Of a stretch of DNA of 64,000 nt, positions 1 through 64,000 are shown piece after piece. The position numbers were made by a program, and so were the translations under genes. The stretch covers positions 7,099,001 to 7,163,000 of the forward strand of contig NC_135366.1 in the NCBI RefSeq assembly GCF_051622035.1, in the 5' to 3' direction. The notes beneath the pieces are model-generated. The model saw only the letters and a list, made by a program, of their open reading frames with translations. It searched no databases and was not told the DNA's origin. Positions within the stretch are counted from its first letter, which is position 1; each line of letters opens with the position of its first letter. The stretch comes from Arctopsyche grandis (Eukaryota > Arthropoda > Insecta > Trichoptera > Hydropsychidae).

Positions 1-1160
1 CATTTTTTTTTCAATTGACAGCATAGACAAAGCCGTCAATCTTTCTTGAACCGTTGTGTTTCTTATATACGTATGTTTTTTATTATATTTATTGATGAAA
101 AACACCGTTCTGGCTCAGAGGTAGTTTTTAACTTTTTAAGTTTTCTTTAATTGAAAATGCATCGATATTACTAGATTGCAGCTTCTCTTGATTTTGATAC
201 CATCTTAAATAGTGACGTGTAGAAGGAAGTGTAGAAACGTGGAAAGTGTAGAAGAGGTGTAGAAGGAAAGACAAAAGGTGCAGAAGAAATGAGGAAAAGT
301 GAGGAGCGTGTCGAGCGCGCGGCGCGCACACGAACGCAAAAAGAAATGTGTACTGTTGAGAGTGCAGTACGGACCAAGCTTCTAGCTGCCCCCGCGCCCC
401 TCCTTCGCCCACTCGGCATATTCCATCGAAAACCGTACTGCACAAAATTATAAATGATGCCTCACTTTCTGATATTAGTACCGCGATGTATGATCATTAT
501 TGGATGTATCGGTGTACGGGCGAGCTTAAAACACGCTTAAATAATATTGATATTTTTATATAATGTACATACATTTATGTATATAATAATGTAAATTTTT
601 TCTCAATTTCCTCGGGGGTGCTGCAGTACCGCAGTGCGTATGGACGAGCCGCCACTGGATATACCTATAGAGTTGAACCGATCTAGCATGAGACGTAAAA
701 TGTACATGCTATCGCATTCGACCCGCAATGGCCCATCACATTTCGTTTCAGTTTCGCATTGGATTTTGGTCAAGAAATACAACATTGTTCGTGCGCATAG
801 CGTTCGGTAGATTTTGAATTTTAATTTTAAGTTTTGAGTTCGTGTTTCCTGTTTACTATATTTACAGAAAATAAAATTTTAATATAAAATACGTAAGCTG
901 TTGATATTATTAATTTATTTATGGAATACGTATATACATATTTAAAATTAATGGAAATTTAGATATTTTAGACGATAAAAGTAATTGGAAACGTTACGTT
1001 ATGGACAGTAATATTATTAAAGACCTTGCATTGAATTATATTGTATTAATATTATATAGTTAAAAAAGGAATAATTAAAAAAAAATAAACTAATTATTTT
1101 ACATCCTTACAATGTTAAAACACATTGTTTTCGTACGTCTCACGCTACATCAGATCGACT
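1..1160. other. Non-coding AT-rich stretch
   Basis: No exon recognised. A GC-rich, purine-biased patch at 215-430 repeats GTGTAGAAG-like words and holds an 11 bp inverted repeat (362-372 and 433-443). Short reading frames here have no recognisable protein features. Confidence 0.5.
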
Positions 1161-1164
1161 ATAG

Positions 1165-1430
1165 TGGTTAGCATATATGTATGCTTTCGAACACACATAG
1201 TGGTCACGGGCTCGCGTCCCACTGGTGGCTGCTGGTCAGACCTTAAATTTTGACTCCAGGTCGTTCGTTTCCAATCAGAGTTTGCCAATATATTTGATTT
1301 TCATTGAAACGGTTCCAAAAAATTGGCAACCTTTACCCGTTTATCGCAATTTTTTAGTTTTAATTTTTGATTAGTATGAAAATGCTACAAATCTGTCCAT
1401 AAATGTCTCGTAAATCTCGATTTATTATAT
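1165..1430 (+). mobile_element. SINE, family A, degraded
   Basis: Shows the shared family order: tRNA-like head with a B-box-like word near 1202, CTGCTGGTCAGACC, then GACTCCAGGTCG, CAGAGTTTGCCAAT, TTGAAACGGTTCC and AATTGGCAA. The 3' part decays after an ATGTCTCGTAAAT word near 1403. Confidence 0.7.
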
Positions 1431-1639
1431 TAAATGAACCGAAAATGTAATTGTATAAAAAATTTGTCAATAAAAGTTATCCTTTGATGAAGCTATGATG
1501 CTTCGTTAAAATTATTCTAAAAATTGTAATGTGTAATTATGTAATTATGTATGTTTGTAATTAATTGGCTGTATACAATGTACGACAATGAACGCCAATG
1601 TTTGCAATATTTTTACTGTGTGATGGAACACTTGAAATT

Positions 1640-3040
1640 ATAATCTTATTTACAAACAATAGACAGATCGTATAAGTTTTAAATTTAGCAAATAAGTTTT
1701 ATATAATTGAATTGGTATAAAATTTCAACAATATATTTATCATATACATATCCGTCATTGTTGATCATTTTAAATCTGAATTGATAGATTCGATTCGGAA
1801 GCAATCATACGCGTATCCCTTTCACGTGTTCCATTCAACCGCAATGCGTATCCATTTTCATCTTACGTAATAATAATATAAAAATTATTAAACCAGTAAA
1901 CATAAGACCACTAATTACACTTTGTATGTATATTTATTCTTTAGATCGATCAAAAAATAAAACAAAATGAGAAAATAAAAACGATGAAAAGGCTTAGTAC
2001 TCAGAATGCGTTGAAAAAGCTTTCAGCGAGTATCGTGTTCGATTTTCGACGAAAGCCCGTCTCGAAGAAAATATAATCGTGTTATTTTCGACTTCGCAAA
2101 GGGAGAGGTTAAGTATGTCCAACTGTGAAAATCTTTTATGCAGATAGGAGAAAATACGGTTTATTTAATTGCTCTCTTTGAAGAATGTCGAAAGCTCTGC
2201 ACCTTGCGCTTTTAGAAGCTCCTCTTCTTGCGCTAATGCAGTCCGCTATTAGTGTAATTAGCCATTTATTTACGCCGATATCGCTTTTCTGCAGAACGAA
2301 TCTCCTTTTTTAACTTATTTTAGTAAAATAAAATATTTACATAGATAATATCAGTATGTAATACATATGTAATATAAGTCAAATTCAAACCATCAAATTT
2401 AGAAATTCGACAACATATACAATGAAAATAACAGAATATACAATAAAAATAAAATCAAACTAAATTAATATAAGCACAGACTATCTCTGTTGATTTACGA
2501 TTGTATTATTACTTGCTTAAATTAATTAAGATGAATTTACATAGAAAAACAATTAATGTTAAAATTTTCGTTATGCTTTTGCACGGAAAAAAGCTTTGTA
2601 TAATATTCTTGTTTAATGAAAAATGATGTCCTTAATCAACAATGAATTGATGCATTATCAGTCATGAATAAATTATAGTATATAATATAAAATATACATG
2701 CATACATATTTCATTTCCAATTTTTGCAGATGTTAGACAATTCTAATCATACAAATAGAACCGAAATTTATCTGATAAATTTAGTAAGCCTTAAAAAACG
2801 AACATATTACATTGTATGTGCGATTCATACACTACATACATACATACAAGTCACTTACAGTATTTTACAGAAAGATATTTATTACTTCATGTATTCTATA
2901 TAATTATATGTAATATATTTTGTAAATTCACATTCGAGGAGAATCTGAGTGAGCTAATTAAATGAATATCCCAATTATCAAATATCTGTATTTTTAGTTA
3001 AACATACCCAACTGTGAGTACGGAAACGTAATTAAATTCT

Positions 3041-3114
<74 letters not shown>

Positions 3115-4220
3115 ATTTATATTCAAGTTGTCTGTTGAATTTACAATGAAGTCAAATAATATTTTGCATAGATAAAAAATACAAGAATAATATTCCGCTA
3201 GGGAAAGAACCATTAAATTATATTAAAATTTATAGCCGCTTACAGTAGTAGTGTGCTACGAGTTAACTCGATTCTCCTTAGTGGTTTTTTCTTCTCTTTT
3301 TTTTTTACGTCGAACCGCTGAAAATTAATGTTTCCCTTCAACAGACGCTTCCTTACCGATTTGCGTCTGAAAATCCAGGAAATCTGGAAATTTTGTTTGT
3401 CGCGACGAGCGAGGCGCGCCTAAGCTGCCTTCGATGGGAAATTGATTTTTCCGCGGCGGTCTGTCTCCAGGTGGAAATTCAATTTAAATAGGAAAAGTCT
3501 GCCTATTCGCTACTTTTTTCCTTTTTTTTTGCACACGATTCGCGCCCACGGTAACCACAGATTTCCATTGAATCGGCAAACACGAGCATGTTATTTGGTA
3601 TAATTCAGTAATTTTTTATATCATATTATTGGAAATATTCTTATAGCGATAAGCAAGACGCCAAAACGGTACTAAATATGAAGGTTAAATGGAATGGGAA
3701 TATACCTATATAAAGGTTTTTTTATTATAAATACATATTTTTATGTATGTATGTACATATATATTTGCTTATAAAGAATAAAACAGAATATACATATGTA
3801 CAAAATATTTCATAGCAATAAATGAAAATTAAGTCTTATGCATAACTTGGCTTACATTGAATTGGGCAGTATATAAAATTAACGGTTGGTATATTCGAGT
3901 AAATATAATATAATAAATGGTCAGATGTACTGTATAATTATATGTATGTATATTATTATTTCAATGTATCGATTGATCAGTATTTTATAAATATATCGCG
4001 CAGTACTTTAATCTAATAGTCAGTTTATTTCGACAGTTGATTCTGAATTTGACTTACTTTAAGTACTATTGTACATTTGAAAATATTTTTTTATAAAATG
4101 GACATTTTGATGAATCTAATAAAATAATTCACTCACCAAAATGATAAAAAACTGACACTCCTCAACTGCAATTAAAAGCTGATTAATGTGTCATTGAACA
4201 AAATCTCAAAATTGTTTCAC
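1640..4220. other. Non-coding stretch before the first LINE fragment
   Basis: AT-rich with no recognised gene. Contains an (AT)n microsatellite (3043-3112) and a GC-richer patch at about 3240-3560. I searched for the missing K2P upstream exon (TM1/pore 1) and did not see one. Confidence 0.5.
3043..3112. repeat. (AT)n microsatellite, about 70 bp
   Basis: An uninterrupted alternation of A and T running from 3043 to 3112. Confidence 0.98.
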
Positions 4221-4400
4221 AATTTAGCTCACTGGTCGAGTAATTGTTTACCAGTAGAAAGGCCATGTGTTCAAATCGCGGCAAGAACCGAAAAATTCAT
4301 TCGATTTTCACGATGATTATAAATACGTTTATAGCTGCGGGAAGGATTTGGATGGTTATTAAATCAAATCGACCGTATATTGATAGAGTTTGTCAGTTTA
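4220..4400 (+). mobile_element. Possible decayed tRNA-derived SINE
   Basis: TTAGCTCACTGGTCGAG resembles a Pol III A box and GTGTTCAAATCGC a B box about 40 bp later. TTGATAGAGTTTGTCAGTT near 4379 resembles the SINE body word CAGAGTTTGCCAAT. Too decayed for a firm call. Confidence 0.35.
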
Positions 4401-4464
4401 CTTTAAAATAAGTGTGACAGTTCCAATAGATTTGGACTTTTCTATGTTTCACTTCACTTATTCC

Positions 4465-4555
4465 TTAACTCGTAGTGAGTCAAAGCCTAGCATACCTTCT
4501 AAAAAGGCAGTGGGAAATTTCTTCATATAAAGGCATCTAAGAATTTTTTTAGATG
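4465..4555 (-). mobile_element. Small LINE fragment (ORF2 C-terminal part)
   Basis: The minus strand reads FLRCLYMKK, then a small deletion, then TAFLEGMLGFDSL, the same block found in the LINE copies at 32.9-33.3 kb and 15.7-16.0 kb. Confidence 0.7.
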
Positions 4556-4559
4556 TACA

Positions 4560-6200
4560 TGTACATTAATTATATTATAAAGTTTGATGTAGTGTCGATT
4601 TGACTTGTCATATGGCATATTAAAGTGATACGGTATAAAGCATAGCTTAAAATTAATCTGATACGATTTTTAGTATCAATTCAAATGAAAAATACACGTG
4701 TTCCAGTTTCAAAAGACACTGTGAATCGGTTAAATCGACCGTTTATTTTCGCCCAAAAATCACACCCCCCTCCACCAAAACGTGCCCGAAAAAAGGCTCT
4801 TTTTGCGAGGAAATCGAGCAAAAGCAAACAATGGGGCTAATTGTAAAGTTGGTCGCAACAACCGCGCGTCCGGCAGTACTTGTAAACGAATTTACATAGA
4901 AAAACCGTGACCCGTTTTGAGTTTCGGACGGGTGACAACCACCCCACAGCCGCGTAATCTCTTCGGGATTTCGAAATAATAATAACAATTAAAAATAAAA
5001 TGAAAAAAAGAACCGGCACAGAAGAAACAAAACGTCCGAATGAATGCAAAAAAAAAAAGTAATTAATCAAGCGACCCTCTCGACTCGGCGTTAAAAAAGC
5101 GGGCGAACAATCTAGAACAATCTACGAAACAAAAGGGAAGTTCTGGTGGAAGTGCGAAGTTTACCTTATTACTGGGGAGGCTGCGCTATCGGCGGGGTCT
5201 CTCTCGTCTGTCTCCGCCAGAGAGGAGGAGGCTTCATCCGTTTTTTCAGGATGATTTTTTTCTTTCAGCCGGTTTCAGCTTCCTCTCCATCCGCTTCTTC
5301 GCGTCGTAGTCGTCCGCCGAGAGTGAAAAAGTCGCTGATTAGCTTCCGCTCTGTTTTACCGCGAAGTGCAAAAAAACTTTCGTCGGCTGTGTACTCTTTT
5401 TTTATACGTCTTATCATCTTATTATTACTATATAGGCATACTCAAGATTCAGGTTTTAATATCTGGATATATGTATCTGGAAACTACGCCAAGATTCCTA
5501 TTCTCACTATTTGGAGATATCGCCTGATTGAATTAGACCGTTTGATAATTCTAATGTTCGAGAAAATTCGAAACAGGTCGAAGTGTGAAAAAAAACAAAC
5601 GAATTGAAATACTAATGCTATATATGTATTTTTGTTTTATTCAAAATTTATTAATTGTATGATTTTTTTATTCAAATATTAACATTCAGATTTGACTGAA
5701 TATTTTCGGAAACGTTTCAATGACTATTTTCATATTTCATTGATCAATTTATCAAACAAATTTTTCAATAAATGTATTTATTTCCAATAAATGTATTTAT
5801 TTCCAATAAATGTACGTTAAATTAATAATCCGATATCGGATATTTCGAATTTATTTTAGCCATAATATTAAATAACAAAAAGCTTTTTGCCAAGTGTAAA
5901 TATAAGGTGTAAAATATTCATGAATATGATTAAACCTATTTCCATCTGAAAGATTTTAAATATAGATTGGTTTCAAATTATATTAGGGGATGATTTTAAT
6001 AGAATTCTAAATTGATGCCGTCCCTATGGGACGATATATTTGTATCTATAGGTACATATATAAAAAGAGGATACTTCAAAGACAGCCTCAAAGTTAAAAC
6101 AACATGATTTTAAACCTTGTGAATGACGCAGATTAAATAATATTACATAGTATATGTTTTAGGCGTGTGTATTTGGTCACTCACTTTATTTAGTTTAAAT
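4560..6200. other. Non-coding stretch with a GC-richer island
   Basis: No gene recognised. A GC-richer island spans about 4740-5400. The 153-codon frame at 5146-5607 is rich in Ser, Arg and Phe and shows no domain; I do not annotate it. A 20 bp unit (CCAATAAATGTATTTATTTC) repeats about 2.5 times at 5766-5815. Confidence 0.5.
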
Positions 6201-6222
6201 TATATTTTCGGTCACTGAATGT

Positions 6223-8277
6223 TTGACTACATATATAATACTTTATAATATTTTTGACAGTCATGTTCCTCGGTTCATCAGTTATCCTAATTCGGAACAA
6301 CATCGGCGGGTATTTCCGCCGTGGTTTGGGTGCAAACTTATAGCTGATGTTCGTGCAAAATGGTTGTCTCATAGAAGATGGAAACGTAGCCAATCATTTT
6401 GTGACTATGAGAAATTCCGGACTCTTAGGAAGATCGTGAAACGTGGTGTGAGTGAGCGATATACTGTCTATCTTAATGAGATGGAGAGTGCTATTGCGGT
6501 TAATCCTAACCACTTTTTCAGATTCATTAAGAGTAAGCATATTTCACATGGTCTTGAGCATTCATTCTCATTTGGTAATAAAAGTTTTGACGGTCCTGAG
6601 ATCGCCAATGCTTTTGCTTCATTTTTTAGCTCTGTCTTTGACCAGAGTAAACCATCCCTTAATGCTAGTTTGGCTTCACAAATTGGTACTGAGGGTGTCG
6701 GTATAGACATTCCGCGGGTATCGCTGGGAGATGTTAGGATGGCTATTATGAAGCTGAAGGGGTCTGTTGGGCCTGACGGTGTGCCCCCTGACGTATTAAA
6801 GGTATGCTGTAATTCGCTTTTAGAGCCTCTTCAGTTTATTTTTAACCTTATTCTTGCTTCTGGTAATTATCCTGAAAAATGGAAATTATCTAGAGTCATT
6901 CCTATTCATAAGAGTGGCTCTAAAAATGAGGTTGAAAATTATAGACCTATTGCTATTATCTCGGCTATTCCCAAAATTTTTGACATCATCCTTCACCGTT
7001 TGATTCTTGCGCAGTTTAAAAGATTATTGTGTGATGAGCAACATGGTTTTACACCCTGTCGTTCCACTACCACTAATCTCGCCTGCTTCACACATTTGAT
7101 CATGTCTAAAGTTGACGTTGGTCAGCAAGTTGATGTAGCCTACTTTGACTTTCGTAAAGCCTTTGATCAAGTCAATAATGACGCTCTTTTGATCAGGTTA
7201 GCTGAAGTGGGTTTTTCAACGCGTCTTCTTAAACTCTTTGCTTCTTATCTTAGTGATAGGAAGCAATTTGTTAGATATGGTCTTTATGAATCTCCTTCAT
7301 TTTTTACTCGATCTGGTGTTACTCAGGGGTCCACTTTAGGCCCATTACTATTTACAATTCTTATTAATAACCTCCCTAGAGTTTTATGTAATGCATCATG
7401 TCTCTTGTTTGCTGACGACGTTAAATTATTTTTTGCTGTCAAGGATGAGAGGCAAGCCTCTCTCCTTCAAGCTGATATTAACGCTGTCTTGGAGTTCAGT
7501 TCTAGTTTAGGCCTTGAACTTAATTTACACAAATATGCAATTATGAGCTATGGACGTGCACATTCACTCTATTGTCACGGATATTCCATTAGATCCGTCT
7601 TGTTGAAGCGTGTGGAATCTATTGTCGATTTGGGTATCACTTTTGATCCTCAGCTCACCTTTCACAACCATATCAAAAAAGTCGCTGACGTTTCCTTTCG
7701 TCGACTTGGATTTGTTTTGAGATATGGAAGATTATTCTCCAATCCTTTGTCTTCTCGCTTGCTTTTCAATTCGCTTGTGAGAAGTAAGCTAGAGTATAAT
7801 GCGATTGTGTGGAATCCGCATGAAGCAAATTACTCTCTGATGATTGAGAAAGTGCAAAAAGCATTTCTTCGTTTCCTATATAGGAAAGAATATGGGTATT
7901 ACCCATATCTCTACCCCACTCCTTTCCTTTTGGGCATGCTTGGGTATAATTCCCTTGAACTTCGGAGAAACTTCTCATTAATTCGTTTCGTTCTCCTGCT
8001 CTTACGTGGTAATACGTCATGCCCGTTGTTGCTGGAGCAGTTGGGGCTTTATGTCCCTATTCACTATGTGCGTGGTAGACATCATCATTTGCTGGCTGTA
8101 CCTCCTGCCCGCACAGTCCTTTTTCGAATGGCTCCTATTCCAAGAGCTATCCGACTTCTTAATGAAATCGTTGCTGCCGAGACTGAATGTGATATTTTCC
8201 ACCTTAGTGAGCGTAAATTGTCGGAAATTACTCTAACCCATTTATCTGGTAGTCTGCGCTCATCATTGTTTTCATGA
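6223..8277 (+). CDS. LINE ORF2 fragment: reverse transcriptase
   Basis: Encodes up to 684 residues of a non-LTR retrotransposon polyprotein. Residues 1-130 match the linker between endonuclease and polymerase. The polymerase region follows with GPDGVPPDVLK (about 183-193), a motif A Asp at 309 in AYFDFRKAFD, GVTQGSTLGP (about 365-374) and the catalytic FADD at 396-399. The C-terminal region carries LRFLYRKEYGYYPYLYP. No stop interrupts the frame, so the copy may be fairly young. The frame opens on TTG rather than ATG, and the true protein start was lost by 5' truncation. It is known to copy LINE RNA into the genome at a nicked site. Activity is unlikely without the endonuclease. Confidence 0.9.
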   Translation: MTTYIILYNIFDSHVPRFISYPNSEQHRRVFPPWFGCKLIADVRAKWLSHRRWKRSQSFCDYEKFRTLRKIVKRGVSERYTVYLNEMESAIAVNPNHFFRFIKSKHISHGLEHSFSFGNKSFDGPEIANAFASFFSSVFDQSKPSLNASLASQIGTEGVGIDIPRVSLGDVRMAIMKLKGSVGPDGVPPDVLKVCCNSLLEPLQFIFNLILASGNYPEKWKLSRVIPIHKSGSKNEVENYRPIAIISAIPKIFDIILHRLILAQFKRLLCDEQHGFTPCRSTTTNLACFTHLIMSKVDVGQQVDVAYFDFRKAFDQVNNDALLIRLAEVGFSTRLLKLFASYLSDRKQFVRYGLYESPSFFTRSGVTQGSTLGPLLFTILINNLPRVLCNASCLLFADDVKLFFAVKDERQASLLQADINAVLEFSSSLGLELNLHKYAIMSYGRAHSLYCHGYSIRSVLLKRVESIVDLGITFDPQLTFHNHIKKVADVSFRRLGFVLRYGRLFSNPLSSRLLFNSLVRSKLEYNAIVWNPHEANYSLMIEKVQKAFLRFLYRKEYGYYPYLYPTPFLLGMLGYNSLELRRNFSLIRFVLLLLRGNTSCPLLLEQLGLYVPIHYVRGRHHHLLAVPPARTVLFRMAPIPRAIRLLNEIVAAETECDIFHLSERKLSEITLTHLSGSLRSSLFS

Positions 8278-8531
8278 TTGATTGTGATTTATGAGTGAAA
8301 TTTTGATTAACTCTCTTCCATTTGGGCCTTACAGGGATGTTTTGTATTTGTAGTTGTTTCTTACATATTTATTGAAACTGGCTGTAGGTGCAAGGCATTC
8401 CTTATGCTATATTTTATTTGATATTTTTACTTTATCTGTTATTATAAATGCTATTTTTTATGTATGTAGATGTATTTATGTTTATGTTTAATTGTTATTT
8501 TGTTTTTTTTCTTTTTTGTGTTATATTTTTT

Positions 8532-8575
8532 GACCATTGTGGCGCTTTAGGAATTCCTGTTATGCCACAATGGTC
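8532..8575 (+). other. 3'-terminal stem-loop of LINE
   Basis: A perfect 12 bp inverted repeat (GACCATTGTGGC / GCCACAATGGTC) closes a 20 nt loop (GCTTTAGGAATTCCTGTTAT) just before the (TAAA)n tail. The loop resembles those of other LINE and SINE tails in the window. Confidence 0.8.
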
Positions 8576-8602
8576 TGTTTAAAATAAATAAATAAATAAA
8601 TA

Positions 8603-9076
8603 TATTCTGTCTGTCAAAAAATACATACTACAATAACTGATCATTCATTTTTTATCTAAATACATACATGTCTTAGTTACTGACGATTTATTAAAAAACA
8701 CCATTAAATTTGGTGTCCATGTATAATATATTACATGAACATATGCATACTTTTATGAATATAATTATAACGTATAACGTATAAATATGATAATACTAAG
8801 TAAAAAAATCATCAGTAGCTATTATAATAGACCTGACATATAAATATGTCAGGTCGTAATTTATGAAAAATAAGAAGCGTTTAAAAATAATAATATGTAG
8901 ATGTATGTATATATGTACCTACATATTATATATGCATATTTAATATTTGTAAGCAGTTCTTTTTACATAATTTTCAACATAAATTGACCATTGAATATTA
9001 TGTAATAAATTTGATATATTGGAAATTCTTTTGTATACAATGACATATTTCATGTATGCTTTATATTTTTCAATAG
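8603..9076. other. Non-coding, upstream intron of the K2P gene
   Basis: AT-rich with several short ATGTATGT simple repeats. Ends at the acceptor of the first visible K2P exon. Nothing else recognised. Confidence 0.5.
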
Positions 9077-9178
9077 GCTATGGAAATATCGCTCCCAGGA
9101 CAAAATGGGGCAAAGTGACTACAATCTTGTACGCTATCATTGGAATGCCTCTGTTCCTCCTGTATCTATCGAACATCG
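9077..9178 (+). CDS. K2P exon: end of pore 1 and TM2
   Basis: Acceptor AATAG precedes the exon. The first two bases finish a Gly codon begun in an unseen upstream exon, giving G-Y-G-N-I-A-P. The exon ends in ATC-G before donor GTAAGT. It codes for the outer filter and the hydrophobic TM2. Confidence 0.92.
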
Positions 9179-12100
9179 GTAAGTTTTCTACAAAATAAAT
9201 TTATAAATACGAAATTTATTTATTATATTAAGAAAAGATTTCTTTTGACGAAAAAGGCGATATTTTGGCAAGATCTTTCAAGTGGTCTTACGCAATGTGC
9301 TGCCTGTGTCGAGGATGTCCAGGAGTGGCCAGAAGGAGAGCAGAAAGGGTCCGCATAAGGACGTCGCGCAATCAAGTCAATCAGGTAAGAGTAAATATGT
9401 TCAACAATTCAAAAGAAAATTCAGGTTAGTACACGAGAAAGGGGATGGGGCTAGCTCGGAAAATTCGGCAGCGAGTGAAATATCGTGTTTGCGGTGCGGA
9501 TTTCGCGTCTGCGAAACTCAAATGAGATTTTTATTATTGTTTCGGTTCACTTTTTTCTGTTTATTGTCTTATTGCCCGGTTAGACGGTTGGATTTGAACG
9601 CGATAACCGCTAAATTGAATTTTTATGCTCGCACGAAGCGATATATTATTTTGGATGGAACGTAAGTAAGTAACTTACACAATAGAAATAAAATATGATA
9701 AACAATGGAAGGAAACAACGGTTAGATAATATTATAATAATACATTTTGATATATGCTCGCAAAGTGCTACGATTCATTTATAACTTTGATTCATAGCGA
9801 AGTTATGTACCATATACATACATACGTACATTCCTATGTATGGGTACAAATATGTAAAAAAACTGTAATTAAAACTATCTTTAATAGCCTCAAATTTGTG
9901 ATATTAAATCAAAAGTGTTTTGCAAAGTTTAATAACATTTATCACATCATCATCTCGGCCGCTCACCATCCACTGCTGGATGAAGGCCTCTCCAACATGT
10001 TTCCACTCTTCTCTGTTTTGCGCGAACCTCATCCATCTCACCCCACACATTTTCCTAATTTTATCTAGCCATCTTCTCTGCGGTCTTCTTTTTACCCTTT
10101 TGCATTCTCTCGGGTACCATTCTAGCACTTCTTTTGTCCTCCTTTTATCTATAATTCTAGCCACGTGACCCATCCATTACCATTTCAATCTCTTTACTCT
10201 ATCCACTCCCCTTGGCATACTTCTCACCCACGTGTTTCACTTCCTGTGCATTTCACATCCATACGTCATCACTGGAAAAACGCATTGATCGAAAACCTTT
10301 TTCTTCAGGCAGAGCGGCATTTTTGATTTAAGAACAACATTCAGTCGTCTAAATGCACTCCATTCTAATTTCATACGTCTATTTTTTTAACTCTCCATCT
10401 TAACTACCGGACGTGTATATTATTTGAACTAAATATAAATAATTATTTACTTCTTTAGTACATATGTATATTCGCCTAAATGTATTTTATATTTTTTATG
10501 AGAATCTTAAATACATATATACATATGTATGTATGTAGATAATGAGCAAACATGTTATATATATTCGTGATATAATTATATTTATTCATGCAAATTTCAT
10601 AAAAAACTTCGCCAGTTGGGTTTCGACTTTTAATTGAGTTCCGTGAATGTTCAATACACACAAAAGTTGAAGAATTGTAATTGTAAGATATATGTATGCA
10701 TGTTTTTCACCAGAAAATATTTTGACAGACGTACTTCGATTCGAAAAAATGGTCACCGTACTATACGTTTACTTTGCAATTGTAAATTTCACATAAACAC
10801 AATGCGTTCGATATGGAAAACTTATTTATTTTCAGTTCCATGCGTCGACCATTTGTCAAACACAGCCTCTGTAGATGTACCGTGAAATATTTGACGTGTT
10901 TTTCTCGTTGTTTTGTACACCGTGGGTATAATAGGAGTGAACCGTGCGCGAGAATAAATACAGGGGGAAATTTCCAGAGAGCTATATTGTACGTAAAATA
11001 CATACACAAGTCTGCTATAGTGCATCACATCTCAATATCTTGCCTGAAAGATGCTTTTTCTGTAAAAGCCGTCTGCATTCAACGCGTCGAATGGAAATTC
11101 CGTCTTCAAAGTTTGACTGATTTTGGCGACATGTGTGAAAAATGTATTGAAGTCATTTTTTTTTCATACTCTTCAACGAGATACGTCTCCACTACTGAAC
11201 GATTGAACTCAAATACAGAGATAACTACCCACAAAAGATATGTCGTCGTTACTTTATAATATTATATATAAAGTGAAATATTTTCGTAATGCGAAAATTC
11301 AATATAGATATCTTATAGATACGTGAATACATGCTTATGTTTTTTTTGTGTTATTTATTACAAAAATAAGACACATCAATGTTAAAATAATTGAAAATGA
11401 AAATGAATATATCTATAATATGTATCTATGTATATAGGAACATTGGAAAATGGCGTGTATCCAAATCCTCGAAACAATTTCCTAAATCGGTAACATTTTC
11501 GGATCACCGCTTGAGAGGAGAGGAAAATCGAAATCGGAGTGCGAATACCGAAAAGAGGGAGTACAAGGGGACCGGAACTGATATTAACGTGACAAGTCGT
11601 CCGGGAAAGTTAATAAGATATAAGAGGAGGCTGGAGAATGGCCGCCGCAGAATGGTCACTTTATAAATAACGAAGTATCGCCGAGACGAAACGAATGGCC
11701 CAATAATTTCATAACGGAACACTTTCCATCGACGCCTGGCATTTTCTTGATTTTCCGTGGCCGGAATTGATCAGATTTTCTCCGACACTGGTCGGTTAAT
11801 TTCATTGGGAGCTGACAAAAATCGAATACATCTCCCACATCAAGCGAGTAGCTTTTACTTATATTCGTGACTGATGTTTCGAAGAAAATATACAATTACT
11901 ACCTGTATGACTACTGTAATGACTACTTGTATTTTTATTTTTATTTTTAAATCCTTTTTATTATCACGAAATTATGTTAACAATACATCTTATATCTATT
12001 TTAATAGCTACTGATCTACTGATCATTTTATATTTTACAATTTAATTTAATTTGGTTAGCAATCATAGTATTATATTATTCTAATGTTAATCTACAGCAT

Positions 12101-15100
12101 AATAAGAAAAAGAGCTCAAAAACCTATTTACAATCCTTATAAATGTTCATAATACATCTAATACGTAATATTAATTAAAGACTTTCTAAAGTCGATGACC
12201 TAAAGCAGATTGTGTTTGGGTAATCTGTGTTTATATCTAAAGGGTATAGACATTTTGTTGTAAACACCGAAACTTCACAAGTGTGTTAGTATGGTTATTA
12301 GTGATTCTGTCATAGAATCTACTGGTTAGTTTGTTAGTAATGTCTGTAACAAACGGAATATTATATATGGCATGCAGTTTTTTCAGGTTAGTATATATAG
12401 GTGTATTATAAATTATTTTTAGGGATTTATTTTGTATTACTTGGAGCTTGGAAAGGTTAGTATTCGAGGCGTTATTCCATACAGGTGAAGCATAGGTTAA
12501 TAATGGTAATATGAGCGCGCGATATATTTTTATTTTATTTTGAGTTGATAAAGAACTATGGCGATTAAATATTGGATATATTGAGGATATACCCCGCATC
12601 GCCTTGCATTTCGCTCCCTCAATGTGAGGTGCCCATCTCATTATTTTATCAAACGTTACTCCTAAATATTTTATTACTGACTGCCATTTCAAATAGCTAC
12701 CTGTATATATATGTACATTATTAAAGGATTCTAGCATATACACTAGCATCGTCATAGCATCGTGCACTGCTGGAGCTATTGAATACTAGTAGAGAGGTTG
12801 TGGGTTTAAGTCTCGGCCCAATACGCTGCTGGCGATAAATTGTAGATCGAACGTCTCATATTAGAATTTTCCGATTTTTTAGATTTATTGTTGTAACGAA
12901 TCTAATAAATTGTTATCCTCACAAATCCGAACTATTAGCATCTCGAATTTGCTGAATCTTATAAAAATATGCTACCTACATAAATTATTTATCGCAAAAA
13001 AATTGATGATTGTTCATAGATGTCAATACAATATGTTCATATTGTATTGTATATACTGTTATGTTTAATTGTTAGTACATACAAAATGATCGAACCATAT
13101 GAGTCGCCTTTGGGTAGTTTCTGTAATGAATTGCAAAAATACTGAAATTTCCGATATTTATTAATTTATTTTTTAAATAAAGGCCTTACAGGTAAACCTC
13201 AATTTGCCTTCCTGGCAAATTACAAACAATGCAGCATTTTTATTATTACGCTGAATTACGAGATACTGAAAACTCGCAAATTAACGAAACATCTATGAAT
13301 TGTACATACATTTTATTGTACAGTAATCATACTCAAATAGTGGTAACATAGTAGGTAGGAAGGACTTTAGCCAATTTTTAATCGGGAACCGTTTCAATAA
13401 TGAAATCAGAGAAAATTGGCAAACTCTGATGAAATGATCGACCTGGAGTCACAAATATTCAGGTCTGACCAGCAGCACTACAGATATACTCTAAAATAAT
13501 AGAAAAAAATATTTTCAATCGAGATCAGCTCATGGGATCGAAACCGGCACCTCTCGGTGTTAGGCAGAAGTTTAACGACCGAGCTATGCTGCTGGCTATG
13601 ATATCGGTATTATCGAAAGAACAAAGAACAATATCAATATAATCGGTACTACTGGTGCTTTTTTTTAATTAATTAATTGTTAAAAAAAAAACAGTACTCT
13701 CGATATCCCGCGCACCGCTTGCATGTTTCAACATGTTTATTAAAATGTACGCCAAACTCAAACTTTTAAATACTAGATATTCTCAGTCTCAGGTATAAAA
13801 TTATTATAATTTTTCGTAGAAATTTATGTAATTTTGTTTAATTTTTAGTTTTTTTTTTTGGCAATTCCAACTTAGGCTTATCAGATATCCAAACATCGCT
13901 CTCTGGAGATACAATAGTCAACCGCCAACTGGGGAATCAGGAATAAATTATATAAATTATGATAAAGACGCATATGGGCTATATTTCAAAATTTAAAGTA
14001 AAAAGTTGCCAGTTAAAATATAGATAGTATCTCTATTTAAATTTATAAAACGTTATTTTGACAAATCTGCACGGGGCGGATTTTACACTCGTTATTGGTA
14101 TACTTTTATAAAAGTTAAATCGCTTAGAATCTTTCTGGGCATAGTGTAATCCTCACCATATGGTTGCGAAAAAAGAAAGTAAAATTACCATAATTTACAA
14201 CTGAAACTTCTTCAAAAATGGCGAAAAATAAATACGTAATACTGCTTAAAATTATTTTACATTGAAATCCCACGCCGATAATACATATAATTTAAACCCA
14301 TACAATAAGCATTTTTAAAAGCTTTTATTTGGTGTTGTATTATCTGCTTTTATACCTGTTTTCAAACAATATACAATTGGTCGTTTTCGTAGTTTTTATA
14401 CATTGAGATATAATTTTCGATAAATTAAATGTGCGAATTTGAAAAAAATCGATACTATCGGTATTTCTTTTTTTTAAATATCGGTATTACCAAAGGCTTA
14501 TCAGTAATATCGGTCTTACAATCCCTAATGGCACAGTATGCATGTAATGAAAAAAATATAAATATATATCAACAAGGAAATTGACATAAAGTGAACTGAT
14601 TTTTACAAGGCTCTTCCATATTTCACTTCGCTCATTAGTCTGACAGCATTTTATATTATTATACTGTGAAAATATCTTTCCTAAATTACGAATGATATAC
14701 ATACATATATTATGACAATATCTAACTTAACATATCAAACTTAACTTATGTATACACCTATGTACTATCAACATAATTAAGCCTATATTAAATTACATCG
14801 AAAACAAATGACTCAATTTGATATTCACATTATTATATCATGTAAATTACACACAAGTGCGTGTGTATTATATAATATACATATACATATATACAATCAC
14901 GCACGAAGAACATACATATTTACCATTAGAGCTAGGCACTTGAAAACGTCAATCGACCAAAGCCTAATTGTACGATAAACATCAATAGTTTTGACGACAC
15001 TTCATCTATCGCATGAGGCGTGTACCTACTTACCCTGTTGTCCCATTGTAGGCTTTCACGGCGGACGTTTTAGCCGAGTAGTTTATTCACAATGACTGAA

Positions 15101-18100
15101 ATACACGACAGCATCCGTCCCCCGAGCAAAAGATGAAAAGCAATCATCCCACACGTCCCGTCCAAAAGGTTTCGTTTCCTTGATGCGGACATGTCACTCC
15201 GCTACACCTGCTTATGTGAATCAATATTTCATCCGAGTGTTCCACGACGGCAGTAGGGAAAAAACGTTGATTGAAAAACTAAGTGAAAAATGACCCACTT
15301 TATATATGTACGTACCTTTATATGTGTGATCGCACGCATCTACACATTTTACAATGTGTAGTTTCCCCCGCGTTGTTTATACTCGCTTGCTTCGTATTAT
15401 ATTATTTATAGTGATCTGAGAGTGCAATAGATTGATTTCAAAAAGTTAATTTATTTTTTTATTTATTTAACATATTAGCCAAAGTGACATTACAGAGATC
15501 TCCAACGCGTCACTGTGGCCGGTCATTCAGTAATAATAACATCATAACAGTAATAATAACTTATAAAAATAACAATATTGACACAACATCATTAAAATCA
15601 TAAAATCATAAAAAAAACATAGATAAAGTAATAACAATCATTCATATTTATAATAGGCAAAATCAACCACTGGCATTCCTCAACAACCACTCAACCAGAT
15701 TAGTATATTTTATATTGAAGAGGTCAATTTCACCAGAAATCCGGTTGAGCAGATATATAGCCCTAGATATAGGAGCCGTTGTCAACATATTTGTGCGAGC
15801 CACAGGAGGAACAAACAAATCACGATATCTCAAGTCCCTGAATTTGCTAGGTGCATTAAACCTAAATTCATTTAGAACCTGAGGATTGTGAATTATCCCA
15901 TTCAACAGCTTAAAAAAGTGCCTTCCCAGTAACATATTCCGACGAGACTCCAATGAGTTGAAACCTAACGCCCCTAATAGGAATGCACTAGGATATAGCC
16001 AAGGATAATAACCATACTGTTTCAAATAAAGATATCTGAGAAACCGTTTTTGGATTCTCTCAATCTTCAATGATTCCATATAATAGAAGAAAATTCCAGA
16101 ATACTACGTACTAAAGATTCATAAAGAATTTTAAGCACCAACGTACTCTGGAAAGGTTTGCTAACTCTTAGTAAGAATCCCAGCATTTTTGTGGCTCGCA
16201 AACAAATATTGTCTATGTGTCGTTTAAATTGAAAATTATTCGAGAACAAGACCCCCAAATCACAATATTCATCCACAAACTTTAATTCAACACCACTTAG
16301 GCGATATGGATAAATCAAGCGATTTGAAGATCTTGCCACATTGAGAACACAGCATTTTTGAATGCTAAAAAATAATTTATTATCGACAGACCAACTTGAC
16401 AGCGCATCTAAGTCCAATTGGAGAAGGGCTGCGTCACTATGAGACTTAACTGTCATAAAAATCTTAAGGTCATCAGCGAATAAAAGATAGTCTGAATACT
16501 TGATTATTTTTGAGATGTCATTAATGTAAATTAAAAAGAATAATGTCCCTAAGTTGGACCCCTGAGGTACCCCAGAATGTGAAATAAACTCATTTGAGGA
16601 ATTAGGGTGAAAATAGACAAATTGCCTCCGATTTTCAAAGTAATTTTGTATAAGTTGCATCAAGCCATTTGATAACCCAAAATTTCTTAACTTCACAAAC
16701 AAAACATTATGGTCTACCATATCAAAGGCCTTCATGAAATCGGTATATACTACATCAACTTGGTTTCCCGCGTCAACCGATTTGGTTACATAATTGGAAA
16801 AACATAATAAATTAGTAACTGTTGAACGAGAACTTCTAAACCCATGTTGTTGATCGATCAAATATGGTTCACAGTGATTGTAGATATACCGATGTAAAAT
16901 TGCCTCGAACACCTTGGCAGGAGCAGAAAGTAGCGCAACCGGTCTATAATTTGTAATTGATAAAATGTCACCTTTTTTAAAAATGGGAACAATTTTAGTG
17001 ATTTTCCAAAAATCAGGAAATATTCCCGAATTTAATGACAAATTGAAGATAAAGCATAGTGGTTGCGTTAAAGGAGCTTTGCAAGCTTTCAACACATACG
17101 CAGGAATGAGATCTGGACCAGCCGAAAGTTTTTGTTTCAGTCTGTTAAAACCATAAATTAAGTCATTTTGATTGCAGCAATCTAGGTTTAGAAAAGGGAA
17201 CCAGCCATTGTCTGATATACTGTTAGACTGACCTTGTACAGATTGACTACTCCGCACAATATTGCTAAAATGTTCACCAAACTTATCAGCAATATTTTGG
17301 GAACCATGTACCTCACAGTTTTCATAAATCATAGTGCCAGGCATATTTTTAGTAAAACGTTTAGAATTAATAAGTGACCAGAAAGCAGACGGCTCCTTAG
17401 ATAGTGCAATTTCACAATTTAAAATATATTTTTTACGGCATTCATCCATAGTTGATTTTACTAATTTACGCAGATATAGAAAATCAGCACGTGCTATGCA
17501 ACATTTCGTTGTTTTCCAAATTTTATGGACGTAAATTTTTCTTTGAATAATCTTAATTAAATCTTTTGAAAACCATTTAGGATACTTATAATCGTTGGAT
17601 AACTGGGCAAATTTCTTTTTATTAAAAATGCCATTACATTCATTATATACAATATTATAGAAGGTGGAAACAGCTATATTTACATCACAACACTTATACA
17701 ACTCATTCCAATTACAATTGGCCAGACTATTTCCTAATTTAACCAGCTTATCTCCATATTCAAATTTCCATCCAGGTATCATTTTTCCATCAGAACACAA
17801 CATATTATTAATATTAAATTTAGCTGAATTAAAAATATTATCAACATCAAGTGCTGGATGATAAATATCCTCTGTAACTAAAGGATTAGACGCTCTTGAT
17901 ACAGATATATTAACACAATCAATATTAGTGAAGATTAAATCTAAAATAGAACCATTATAATTGTTTTTAATAAAATTGATTTGACTTAAATCTAACAAAG
18001 ATAAAACAAAATTAAGATCCTCACCCGAACAGTTCGAGGAGATTAAATTAAAATCCCCAATCAAAATTACACGCCCCTTGGATAAATCTAAAACATTTGA

Positions 18101-21100
18101 GACAATCAAATTAAAAAAATCCCTATAAGATTCAGGCGTTGATCTAGGCGGAAAGTAAACAACACATATATATAATAAGAATGGAATACAATACAGTTTC
18201 AACTTAAGCCACACACATTCACTTCCTTTCTCTAAACGATCAAGTCTCTCTATTGTAACATACTTGTTGCGTTTCACTGCTAACAAAACTCCTCCACCTC
18301 TCGTAGGTCTGTCCTTGCGGAAGATTGAGTAAGTTCCGTCCAGCAATTCCGCATTATGCACAGAGTCGTCAAGCCAGGTTTCCGTTAGTACCAGGATATC
18401 AGCACATTGTATAGCCGAGTTAGAACCTAATTCATCCAGTTTAGACTTAAGGCCTCGTACATTTTGATAAAAAATGGATGTGCTTATATTATTGCCGATC
18501 AATTGAGACTTTCTCGGAAGAGGACGTGGGCATCTTTGTACTTCTCCGAAAAAACCACTCCCTTATACCGGTTCCCTCTGGCCAAAATTCGGACACATTA
18601 ATTAATTTAAAATTATCCACATCCACTGTAATTTTAAAAGATGTACTAAAAGAAGTCTTTCGTAATTGATCTACTAAAACGTTATCATGGCCCAGTTTTT
18701 TTGATACATATTCTTTAACTGCTTCCACAGTACAATCGTTCGTTAGGTGGAAAATATGTAGATATTTTCTAATTTTCGTCACCTGAAGATTGGCATGTGG
18801 TGCTCCTGAACCACGCATAAACGGTCTAGTAGAACGAGGTAGCGAGGGCCGCAAGGGTTGAGATGTCGCCAAAGGATCAGTAGAAGGCTGGTCGACATCG
18901 TGAGTGGATGGCACTGAAGCAGGAACAGACACAGGTTCTGAGCGTGGTAGCGAGGGCTGCGAGGGTCGTAACGGCGCCAAAGAACCAACTGTATCACCAG
19001 TGATAGCTGCAGTAGAGACGGAAGCAGAGGCAACAGCCGAAACAATGGCTGAGTCCGAACGGGTCGATGAAGCAGCGTTTGACAGCTGATATCGTTGTTT
19101 ACTACGTCTTGGCCGGCTATTGGTTGACGAAGTATTGCGCTGATTGGATGCAAGAGGCAAAGCAGGTGTAGAAGGGGGCGGAGAGAGTGCAGAGACAGAT
19201 GGTGGTATTGTTGCAATCTTTCCAGCCTCAATTTGAGCAGCCAGAGAACTGAAAGAATCAGCAATGAACAGCTTTAGTTCACGGGAATCCTTGGTGAGCT
19301 GGTCCACTGCATGCTTGAGGTTGGACAACAGATTGGGAGAGTCAGGCGCCCGCGAGGATTCCTCTTCAGCTCGCGCCAACATGGCTATTTGAGAGGTGGC
19401 CTCCATCAAATCAGCCTTTTTTGAGTTTGAGAGGATATTAGTTTTCCCAGACAGGTCATCGGTAATCGCACCACACAATTTATATATCGCTTCGAAGCGC
19501 GACATACTAATTAATAATTAATAAGTATAGACAGAACGACGCACGTCAACCACGTTCAAAAGGCCGGCCGTATATGTGGATTAGTCTAAATTAACTTCTT
19601 ATAGGCCACCCAAACTTTCCGAAAACTCTATGAGACTCTGCGTAGTTTTCGAAAAGTAAGATTTTATATAGTAGGTTTAAGCCTATCTATCGATTGAATA
19701 AAAAATTGGAATACTACAGCCTTTTTTACCCAATTACAATCTTGGACCCAATTACACTGAGCAAAAACAAAAAAATAACCGGAGTGAGGCCTAATCAATT
19801 TTTACTAAGCTTTGATTCACTGAATTCGAATATGGCAATTGGTCTAGCCCAATAACTACATACATGAAATTTTGAGAAAAATATATTTTTGACTATTACA
19901 TTTCTCTAGATAATTAATTATACAAATTTTAAAGCATCAAAAGATCACAAGAAATAGAAAATATATTTGACTAATTATGTTTAATTTTAATTTTACTTAA
20001 TTAAACAGTGGTGGTTTCTGCATTTAATTTTATATAAATTTCATTATATATTCACGTCATTATCTACATATATATGTATATTCAAGACCATAGTGTCTTT
20101 CATTTGAATGAAAGATTCAATTTAAGAATGTATGTATGCTACGCGAGAAAAAAAAATGAATTTTGGAATATTATCGGTAAACTCCTTGGGAAAAAAAGCG
20201 AAGATTTAAACCATATAAATATATATTTATTAAATATATTTATCGATATTTTGGATAAATATAATTGATTTGATATCTTTGATTGATATTTTGAAACTAA
20301 ATTTATAAAAAAATACTTTTACTGTATGAATTTTGGATGATTATTTTTATTACGGTCTTTGAATGAAGCTTTATTAAAAACAGTGTACATACTATGTATG
20401 TATTTATGTGCTTATGACCCAAAGTGAGTTAAGATTTTAATAAATAATCAAACATTATATTTTTCATAGAAATTATCATTATAAATTTATGTATGTATAT
20501 TTTTTTTCATTGAGCTTCAAATGGATTCATTATTCAATATAAAATTTCCAGCGATTTTTTTCTATTCTATAATAAAAGGATTAAAATAAACTAAACGTAT
20601 AAATTACTGCACAATACGGTTGTTTTCTGAGATGACGTTGTTACATCTAGTTGTTGTTATCTGTCGGATCAAACTATCATAATTCATTTAATAAAGTTTC
20701 TGCATATATACATATATATGTACATATTTTTATCGACCTTCCGCATATGTATTTGTACAAATGTATATGTATATACATATATTAGGGTACATAAAAAGCA
20801 ACTTTCCTTGTTATTATTTTTATGCTAAAAATGCTTTTGGTGGAAAAACTTAGTATAGACGTTGAAGAACAAGATATGTAGACTAGATTAAACTAATTTC
20901 ATTCCTTTTAAAATTTTATTTTACATGTTTCGACCTGTCAACAAACACTACTATTTTCACTTAGGTTTTCTTTACTTTTTTGCACAAATTGATCTGTTTA
21001 AACGTATTGTGCTTATTTTATCTGAATAAAATTAATGTGATATGAAACAATAGGATGTCTACTTTTATTCTAGTAAAACAAAATTTGCTCGAATTTGCAT

Positions 21101-24100
21101 TTGAAAAAAATAATCAATAATAATTAAGAGTATTTTGGAACTCCAATTTTTTTTTACTTATTTACATTCTTTATTTATATTCCAGTTTCTGAGTATTCTG
21201 TCATGTCTATGACCCAAAAGCATCTACATGATATAATAAGAGGACGTACCAAAAGTCGTTTTATTCAAAATTTTAAAGATTTAGAAGAAAAAAATTAGTA
21301 ACTGTTACAAAGTGCCCTCCTACGAAACTTGAAGAAATTCGAAAAATTATCAACTATTTTAAAATTGTTTACAATCATCAATAACTCGCACGTAAAGTTA
21401 TTTTCTGGTAAGACACGTAAAAATATATTTTTGACCTGGTTTTCAGGCCAAATAGCACTATGTGCAACGCTAGTATAAAATAATTTAAATGTCATAATCC
21501 AAATTTCAACCTCACGTGGAAATTTCACCCAGATCGCATTCTAATACTTTTTCAACGAGAGACTCGAAAATTTGAAGGGAAATAAAAGCGAACAGCTTCA
21601 CCTTCACATGCGAACACGAATACAACACTAACTGTACGAGCTCGTACATATTATTATCGTCGTTATGCGTTCAGCGAGAGGCAAAGGTAGAGGTAGATTT
21701 TCGAGGATCGCCCAGGGGTGGGTTTGAGAGGAGGTTTTCCTTTTGACTCGAGGATAAAGCGGCCATATTACATCGCGGGATTTGTCGGTTACAGCAACGA
21801 ATGAAATAAAACGCGCAGTCGGCATCGCCTAATCCATTAGCGAGACCTCCCCGGCCAAAAATGAAAATAAATCACGTGAATACACCCCCAGCAGGCAGGC
21901 ACACACGCGAAATTCGTATCGAATATACATAAAACTCGCGTAATCTTGAGAAGACAGTGTGGCAAGCCGTGTGCGCGCTTTTCCTCCGAGCGACACTTCC
22001 GCTTTTCCGGCGGGTCGGAAAAATCGCGACGTTTTGTATGAGGCGCTTATCGCGTGAGATTGAAACAAGTCTGCTTTTCTAAATAGAATATTTTAATATA
22101 CATACATATACATAGCTACATACATAGAAAAGCTTCAATTAAATATTAATATATTTTGAAACATAGTCATGTGTATTACTGTTTGAATTTTAAAAATATG
22201 TAAACGAAATTACAAATATAGTAATTTTTAATTAAAGATACATAAGTTATACGCGAAACGAAACGTTTTATAACCAAAAAATTGGCAATTAATTTTATAT
22301 AAGCTAGAAATGGTCACGAAACGTTGACGCAAGCAATTAAGCATGTCAAAAAAACCTTATATAAAAGAGCAAAAAATAAGCTCAAAAAGCTAAACATTTA
22401 TAAAAATACTCTTTTTAGTTATTATAAGCTATTTATCTTCTAATATGTATTTATATTTATAGCAAAAATTTAAATGCTGTATTTCAAGTATTTTTTCACA
22501 AACAGATAATAGTGAAACAGTCAGTAGGAATAAATATATCACTATATTCAACAAAATGGTGATGTTTTTTACTGTGAATCATTAAAAAGTGGACCAGATC
22601 TGATTTTCAAATGAATTTGCAAACATGCATACATACATATGTATATCAAATTTAGCATTTAACAGCTGTAATTTTATTTGATTATTCTAAAATAAAGTTT
22701 CAAGAAGATACTCCGATCAAATGTAAACATCAATTAGCGAAATATAAACACACAATGTCGATAAATGATATCAAGTTATGTTTCGACTCGAAGGATTTAA
22801 CGCTAATTTGTAAGAAATGTTGTTTACATTAATTAGCTTCTATTTATTAATACAGGCATAAATATAAGGACACGTTTCCAAGAATGCGAGACTTGAATAA
22901 GCTTAGTAAATAAAGTCGTGTAAGTCTTAAATCAACAACGTATGTAGGTCTTAAATTAATGATAAAAAGCCGTTTTAAATTTTAGTTACACACATATGTT
23001 ATTTATACTGAAAAATCATTAAAATGGGTTCAAAAACATGTACACTCGAAATGTTATTTAACATCGAAACAATCGCGTCGCGTCTCAATATTTTATTTTA
23101 TTTATTGAAAAATCAACAGACAACAAGATGTAGACATGCATAAAAACAAAGAGTAAATATATAATATATACAACATCCGAGTCCAATTACAGATTTTTAC
23201 AAAGATAAACAAATGAAAAAGATAAATACAAGATAAACAAATGAAAAAGATAAATACAAGATAAACAAATGAAAAGGAAAATAATACAAGCTAATAATAT
23301 GACTAAATAGCACATTGCATAACTAAACTAAAGTATTAAAATATTGGAAAAAGGTTATAAAATAGAATAGAAGAAGAAATTAATCAATCGGTCAAGATTC
23401 TCTTGATGTTATTCCTGAATTGATGTAGGGAAATACGGAACAGATCAACCTCATTCAGCTCCCCGTTAAACATACGATAAACACGCTGCAGATAAGAATA
23501 TTTTTGGGAATTAGTATTGAAAGGATTAAATGAAAAGAGTGCAACGTGTCTAGAACACCTAACTGGGATCCTGAAATCAACCTTATTCAGTAAATCAGAA
23601 CAATCATGGAAACCATTTATGAGCTTAAAGAAGAATGTAGCATCAGCAAGTCGTCGCCTGACAGAAAGATTGTTAAAAGATAGGATTTTTAAAATATCGG
23701 GAACAGTAGAATGGGTATAGATAGGAAAAAGGTAGCGTAAGGATTTAATAAATTAAAGTTGAACTTTTTGAACACAATTAATATGGGATAAATAAAAATG
23801 TGACCAGATAATTGAGGCAAATTCAAGGTGAGACCTTACAAAGGAAAAATAAAGTAATTTAAGTACATAAGGATCATTAAAGTGTTTTGTTGAGTGGAGT
23901 AGGAATCCAAGAGATTTAAATGCTTTGTTGATAATGAAGGAAATATGTTCAAAGAAATCGAGTTTATTATTGAGTATTACACAAAGATCCTTTATAGAAG
24001 ATGATGTGTTTAGATTTGAATGCTTTAATTGATAGTGATAGGTGATAATAGACTTATTTCTAGTGAAATTTAAAATATATATGTAGTATATATTAGGTAT

Positions 24101-26733
24101 TATATGTATGTGTGTATCTAGGTTCAATTTGAAATAACGCACGAGCCGTTATATTTGAAAGGTCCAACTTTCAGTTCCAAAAACACTATTTATATTTGAC
24201 TTAATTCACAAACTGGTATCACGTATTTTAATTCGATATGTCCAGAATCTTGTAAAAGCAGAATATATGTATTACAGACCGCTGGTATTTTTAAATATTG
24301 TTAAACGGAAAACATTATGTTTAATTTTTTATGAAATATTTCTCGAAATTAATAAAAGTGAACGTATGTATGTATGTATGCCATTTTCAAATATAACGGC
24401 TCACATGTTAATTCATATGAGTGCGTTTTTAATAAAAATACATACATACGAAATAAATAAATTCAATTTAAATGCTACCCTGGATATATGTACATACATA
24501 TATACATATATGGGTCTTAATATGAAATTTTCATTTAGTAGAATGTTTGAAATTTATTATAATAATGTGACGTGTAATATCAACGAAGTCAATCAGTTAA
24601 AGGCCAACTATGTAGAACGGTATAATGTTTTATAAAAATCACAATTTTTATCGCGCTTTATCTCCATCCGTATAAATCACGGTTTTTTATACTCACTTTT
24701 TAAAACGAACAAAAAAACCGGTAAAAACACTTAATTGTCTGAGTTTTTCTTTATTTTTTCGGCAGCAAAAGACAAAAATTCTTTCTCCGGTTTAAAAGCC
24801 AAATTCATTTCAAGCGCGCGCGCAAACTTTTATTTTAAAGATTTATGATGAAAGTTTCGCTCAAATCTTTTACAATAACCGGATAGATTTTAGCGTAATG
24901 CTAAAATGAACAGCCATTGTTTCAAACGTGACTTACACGCGCCGGGAAAACGATCAAAACAACACACCACACCAATTGAGAATTCGAAAAAAATTAATGA
25001 TGCCACTAAAATGTTAAATGTTTCGATTTTGATGTTCTCTTTTCTCGGTCCAGTCGTCGAGCGTCATAGCCGAATACAGAGGCTCGAACCTGGGGAGTCG
25101 ACCGCCTTCAGTCCACGTGGAGATGTACGAGGATAACGGGATCCTGGGAGGTGGCAGAGCTCATGTTCATGCAGAAAACGACAATGCAAACAGCGAGGAA
25201 GATGAGGATGAGGACGATGAGGGAGAGAGTGAAGTGACTCTGGAGGATTACGACCCCCAAACGGTCACGGTGCCCATAACGCTCTGTCTGGCCATCATGG
25301 TGGGGTAACTGAATCACTTCAATCTTGAATAAATTTAAATTTTCAATTTTATTCCACTTTTTCGTTGCCGCTTTGTATATTTTCAACGACCTTCTATATA
25401 CATGTATGTGTGTTATTTTAGGTATATACTGTTTGGTGCGGCCCTGTTCGGCAGATGGGAGTCGTGGGATTCCATAGACGGCTCCTATTTTTGTTTCATA
25501 TCATTGAGTAGGTAATATAACGCACGATAAAATCAAATATACTGAAATTAAATTAAGGCTCTTATTTTCTTTACGGTTAGGATGTAATTTATATTTGATG
25601 GGAACGCGTAGGATTCAATTTATCGCTTATGAAATGGGCCGCAAGTAACCGAAGATTTTGATTGATAACCTTTTACCAAATAAACAGTATCAAAAGATTT
25701 CATTTCATATACGTATGTGCTTCCAATTGATCGAGATGTTATAAAAAGTACTCTCAAAAATGCTAAAATTTAAATGAAATGAATTTTAAGCTTCATATAC
25801 ACATATATATACATCTCTTTCGAAATTATATATTAGATTACATATATCAAATATAATTGGTGAAATTAATTCAATAATATATTAGTTAAATATATGAAAG
25901 TATTCAAATAGATACTTATGCGCATTAAATTGATTGAAATCGTTGTATATATGAATTTCGATTTGAGATAGATATTTCAATACAATTTACGACGCTTGAA
26001 TTCACCTGTTAAGTTTTAGTACTGAAGCTATAAACTGTATACATATAAATGTTATATTTACGTCTAAATCACTATTTAAGATGGAAATCGGCAGTGATGA
26101 CGTTCACTAGTGTAAATTCTCAAATACATACAAGTGATTCCATTAAATTGAAATTATTACATCAAACCACTCATGTAGATAATATATTGACGAATTTTGA
26201 ATAGAAATGAAGCGTGAATATGTATATCAATAGAAAATTTTCAAATGAGATGCTTTTAAAGCTCCATCAGTTTATCATTTAAATACTGCGGAAATATAAA
26301 CAATAGAGCACATGGGTAATTCCAAAGGGACTCGACATGACATGAACTAAATATTTACTTTAGCAATGTTTTTAGTTAGGCTAACAATTTCGAATAAACA
26401 CAAAATGTTTCACTAAAACATTCAATTTTCTAATTTTTTGCATCTAGTATCGGATTTGGAGATATCGTGCCCGGAGATAAGATATACGCGGCGAAGGAAA
26501 TAGATCTCAGCTTTATATTTTGCTCCATGTACCTGATGCTGGGTATGGCACTGATAGCGATGTGCTTCAACCTGATGCAGGTACGATTTATTGACATAAA
26601 CCAACATATTCTATTTTACGACACGCATTGTATGCATATAAATATTTGTATAATATTATTTTAGGAACAAGTTATAGCTATCATGGGAGTTGCCAAGAGA
26701 GGATTAAAAAATATACTACGCTGCAAAAGATGA
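9077..26733 (+). CDS. Two-pore-domain K+ channel (K2P/KCNK family), 3' part of gene, six exons
   Basis: Encodes the C-terminal part (about 257 residues) of a K2P leak potassium channel, a plasma-membrane protein that acts as a dimer. Exons are 9077-9178, 9257-9384, 25054-25304, 25422-25511, 26448-26580 and 26665-26733, all with AG acceptors and GT donors and matching phases. The first exon opens in the pore-1 filter (GYGN) and runs into TM2 (hydrophobic, ending LLYLSNIG). The next gives the family-typical DILARSFKW stretch and a basic, Cys-rich cytosolic loop. Exon 3 adds an acidic cluster and starts TM3. Exons 4 and 5 carry TM3, pore loop 2 with filter SIGFGD, and TM4. Exon 6 is a short basic tail ending CKR-stop. 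TM1 and the start of pore 1 were not found in 1-9076. The exact K2P subtype is not assigned. The family call is strong; exon ends are inferred from consensus and phase. Confidence 0.93.
9257..9384 (+). CDS. K2P exon: end of TM2 and basic intracellular loop
   Basis: Follows a short 78 bp intron. It completes the split Gly codon and reads DILARSFKW, then a Cys- and Arg-rich stretch ([14 protein letters not shown]) expected on the cytosolic side. It ends on a whole codon (CAG) before donor GTAAGA. Confidence 0.9.
9904..10400 (-). mobile_element. RTE-like LINE 3' fragment
   Basis: On the minus strand the frame at 9904-10173 reads GHVARI, then [25 protein letters not shown] and GEAFIQQW. This is the C-terminal block of craniate- and insect-type endonuclease/reverse transcriptase elements of the RTE kind. 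After the coding end the minus strand has GATGATGATG, a trinucleotide tail typical of RTE 3' ends. A second copy lies at 51.6-52.15 kb. Heavily 5' truncated. Confidence 0.75.
11930..12765 (-). mobile_element. Jockey-like LINE 3' fragment
   Basis: Carries the C-terminal end of a reverse transcriptase frame plus a 3' UTR of about 300 bp and an AAAAAT-rich tail near 11930. The same 3' UTR recurs at 40.41-40.70 kb in the same orientation, which confirms a repeat family. Distinct from the CR1-group LINE at 15-19 kb. Confidence 0.8.
12237..12767 (-). pseudogene. LINE reverse transcriptase C-terminal fragment
   Basis: About 170 residues with KYLGVTFDK, then [31 protein letters not shown] and [15 protein letters not shown], the post-palm region of jockey-clade LINE polymerases. 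The catalytic palm is missing. The frame's upstream end runs into the adjacent SINE at about 12765, so only the part after roughly residue 16 is likely real. Confidence 0.75.
12765..13145 (+). mobile_element. SINE, family B
   Basis: A tRNA-like head (AGAGGTTGTGGGTTTAAGTC as B box) is followed by a body with GAATTTTCCGATTTTT and GCTACCTACA and a tail word GTCGCCTTTGGGTAG...CTGTAAT. A second copy at 60.13-60.58 kb has the same order throughout. Confidence 0.75.
13185..13597 (-). mobile_element. SINE, family A, nearly full length
   Basis: The minus strand runs from a tRNA-like head (CCAGCAGCATAGCTCGGTCG) through GATCCCATGAGCTGA, TCAGACCTG, CTCTGATTTCATT, AACGGTTCCCG and CTCGTAATTCAGCG to the tail stem-loop GCCAGGAAGGC near 13220. 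Length is about 410 bp. Confidence 0.85.
13600..15440. other. Intronic stretch between SINE and LINE
   Basis: AT-rich; no exon recognised. A GC-richer block at about 14990-15300 could be conserved non-coding DNA. Confidence 0.4.
15477..15520 (-). other. 3'-terminal stem-loop of LINE
   Basis: Minus-strand arms GGCCACAGTGAC and GTCACTTTGGCT enclose a 20 nt loop (GCGTTGGAGATCTCTGTAAT), directly before the TTAAATAAATAA tail. Confidence 0.75.
15663..16079 (-). pseudogene. LINE ORF2 C-terminal region, frame-shifted
   Basis: Continues the reverse transcriptase after the indel: [40 protein letters not shown], ending [12 protein letters not shown]. The same order appears in the LINE at 6.2-8.3 kb, which shows that this is the missing C-terminus and not a separate gene. 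Confidence 0.9.
16067..18502 (-). CDS. LINE ORF2: APE endonuclease and reverse transcriptase (5' part of split frame)
   Basis: An 811-residue frame. The N-terminal APE-type endonuclease shows FYQNVRGL (11-18), the catalytic Glu in TETWL (E41), IGDFN (148-152, D150) and YHPAL (H215). The reverse transcriptase shows [11 protein letters not shown] (about 462-472), a motif A Asp at 588 in [18 protein letters not shown] and the catalytic FADD at 675-678. Both enzyme sites look intact. The frame stops after SSIIWNH, where a one-base indel near 16070-16085 throws the C-terminal region into another frame. Together the parts would make about 945 residues, the family's usual size. The frameshift suggests a recently dead copy. 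Confidence 0.9.
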   Translation of the reverse strand: MIGNNISTSIFYQNVRGLKSKLDELGSNSAIQCADILVLTETWLDDSVHNAELLDGTYSIFRKDRPTRGGGVLLAVKRNKYVTIERLDRLEKGSECVWLKLKLYCIPFLLYICVVYFPPRSTPESYRDFFNLIVSNVLDLSKGRVILIGDFNLISSNCSGEDLNFVLSLLDLSQINFIKNNYNGSILDLIFTNIDCVNISVSRASNPLVTEDIYHPALDVDNIFNSAKFNINNMLCSDGKMIPGWKFEYGDKLVKLGNSLANCNWNELYKCCDVNIAVSTFYNIVYNECNGIFNKKKFAQLSNDYKYPKWFSKDLIKIIQRKIYVHKIWKTTKCCIARADFLYLRKLVKSTMDECRKKYILNCEIALSKEPSAFWSLINSKRFTKNMPGTMIYENCEVHGSQNIADKFGEHFSNIVRSSQSVQGQSNSISDNGWFPFLNLDCCNQNDLIYGFNRLKQKLSAGPDLIPAYVLKACKAPLTQPLCFIFNLSLNSGIFPDFWKITKIVPIFKKGDILSITNYRPVALLSAPAKVFEAILHRYIYNHCEPYLIDQQHGFRSSRSTVTNLLCFSNYVTKSVDAGNQVDVVYTDFMKAFDMVDHNVLFVKLRNFGLSNGLMQLIQNYFENRRQFVYFHPNSSNEFISHSGVPQGSNLGTLFFLIYINDISKIIKYSDYLLFADDLKIFMTVKSHSDAALLQLDLDALSSWSVDNKLFFSIQKCCVLNVARSSNRLIYPYRLSGVELKFVDEYCDLGVLFSNNFQFKRHIDNICLRATKMLGFLLRVSKPFQSTLVLKILYESLVRSILEFSSIIWNH
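18489..19505 (-). CDS. LINE ORF1, nucleic-acid-binding-like protein
   Basis: A 338-residue ORF starting at ATG 19505. Residues 1-95 are helix-prone and charged (possible coiled coil). Residues 100-235 are Ser/Pro/Ala-rich low complexity. Residues 240-320 form a folded-looking end with SFKITVD (about 289-295) and the WPEG motif at 308-311, seen in ORF1 proteins of insect CR1-like LINEs. No CCHC knuckle is visible. The stop overlaps the ORF2 start by 14 bp (18489-18502), a common LINE arrangement that implies reinitiation or shifted translation. Its known role is RNA binding in the retrotransposition particle; specific activity here is inferred from position. Confidence 0.8.
   Translation of the reverse strand: MSRFEAIYKLCGAITDDLSGKTNILSNSKKADLMEATSQIAMLARAEEESSRAPDSPNLLSNLKHAVDQLTKDSRELKLFIADSFSSLAAQIEAGKIATIPPSVSALSPPPSTPALPLASNQRNTSSTNSRPRRSKQRYQLSNAASSTRSDSAIVSAVASASVSTAAITGDTVGSLAPLRPSQPSLPRSEPVSVPASVPSTHDVDQPSTDPLATSQPLRPSLPRSTRPFMRGSGAPHANLQVTKIRKYLHIFHLTNDCTVEAVKEYVSKKLGHDNVLVDQLRKTSFSTSFKITVDVDNFKLINVSEFWPEGTGIREWFFRRSTKMPTSSSEKVSIDRQ
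19562..23085. other. Intronic stretch
   Basis: No exon or element recognised. Contains ATAC/GTAT simple repeats around 20700-20790 and 22620-22640 and a GC-richer island at about 21550-22070. Confidence 0.45.
23090..24165 (-). mobile_element. Degraded LINE 3' fragment
   Basis: The minus strand reads [13 protein letters not shown] and [15 protein letters not shown] (about 23800-23960), then, after a stop, [17 protein letters not shown] and [15 protein letters not shown], the C-terminal region of a jockey/CR1-group polymerase. The minus-strand tail is AATAAATAAAATAAAAT near 23090. Several stops and frame changes show it is dead. Confidence 0.8.
23203..23285. repeat. 28 bp tandem repeat, about 2.6 copies
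   Basis: Repeats of AAACAAATGAAAAAGATAAA plus ACAAGATA inside the LINE 3' UTR. Confidence 0.85.
24170..25050. other. Intronic stretch before K2P exon 3
   Basis: AT-rich, nothing recognised. It ends with the polypyrimidine-like run before the acceptor at 25053. Confidence 0.5.
25054..25304 (+). CDS. K2P exon: acidic cytosolic loop and start of TM3
   Basis: Reads from [10 protein letters not shown] through a run of Glu and Asp (residues coded about 25186-25230) to [12 protein letters not shown], the start of TM3. Phase 0 in, phase 2 out (GG before GTAACT). The acidic cluster in the TM2-TM3 loop is a visible peculiarity; its role is unknown. Confidence 0.88.
25422..25511 (+). CDS. K2P exon: TM3 and pore helix 2
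   Basis: Acceptor TTTTAG. The exon reads [16 protein letters not shown] then the pore helix SYFCFISLS, and ends AGT-AG before donor GTAATA, leaving a split Ser codon completed in the next exon. Confidence 0.9.
   Translation, partial: VYTVWCGPVRQMGVVGFHRRLLFLFHIIE
26448..26580 (+). CDS. K2P exon: second selectivity filter and TM4
   Basis: Acceptor CATCTAG. With the split Ser codon it gives [11 protein letters not shown], the second K+ filter, then the TM4 region ending CFNLMQ before donor GTACGA. Confidence 0.93.
26665..26733 (+). CDS. K2P terminal coding exon
   Basis: Acceptor TATTTTAG. Encodes [13 protein letters not shown] and a short basic tail ending in TGA at 26731-26733. The cytosolic C-terminus is very short (about 23 codons). 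Confidence 0.9.
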   Translation, partial: EQVIAIMGVAKRGLKNILRCKR

Positions 26734-26783
26734 CGATTGTAGAATAGTAGGACTATTTATTTACAATATACTTATGTATTATC

Positions 26784-26789
26784 AATAAA
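26784..26789 (+). promoter_or_regulatory. Polyadenylation signal of the K2P gene
   Basis: AATAAA lies 51 bp after the stop codon, the first such hexamer downstream. The 3' UTR would then be under 100 bp. Confidence 0.65.
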
Positions 26790-28515
26790 AGCTATTTATA
26801 TGCGAGAATTTCTTTGTTTCATTATACAATTTATGTATTATATAAATTGAATGTTTATTTTTTTAAATTTAAGACTTTTTTCCTCTTACATAACAATATA
26901 AAGGAGGCAATGCAATATTTTTATCACATCTTTTTCAAGTGTATCTTTTCAAATCAAATTTCATTTTCCCTGTCACTTTTTCCTCAAAACCCCGAGGCTT
27001 TCCTTTCCACTGCGAAGGGTAGACGTCGTTCTTTATTTTCGAGTTCGAGATTTCTATCTGGGAAAATATTCAAGTTTTCGACTCGGAATTGAATTAAATA
27101 TAATCGTAAGCAAGATAAGAGAAAGCAAATTTCGCAACTGCTGAACTCATATTCTACATTCCATTGGAACGACAGTGCATTGCCACTCTGCGTAACGTTA
27201 TTCGACAATAGAAGGGAAAATCGCAAGGAAATTGGAAAATTCCGAACATTGGCGACGGTAGAATGTTTCGCAAAGTAGACTGAAATTTGTTTTTCTTTTA
27301 TTGTAAAGGCAAATGCTTAACAAAATAACGATACTTTCGAAACGATATTACAATTATGTATAATATATAAAGTTTAGCAATTACCTTGTAAGTATTTTAA
27401 TTCGGAGTAATTTGATTAATTGAATTAATTGAAAGGTAATAACGGAAAGCGTCTGTATTTACATATGTAAATAATAATAAAAGAAAAAATTTATTTTACT
27501 TATATGTAAAATAGTTTTAAAAATAAATAATAAAATTATCAAATTTAGCGGACCATATTTGTGATTTTGGCAGTTCGTTGAAGTATATAATATATACATA
27601 CATATGTATGTTGAAATATAGACATCGAAGCGTCTAGAAGCAGTATAATGTACTTCGTTTCCGCTGTTTTATTGTTATAAGAAAAATTCTCTCTTGAATA
27701 AATACGCAGTTTATATAACATAAAAAACAACGTGATAAATTTTCGTAAAATATATAATAGAAATATTATATAGTATATAGCATATGTACATATATGCATG
27801 TATAAACCAGATTATGTTTAATTTTTATAAGACAGCATATATGTATGTATTTATAATTTTATTAGATACGTAAATTCGATGTATGTAATGCATTTGATGT
27901 TTTTTTCATTGAAATAATTAACATACGGGAAATAAAATGTATAAAATGCTTGCGCTTAAAAATGCACAGTAACATTATTACGAAAAATGTAAGTATGCCA
28001 TATTGGAAATAAATATTGAAAATTTTATACAAATTTAATTTTGGAATAATAACATTCTATGAAAAGGTTCGATATTTTTCTCACCAAAATACAAACACGT
28101 GTTGCCTTAAATAACGTTTTGGGAAAATAAATTTCCCAAAAATATTAAGAACATTGCCGAATCAAAACAAACAAGCTTAAATTTTAAGGCGCATTGGAAT
28201 GAAATGATTGGCAACGTTTTGATGAAGAAATTTAGCTGAGTGCACAAATTTTGATTCGCTGAATGAAATCGAATCTAATATAAACGGATGATTAATTAAC
28301 TTAAGATAATGAATTAACCGTATGACCATAATAATTATATGGATTCATCACTGATATAAGTTTAGATAGTATAAAACATTAGATAATACCATACAAATTT
28401 ATTTTAAGCCTTCCTTGTATATATCTATGTAAAAATAAAAATAATCGTAATACAAAACTATGTATATACATATATAAGATTGGGTACCATTTATCGGCCC
28501 GGTAAATAAAAGAAT
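26790..28515. other. Intergenic stretch downstream of the K2P gene
   Basis: AT-rich; no gene recognised on either strand. Simple ATGTATGT repeats occur at about 27590-27610 and 27780-27850. Confidence 0.5.
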
Positions 28516-28519
28516 GCCC

Positions 28520-28790
28520 CTCTCTAAAATAGCTCGCCCGACAGATTCGGTTTTCGCCCGGCAAAATCAAACGTCAAATGGGTTGCCAGTAACAAAAATA
28601 AAATTTGTCAAAAATAAATACCTTAAATAAATAAGTGTTGGCTGCTAACATATTACGATTACCCAGTGAAAATGTTACTGGTTATGAATTCACTGAAACG
28701 TCAAATCTTATTTTTGTTACTGGCAACCCGCTTGACGTTTGATTTGCTGGGCTAATGCTGATTTTGTCATGCAAGCTATTTAAGAGATGT
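28520..28790. mobile_element. MITE with long terminal inverted repeats, about 270 bp
   Basis: The left part (28520-28605) reads CTCTCTAAAATAGCTCG through GCCCGGCAAAATCAAACGTC and GGTTGCCAGTAACAAAAATA. The right part (28703-28790) is its reverse complement with few mismatches. The inner 36 bp of each arm is almost identical. No coding capacity. Superfamily not assigned. Confidence 0.8.
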
Positions 28791-28877
28791 TGATTTGACA
28801 TTTGTCGTAAAATTTATTATACAGCGGTGTCAAAAATATTTTTCCCTGTACGAATTAGTGAGACATCTATGTTAAAG

Positions 28878-29159
28878 ATAATAAATTTTTGAAATCATAT
28901 TCAAATAGTGGTGACATATTTGATAGGATGATTTTTTCCATTTTTATGGAGGAACAGCTTCAATTTATCTGAATTCAGATAAATTGGCAAATTTTGATAG
29001 GAAACGATGGCTTTGGAGTCACAAATATCCAAGTCAGACCAGCAAAATTTAAGATTATACACAAAATAAACTCTTTTCCATCGAGGTAAGCTCACGGGAT
29101 CAAACCCGGCGACCTTTCGGTGCTTAGTATCAACGCAACCACCGAGCCACTGCTGGCCA
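28878..29159 (-). mobile_element. SINE, family A (duplicate copy 1)
   Basis: The minus-strand head GGCCAGCAGTGGCTCGGTGG, a B-box-like GGGTTTGATCCCGTGAGC and the family body are present. The 3' tail is lost. The copy shares private changes and its flank (TATAGTACCTTTCGTTATAC, once the LTR at 29168 is removed) with the copy at 29.82 kb, so the two arose by local duplication. Confidence 0.85.
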
Positions 29160-29167
29160 TATAGTAC

Positions 29168-29562
29168 TGTTACGTACGCCGCGGATTAAGCGAATAGAAT
29201 CCCAGAGACCGTGTGACCGTTCAAGGATTATCTGTTACGGATATCTGTTAACGGATTAACTAAGTGCATACCGTGCGACCGGTATAAGTGGTTTCAAGGA
29301 TTAGCGACAGGCTAAGTGCAAGTAAGCTAAACAATGATTGCACTTCTCATACCGTGGGAATTCATATCCGAATACGTGACTATACAGTAGGTAAACAGAT
29401 TAGACGTCCTGAAAGATCTACCCCTTATAAGACGGTACGTAGGCGATATCATGTCATTCTGGACTGAGCACTGCCAGTGCGTGTATCTCCTTAATCATCA
29501 ATAAATGCTGTGAAACGAATGTTGGCCTTTTACTTGGATCCTCCACCCACCCCTACGCAACA
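29168..29562. mobile_element. Solo LTR, 395 bp
   Basis: Begins TGTTACGTACGCC and ends ACGCAACA (TG...CA), with 4 bp target duplications GTAC at 29164-29167 and 29563-29566. An AATAAA lies near 29501. The duplicated flank at 30071-30090 reads TATAGTACCTTTCG without interruption and is the empty site. Orientation is assumed + from the AATAAA. Probably a gypsy-group LTR (4 bp duplication); not the same family as the element at 53.8 kb. Confidence 0.88.
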
Positions 29563-29824
29563 GTACCTTTCGTTATACCAAAGTACATATATACGCAAGC
29601 TAACACTTTCAGATTGTGACCCAAAAAATATTTACACTACGGTTTGGTTATATGCCTAAATACAAAAACATAATAGTATCTCGATACAATTGAAGATTAT
29701 CTATTTTTTTTTTAATTTCATACTTAAAAGGTGGCATGTCCTATTGATCCAATTTTATACATATGTATATTATCCAATGATGCCTTTTTGGGTAGCCGCT
29801 GAGCGACATCTATTGCTTAAATTT

Positions 29825-30070
29825 ATAGATTGTAAATTTTGAAATCATATCCAAATAGTGGTGACAAATTTGATAAGACGGTTTTTCCAATTTGATGGTG
29901 AACCGTTTCAACGATGAAATCAGATAAATTGGCAAACTATGATAGGAAAAGATCGACTTGGAGTCACAAATATTCAAGTCTGACCAGCAAAATTTAAGAT
30001 TATACACAAAATAAACTCTTTTCCATCGAGGTCAGCTCACGGGATCAAACCACCGAGCCACTGCTGGCCA
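29825..30070 (-). mobile_element. SINE, family A (duplicate copy 2)
   Basis: Very similar to the copy at 28.88-29.16 kb, including CAGCAAAATTTAAGATTATA. It has lost about 33 bp around the B box between short AACC repeats. Confidence 0.85.
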
Positions 30071-30139
30071 TATAGTACCTTTCGTTATACCAAAGTACAT
30101 ATATACGCAAAATAGTATATATAGTCACAAATACCAAAG

Positions 30140-30290
30140 TACATATAGTCACAAATATTCAAGTCTGACCAGCAACACTACAGGTAATGCTCGGAATAAA
30201 TTCCTTTCGATAGAGGTCAACCCAGAGCTTGAGCCCGAGAACTTCTCGGTGGTAAAAAAAAACGCAACCACCAAGCTCTGCTACTCTCTC
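30140..30290 (-). mobile_element. SINE, family A, head fragment
   Basis: CACAAATATTCAAGTCTGAC then CAGCAACACTACAGG and a GAGGTCAACCCAGAGCTTGA head region match the family in reverse orientation. The 3' half is absent. Confidence 0.7.
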
Positions 30291-30294
30291 AATT

Positions 30295-31010
30295 CATGTA
30301 CAATTTATGACAATGAAATAAAAACGCACGATGTGTATAGCGTTTGTACTAGTACGAGTTGTTAAGGGCAACTTTCGCGCGCGTAATAATAGATCCTTCA
30401 GCGAGGTGCAAAATTTTTACATAATTCACGTTGATTGCCAGTGCAAAAATGAGGTATTGGTTCGTTCAACGTTTGGCGTATTACATTTTAATTTCCTGTG
30501 TGGGATAACTGGCACACTGGTGTGTATAATTCGGTTTAGCTTGATGGATGTGAACCGTACCAAAGTCGACATTCGCTCGCGCGCTCAAACACCCCTTTTC
30601 CAAGCCCAGTAATGAGATTTAAATATGTATTGTTACATTTTATAAACAATTCGAATCCCGATCTCTGTATTCTGTGCGTCTGCCAGCCGCGGGACAATAT
30701 TGAATTTTCTACGAGGCACTGCCGACGAGCTAATAAATCATGTCGGATAATGTTTCGAGTTCATCGTAGGCGGTTTGCAAACATGTTGTTGTTGTTGTGT
30801 GTTTGTTTCACTTTTTTGCCCGTTTCGGAGCCAATATTGACAATGTCAACGATGAAAATGTGAATTTGTTTATCTTTTGATTAATTTTTTACATTTTTAA
30901 GGTTTAGTCTCTCGTCGCTCGGTTGAATTGAAACGTGTGGGTGTTGAAATGGCACGCGCTTTGATTCCATACAACGCTCTCATTATTTTTGTTTTATTTT
31001 ATTTTATTTT
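30295..31010. other. Non-coding stretch with GC-richer island
   Basis: Island at about 30330-30860. Frames at 30331-30612 and 30612-30863 show no domain and are not annotated as genes. Confidence 0.45.
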
Positions 31011-31016
31011 ACATAG

Positions 31017-31432
31017 ATATATACCAGGAACGCTTGACAGGAAGAACCCAATGCACCCAATTAATTACAAACAACGCAGCATTTTTACTACATAAATCAC
31101 TGTATATATTTCGACAAGAACACGAAATTAACAATGAATTAAATTAATTAAAGAATTAATCCATTGAGACATCTATGGATTTTAGACTTGTACATAATTT
31201 TTTACAAATTTTACATACATAATACAGAAGATTTGTGACAAAAGGTAGGAAGATTTTTTTGCCAATTTTAAGGAACCGTTACAACAATGATCAGATAAAA
31301 TTGGCAAAGTCTGATAAGAAACGATCGACTTGGACTCACAAACACCCAAGTCTGACCAGCAGGATAGCGGGCTCGAGCCCGATAATCACTTGGTGCTAAA
31401 CATACACGCTATCATTTAACCATACTGCTGGC
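31017..31432 (-). mobile_element. SINE, family A, nearly full length
   Basis: Reverse orientation. The tail (CCAGGAACGCTTGACAGGAAG on +) is followed by an ATGCTGC-like word, TAATCCATTGAGACATCTAT, AATTGGCAAAGTCTGATAAG, TCTGACCAGCAGG and the tRNA-like head ending near 31432. Confidence 0.8.
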
Positions 31433-31842
31433 TAACGTATAACGTCCTATTATATATGTAGGTATAATTATGTATAACGTCCTATTATATAGGTACAAAT
31501 AGAAAGCTTAAGAGAGTTAAGATGTAAGCCGTTGTAAAACTGACTATAATAGGTGAATTTGGTTTAGGATATTATGCTAACAAACACTTATGAATGAATT
31601 GAGGTAATGTTACAAAACTAATTATTAAGATTTGATAATCGGAATATTTAATATGATAATCGGAATTTAAAAAAATCGGAATATTAAATATGTATATACT
31701 AATTTTTAAAGCACTGGTATGTACATACCATGTACATGTGTATATAATAGAGTTTCATTATATTATTTAAAATGGCTTCTACAATTTATTTATTAAAAAA
31801 AATTTTGAAAGCTGTCAAACGATATGTAAAATGATCAAGATA

Positions 31843-32272
31843 ATGTCTTAAAAGTTACAATAAATCAGGAGATAAATTCTTCAAAATTTTACTCCAATTA
31901 CTTTCAATTGTTTGTACTTTTAGTATCAAAACCTTTAGTATCAAAACCCAACAAATCCATTTTGTTAATTTTAAACTAATAAGGACAGAAGTTTTATCAT
32001 TCAGTTTAAGACTACTATCAAAACAAATATGTAAATATGCAGCAACAGTGTGTGTGAACCCAATTTTTTATTTTTATTTTGGACATGTCTGGTTTTGATT
32101 TTAGACGTCCTAATATGTAAAATAACCTAGTGCCTCACTACAACTATAATAAATATGACCTTGAGCTCAATAGCGGTATGTCACTTAATCAAGAGAATGT
32201 ATTAAAAGTTACAATAAATCAGGGGAATAATTCTTCAAAATTTTACTCCAATTACTTTCAATGGTTTAAAAG
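31843..32272. repeat. 75 bp direct repeat, two copies about 350 bp apart
   Basis: The segments 31843-31916 and 32197-32272 both read AAAAGTTACAATAAATCAGG ... TTCTTCAAAATTTTACTCC with few differences. The DNA between them is AT-rich and unrecognised. Origin unknown. Confidence 0.8.
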
Positions 32273-32405
32273 TTATATTAGCTATTATTTTCTACTAGTG
32301 TTTTGCCTCATGACAATTCGACGTATGATTTTGAGATTATTATTAAAATGTGACATTATTTTAATAGAATATGAAAATAAGAATAAAAAATAGATTTGTA
32401 TTTAA

Positions 32406-32825
32406 GCCAGCAGCATAGCTCGGTCGATCAGCAGCATAGCTCGGTCAGCTCGATCCCATGAGCTGACCTCGATTGATAATAATTTTTATATTATCTATAG
32501 TGCTGTTGGTCAGACCTGGGTATTCGTGACTCCAGGTCAATCGTTTCCTATCAGAGTTTGCAAATTTTCTCTGATTTCATTGTTGAAACGGTTCCAGATT
32601 AAAAATTGGCTAATATCCTTCCTACCTATTATGTCACCACTATTTGAGTATGATTAATGTACAATAAAATGTATGTACAATTCATAGATGTCTCGTTAAT
32701 TTGCGAGTTTTTCAGTGTCTCGTAATTCAGCGACTTGTATAATAAAAATGCTGTATTTCTTTGTAATTGGCCAGGAAGGCGCATTGGGGTTTACCTGTAA
32801 GACCTTCCTGGTATAAAATAAAATA
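32406..32825 (+). mobile_element. SINE, family A, nearly full length
   Basis: The head CAGCAGCATAGCTCGGTCGA is partly duplicated (32406 and 32427). Body intact. The tail stem-loop CCAGGAAGG ... CCTTCCTGG (32771-32811) is followed by TATAAAATAAAATA. One of the best 3' ends of the family in the window. Confidence 0.88.
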
Positions 32826-32829
32826 TATG

Positions 32830-33503
32830 TATGTGAAGTACCGTTACAGCAGCAGCCGACACGATGTATTCATACTATACAGCAATACGTGCTACCGAAA
32901 TGTATCAGGCAGAATCAGTTTGCCAATACACTTTAATACTCCAAAGATATATTTGGAAATAGCAATATTTCTTCTCGAAGATAGTGAGTCAAAGCCTAAC
33001 ATACCTTGTAAAGAGGCAGTGGGAAATAAATAGGGGTAATATTTATATTTCTTCATATAAAGGCATCTAAGAAATTTTTTTTGAACTCTTTCTATCATGG
33101 GAGAGAATTTAATTTCAGTGGGACTCCAAATTACAGACCCAAACTTCAATATGCTCCGGACAAGCGAACAATAAAGTAACACCATTATACTTGGATCTTG
33201 GAAGTAGTGAGAATTGCGCGAAACAAATCCAAGCATTTTGGTAGCCCTACAGCACATATCAGAAATATGAGTCGAAGATTTGAAGTCACTCCTAAACAGT
33301 TTACCAAGATCAACAGTTGAGTCAGTTCGCGTTAACTGATAGTTCCGAAGGCTATAAGCAAACTAAATAGGGGAAAGAGACCTTTAGAAGGAAATAACAT
33401 GGCATTTAGTCAAGCTAAATGGCAGATTATTATTTAAAGACCATTCAGATAGTAATTCTAAATCATCCTGCAATCCCACACAGACGGAATGACAACCGAT
33501 CGA
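32830..33503 (-). mobile_element. LINE fragment (CR1/jockey group), decayed
   Basis: The minus strand reads DDLELLSEWSLNNNLPF, then with stops DSTVDLG, then the open part 32892-33257 with [33 protein letters not shown] and GMLGFDSLSSRRN. Same family as the LINE at 15-19 kb but a diverged copy with in-frame stops. Confidence 0.85.
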
Positions 33504-33870
33504 AAATACCCTTCAACTATAACGGTAGTTAGTACCAGGTTAGATGGAATATGTTCCAAAAAAATACAACTGGAAGGTACACTTCGACTGTAACATATAT
33601 TTTATATATATTTATTTACTATTACGAGTATGTACATATTATATGAAGGTAAAATAAAAATAAAGTAACTATAAATTCAATTAATTTGTCCGTATTTTAA
33701 CCAGTTGGAATATAATTCGTCATATGAATCAGCTTACGTGGGTTAGACGGTATATATTCCAACTAGTAAAAATATATTACAACTGAAAATACCCTTCAAC
33801 TATAATGGTAGTTGGTACTAGGTTAGATGGAATATATTCCAACTTGTCAAAATATACATATTAAAACTAA
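33503..33870. repeat. Repeat C, permuted copy of the 46.4-47.4 kb element
   Basis: Contains AACTATAACGGTAGTTAGTA, GGTTAGATGGAATATGTTCC, the terminal word CTTCGACTGTAAC (about 33582-33594), then about 90 bp of flank also found after the 46.4 kb element, then again ATTCGTCATATGAATCAGC and a second copy of the GGTAGTT...GGTTAGATGG unit. Confidence 0.8.
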
Positions 33871-34916
33871 AAGAAACACTAATGAAGATAAATGTAATAA
33901 TAAAGATAAATTTAACATTGAATAACAATGAAGATAAATTTATAAACAAAGGATTTTATTATATTATACATTTAAATTAATTAAAAGTGAGAACTTGGCG
34001 CACCTTTTCACTGAGAAAGGCGATCGACTCTGCCATGTCGCCCGATCGGGAAAAGCCATTGTCGAAATCGATTCGCAAAAAAGACAATGTTACGCCTGAA
34101 AATTTAACGAAGTGGCAAAAAGTTTGATGGGCCGACAAGAAACATTTTCCAATTTCTATGTTATTTGCCTGGCTACTGCTGATGCTGCTTCAGCTCCTGT
34201 ACCGAAGCTACGCGAAAAGTTTTAATTGGGTCAAGTCATTTTGGAAACTTCACAATTTACACGACGGAAAAGAGAGGGGCCAGCCTAGAAAAATTTCCGT
34301 GTAAATTAGTCGAATTGACGTGTAAGTGGTGCCGGTTCGCGAAATTCAATCAGCGATTGTTAAATTTTCCGCGACGATTTTCCGCACGCGAAAATTCCTC
34401 GTCGCAAAACTATCTCGAATGCGGTAATACCGCTCTTCAACGGGCAACTTTTACCTCATTTGAGACGACCTTTTTCAGGATACATATTTTATGAAGGAGA
34501 TCGCCGTGCTGCCGATCTCTGAATTTTCAACGGTGATTCAATTTTATTTTTACTCGGATCGAACGTCAATTGCTTGCATTAAAAATTTCTTCTTTTTTTT
34601 TTTGTTCGACTTCCCGATGGTTTTTATTTTCGTTTTGGCATTAGATGTTTCCTTCGGAGGGCAACTCGATGGAAAATGGATTATTATTTTCTTTTCGAGG
34701 CGCAAATAATAAACCAATTTGTAGATAAAAATAAAGAAGAGTCTGTTCATTTTCAGAGAATAAACATTTTCCCGGGCGACACCCTCGTCTCTCCCTCGCC
34801 CTTCATCGCTCCCGTTTTTATCGTCGTTTTTCAAATTGAGTTGAAAACAACTGTGTGTTTACGGGAGAGGAAAATTAATCAAGGAAGTATATTTTAGCAC
34901 AGCTCGTAATTAATAA
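33870..34916. other. Non-coding stretch with GC-richer island
   Basis: 34000-34480 is clearly GC-richer than the surroundings and may be conserved regulatory DNA. No exon with consensus splice sites and a recognisable protein was seen. Confidence 0.4.
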
Positions 34917-36607
34917 CACTGTTCGACACGAAAAATGTTACGGAGACGAGATATGACTTTTCTTATAGATCTATGCCCAGTGAACACGAATCTGGTAATA
35001 AAAAGTGTTGATTGGCTCGAGGTTCGGAGATATATGTGTTTTTTAAATCGCGCGATTTTTCTATATCTTGGTGTTGTTCGGTCTATTTCTCAAAATCTGT
35101 TAATTTCCTGTTAAAAATGAATATTGGAATCTACAGTCGGGTATTTTATCTTTCATTTGTAGTACTTTTCAGCTTTCAAATCTCTCTAAGTAGTCGTCCA
35201 GTTCAAATCAAAAGTCAAAATTACGTATTTTCACTTGGGATTTTTTCCCACTGTTAATACTATATTATATTGAGTATTTTCTATTGAAACATGTTTATTA
35301 GGATAGTGTTCTGGGCACACTATTTTTTGATTTCGTTTAAAAGGGGTAATTGGATGTGTGGTAAATTTTAAACCGGTTAATTTTCGAGCAAAAATTTCGT
35401 ATTAGTAGAGAACATACTTGTGTTGCGTGCGCTGTACATATATGTAGCTTGTGAAGCGTGAAGCTGGCACGAGCTATACGATGGTCGATGACTCACTATG
35501 CTCGCGATCTTTTTACCTCTTTGTGTTTATACATTCGTATTGTACTTCAGTTCCCTTCGAGAGGTCTTTCAGTTCGAAAGGTGTTGATAAAACCATAGAA
35601 TTTTACGGATCGAAGTTATAGACTTAATTTTTTTAAACGTATATTTACGTAAAAATTTTTTTTTTTTTTTGTTTGAACTGTTTGAGTGTGTGATATTAAA
35701 ATTGATTTTGTTTTTATTCCTATATATGTTCTGATATTTCAATATCAGAACATATATAACATAATATTTTATTTTAATATAGATATATTTTTATTTTTTC
35801 ACAATTATTTATCTTTGAAATGTTCATTATCTTCGTATTTAATTTCATTTTGATTTTTGTTTTTATTTTCCATGTCTATTTTTATTTTTATTCGGGTGCT
35901 TAAAATGTACTGATACTTATTTTTACGCTATACATATTCGTATTCAATAAATATATTATTAAATTCAAATCCTTCTAATTATTTCATTACAAAATTATTT
36001 AAAAACACATTGAAAAAAGTTTGTGACCACTATATCGTTGTATACAATGTCAATGACGCACATACAGCGAACAATAATGCAGCGCACATAACACAAATTT
36101 GTGCTCTACTAATACGAAATTTTTCCTCACAGTTTTACCGGTTTAAAATTCACCACACATCCAATTAATCCTTTTAAACGAAATCAAAAAATAGTGTGCC
36201 CAGAACACTATCCCAATAAACATGTTTCAATAGAAAATACTCAATATAATATAGTATTAACAGTGGGAAAAAATCCCAAGTGAAAATACGTAATTTTGAC
36301 TTTTGATTTGAACTGGACGACTACTTAGAGAGATTTGAAAGCTGAAAAGTACTACAAATGAAAGATAAAATACCCGACTGTAGATTCCAATATTCATTTT
36401 TAACAGGAAATTAACAGATTTTGAGAAATCGACCGAACAACACCAAGATATAGAAAAATCGCGCGATTTAAAAAACACATATATCTCCGAATCTCGAGCC
36501 AATCAACACTTTTTATTACCAGATTCGTGTTCACTGGGCATAGATCTATAAGAAAAGTCATATCTCGTCTCCGTAACATTTTAAAAGTCGTCATTTGTCG
36601 AACAGTG
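34917..36607. mobile_element. Foldback-type DNA element with arms of about 520 bp
   Basis: Left arm 34917-35434 and right arm 36079-36607 are near-perfect reverse complements with scattered substitutions and one 11 bp length difference. Both termini start CACTGTTCGACA. The direct flank TAA on each side (34914-34916, 36608-36610) could be a 3 bp target duplication. The 640 bp centre is AT/T-rich and carries a palindrome at 35721-35758. CACTG ends and a TAA duplication recall the CACTA/Mirage/Chapaev group, but no transposase is present, so this is inference. Confidence 0.88.
35721..35758. repeat. Perfect 18 bp palindrome with 2 nt loop
   Basis: TATATATGTTCTGATATT, TC, then the exact reverse complement. 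It lies about 20 bp from the midpoint of the foldback element. Confidence 0.95.
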
Positions 36608-36789
36608 TAATTTATGCAATGAAAATGCACGTAGCTTGTGTTTATTTTACATACATACATACACATACAAGCTCATGTGTATTTATATCACCATTGGGAT
36701 ATGAACTTTTATATGATTACAACTGTATTTTATTCGAACTCATTACCAGCAACATAACTCTAAAGCGATTATCGTATAATTCTTTCAAC

Positions 36790-36858
36790 TGAGGGGTCAT
36801 CCTGGCCCAGTGTTGCTAACCAGACCTTAGATATATACATATGTATATGCCAGACCTT
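36790..36858 (+). mobile_element. SINE head fragment, A2 type
   Basis: GAGGGGTCATCCTGGCCCAG then GTTGCTAACCAGACCTTAGA matches the head-body junction of the copies at 45.6 and 50.3 kb. Confidence 0.6.
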
Positions 36859-36864
36859 AGCTAG

Positions 36865-37680
36865 CAGTATTTATCGGTAGTTGCGTTTATGTTAAGCACG
36901 AGAGGTTACCGGGTTCGATCCCGTTCTATTGTTTAATGCTGCTAGTCAGACTTTTCTTATCAGAGTTTGCCAATTTATCTGACTTCATTGTTTATTTTTT
37001 TTTCATATATATCAGGAAGGCCTTATAGGTAACCCAATGCGTTTTCATGGCCAATTACAAACATTGCAGATTTTTTTTTATTATACATGTCGCTGAATTA
37101 CGAGACAGTGAAAAACTCGCAAATTAACGAGACATCTATGAATTGTACATAAATTTTATTGTACATTAATCAATCTCAAATAGTGGTGACATAGTAGGTA
37201 GGAAGGATATTTAGCCAATTTTACCGGGAACCGTTTCAACAATGAAATCAGAGAAAATTGGCAAACTCTGATAGGAAACGATCGACCTGAGTTACAAATA
37301 TCCAGGTCTGACCAACAGTATTACAGATATACTTAGAAAAATTCTTTTCAATCGAGGTTAGCTCATGGGATCGAACCCGGCACCTCTCGACGCTAAGCAG
37401 AAGCTTTAACGACCGAGCTATGCTGCTGGAAACGGGTCCTCCATCAAATTGGCAAAAACATTCCTACCCACTATGTCACCAATATCTGAATGATTTATGT
37501 ACAATATGCAAAAAATTATGTACAAGTTTAAATCCATAGATGTCTCTATGGATTAATTAATTAATTGTTAATTTTATGTTCTTCAGCCTCTCGAAATACA
37601 GCGATTTATGTGATTGGCTAGGAAGGCGCATTGGTGTTGACCTGTTAGGCCTTCCTGGTATGTAAATACAATACAAAAAT
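36865..37680 (+). mobile_element. SINE, family A, interrupted by another SINE
   Basis: The 5' part (to about 36993) ends in CTGACTTCATTGTT. The 3' part resumes at 37431 with GAAACGGGTCCTCC and runs through AATTGGCAAAAACATTCC and ATAGATGTCTCTATGG to the tail stem-loop (37619-37659). Joining the parts restores the family order TTCATTGTTGAAACGG. Confidence 0.85.
37000..37430 (-). mobile_element. SINE, family A, nested inside another SINE
   Basis: A full-length reverse copy from tail (TCAGGAAGGCCTTATAGG on +) to head (CGACCGAGCTATGCTGCTGG on +). The minus-strand A-rich tail abuts the host SINE. Confidence 0.88.
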
Positions 37681-37684
37681 AAAA

Positions 37685-37800
37685 ATATGTGATCGATCTT
37701 TTCTTATCAGAATTTTCCAATTTATCCGATTTCATTGTTGAAACGATTCCAAAAAAAATGACATGACAACTTTTCCTTATTTGACGCCATTATTTGAAGA
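37685..37800 (+). mobile_element. SINE, family A, body fragment
   Basis: GATCGATCTTTTCTTATCAG, then GATTTCATTGTTGAAACG, then TTATTTGACGCCATTATTTG. Head and tail absent. Confidence 0.65.
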
Positions 37801-38244
37801 TAGTTTTTTCTCGCAAATTCGTCGCATATCAAATTTGTTGATATTAAAAATGTGCTTACTTACATATATGTAGGTATATTGTATCTATGTATGTGTTTCG
37901 AATGTGTTTCTCGCATATTCGTAGTACATCGGATTTGTTAATTATTAATTGTTCCAGTTTTCCCATAGATGACACTATTATATTATTATATTATATTATT
38001 AGTAGTGGCCTGTGTGGACGTATTTGATATACGATTCCGAGGGAGAAAGAGAGACGGAGCATGTTGACTACATTCATATACACTCAACACGCAAGCATTA
38101 GAGAATTATTACATATATATGTATATATACAATAACTGTATTGAAATTGTTGGTACATAAGTACAAACATTTTATCATAGGTGTCGCCTTGAGGTATTCA
38201 CATACATATGATAGAAATGTATATATGTAGTATACATATGTACC

Positions 38245-38249
<5 letters not shown>

Positions 38250-38341
<92 letters not shown>
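38250..38341. repeat. (TA)n microsatellite, about 90 bp
   Basis: Uninterrupted TA dinucleotides. It creates artefactual Ile-Tyr reading frames on the minus strand. Confidence 0.98.
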
Positions 38342-38343
<2 letters not shown>

Positions 38344-38409
38344 GGACGTGAAGTTTGTATGTGGCGAATGCATCGACAAGTATGCAGATTAAAAAAAACA
38401 ATTTTAACT

Positions 38410-38610
38410 TAAAATTTCGATTTTGATTCGAATTACTTTTCCAGTTCCGGTTCCGATTGTGATTCCGATTCCTATTTCAGTAATGATTCTTATTTAATTT
38501 TCGATTCTTATTTCAATTCCGATTCCCATTACATTGTTGATTCTTATTTTAGTTCCGATTTCAGTTCCGACTTAAGTTACGAATACGATTACGATTACGT
38601 TGACAATTTT
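38410..38610. repeat. Cryptic hexamer repeat based on TTCCGATT / GATTCC
   Basis: Words such as GGTTCCGATTGTGATTCC, TTCAATTCCGATTCCCATT, AGTTCCGATTTCAGTTCCG and ACGATTACGATTACG recur with drift. Confidence 0.75.
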
Positions 38611-39232
38611 TGTTGTTTACTATTATATTACCACATATAACTTTATTTTAATACATGTATTATTGTTTTTTCTGAAACTACCCGTTGAAATATCAATGGG
38701 CACAACACTAGTGTAAAATAATTATATATTGATTAACTTTTGATAGAAAATCATCTTTGAATAGCAAATTTGTGTCCACTTCAGCAGTCTAGTAAGACAA
38801 AGTTTGAGAAATCCTCGATTTATCAAGACATCACGCCCCGTCGATTTCACCTTAGCCCAGCCAACTTCGACTGTGATATGCTAATAATTTCAAGTCGAAA
38901 CTCTCTTACCTAAAATACCGTTCAACTACATATTATTACATACCGGCTTTGCTCAGTATTTGTAATATAAACAGCTTAAACATGGCGAATGTAATAATAA
39001 ATATTCATTTGTTTTTTTATTAAATATATTTGAATCGAAAAAAATATAATATTCAACCAATTGAATTGTCGTCATAGAAAATTTGTTTTGTTTACGAATT
39101 TCCTAAAAAAAGATACTTACATATATACATACTTACATACATACAAAGTCTCTCTAGATTTTATATAGTAGATAATATCAAAACCCAAAAATTTTAAATA
39201 AATAAAATTCAAAATTTCATATATGTACAGCC

Positions 39233-39450
39233 AGCAGTATGGCTTAATGGTAGCGTGTATGTTTAGCACCAAGTGATCATTGGGTTCGATCCGCCATACT
39301 ACTGGTTAGATTTGGGGGTATTTGTGACACCAAATCGATCGTTTCTTAGCAGAGTTTATCAATTTTAATGTCAATGTCATTGTTGAAACGGTTCCTTAAA
39401 ATTGGGAAAGTATAATAATTAAGATGTATTTTTAAATTAGCTTGATAGTT
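39233..39450 (+). mobile_element. SINE, family A, 3'-truncated
   Basis: tRNA-like head CAGCAGTATGGCTTAATGG and GGGTTCGATCC, then GTGACACCAAATCGATCG and TTGTTGAAACGGTTCC. Decays after AAAATTGGGAAAG. Confidence 0.8.
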
Positions 39451-39459
39451 AAATATATA

Positions 39460-40400
39460 TAAATAAATAAATAACAAGCAACATAAATAGTATCAACTCT
39501 CTGATTTAGACTTTATGGATTGGTTTTGGTTTGAGAGCGTCTCTTCCAAACTGCGATATTTTACAAACCTCTAATCATACTAGATTTTATAAGCGAAAAC
39601 TTTTGATTCAACTACCTTCTAAGCCGCTTAATAAACCGGATTGAAACTTTAATACGTGCAATTGGTATAATAAATCAAATAATATCATATTTTTACCTCA
39701 ACCGAAAGCAGTAGGTACTTTTACTTTATAGTTTCGATTTTTTTTGAGTTTTTCTCCAAAACTTTTCAGTGTATTGAACTAAAATTTCATATCAAGAAGT
39801 TTTAGCCAAATATGTATTATACCAAGTAACATATAAAATTTAGTGAAGATCTTTCCTATTGACACCTTGTACGAAAGAATACGACACTAACCACTAGACC
39901 ATGCTTCTGGTTATAACCTATTAGTTAAGTAAAAAGATATATGAGAGTCTATAATGCAAATTTTATATGATATAGTGTAAAAATGTTAAAGTTATAGGCG
40001 TTTAAAATCTCGGTCGTAAAAATTAAATAGCGACCTGGTTCTTTTTTATGTACATATATAGCACTTCACCACTGATTATAAATACATACATACTAACACA
40101 CATATTTTTGTGTTAAATTATTTTTGAATAAACTCGTCGATCGTCAGTTAAATTAAACGTGATAATGTATCAAAGGAGTCCTTTTGTGTGTTCACAGAGT
40201 ATCGTTTTAAACGTGTACGCTATTACTTAAATGTATAGTTAGCGAAACTGGCAAAGTTTCAAAGTTGTAATGATATTAAATCGCACTAACAGTATTATTA
40301 TTATATCGCGTTACAATGGCTTCAACAAGTTTTGAATGGGCGTTGAAGTATTTTTTATTATAAAGCGTGAATCTTAAATGAAAGCATTCTGAATTCTATT
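39460..40400. other. Non-coding stretch
   Basis: AT-rich, no gene seen. The minus strand at about 39870-39915 reads CCAGAAGCATGGTCTAGTGG, a tRNA-like A-box word that may be the head of another decayed SINE. Confidence 0.4.
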
Positions 40401-40407
40401 ATTTTGA

Positions 40408-40703
40408 TTTTTAAATGCTTTTTATTATTACGAAATTATGTTCACAATACATCTTATATCTATTTTAATAGCTACTGATTTACTGATCATTTTCTTTTTT
40501 ACAATTTTAATTTAATTTTGTTAATAATCATAGTATTATATTATTCTAATGTTAATGTCCACAGCATAATAGGAAAAAAGAGCTCAAAAACCTATTTACA
40601 ATTCTTATAAATGCTCATAATACATCTAATACATAATATTAATTAATGAATCTCTAAAGTCGATGACCTAAAGCAGATTGTGTTTAGGCAATGTGTGTTA
40701 ATT
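40408..40703 (-). mobile_element. Jockey-like LINE 3' UTR fragment (second copy)
   Basis: About 295 bp nearly identical to 11940-12235, for example ACAATACATCTTATATCTAT, AAGAGCTCAAAAACCTATTT and AGTCGATGACCTAAAGCAGA. No coding part retained. Confidence 0.88.
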
Positions 40704-40704
40704 C

Positions 40705-41750
40705 TATTAAGAAAACAGTACATATATGGAAAAAATGTTTCGATTAAAAATCAAGAATTAATTCATGGTTGATCTAAACGTCGTCGTGATAATTTTCAAC
40801 TTGAAAGATAACAAACACGATTCAGTTAATAATGATTGCAAATTTTGACTCGAGCAATACGGCGCAGAATATTTGCAAGAGCGAATTTCGATGATAATTT
40901 CCCGGAAAAATGTAATCGCACCGTCGCGTAAGACTTTCTCTTATCGCAACACGACGATGACGGTAACGAGAAGAGATCGTATCTCTCTTATCACGAACAC
41001 TTTTACCGAATTTCTCCGAAAGTACATGCATAGATCGGTGTGCAGATACGGAAGCTTGGTGCTGTTTCCATTATTTACACGTCGACACGTGTTGGAAAAC
41101 CCGTTTTGTGGGAATGGAAAAGCGCCCGCAGATATTTGCGTCGATATTCCGAGTAGAACCGGTACGCAGGAGAGGAGAATCGGCACTCAAAGGGTTACGC
41201 GATGATTTGATCCTAATTAAATAATTCAACGTGTTGAGCAATCCGTATTAAATATGCACACTCTCTCTCTCTGGGTTTCGTCTTTGATAACGCCAAATTG
41301 TCGAAGGCACGTTAAAAATCAACACGCAATGTTTTTTTATTGCATATGTATATACATGAAACGCCTTGTTTTTAAATAAACAAGCTAAATTAGCTTCATT
41401 AAACTATTATATTAAACTTTAGAGTATTACATACTTACATACATATACATATTAGGGAGTCAATTTTACCAGAATTTCCGTTTATCGGTAATGCGATTAT
41501 TTTTTACCAATTACCACTTAACTGGTAAATCGTTGAATTTTTCAATCTCTAGAATTGATTATTTATTTGGTACCAAATATATTTAACCAAATGCCTATAA
41601 GCTTTGTTTATTATATACTAAGACATAAGTATTTTCCAAAAAAATGTATGAGTGGTGATGAATTATTTATAAATTAATATTTTATAAAGGACTAAAAAAA
41701 TATTTGCATTTTTATTCATCATTTCAGTGTGTACATCATTTAAGTACATA
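40705..41750. other. Non-coding stretch with GC-richer island
   Basis: 40850-41210 is GC-richer. The 110-codon frame at 40873-41205 opens on TTG and resembles no family I know; not annotated as a gene. The remainder is AT-rich. Confidence 0.45.
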
Positions 41751-41756
41751 GCTTAG

Positions 41757-42140
41757 ACCCAGTGCTAATCTTTAAGTTGGATAATTATGACTCCAAGTCG
41801 AGCGTTACTTATCAGAGTTTGATAATTTGTCTGATTTTAATTGTTGAAACGGTTCCTCAAATTGGCAAAATACGTCCTACCTTTTGTCACAAATATCTGA
41901 ATTTGAATTATGTACAATATGTAAAAATGTATGTACAAGTCTAAATCCATAGATGTCTCTATGGATTAATTAATTAATTAATTAATTGATCACTTTGTGT
42001 TCTTCAACCTCTTGAAATACAGCGATTTATGTAATAAAAAAATGCTGCAATGATTATAATTAATTGTCAAGGAAGGCGCATTGAGGTCTACCTGTCAGGC
42101 TCTCCTAGTATATATCTATGTATAATAAAATAAAAATAAT
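41757..42140 (+). mobile_element. SINE, family A, lacking most of the head
   Basis: Starts in the body (GACTCCAAGTCGAGCG) and runs through GTTGAAACGGTTCCTC, the hairpin ATCCATAGATGTCTCTATGG and CAGCGATTTATGTAATAAAA to the tail AAGGAAGGCGCATTGAGGTC and TATAATAAAATAAA. Confidence 0.85.
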
Positions 42141-42144
42141 AAAA

Positions 42145-44985
42145 ATTTACTCCATCGTGCGATAGTTGTGGTCTAATTTTTGATGTAAGTTTTTTAGTTT
42201 TATTTCATCTCATCACGTTTCTTTTCTCACAATTCCTTTATTTTTTTTTCTTCTGAGTAGGCTCCTTTCGTAAAATGACTTCATTTTATTTTTAACTTTA
42301 TTTTAGTGATAAAAAAACATATTCAGTCGTAACAACTGAGATATCATCATCGAAATCTGAAATTGATAGATCCTTGTCTGCTAGTTAAGTCCGTTCTATA
42401 ACTTCTACTATTATTTTCAACATTGCATATATTTTTTTCTTGGATAAAATTTATTTATATATATTTATATAAAAGATATTTTTTACTGGGCTGAACTTAT
42501 ATTGCTAATATAGAAACCCCAATATAGAAACTTTATAGTTGCTAGAACTTTAAAGTTGCATCAGCTGAGTCGTTTAAAGAGAAAACAGCCTCACTAATTG
42601 TCGTCCGAATGAAAGAGATTCAGAAGACCAATTCACAATTTTGGGAAGAACAGTGCTATCATCGGTGACGATTTATCAGGAATTGGTAAGATGGCACCAA
42701 AGAAAAAGAAAAATAAATGAAAATAAATTAGTAGATATAATACATAAATACATATATTAATAATCCAGTATGAAGTGGTATATTCTTATTATTATTTGAA
42801 GATAAATTAATAATGTATTAATATCCCGGCATGGCTCAGTATAAATTATGTAAAATATGAAAATTGGATTTAAATTTCGGTATTAATGTATATGTACATA
42901 TGTATGTATGTAGAAGGTTGACTAATGCGGGTGTTGATAAGCAAAGGACATATGAATAGTTAAGTATATATGATAAGTTATATGATATATTATAAGTTAT
43001 AGATATATGATATATGATATATGATATATGACAAAGGATATATGATAATTTATGGAACAATATTTGTAGTATAAGTTCAAATTTCCATAATGCAGATCAA
43101 ATTTATAAAATGTTTCAATTTTTATGTCAAACATATTTAATTTAATTGGCAATTGGCACTAACACTTAGCAATGTAATATACAAAGATTTTTTTGGCTTT
43201 GAGATTGTTCCGAAAGAGCTTTCGAACATTTCCATTGCTAATTTTTGCCTTTTCGCTGTTTTCAATAAATAACTTTCGCAAGAGTTTTCCGTTCCGTCAC
43301 GAAAGCGGCGATCGTAAAAGTTGTCCTATAAAATAGTCGCAAACATAAGAATAATAAATATTTATTAAGATTCATGAGGGTCGTAAATAAAGTACGAGTT
43401 TCATTGATATTTTTAATCTTCGGAATATATCGAGGCATAAACGGCAGATATTTTTTTACGGATATGAAGAAACATAAAATGGAATATAATTAATATTCAG
43501 TATTGAATGTGGTTCAATTTCAGGCAATGAATCGATTGAAAACATCAGCAGTTCAATTGTTCCGTTCGTGGACCGATGGTTTCCAACTTCTTTTAACCTG
43601 AAACCACCCCTCTTTTGGTCCACACCCATTTTGTGGAACAATGAAGGGTAATCGCCCTCAAATGCATTTTGCATTGAGCGTGAAATTCGCTCGAAACCTT
43701 TCATTAAACTCGAATGAAATGAATGACCGGGCGAAACTTTCGCCTCAGCGAAAAAACCAACGTGCGCATTTATTTGATTTTAATTTTGCCAAGGAAAAAA
43801 AATTTTGAAACGCTTCGAAGGATGTGACTTTTGAAAGTTGCTTACGCATTTCTTACGTATTATTTCACACCGTATCTGAATTACAGAGTCGCGGTAAAAT
43901 ATTCCATTACAACAAAGCGCGCCCTGAATGGCAAATAGGCTTCGAAGAAAAGTGGTAAAAAGCGCAAAAGTACAAGGTTGGACTTCTGATTTTTGTATGT
44001 TAAATAATAGCTGAATGTATATGTAAAATATTAGGTACATTTAAAAATTTGTATAACCAATACTTTCACTTGTATTAATTCTATGAAAAAGCATTCCAGA
44101 AAAATCATCGAATAATGAAATCGATATTGTTTCATTTCAACTTCTTCGACTTTGTTATATAGAAATTAAAATAAAAAATTATTCACTTTGATGGCAAAAA
44201 TGAAGAAGCGAAATCGTCGAATAATCCCTCAATAAAAGCGAATTTTCTGATCAAAGCGCCGATTTTCAATGGTAATCTCAAATCTCATCAATCAGTCACG
44301 ATTGCATATTTTTACATACCGTTATGTTTCCAAGTATTCTGTCAAACGCGATTTAATCCTATTCAATTCTAATGAAATTCCCAATAGATAACTATGTAGT
44401 TATTTACATACAATATAATAAAAACGATTTTATTTGTTTAAAAGTCCAATTTTAGCGTTCGAATATTAAATGCATAATGCCAAATATGGAGTCGTATTTT
44501 GAACTGAAAAGTCATAAATACTTGATGAAAAATAAATTCGAATTCGTGTACTTGTATAATATGTATACGCCTTCGTATGTTTACTCACAAATCTATGTAG
44601 TACTCGTGTAGAGGAACTCGGGGCAGCTTGCACGACAGCTACATTGTAAAAAGAAACCAGACCTTTCCCTTCCCTCTTTTCTTTGCCCGCTTCTTCCCCT
44701 CGTCGTAAACCCTCCTAGAAAATGGGTATTTGATGAAAGGTTTTGTGCGAAAGAAGTGATGCATTTTTGATGAGGGATTTCTCGAGCATTTTCCAGCCAA
44801 ACAAATTCTCGTGCAAACTTCTCTTTTAAACTATGCAAAATCGTTTATGATATGTATTATTTTTTTCGTGTTTGAAATTCCATCAATTGTTACGCCTCAA
44901 CTACTCTTCACCTATTCCTTCAATACTATGTATGTACATATATTTTATATAAATATTCATATTTAATTTTTTCTACCTCGCTTAT
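42145..44985. other. Non-coding stretch
   Basis: No gene recognised. ATATATG-type simple repeats at about 42960-43055 and GC-richer patches at 43200-43330, 43500-43950 and 44620-44830. Short frames here have no recognisable domain. Confidence 0.45.
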
Positions 44986-45020
44986 CAATGACAGGAGTGC
45001 CCGGACTTTGCCCAACCCAG
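44974..45020 (-). mobile_element. SINE tail fragment, tentative
   Basis: In reverse complement, CTGGGTTGGGCAAAGTCCGG resembles the TTGGGCTCGGGTAGCCCG tail of the SINE at 45.56-45.85 kb. A 17 bp word (TACCTCGCTTATCAATG) is repeated at 44974 and 45032. Confidence 0.35.
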
Positions 45021-45557
45021 TGTTATGTACATACCTCGCTTATCAATGTAGTTGACTAACCAGTAGGGATAAGATGCACCATTGATTTGTGACACACCTA
45101 AATTAATAAGTAGCACCATTGATTTGTGACACACCTAAATTAATAAGTAGTACCATTGATTAGTGGCACACCTAATTTACTGACAAACCAAAATTGTACG
45201 ACACGTGTCTTCAACACTCCATTGTTTTAAAGAAGAGTATATAAACTCATCACTATTAGAATTTAAGTTAGTCATTACCATTGACTCCGTAAAGTCAGTC
45301 ATTACCATCGACTCCGTATAGTCAGTCATTTATATCGAACCTGCAAATGACGGTCAACACATCAGCAGCAGAACAAAGTTTAAAACTAAAATAGTTCTAC
45401 GTGTCTCATTTAAATTCTCTATTCCATAATTAAATCATTCGCTTATCGAATATATCTAACAATAGGATAAATATAACGTAATAATAATAATAAAGAAATC
45501 TTGGTTAGTTAACCAAGTAGTTTTAAAAATTTATTAATCTTCAATTGGAACGTGACA
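45021..45557 (+). mobile_element. Candidate solo LTR, about 537 bp
   Basis: Starts TGTTATGTAC and ends GAACGTGACA (TG...CA). In U3-like order it has a 37 bp unit repeated about 2.7 times (45076-45177), a TATA box TATATAAA (45238-45245), a 27 bp unit with GTCATTACC (about 45270-45345) and an AATAAA near 45489. No clear target duplication was found and no second copy is in the window, so the boundaries are uncertain. Confidence 0.5.
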
Positions 45558-45562
45558 GTAGC

Positions 45563-45850
45563 AAAATGGCTTCAAATACGGCTCAGTGATTAGTGTGTAA
45601 TGCTAACAAACGAGGGGTCACGAGTTCGATCACGGACCGAATGTTGGAGGCCAAACCTTAGATATATGTATGTATGTATGTGACTCCAAGGTGATCATTT
45701 TATATGCTAAAACGGTTCCATACAAATCCTAATCTATCCTAATTTGCAACCATTATTTGAATATAACTTTAAATGTAACAAATTAGGCCATAGGAGTTGG
45801 GCTCGGGTAGCCCGTATTGGCAACACAGTACATAAATACAAACTTTATTA
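45563..45850 (+). mobile_element. SINE, A2 type
   Basis: tRNA-like head (GGCTCAGTGATTAGTGTG, GTCACGAGTTCGATCACGG), then CCAAACCTTAGATATATG, ACGGTTCCATACAAATCC and a tail with TTGGGCTCGGGTAGCCCG, which can fold as a GC-rich hairpin, then an A-rich end. Confidence 0.7.
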
Positions 45851-46369
45851 AAAAAAATAGAAATTCACATAAAATGAGGAAGGATATTTTTAGATTTGTA
45901 TATAATTTATTAAAATTATAAATGTATCTACGTGTATTATAAACAAAGCTTAAAGTTTATTTTTTGTTGAAAACTCTATTCTAGATATATGTACATACAT
46001 ATATACATAGTTGTCAAATTTTAAATTTGTAAGTAAAGCCACAATTTGGGAATCACTGCTTCATATAATAAATTCATTGGAAGAGTGCGTCGAGTTGTTT
46101 GAAATTTTTTTGCACGGCTACACATAATAGACCTAAATAGGGCATTTAAGGACTGTTATGAAAAGAAACGTTAAGAATATGTTTGTTCAGTGAAAATTTC
46201 AACTGACTCTTATGAACGTACAAATAAATTGCTTATTCTATTATTCGAAATATGTTTTAATTTTATGTTGATAGTAGAAAGGAACAATACTGAATTCTAA
46301 ATTGAAGTTTTTCTAAAATATCTTGCGATTTGTTGCAACACACCTTTTGATGTACATACATATACATAT

Positions 46370-47320
46370 GTAACAGTCGAAGTGTATTTTCAGTCGTAAT
46401 ATATTCTAACTGACGTTTTTGGTAAATCATATTTGAATACAAATCAACTAGTAAATTACAATAAAACTACTAATTACACTTTGAACAATGTGCGCCAGTT
46501 GTAATATGACAATTGAGTTTTGACGACCCGATGTCTTACGAATGCTTTATAATTCAAGAATGCGTTAATATTTTCTAGGTATTACAAATAATGGTAATGA
46601 GAATTGTATTACGATAACCCTAAGAATGTGCTTAAAACAAAAAAAAATGTGACTTTCTAACTCAATATTGCGTTAATATAATATTTGCTAGGTTTTACAA
46701 ATGAAGGTAATGATAACCGTATTAAGTTAACTGTAAAAATGTCCTCAAAACTAAAATGAGTCTTTCCAACTCAATTTACTAGTCGAGTGAGTTTTTCACG
46801 AAAACTTAACCTTTACATCTAAACTGATAAAAACTATATCTCCACTAGTAAATTATATCTCCACAAGTGAAAATACTTTCAACAATATGCGCCAGTTATA
46901 TCTATGCTCTATGTTTTTACAAATGCTTTAGAATTCAATAAAACGTTAATATTTACCGGGTATTATGAATAAAGGTAATGAGTACCGTATTATGATAACT
47001 CTAAGAATGTGTTCAAAACAAAAATGTGACTTTCCAACACAATTTCCTAGTCGAATGACATTTTAACGAAAACCTAACCCCTCCATACCCGGTGCCAACT
47101 TATAGTAGAAGTGTATTTTCATTTATAATATATTTTACCCAGCTGGAATATTATTCGTCATATAAATCAGCTTACGTGAGTTAGACGGAATATATTCCAA
47201 CTAGTCAAAATATATTACAGCTGAAAATACACTTCAACTATAACGGTAGTTAGTACCAGGTTAGATGGAATATGTTCCAAAAAAATATATTACAACTGGA
47301 AGGTACATTTCGACTGTAAC
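46370..47320. mobile_element. Repeat C: terminal-inverted-repeat element with internal tandem repeats
   Basis: The left end GTAACAGTCGAAGTG (46370) and the right end, reverse-complemented from 47320, GTTACAGTCGAAATG, match over about 37 bp to GTAATATATT. Inside, a unit of about 100 bp with GTTAATATT, GGTAATGA, AAGAATGTG and CAACTCAAT recurs at about 46564, 46671 and 46945. No coding capacity. Part of the element, and about 90 bp beyond its right end, recur at 33.5-33.9 kb. Confidence 0.7.
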
Positions 47321-47424
47321 ATATATTTTATATATTTATTTACTATTACGAGTATGTACATATTACATATATGAAAGTAAAATAAAAATAAAGTAACTAG
47401 AAATTTAATTACTTTGTCTGTATG

Positions 47425-48665
47425 AAACTTTGCCTTCTAGTTTTGTTTCTTTTTTTCATGCGAAATTTCACGTTTAACTTGTTGAATATTTAACTTGGCT
47501 CGTATATGTATAAAGGTATATACAGGATGAGGGCAAATGCACGTCCCGAGCGAACAGCCATTACCATCCGTTGACAACTACATAATTTTATGGGGTATTC
47601 AATACATTGTGTCACGTAGTTTCCTCTCTCTGTGCATAGTACAAAGTTGGAAGCAACTGGCGACATTTAATGATTCTCAAACTTTGTCCCCGATGTTGAA
47701 ACATGCGGTTGAATACGGAAGACAACGCGATTGAATCAATCAATTGCCGATGCGGAGCCAATTTGCAGTTTTAAAAAGTTCGTCGGAAACTTGCTTTTGA
47801 CTGTGTGAAATGGAAAATTTAATTAAAAGTTCTGATATTATAATGTATTAGATACAGTTTATCTGGTACTTAAAAAAAGGGTCAAAATTAAAATAGTTTT
47901 TCATGTGAAGGACTTGTTCCATGACTTTATTTTCCCGTAAAGTTGTTTCGGATGCGTATCCTTCGCAAAAAAAGGGAAACTTTTCGTGCAGAAAGTTTTT
48001 TCAGGTTCTACATGGACGCTTTTTTACTTTATTTCGTTATGTTTACGTCTTTTCCTGCACCAAAGTAAAAACAAAAACAAACAAATAAGCCTCAACATCC
48101 ATCGTTTGACGATAAGATGAGATAAAAAGTTTAATTTAAAAAATGTACATTTTTATTAATTAATTTTTGCTCAAATTGCTAAAATATATTGTAATTAAAA
48201 GCAATCCAATATGTTAAAAACAAACATTGCAAACAGAATCGTGACAGATTTAATCAAATGCTACATATTTTAGTCTTCAAATTAAATTTGCATGTTCCTT
48301 ACAATATGACGTACAAATATTGCTTTTGCGATTCAATAAATAGCGAACGATTCTCGCTAATAGATATGAATGTACGAGAATTATTTCGCAAGATTTGGCG
48401 TGGAACGATCGTATCGCAATTAAGTGAAGCCGAGAAAGTCTAACTGAATATGAATATGAGACAGCAACGTTTGCGTTCGTACGAATCGATTTTAATAATG
48501 AAGATAACGCAATTCATTTTAGTTGAACATTTGAAATCTTTGCTAAAGATTTATACGATCGTACATATGTAGTTAGGGTTTTTTTACATTAAAATATAGA
48601 AGTATTTTATAATAATAAAAACCGGCATACATTTTTTAAAGTGATACTTTCTCTAGGCACACTTA
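47425..48665. other. Non-coding stretch
   Basis: No gene or element recognised; a mildly GC-richer segment lies near 47500-47780. Confidence 0.4.
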
Positions 48666-48667
48666 TA

Positions 48668-48960
48668 TACATACAGCATGGCTCGGTGGTCGCGTTGATA
48701 CTAAGCACCGAGAGGTCACGGGGTTCGATCCAATGAGCTGACCTCAATTGAAAATAATTTATTCTCATTATAATCTTTAATGCTGCTGGTCAGACTTATC
48801 CTTTTGTGACTCCAAGTCAACCGTTTCCTATCTGACTATGACAATTTATCAGATTTCACTGTTGAAGCGGTTATTCCATCAAATTGGCAAAAACTATCCT
48901 ACCCACTATGTCACCACTATTTGAATATGATTTTAAAAATTTATTATCTTTAACGCATAT
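48668..48960 (+). mobile_element. SINE, family A, 3'-truncated
   Basis: Clear Pol III promoter words: CATGGCTCGGTGGTCGCG (A box) and CACGGGGTTCGATCC (B box). Body follows through CTGCTGGTCAGACT, GTGACTCCAAGTCAACC and ATGTCACCACTATTTG. Confidence 0.85.
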
Positions 48961-49029
48961 GTACATATGTATGTCTTTGTTGTTTATTTTGTACTTGGTT
49001 ATGTACAGTGTGGTTTTTTTTATATAGAG

Positions 49030-49310
49030 CAGTGATGTGCGGTTGTTCTTGTGCAATATTGCTGAACAACCATCTCGTTCTCCAACGAAAGGGTATCTTA
49101 GACTGTATTCGTTGGAGAGGGGGAGCCTCATGTTGAGGGCTTTAAGGGTCAATTCCTTGACTTTTAAAGTAGACTATAATATGTATGTCTCGCTAGTTTT
49201 CTTATGTATAGTATTTGTATTATGCTTATATGTTTGGTCACAGTGACGCGTTAGAGTATTCTGTAATGTCACTGTGGCCATTATGTAAATAAATAAATAA
49301 TTAAACATAT
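49030..49310 (+). mobile_element. LINE 3'-end fragment (CR1/jockey group)
   Basis: Ends with the stem-loop GGTCACAGTGAC ... GTCACTGTGGCC (49236-49279, loop of 20 nt) and AAATAAATAAAT tail. The loop matches that of the 15-19 kb LINE almost base for base, so it is the same family. Confidence 0.8.
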
Positions 49311-49314
49311 GCTA

Positions 49315-50260
49315 TGAGTAGAAATATCCATTATCAAAATAAGCCGTTTTCAATTTTCAATAATAAATTCAGAGGTATTACAATTTTAGCACATGAAGTA
49401 GACGTTTGTTTATACAATGTACTATTTGTAGCACGTTTGACACATATTTCAATTCTATATTGGTCCTTTCAGAAACAGGCCACAGACAATATCAGTCCAT
49501 ACGGAGAAGGCAAATGCGGTAATTGGGTAAAAAAAGGCAAGAAAAAGGCACATGCGAAACCCTTCCACCGAGAAACGTCTCGCACATGTCGAATGAACTT
49601 TTCTGAGATGTGGGGGTAGTGAGATGTCAGAATGTGGCATAAAATAAATTCCCGTCGGGAAACATTTGTACGAGCAGAACACACTGCGAAGAGCAATAAA
49701 ACAAACGCAAAAAAAACCACGAGGGGGTCAATTCAGGATGCGTCCCGAAGCCGAGGATCTTACGAGAGTCCTAGTGTAATAAATCAGGTTAATGGAACGC
49801 GAGATATTTTTGATTAACGACCCACAAAATCTACAATCTTACCGCACGGTGCAGCCTTTCAAAGTTGTTGTCGTGGATGGGGTGGAAAACCCCACCTAGA
49901 AGGTTTTCGGGATGGTGGAAAATTAGGGCGGTTGTGATCTTTAAGAAATAGAGACGTTTAAACTGTGGTTTGCGGTCCATGTTTACAATACAATTTGAAG
50001 TGGTTTTCTCATATACAAACATGTACCTATGTATATTGAATAAACAATGAAAGTTCACAATTATCTATAAATTAAATTATACACAAAGAAGAATTGTACT
50101 AATAGAGTATCCACACTACTATGTACATAACTTTGCATTTTAAATTTAAATGAATTTAATTATTAAGATTCAGAAAAAAAAATAGAAATGTATTTATATT
50201 AAAATTTAACGTAATGCTTTGAATGGTTTTTTTTTTTCTTCAGTGAATTTTTAAGTAATG
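49315..50260. other. Non-coding stretch
   Basis: No gene recognised; GC-richer around 49470-49920. Confidence 0.4.
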
Positions 50261-50261
50261 A

Positions 50262-50480
50262 GCAATATAGCTCAGTGGTTATCGTATAATGTTAACAAAT
50301 GAGGTGTCACGGGTTCAAGCCCTGACCCGGTGTTGCTGGCTAGACCTTGGTTATACATATATATGTGACTCCATCTCGATCGTTTCCTATCAGAGTTTAC
50401 CAATTTATCTGATTTAATTGTTGAAGCCGTTCTTACCAAATTGCCCATCTACCTTTATTTGTCACCATTATTTGAATTTA
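50262..50480 (+). mobile_element. SINE, A2 type, with well-preserved tRNA-like head
   Basis: AATATAGCTCAGTGGTTA (A box) and CACGGGTTCAAGCCCTG (B box) are close to tRNA consensus. Body follows with GACTCCATCTCGATCG, CAGAGTTTACCAATTT and TTGTTGAAGCCG. The 3' tail is absent. Confidence 0.8.
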
Positions 50481-50484
50481 ATTC

Positions 50485-51600
50485 CAAATTTATAATACTT
50501 ATATTAAAATTTTATATATGTACATGTGCACAATTTTACAAATACGTTTTAATATTACTCGTTATAGTTCCATGGTAAAAAGTATACATTATAAAAAATA
50601 TAAGACTTTATTCTATTAAGTAGGAATATGATAATAAAATAGCTCAATAGTTTTGTAGATAAGCAAATACATGTATAATACTTTGAATTATTTCTCTATA
50701 CATTTGAACTGACCTTATGAATAGTTAGCTTACATATTTTTTGACAGATTTAATTATGAGGGTTCAAACGATAGCTATTGAAGCAATCTGTTATCACTAC
50801 TGTATAATTTGAAATAAAATAAAATATATTTTAAGACACATTTTGATAACTTCATACTGAATTAATTTAAACTGATATATTTGATTATATCCGCAAGTCT
50901 AGCAATATTACAATAAATTAACCATTTTATAAATACAACTCATGTCACGTAAAATTAAAAAATTGCAACATGGTCTTCTTATTCAAAAAGTTTGCATACC
51001 CCTTCTTTATGTACATACATATACAAACATATGTAGGTAGTTTCTTCAAGACAGCAGATTGCTAATACCACTCGACCCAATTTGCAATTGATGCAACATG
51101 ATTTAGTATTAAATTCTATATACATATTATAAATAAATTCTGTTGTGTTAAAAACACAATATGTATATTATAAAGATTCAATACAAAAAAAATGTTAATA
51201 ATTGCAACAGTCCATATTCCCGACACGGTTACGGACAATGATATGAATTTTCACAAATGGAAAAACTACCGATTGTACGCCAACAATGCAAAAAATGCAA
51301 TATGACATCTGCTATCGACTATTTATGTATGAAAGTATGATAAATATGCGAGATGTGATGCACGTGTGGCGTCACATAAAGCGTACATTGAATGGAATGA
51401 AATCGTTCGGTTACTGTTATAAAAATAAAAGTACATAAATCAAAATTTATGTTTCCTGGCAAAGTGTATTTTGATTTTTGAATTTTTGTTTGCTCGTTTT
51501 ACAGTAATTTAGGTGAAATGTACATACATATGTATGTATGTACACAATGATCAATGCGATATTTAATAAATGTCGTCTGATTGTAAATAAAAACCTCATA
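50485..51600. other. Non-coding stretch
   Basis: AT-rich with ATGTATGT simple repeats near 51010-51030 and 51520-51545. Nothing else seen. Confidence 0.45.
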
Positions 51601-51604
51601 TTAT

Positions 51605-52160
51605 CATCGTAATTATCATCATCTACAGCCATTTACCATCCACTGCTGGATGAAGGCCTCTCCAACATGCTTCCACTCGTCTCTGTTTTGCGCAAATCTC
51701 ATCCATCTCAACCCACACATTTTCCTAATTTCGTCTACCCATCTTCCCTGCGGTCTTCCTTTTACCCTTGTAAAAGTGTATTTGTGTATTCTCTCGGGTA
51801 CCATTCTAGCACTTCTTTTGTCCACCTTTCGTCCTTTCTTATACCCACGTGGCCCGTCCATTGTCATTTCAATCTCTTTACCTTATCCACCATGTCCACT
51901 ACCCTTGTCATACTTCTCACCCACGTGTTCCGCTTTCTGTATTTTCACGTTATGCCAAACATACAGCGTTCCGTACTTCTTTGAGTGCATTTGTGTAGCA
52001 TTTTGGCGTTCAATATCCAAGTTTAACAAATGTACGTCATCACTGGCAAAACACATTGTTCGAAGATTTTTTTCTTCAGGCAGAGTGGCATTTTTGATTT
52101 AAAAACAACATTCATTCCTTCGAATGCACTCCATTCTTATTTCAAACGTCTCTCTTTTTC
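51605..52160 (-). mobile_element. RTE-like LINE 3' fragment (second copy)
   Basis: The minus strand reads [32 protein letters not shown] and [12 protein letters not shown], then GATGATGATAATTACGATG as tail. Upstream the block CATTCGAAGGAATGAATG and neighbouring words match the copy at 9.9-10.4 kb. Frames are broken. Confidence 0.78.
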
Positions 52161-52164
52161 TTGT

Positions 52165-53780
52165 TCTTTACTTACAACATGTCAATTATTAGGCCTCAAT
52201 ATAAAAAATTATTTACAACTTCTACTATTTTATCATGTAATGAAATCAGTCATGCAAAAATTATTAAACATTAGTTTGGTCTTATCTATGTTAATTTTTA
52301 ATGCTACATTTCTACTTCCCCTGTTCTGCTGTGTAAGTATTAACATATTAGTATTGTGTTAATAAAATAATTAAACTAGAAGAAGAATTGGAGTCGAGTA
52401 GAGAAAAGAAGAAGACAAATATAAAAGGGTAAGTTAAACGAAATTTGAAGCAAAAAAAAAAACAAAATGTAGACTATGCATTAATTTGAGTAATTTTATG
52501 GATGGTTACGTTTAATCTTTTTAGAACGATTTGATTTAGAGTTTAAAGTAGGTATACTTATTTCATCGGAAGTATCATATTTGTATCTAAATGCTTGAAA
52601 GTTCTATTGAGTAAAATTGGGTTGAGGCTATTTTGTAGATCATATAACACTAAACAAACATAAAATTGATGTCCGATATATATTGTACATGTACACGAGT
52701 ATATTGCATAATATGGCTGTTTACACTGGCGTAAAGATTGACTCTTTGCTCCAAATAAATATTTACATACTAAATTCAAGCATGCCATCAAATGCGAGTG
52801 TTCAAAAGCAACGATTAGTAGCGACCAGCCGAACGGTATTGCAGCAAATATTATACTAAAAGCAAACTACATAGGTTATTTATATTTTGCTTCATTTCGA
52901 AGGCTCATATTTGAATGTTGCAGATTTACGTCCTTCATTCACAGTATCATAACCCGTAGTTAGTCCGATGTTGAGGCGTATAATGATGACTTTTACTACT
53001 TTTTGGGCGGGTACTCTGCACTAATACACGTAGTGCGCTAAAAGCTCACGTGGAGATGAACCTTATGCACCGGTGAGCTCTCTTTGAGTTCGCAGACACG
53101 TGAGCTTTTTGAAGCTCGTTACAATCATGTCGCTTGAAATGAAATCATCAATATATGAGCCGTTTAATTAAAAGTGGTATAAGTCCACTTTTCTTCCTTT
53201 CGAGAAATATTTCGCAAAACATTTAATATAATTTTTTGCGTTTAACAATATTTTAAAATAATGGTGGTCTGTAATAGGTTTATTCTACTTTTCCGAGGTT
53301 CTGAAATTTGTGAATTAACTCAAGCAGAAATATTGTTTTTGGAACTGAAAATTGGACTTCCGCCACTTTCAAATATAATGATATGTAGATATATTTTGCA
53401 AATAATTTTTACATATATTTAAAAAAAATAAATTAGACCATCGTGATCCAAAGCGCCAGTATGTTTATAACCAATTTGAAATAATACAAAAAATAATGAA
53501 ACACATATTTTGAAAAGTCCCCGTGCGAGATGCAGAACAAATCAACATTGATTATTATCTCATTTAAGGTTGGAAAGATTGACACTGTGTAAGAATAGAC
53601 TATAAGAGCTTATGAAGATTTTGCGGTAATATTAAGTAAAATATAATATTAAAGTCTGCCTCATACTCAGAAAATTACGTAAATCAACGCGTTTTTTGGT
53701 TCAAAATATCATAACAATATTTAACAATACTTATTTATGTGTATTTCACTGATAGGTGAGGGTTCGTTAATTAATTTGGA
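52165..53780. other. Non-coding stretch
   Basis: AT-rich, no gene recognised. A GC-richer patch at 52980-53120 contains repeated CTCACGTG-like words (AAGCTCACGTGGAG, ACACGTGAGCTTTTTG). Confidence 0.4.
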
Positions 53781-53788
53781 CATATGTA

Positions 53789-53990
53789 TGTAGGAATGAT
53801 TTTTAAACGAGCCGTAATTGTGGTTGGTCAAACTGCAAGGGATAAAGTATGAGTGTGGTATGCATGGGAAAGACCGGATGCGTGTTGTTATGGTCACTTG
53901 TTGGAGAGCAAGCCCGAAGATGTGTTAATAAATACATAGTTCTGACTTAATCTGCGTTTCACTTGGAATCCTTCACATCCGGATCCTATA
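53789..53990 (+). repeat. 5' LTR (202 bp)
   Basis: Begins TGTAGGAATG and ends CGGATCCTATA. Contains a polyadenylation signal AATAAA at 53927-53932. No difference from the 3' copy was seen on reading both. The 3' end is TA rather than the usual CA. Confidence 0.9.
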
Positions 53991-53992
53991 TT

Positions 53993-54011
53993 TGGGGGCT
54001 TTGTCCGGGAT
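53993..54011 (+). promoter_or_regulatory. Primer-binding-site-like sequence (tRNA-Pro type)
   Basis: TGGGGGCTTTGTCCGGGAT lies 2 bp after the LTR. Compared with the complement of the tRNA-Pro 3' end it differs only by TT in place of a single C. That primer is known in retroviruses and some LTR elements; its use here is inferred. Confidence 0.55.
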
Positions 54012-54069
54012 GCCTGAAGACATTTCGAGTGACAGCCGGAAGCGGTCAGACGACGACGCGGAGTTTTGA
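54010..54069 (+). CDS. Possible upstream ORF (19 codons)
   Basis: ATG at the end of the primer-binding site opens MPEDISSDSRKRSDDDAEF, then a stop at 54067-54069, 29 bp before the gag ATG. It could dampen gag translation. No evidence that it is used. Confidence 0.3.
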   Translation: MPEDISSDSRKRSDDDAEF

Positions 54070-54098
54070 CAGTTGAGGTTAGGACGCGCGGTACGAGC

Positions 54099-55787
54099 AT
54101 GAAGGCGAAGCCCGTGACGTCGGTGACGTCACGTCAGCGAACACGCCTCACGACGATGATGATATCCACGACGAGAAAGACGACGCCAGTGGCAACGACG
54201 ACGAGGGAGATACCACAGTTCAATTTCCGAGATCTGGAGGTTGATTTCGGTCTGCCGAAATATAACGGCAGAAATAGCCCTATTGCAGTGTGGATTGAGC
54301 GCCTCGAAGAAAACGCGCAAATCCTCGGCTGGACGGAGACACAACAGTTGGTGTATGGGCGGATGCTGTGTGAAGGAACTGCCAAGAACTTCTTGGACTC
54401 GGAAACGGGCATAATCACGTGGGCGATATTAAAAGAACGATTGACCAGAGAGTTTGGCCATCAGTTGAATAGTGCGGACGTGCACAGAGAACTGAGGTTA
54501 GAGAAAAAGGGAAAAGCAGAAGACAGTTTAAGCTATATCTACCGGATGAAGGGGATTGCAGCCAAGTGTAGTTTTATTGAGGAAGAGGCGATTATCGCGT
54601 ACATAATTGGTGGACTTGGGTTTGATAAGTACGAAAAATTGATTCTGAGCTGGGCTGGATCTATTAAGGAGCTGAAGACGCGAATTACGCAGTGCGAGAA
54701 AATTAGAGAGGACGACGAACCCAGGGTGACGGGGCCCGTGAGAAACCGTGAAAACCGAGAAAGACTGAGTTCACGATGCTACAATTGTGGTGGACGTGGT
54801 CATTTAGCAGCCGACTGTAGGTTTAAGACGAGAGGAACTCGTTGTTTCAATTGTAACGAGTTTGGGCACATATCAGCTCAATGTAACAGCACCAAAACAA
54901 AGACTGTCTTGACAATACAAGAAGAAATAAGAGAACCAGTCAGTATTCCAATACAAGAAGAAATAAGAGAACCAGTCAGTATTCTAACACAAGAGGACGA
55001 GGCGAACATGGCTGATGGAGATGTAAACATGGCCGATGTAAGTGTGAACAGTGATGGTTTGCACAGAAAAAGACCTTTGCAGCAACGGGCTTCACGAGAG
55101 ATGTCTGCTCAAAGAGAACTCATTGTTTCCAATAATGAAGAGGACGATGCGAACATGGCTGATGGAGATGTAAACATGGCTGATGTAAGTGTGAACAGTG
55201 ATGGTTTGCACAGAAAAAGACCTTTGCAGCAACGGGCTTCACGAGAGATGTCTGCTCAAAGAGAACTCATTGTTTCCAATGATGAAGAGGACGATGCGAA
55301 CATGGCTGATGGAGGTGTGAACCTGGCTGATGGAAGTATGGACGGTGATGGATTGCAAAGAAGAAGACTTTGGGACTACGGAGACATACCGTTTTCAAAT
55401 ACAGATGAACCACCCGATGATCAATTTGGAAAAGGATCTAAGGATTATAGTCATTTGAAGAATTCTGAAGATGAGAATAAAGAAAAGGAAAAACATAAAG
55501 ACAAAGAGAAAGATATGGCTAAATCACAAGAAGGATTAAGGGACCCAGTCAAAATTTCAACACCAAAAGACACTGTATTCACTTTCAAGCTCAGTCGTAG
55601 TCGGATTGATGTTAATTCAATGGAAAAGAAAATAGAACCATGGATTGAGAAAAGACTTACTGGATGTATCAGTGAGCTAGAACCAATATGTGTTGACTTC
55701 ATTTATGGTAAATTACTAGCAGAATATCTGTGGGGTGACGGCAGATTCCTCGGACAGTCACAGAGAATCGCCGAGGGCATTGGATAG
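54099..55787 (+). CDS. Gag-like protein fused to a PWI-type domain
   Basis: A 562-residue ORF from the first in-frame ATG (54099). Residues 1-40 are Thr/Arg-rich. Residues 41-205 resemble the gypsy-group retrotransposon Gag (FGLPKYNGRNSPIAVWIERL at 50-69, then LKERLTREFG and a long helical part). Two CCHC knuckles follow: C227-C230-H235-C240 and C249-C252-H257-C262. A 12-residue unit (IQEEIREPVSIP) is doubled at 273-296. A 49-residue acidic/basic unit is repeated about 2.3 times (302-350, 351-399, part of 400-420). Residues 455-478 are Lys/Glu-rich. Residues 490-542 align without gaps to the PWI domain of RBM25, including MEKKIEPWIEKRL (P514-W515-I516) and VDFIYGKL. Gag packages element RNA. 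PWI domains bind nucleic acid and act in splicing complexes. The fusion is visible; its function is unknown. Confidence 0.85.
   Translation: MKAKPVTSVTSRQRTRLTTMMISTTRKTTPVATTTREIPQFNFRDLEVDFGLPKYNGRNSPIAVWIERLEENAQILGWTETQQLVYGRMLCEGTAKNFLDSETGIITWAILKERLTREFGHQLNSADVHRELRLEKKGKAEDSLSYIYRMKGIAAKCSFIEEEAIIAYIIGGLGFDKYEKLILSWAGSIKELKTRITQCEKIREDDEPRVTGPVRNRENRERLSSRCYNCGGRGHLAADCRFKTRGTRCFNCNEFGHISAQCNSTKTKTVLTIQEEIREPVSIPIQEEIREPVSILTQEDEANMADGDVNMADVSVNSDGLHRKRPLQQRASREMSAQRELIVSNNEEDDANMADGDVNMADVSVNSDGLHRKRPLQQRASREMSAQRELIVSNDEEDDANMADGGVNLADGSMDGDGLQRRRLWDYGDIPFSNTDEPPDDQFGKGSKDYSHLKNSEDENKEKEKHKDKEKDMAKSQEGLRDPVKISTPKDTVFTFKLSRSRIDVNSMEKKIEPWIEKRLTGCISELEPICVDFIYGKLLAEYLWGDGRFLGQSQRIAEGIG
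55002..55350 (+). repeat. 147 bp in-frame tandem repeat within gag
   Basis: Units 55002-55148 and 55149-55295 differ at only a few bases, followed by a partial third. Each encodes the MADGDVNMADVSVNSDG ... RELIVSN block. Confidence 0.9.
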
Positions 55788-56010
55788 AATTTAAGTTGCA
55801 CCGATGGAAGTGAAGTGTGCGTTTGTGAATTAGAGAATAAGTGAAATACCTGGAGGGTTTTTAGTTAAGCCTTACTTGTAATTTGATGATTGAAAAGTGT
55901 AATGTTTTATTGCTTTTTCTAGTATTTTTTGGGAAGTGCTTGGTACATTGAATCATGTTTTAATGTGGTTACATGCTTAGAAGAATATAAGATAACTGTA
56001 TTGAAATGTA

Positions 56011-56455
56011 ATTCTAGTAATGTTTTAAAATGTGATTGTTTCTGGTGTAAAGATTTAACCTGTCATTGTAAAGGTATTGATTTTAATGTTTTATTGCTAA
56101 TTCTAGTAATGTTATAAAATGTGATATTTCCGATGTAAAGATTTAACCTGTCATTGTAAAGGTATTGATTTTAATGTTTTATTGCTAATTCTAGTAATGT
56201 TATAAAATGTGATATTTCCGATGTAAAGATTTAACCTGTCATTGTAAAGGTATTGATTTTAATGTTTTATTGCTAATTCTAGTAATGTTTTAAAATGTGA
56301 TTGTTTCTGGTGTAAAGATTTAACCTGTCATTGTAAAGGTATTGATTTTAATGTTTTATTGCTAATTCTAGTAATGTTTTAAAATGTGATTGTTTCCGGG
56401 GTAAAAATTTAACTTGTCATTGTAAAGGTTGTGATACCTTTCTGTTTTGTATTGC
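56011..56455 (+). repeat. 88-90 bp tandem repeat, five units, in the 3' non-coding part
   Basis: Units start at TTCTAGTAATGTT (56011, 56101, 56189, 56277, 56366) and carry AAAGATTTAACCTGTCATTG. Two unit subtypes alternate (TTGTTTCTGG and TATTTCCG). Confidence 0.9.
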
Positions 56456-56739
56456 TTGTAATAATTTTACATAGTAATTGTGATACCTTTCTGTTTTGTA
56501 TTGCTTGAAATAATTTTAAATTGTAATTGTGATGATTTATGTGTAACTTTATTGAAGATTGAATTGTGTTGAAATGAAAAATTGATTTGTAGTGAAATGT
56601 GTAACGATTAATTTGTTATAATTGTAATTGTTATGTAAATTGTAAAATGATTGATGTATAAGTGTATTGAAATGTAGTTGTGATGATGATTGTAATTGTG
56701 ATGTAAATTGTAATTGTGACAATTGAAAGCATGTTTAGA

Positions 56740-56930
56740 AGAATATAAGATGATTTTATGGAATGGAAGATGAAACATTGTTGAGGATGATAGAGGAAAT
56801 GTTTTAAAAGAATGTGAGATGAAACATTGTTGAGGATGATAGAGGAAATGTTTTAAAAGAATGTAAGATGATATATTGTATAGAGTAGAAGATGAAATGT
56901 AAAAGAATGTGAGATGAAATGCTGTAAAAA
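56740..56930 (+). repeat. Short tandem repeats near the 3' LTR
   Basis: GATGAAACATTGTTGAGGAT and GATAGAGGAAATGTTTTAAA occur twice, and AGAATGTGAGATGAAA-like words recur. No strong polypurine tract is seen directly before the 3' LTR (only GGAATGACCGAAA). Confidence 0.8.
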
Positions 56931-56983
56931 TATAAAAGACAGAATGTCATCCGAGGGCGAATGACAGTCAGGAATGACCGAAA

Positions 56984-57185
56984 TGTAGGAATGATTTTTA
57001 AACGAGCCGTAATTGTGGTTGGTCAAACTGCAAGGGATAAAGTATGAGTGTGGTATGCATGGGAAAGACCGGATGCGTGTTGTTATGGTCACTTGTTGGA
57101 GAGCAAGCCCGAAGATGTGTTAATAAATACATAGTTCTGACTTAATCTGCGTTTCACTTGGAATCCTTCACATCCGGATCCTATA
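56984..57185 (+). repeat. 3' LTR (202 bp)
   Basis: Base-for-base match by eye to the 5' LTR, which implies a very recent insertion, or recent gene conversion. Confidence 0.9.
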
Positions 57186-57189
57186 TGTA

Positions 57190-57640
57190 TATACAAAGAT
57201 AAATTTTTAAAATAATTTTAAGTACTTTTAGATATAAAATAAAAAAGTAAAATCAAAATTTGGAATGAAATTTAATTTTAGTACTAAATTTAGAATGATT
57301 TGTTTTAAAACTTAAATTAAATGTATTTGTTTACGAACTTTTACAACGAATCATATTATAAAAATGGAATTAAACATATATTACACCATCTATATTTATA
57401 TTACACCTTTCAAAGTCGATCACGTTCTACGCAAACTTTGACAAAAATCTCGAGTTTCTAGGAACTAATTAATCTGAAATTTATTTTTACCCAAACTTTC
57501 GAAAGTAACTGAACATTAGAATGTACGTATAATTAAAACTTTTCCAAAACTCATAATAACATCATACATTCACAAAGATTTTTGATCACACCTCTCGTAT
57601 GTATGTATATGTGTAGAATTGACGTGTATGAGTTATGCAA
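57190..57640. other. Non-coding AT-rich stretch
   Basis: Nothing recognised. Confidence 0.4.
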
Positions 57641-57644
57641 GTGG

Positions 57645-58130
57645 TTTTTCTGTTGGCGTTAGGGATGCGCGCGCATGCTGGGTGCGCCCCTGTAGTCTGT
57701 CAGTCTAGGGGTGAGCTTCGAGGGGTGTGGACGAAGCTCCTCTTGCACACCGATGTGCACCCCGGTGCACTTTAAAGTGCACCAAAAGCCGATCGGGAGT
57801 GCAGGAGATCGAGTGCGTGCCGCGCGAAGCGATTTTCCCGAGCGCAAACTTTCCCACCTCGGGTGAAAATCTTCCAAACATTGTGAAAAGTGTTCATAGT
57901 TTGTCAATAAAGAAATATTTCTTCACGTACAGTACTTATTAATTGATAAATACATATACATACATAGTATTCGCGATAAGTTAGCAAGTATTCGGTGACG
58001 TTTATCGTACGTTCGAAGTTTTTCCGCGTACGGCTTCTTGTTGCGTACGGCTAAGAAAGTTTTTTCCGATTTTGACTAAATTTCAGCGAACTTCTCGGAT
58101 TTTACGCCTTCAACTTTCGTTTTGGTAAGT
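57645..58130 (+). promoter_or_regulatory. GC-rich island; possible promoter and non-coding first exon
   Basis: 57650-57870 and 58000-58110 stand out from the AT-rich surroundings. A perfect 20 bp palindrome lies at 57764-57783. The island ends at a full consensus donor TTTTG/GTAAGTATTT (58125). A 5' UTR exon of a gene running right out of the window is possible, but no coding exon was found downstream. Confidence 0.3.
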
Positions 58131-58134
58131 ATTT

Positions 58135-60120
58135 ACTTCTTGAAGATGTATCTTGTGAGTTTAATTTGAATATATTTATACTTCAAATATACATACATAT
58201 GTATAGTTAATAATGAGGTTATACAGTATTTATTTTTTAATCATTATACTAAATACTAACAATGATTAACAGAAAAAAATACATTTTTATCAAAAATGTA
58301 TTTTATTTTAATTTCTCGTACATATCTATATATATATATAGATACATATGTAGATACATACATATGTATGTAGATATTGAATATTTTTTTAAATCAAATC
58401 TGTTAAGAAACTCAACAGACAAAATAAGATTATAAATATTATACATGTAAAACTTTTCAAACAAAAAACTACTATAAAATTCTTCAAATGCCAAAGTTGA
58501 TGGAAAAACAGCGTTTATCAGAAAAAAAAATTATTCCAAATACTTTCAAGAGTCGTGCAGAATTTACATATAAAGAGTAATTAATATTGGATTCAATAAG
58601 ATAATTAGTACATACAAACATATTTAATTTAAAAAATTACAACCAAATAATGAAAATACATTTGCCTATACATATGTATTGTACATATATATGTAGGTAT
58701 AATATTCGGCTATACATGTACATATTTGGCTTTGGCTTGACTTTGACATGATTTTGATATTAAAATACAAATTTAATTAATGCATCATATTTGAACATTC
58801 ATCATGAATCATTGATACAATTAGTAGGCGTTATTAAATACAATAATATAATACAAAATTTGTAGAATAAGATGTGGTTTATAACCATTTTATTAAAATC
58901 TAATTAAGTTAAGAAAAATACCAGTGATCAATATAATTTTATAAATGATGCTTCCTTACAATATTATATAATCATAAATATCTAATAATGAAACGTTTTA
59001 TTATTCATCCACATCCAGTATAAAATTAATGTCAGCAAATTATAGCGGGCTTAAGATTAAATTTGATGTTATTATCAATCAAGAAGACTCCTTCAATATA
59101 AAATATAAAATATAAAACATTTTCAAGCGTAAAACATTATAAAATAAATAGCACTCACTCTGGCCTGTTCCATTCAAGCCTGTAATTGGTTTGGATTACG
59201 AATCGACTTGTTTACATTGCTTAAAAATACCCTCAGCATAAAGTGAAATCCCCAGCGAATTTTTCACCGAAAATTCAACAATTTTCTAACAAAATTGAGG
59301 CACTCAATACAAAATATACACACAGACACGAACTGACAATCCGCGTACATTCCGTGCGTTAAGCCGTTTAAACACAGTCGGGTTCACAAAAGGCTCGGTA
59401 ATCTCGGTAAAAACAGGAGATATCCTACTAGAAGCGCCAGGACATTTATTATACAGGATAATATCGTTACACACACGTACATACACACAATCCAAACACT
59501 TCCAGGAATCATAATACCGCTGGTAACTTAATTACGCCGAACGCGTGATGAGATATATATGTACGTACTATATACGCGAGAAGATATCGCCACGCTCCAA
59601 CACCACAGAGATAAGAGATTTGGTCAACATTTACTGTATGTATGTATGTATGTAATATACATTCATACTTACTTGCCTCTGTATAAACGGTCTTATTAAC
59701 ATGAATGTACGAAAGCACGCGCTGGAGTGTGTTTTAGTCGACGCGGCTTAATAATTTCATACGTATTTGCACTTTCAAAGTACCCGAGAAGATTAGCTGT
59801 GACTCTTGCGAGGGAGAAAGCGTTTGACGATTTTACTTTTGAGTATGAATTTCGATTGATCTTTCGGCATTAGAGGCTTTAAGCTGGTGTGCCAGTGCCT
59901 GCTAAGCCTTTTTCGTTGTGGCTTTTATTATATTTTATATTCTAAGTATTAGGATTACTTTATAAGAAAATCTTAATTAAGGTTAACAGGTATATAATTT
60001 TATTTATTAATTTTGTATCATCATAACAAACTAATAAAATCCATCACTTGGAAGACGAAATTTTGTTTAATGAATAAACAATATACTGAAACGAATGATA
60101 AATACATTTAGCAATTCTTC
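58135..60120. other. Non-coding stretch
   Basis: No gene recognised. Simple repeats at 58180-58205, 58320-58375, 58665-58700 and 59635-59655; a GC-richer patch at 59200-59880. Confidence 0.45.
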
Positions 60121-60124
60121 CGAT

Positions 60125-60580
60125 TTTCTCAAGCTACAGCGTAGTTCACTGGATACCATAATAGTAGAGAGGTCACGGATTCAAGTCCCGGCCAAATACG
60201 CTACTGGCGAGGACCTTTGGTTATTAAAAATAGGTCAACCGTTTCCTGTTAGAATTTTCCGATTTTTCTAGCTAAATTGTTGTGGAGAATCCAACAAATC
60301 GGTATCCTCCCTCTCTATTTTTCGCAAATTCGAGTTATTAGCTCGAATTAGTTGAATCTTACATATATAAAGATGCTACCTACAAAATGTATTTCTGATC
60401 AATAAAGTGTATAAAAAAATTTGCTGATTTTCCATAGATGTCTCTATTGTATTATATTTGAATAATTGTCAATACTTATGTATAAAAATAATATAACCAT
60501 GTGTGTCGCCTTGGGGTAATTACTGTCATGGTACATGATGTAGGTACGTATGTAAAAAAATAAAAAAATATTCTCAGAAA
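60125..60580 (+). mobile_element. SINE, family B (second copy)
   Basis: Matches the copy at 12.77 kb in order: AGAGAGGTCACGGATTCAAG, GAATTTTCCGATTTTTC, GCTACCTACA, ATAGATGTCTCTATTG and the tail GTCGCCTTGGGGTAA ... CTGTCATGG, then an A-rich end (AAAAAAATAAAAAAATA). Confidence 0.78.
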
Positions 60581-60584
60581 CATA

Positions 60585-62095
60585 CATGAGTCAACACTAG
60601 GGGTTCCAAATCCAATTATTTGAATACTATTTATACGAACCTATTTTTTTTTTATTTTCAATCTACAGCACATTTAGTTCTATTTGATTTGTTTCAGATT
60701 CAGATATTCAATATTCGAATGTTGACTCAACACGTAAAATCATATCATATACTTTAAAAATAAAATCATATATTTTTGTAGCTTTTCAATAAAGCATTCA
60801 CAATTTCTTCGAAATAAATGAATATTGACGGTTTCGATTTGTCATATCTTACTAACAATCGTGATGACGAGTGAATTTTGGATCAAAAATCAAGCCACAA
60901 TAACTGCTTTGCCCAAAATTTGAAAATTTTATGCAGTAGAATTAATTTTAGTATTGGTACAGCCTTTAAACAGCTTCTTCTTCTTCTAATGGTACGCCCA
61001 GTTCAAGTTTATTCTCAATTTTAGACAATTTGTTGAAATTCTTACCGATTTCTTGCAGCGTAAAATATTTTTTCTACAGAAGCTTCTTCAGTTCAGTTTT
61101 TAATGTAACTTATTAAATTAAATTAAATATCATTTTTACAGGTATAGAGTTTGGTTATCTCTGAAATATGCTAATGTGTGTTAAATTCGATAGACAATTG
61201 AGTCTTTTGTTGGGATTAATCTCAGCATTGTGTGGGGATTTATACAGCGCTTTTGTCGACATCCAGTTACAGTATTGATACTCTTTTTTTCCTCGTCGTA
61301 ATCGAGGTAGCACTTTAAAGGCGAGAGAGCCTTTTAGCCGTTCAATGGGTCATACACACGAGTGGGCTTTGAATTCCAGCAAATAAAAGAAATCGTTCAA
61401 GACGACCGACCAAGTCTCCGTTTGCGTGTACACTTGGATTATATTTTATATACGGCAGTTAAATTTAACTCGCAGTTAAATTGTTATCTCGCCGTAAATT
61501 CTCGCGTATTTCTTCGCGCACCGTGATAAAATTCAAACTTATAATCGCGAATTGGAAACTGGTCTCGAGTGAAAATATAATATCGCGCGAGGAAACAATC
61601 CTCGGGATAAGTTTGAAATTATATTCATATTTTCTCACTCGCGTTGAAGTTTTTCGTGAACGTCTGAAATTGCGGATGAAAAATATTTGCGGGTTCATTT
61701 CGAAGACTTTTTCAATTTAACCTAAGTTTAGAGCTATTATTACGGCATAGTATATATTCAATAATATTTTTATAATCCGTTCAATTGCTTTGAAAGCGTA
61801 TGTATACTAATGTGCAAATCAAAACACACGCAAGATTGTTTGTATTTTATTTTGTATATATTTTGAATAATCAATATGAAACTTTGCAATTTCTATGGTT
61901 TAGTGGTTTTAAAATAAAATGAATTTATTAATACTATAATTTCTCACATGTGTTATATTACATATATTATATTTTATTTTATTTCATAGAACATAAACAC
62001 TTACTTATGTACCTTTACAGATCGCTCCAAAGCAACGAGTGCACTTAAAAAATAAATACAGTCATTCAATCAATACAATAAATACGTAATATAAG
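60585..62095. other. Non-coding stretch
   Basis: No gene recognised. A GC-richer island spans about 61270-61690; the frames on both strands there show no domain. Confidence 0.45.
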
Positions 62096-62099
62096 CATT

Positions 62100-62607
62100 T
62101 TATGCAATGCGAATTCATACAAACATCCACAGTGACATCTATGGAGAAATTTTTGTAGCATTTGATAATCAAATTGGTGAACCTCAAGACGCTGAATAGC
62201 TTGAGATTAATTGAGCCAAGAGAGATAGGAAAAGAGATAAAAAGAGATGCCAATTTTAGAGTAACCATTTCAACGAAAATCAGAATAAAGCAAATTTTAT
62301 AAAATAAAGAGTGAAAAAAGGAAAGATTATAGGCATTTAAGCAATTGAAATCTGACATGGCGAAAAGTGAGAAGAGGCTAAAAAAAACGCTGGATAAACG
62401 TCAGGGAGAAGTTCGAGAGAGTATTGAAAGAGTATTGAGAGAGTATTGAGAGAGTATTGAAAAGTATGAAAACGATCGGATAAGAGGCAAATTTTTTCCT
62501 TAACAGTATTCGTAAGTGAAAGTAAGAAGAGGCTAGTAAAAATTGGCAAAATCTGATAAAAAACCATCGACCTCGAGTCATAAACCAAGGTCTGGCCAAC
62601 AGCGGGA
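62100..62607 (-). mobile_element. Degraded SINE, family A, with internal expansion
   Basis: Family words in reverse orientation: GACATCTATGGAG (62132), CCAATTTTAGAGTAACC (62251), then AATTGGCAAAATCTGATAA and ACCATCGACCTCGAGTCA (62540-62581) and CCAAGGTCTGGCCAACAG. About 200 bp of extra sequence, including a GAGAGTATT repeat, separates the halves. Confidence 0.55.
62412..62468. repeat. 14 bp tandem repeat (GAGAGAGTATTGAA-like)
   Basis: GAGAGTATTGAAAGAGTATT continues as GAGAGAGTATTGAGAGAGTA, about four units with drift. Confidence 0.85.
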
Positions 62608-62609
62608 CA

Positions 62610-64000
62610 GAAAATATTATGAAAAACCTTATTTTTTTAAATCGATAACAATATTTTAACACAGGCACAGATAAAACAACAGATACATATAATAAAACTA
62701 AAAATGAGATTTTAAAATGAAAAAAAAATGTAAGTCAAGACTTTTACTTATGTACATACGACCGCTAATATTGATCGATATATTATTGATTTAATTAAAA
62801 TTTCAATAGAAAGGTCTTTAAATTTCTACGATTCTAGTGATATATTGTGTTATCATATTTAATTATATTATAATAACATATACATATTTGAACTTGTGAT
62901 ATCATTATAATCACTTTGATTTATTTATCGCATCTCGCCCCCATTCCAGATGAATTTATTTATGTTGATAATTGGAAATATGATAAATTTTCTCAATTTA
63001 AATTTTCACATAAAATTAAATATTAGTACTTGTAGATACAAAGTAGAACATTCAACTTTGAAAAGTTCAAAGCACGGGCGCTTTAAATGATTAACGCGAA
63101 AAGTTACCGCTTATACATATTATATATACGTACCTCCTCTCTTCGCCAACAAATTCAACACACTTTCGATAATCCAATTAAAAGCTATCGTTTAACTGAA
63201 ATATCAATTTTAAAAGATATATTTTTAACTATGAATAAAAAAATGCGTCAAAATTTCCCTCGCATTGTAGGGAAAAGTAGATTTGCACGTTTCTTCTTAT
63301 ATGGTTTATTGCTTCCGCTATAAACGGTTTCCTAACTACGGCGGATTTGTCAGCTCTTTTCATAAAATACAAAAGAAACTCATGAATAAGGCATATGACA
63401 TCTTTTTTTCTGGAAATGGACGCAGAATTTTGAATAAAATCTCCATAAGAACGAACGCCACAAATTGTATAATCGACCGAACATTTATATTACCGTAACG
63501 ATACCCTTCACATTATACGTACATACATATAATACATACATACACATAAATACGTATATATTTAAGAGTTCTGATTCGGAAAGCCCCCAGCAAATATTCT
63601 TAAGAGTTTTCAAAATTTATATCCTGCGGTTTAATATTTTTTCTACAGAACAAAGTAAGCGAACATAATTATAACGTTATCTGATACATTTTTGGAAATT
63701 AATTTGTATTGAATGCTTACATGAGAGTTCCCGCAATTTAAGCACATTATTTAAACTCTGATACTGAGAACAATCGATTTGTTAAACAATATATGCTTTA
63801 CAGTACATAATACAAACAAAAATTTGAGAAAAACATTATATTTGTTCATATATGTATATATGTTTGTTCGTGTGATGTAAAGGGCTTTGAACAATTTCCA
63901 AATACGAATCCAATCGTTAAATAAGGCACCGATAGCACTCGAATCACCTTCCGATCAGATAATTCAGGGTACCGATTCGATTTCTATCCACGTGAAATTC
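62610..64000. other. Non-coding stretch to the window end
   Basis: AT-rich, no gene recognised; simple ATAC repeats near 63520-63550 and 63845-63865. Confidence 0.45.

Follow-up and report, generated by a model that had tools for sequence, protein, structure and literature searches.

The open reading frame (ORF) at 54099–55787 (+) of the 64-kb stretch of DNA of the caddisfly Arctopsyche grandis analysed here (the window) encodes a retrotransposon Gag that carries, close to its C-terminus, a 58-codon segment homologous to the splicing factor RBM25, and the frame is enclosed by two identical direct repeats of 204 bp. The explanation considered likely is that of a young non-autonomous LTR element, probably of Ty3/gypsy ancestry, whose Gag includes a piece of an insect RBM25 that was captured once, and whose lineage was mobilised in trans and recombined while the piece mainly drifted. 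In such a scenario, an ancestral gag-pro-pol element would have lost pol and would have taken up the RBM25 piece, probably in one event. The simplest route would be a template switch onto a packaged RBM25 mRNA in the course of reverse transcription, near the gag/protease end. The lineage would then have multiplied in A. grandis with reverse transcriptase and integrase supplied in trans by an autonomous partner, recombination would have joined one C-terminal cassette to two or more types of Gag N-terminus, and the RBM25 piece would have been left mainly to drift within the Gag tail.

Architecture of the element and its Gag frame

The two direct repeats, located at 53788–53991 (+, 5' LTR) and 56983–57186 (+, 3' LTR), were identical at 204 of 204 positions and lay 3195 bp apart from start to start; the element is about 3.4 kb long in total and carries no pol. 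Such direct terminal repeats place the locus among the LTR retrotransposons, and as the LTRs are identical, the element is young. Both repeats contain AATAAA (at 53927 and 57122, respectively). The true start of the 5' LTR is probably the TG at 53789, its exact end being ambiguous by a few bases. The flanks of the LTRs permit a target-site duplication of 4–6 bp (TGTA, ATGTA or TATGTA), which, with an ambiguous LTR edge, is weak evidence; pairs of random places given equal freedom matched over 6 bp in 111 of 5000 cases and over 4 bp in 1002 of 5000. A putative primer-binding site, TGGGGGCTTTGTCCGGGAT, was located directly after the 5' LTR at 53993–54011 (+) and is taken here to resemble the tRNA-Pro type, with one base inserted and one changed. 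No clear polypurine tract was seen in front of the 3' LTR when positions 56920–56983 were read by eye, and a scan of the window with ARAGORN detected no tRNA.

The only plus-strand frame of at least 100 codons between the LTRs was the one at 54099–55787, for which the extent given in the initial annotation proved correct (562 codons without an inner stop). Its 562-aa product, designated P0001, comprises Gag, a linker, the RBM25-derived segment and a tail. Pfam gave no match for the two minus-strand frames, 108 and 112 codons long, and no polymerase, integrase or protease was matched in Pfam by any of the seven other frames scanned between the LTRs (these two and five shorter ones), one of which was matched to a fungal agglutinin below the cut-off (E 0.032). 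The stop codon is followed by a 1.2-kb AT-rich stretch (55788–56982, +) with no long plus-strand frame, in which an 88-nt unit is repeated in tandem about five times and a 49-nt unit several times between 56009 and 56919. In having a single Gag ORF and no pol, the window copy is similar to the TR-GAG elements (terminal-repeat retrotransposons with a GAG domain). No further copies of the LTR, the Gag or the 3' part were detected within the 64-kb window at E 1e-3, and the LTR search revealed no autonomous partner with related ends there. Other retroelement sequences in the window included a non-LTR retrotransposon at 16070–19517 (−), in which an ORF1-like frame without a Pfam match precedes an endonuclease and reverse transcriptase frame (Pfam E 3.4e-8 and 2.9e-25, respectively), and a second reverse transcriptase frame of 692 codons at 6199–8277 (+; RVT_1 E 7.3e-26).

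The N-terminal part of the product had been described as a gypsy-type Gag with two CCHC knuckles. The knuckles were confirmed, as zf-CCHC (PF00098) was found in two stretches of the ORF (E 6.2e-10), corresponding to knuckle 1 at residues 226–241 (54774–54821, +) and knuckle 2 at residues 249–262 (54843–54884, +; residues read from the sequence). Retrotrans_gag (PF03732) was recognised only below the threshold at residues 100–173 (54396–54617, +), with 17.8 bits in relation to a cut-off of 24.1 (E 0.0038), and the relative P0003 was likewise placed under the cut-off (E 0.0004). No RRM was matched in the ORF by Pfam. The acidic repeated linker, also part of the original description, was indeed found and contained two kinds of in-frame repeats. 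A 36-nt tandem repeat (IQEEIREPVS) occupies 54913–54994 (+), with a diverged copy at 55522–55557 just before the RBM25 match, and 147-nt repeats extend over 54991–55431 (+); two of their copies are nearly identical, and the third has diverged (63%) and its match fades past approximately 55372.

The RBM25-derived segment and its borders

The RBM25-derived segment encompasses residues 485–542 (58 codons; 55551–55724, +) and comprises the beginning of the PWI domain together with the residues that precede this domain. When the last 115 residues of P0001 were compared with the PDB using phmmer, the PWI domain of RBM25 (3v53) was the top match (E 4.9e-7), with 58 similar residues aligned without gaps, a span slightly different from the residues 490–542 for which gap-free similarity had been proposed earlier. 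The next matches were an unrelated dehydrogenase (E 0.12) and the PWI-type protein 1mp1 (E 0.16). For P0011, a diverged A. grandis relative, 3v53 was found at E 1.9e-10 and was the sole PDB match at E 0.1. An alignment with the RBM25-like protein P0128 revealed 34 identical residues out of 74, with one 5-residue gap and a pairwise E of 1e-15. The score of the segment with P0188 was 143, the shuffle mean being 26, and none of 1000 shuffles scored as high against this or any other of the five RBM25s used (0/1000 for each). The similarity was thus significant, was best to RBM25 and fell on the insect side of the RBM25 tree described below.

The PWI domain anticipated in the initial annotation did not pass the Pfam profile check of the C-terminus. 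The PWI profile (PF01480) gave 13.1 bits with the 115-aa C-terminus searched alone, the cut-off being 22 (E 0.12); the cut-off was not reached in the whole 562-aa protein, and no match was obtained for the corresponding piece of P0011 searched alone. A full PWI domain was ruled out, as the segment covers only positions 2–30 of the 72 in the profile. In comparison with RBM25 (3v53), the element lacks the rest of the PWI domain, the RBM25 C-terminus and any RRM match. The accessible portion of a publication on RBM25 domains contained nothing bearing on Gag (PMC10639069).

The segment is followed by a C-terminal tail of 20 residues (55725–55784, +), which is common to the copies, was also present in P0011 in the alignment and showed no detectable RBM25 similarity. 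When the tail was compared with the end of RBM25, 1815 (P0001), 1668 (P0005) and 631 (P0011) of 2000 shuffles scored as high, which ruled it out as the end of RBM25. The exemplary RBM25 P0188 continues for 42 residues past KVLAG, and since the element tail is unlike these residues, the piece is internal to the 3' part of RBM25. Of the suggestion that the element had captured the 3' end of a splicing gene, the capture was therefore upheld and the 3' end was not.

On the upstream side, positions 54917–54961 and 55526–55570, the latter just before the RBM25 match, were identical at 35 of 45 nt. This resemblance to the 36-nt repeat of the element itself suggests that the capture junction lies near residue 485. 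RBM25 likeness had also been claimed for the RRRLWDYGD word and the charged stretch located upstream of the segment. RRRLWDYGD was compared with 50 proteins from the second RBM25 search in which a K(L/I)(V/I)PLDY word occurs close to the PWI. This panel left out another 117 proteins bearing the latter word and numbered up to P0131, which derive mainly from the search rich in vertebrates, as well as every protein lacking K(L/I)(V/I)PLDY, including moths as far as aligned. Shuffles of the RRRLWDYGD stretch scored as high in 39 of 500 cases for P0001, 88 of 500 for P0005 and 267 of 500 for P0011, which is a more RBM25-like relative than P0001, so that the likeness of the word is weak at best. The 31-aa stretch after it was shuffle-like (103 of 300 as high; 177 of 300 for P0011). 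As the shuffle controls were not clearly beaten, RRRLWDYGD and the stretch following it were rejected as established RBM25 sequence.

For the whole 73-aa upstream region, the number of plain shuffles scoring as high out of 2000 was 0 with P0230, 5 with P0223, 9 with P0211 and 20 with P0188, and the weaker comparisons gave 145 (P0165) and 897 (P0129). The low counts were not taken as support because plain shuffling breaks up Lys/Glu runs, and with such mixed counts, the similarity of the charged stretch to RBM25 was not established. Some RBM25 homology upstream of the segment is possible.

Relatives in A. grandis, donor and route of entry

Among the best 7,990 candidates scored, the ten closest proteins (P0002–P0011) all came from A. 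grandis; the relatives, apart from the window copy, are database gene models. The eleven clusters, including that of the window, have 53 members in sum, a figure in which the sources may count one protein twice. The segment was carried by nine of the ten relatives (P0002–P0009 and P0011), with the letters PWI kept in all nine, and the tenth, P0010, ends just upstream of it. A check set beforehand, i.e., whether other copies of the element bear the fusion, was hence answered positively, and these relatives support the spread of the lineage. The only other Gag relative found, P0012, matched a protease profile weakly (RVP E 0.0099) and did not match PWI. Six stretches of viral contigs matched a pattern and none of them encodes a relative.

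Two Gag groups could be distinguished, P0001–P0003 and P0004–P0008 with P0010, which have similar starts and different Gag middles, shorter in the second group. The zinc-knuckle part and the C-terminal cassette are common to both groups, with differing linkers and with the end lacking in P0010. The occurrence of such mosaic Gags within one family suggests recombination. ALIDTGSE was noticed in P0011 and ALLGSPIT in P0003, P0007 and P0008, and the two are presumed to represent the intact and the damaged form, respectively, of a retropepsin active-site word. The Pfam RVP profile had no match in P0011 or P0003. As a lead, these words suggest that the ancestor might have had a protease near the capture point.

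An RBM25 tree was built from 48 rows with 58 columns, and all six rows of the element fell into one group (87/74; present in 88% of 200 bootstrap trees). As the element copies fall together in this small tree, one capture is likeliest. The five vertebrate rows, P0129 among them, were split from all the others with 100/98, leaving the element on the insect side. In the same tree, 25 of the 38 inner branches were open, the bootstrap was not settled and the P0011 branch was long; the element was not next to Lepidoptera and its placement within insects was open. P0011 was identical to insect RBM25s at 29–35 of the 58 residues and to vertebrate ones at 25–27 (P0129 being counted as vertebrate-like).

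P0011 reads GRSQID, and most RBM25s of the panel carry a Trp at the second position ahead of the aligned Gln. Ten of the 234 non-element segments had QID and no Trp, the named ones being P0223, P0237, P0238, P0239, P0244 and P0247, which are Lepidoptera (moths), i.e., members of the sister order of caddisflies. Exceptions to the pattern were P0236 and P0241, with neither Trp nor Gln, and P0173 and P0235, with both. The Lepidoptera-like residues may be regarded as no more than a small hint to the donor. No Arctopsyche RBM25 was present among the matches listed in the two profile searches (best 120 of 719 and best 120 of 678).

The piece could also have entered at the DNA level, through recombination with an RBM25 exon or pseudogene instead of a template switch onto mRNA. 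As far as exon-like database ORFs show, the 58 codons lie within one exon, and several of the aligned ORFs diverge right past QMV, 13 residues beyond the match; with the codons inside one exon, there is no spliced junction that would mark the RNA route. Nothing direct speaks against entry as DNA, and for LTR elements capture is usually explained at the RNA level, so DNA-level entry was considered unlikely while keeping some weight, and a template switch onto RBM25 mRNA remained the preferred route.

Fate of the segment and known counterparts

The state of the segment was evaluated with a panel of 234 non-element RBM25 segments, a column being regarded as conserved at 98% or more. If the element had retained an RBM25-type role, fewer differences would be expected between its lineages at positions constant in RBM25. 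P0011 and P0001 differed in 12 of the 31 RBM25-conserved columns and in 10 of the 27 others, with a one-sided p of 0.66 in this small test. At 100% conservation, the differences amounted to 8 of 27 and 14 of 31 columns, respectively (p 0.17), the p values at 90% and 95% were 0.68 and 0.81, and the comparison of P0011 with P0005 gave p between 0.54 and 0.94. The core, with 36 of 58 residues identical between P0011 and P0001, was less conserved than the preceding linker (47 of 67). A working RNA-binding PWI, as proposed initially, is not supported by these sequence comparisons because the segment lacks over half of the Pfam domain and the conserved columns change as often as the others. The counterpoint to drift is that the segment is open and in frame in nine relatives and that 36 of 58 residues are shared by P0011 and P0001, which selection could also explain.

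If the segment were functional, it might serve to tether Gag, or the RNA of the element, to RNA or to spliceosomal particles, the benefit being the retention of RNA in the nucleus, its packaging or its escape from splicing. In favour of such a role, the segment stays in frame in nine of the ten A. grandis relatives, with the PWI letters intact in all nine, behind different Gag halves, and P0005 is closer than P0001 to the nearest RBM25 compared (35 and 31 of 58 residues, respectively). The restriction to Pfam positions 2–30 of 72, the conserved columns varying as often as the others and the core being less conserved than the linker (in a small test) argue against it and make this role improbable. 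The fold model of the C-terminus (pLDDT 52) was too poor to count either way and had no PDB match at E 0.001 (best Foldseek E 7.7), and the model of the whole Gag reached a pLDDT of 34. There is a slim chance that the RBM25-derived tail was kept by selection as a nuclear-speckle or splicing-factor address, or as an RNA-binding aid for the Gag particle; if true, a splicing-factor module would have been reused by a retroelement and handed between Gag types.

That the Gag–PWI loci might be domesticated host genes rather than copies of an element is suggested by their listing at NCBI as gene models (LOC143918418 and others), but it appears very unlikely for a window copy placed between 204-bp repeats without a difference and for relatives that are several and mosaic. 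Similarity to RBM25 by chance or convergence, for which only the score under the Pfam PWI cut-off could be cited, is practically dismissed by the PDB matches (E 4.9e-7 and 1.9e-10, RBM25 on top), by the shuffles against the five RBM25s and by P0011 being nearer to insect than to vertebrate RBM25.

The capture of host pieces in a gag-bearing, pol-less LTR element, favoured here, is best known from maize Bs1, which lacks pol and whose host pieces form a hybrid ORF with gag. According to the available part of the source, Bs1 is an LTR element with transduced segments of three host genes (ATPase, xylan endohydrolase and glucanase), none of them full length (PMC13317346). The A. grandis element is similar in being an LTR element bearing a partial host gene segment; Bs1 differs as a plant element with three host genes, whereas here one short RBM25 piece is found in an insect, in several relatives and with different Gag types. 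The TR-GAG elements, as described in the accessible sections of their report, have two LTRs and one Gag ORF, as does the A. grandis element, and their transposition was reported in an Arabidopsis mutant; they are plant elements, and these sections mention no host piece in Gag (PMC8704663). The nearest known kinds are maize Bs1 and the TR-GAG elements of plants; the kind is known and the animal example is new.

A search of the open-licence literature revealed no Gag described as carrying a piece of RBM25 or of a PWI domain; in the one paper found that names RBM25 together with LTR retrotransposons and gag, the only RBM25 passage deals with chimeric transcripts with MERVL in mouse. Being young, and with several relatives, mosaic Gags and, in P0011, a sister lineage of greater age, this insect element would allow capture, drift and recombination of host pieces to be traced in an animal. 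Among other animal elements, PbTRIM of the harvester ant is likewise a small non-autonomous insect LTR element; the excerpted source describes this kind as lacking an internal coding domain, without mention of a captured gene (PMC3532108). The LTR elements of bdelloid rotifers also bear coding sequence beyond gag-pol in an invertebrate, in their case as separate ORF3s, and the DEDDy-like ORF3s were judged, in the part of the report available, to have been exchanged between retroelements more likely than captured from a host (PMC5408684).
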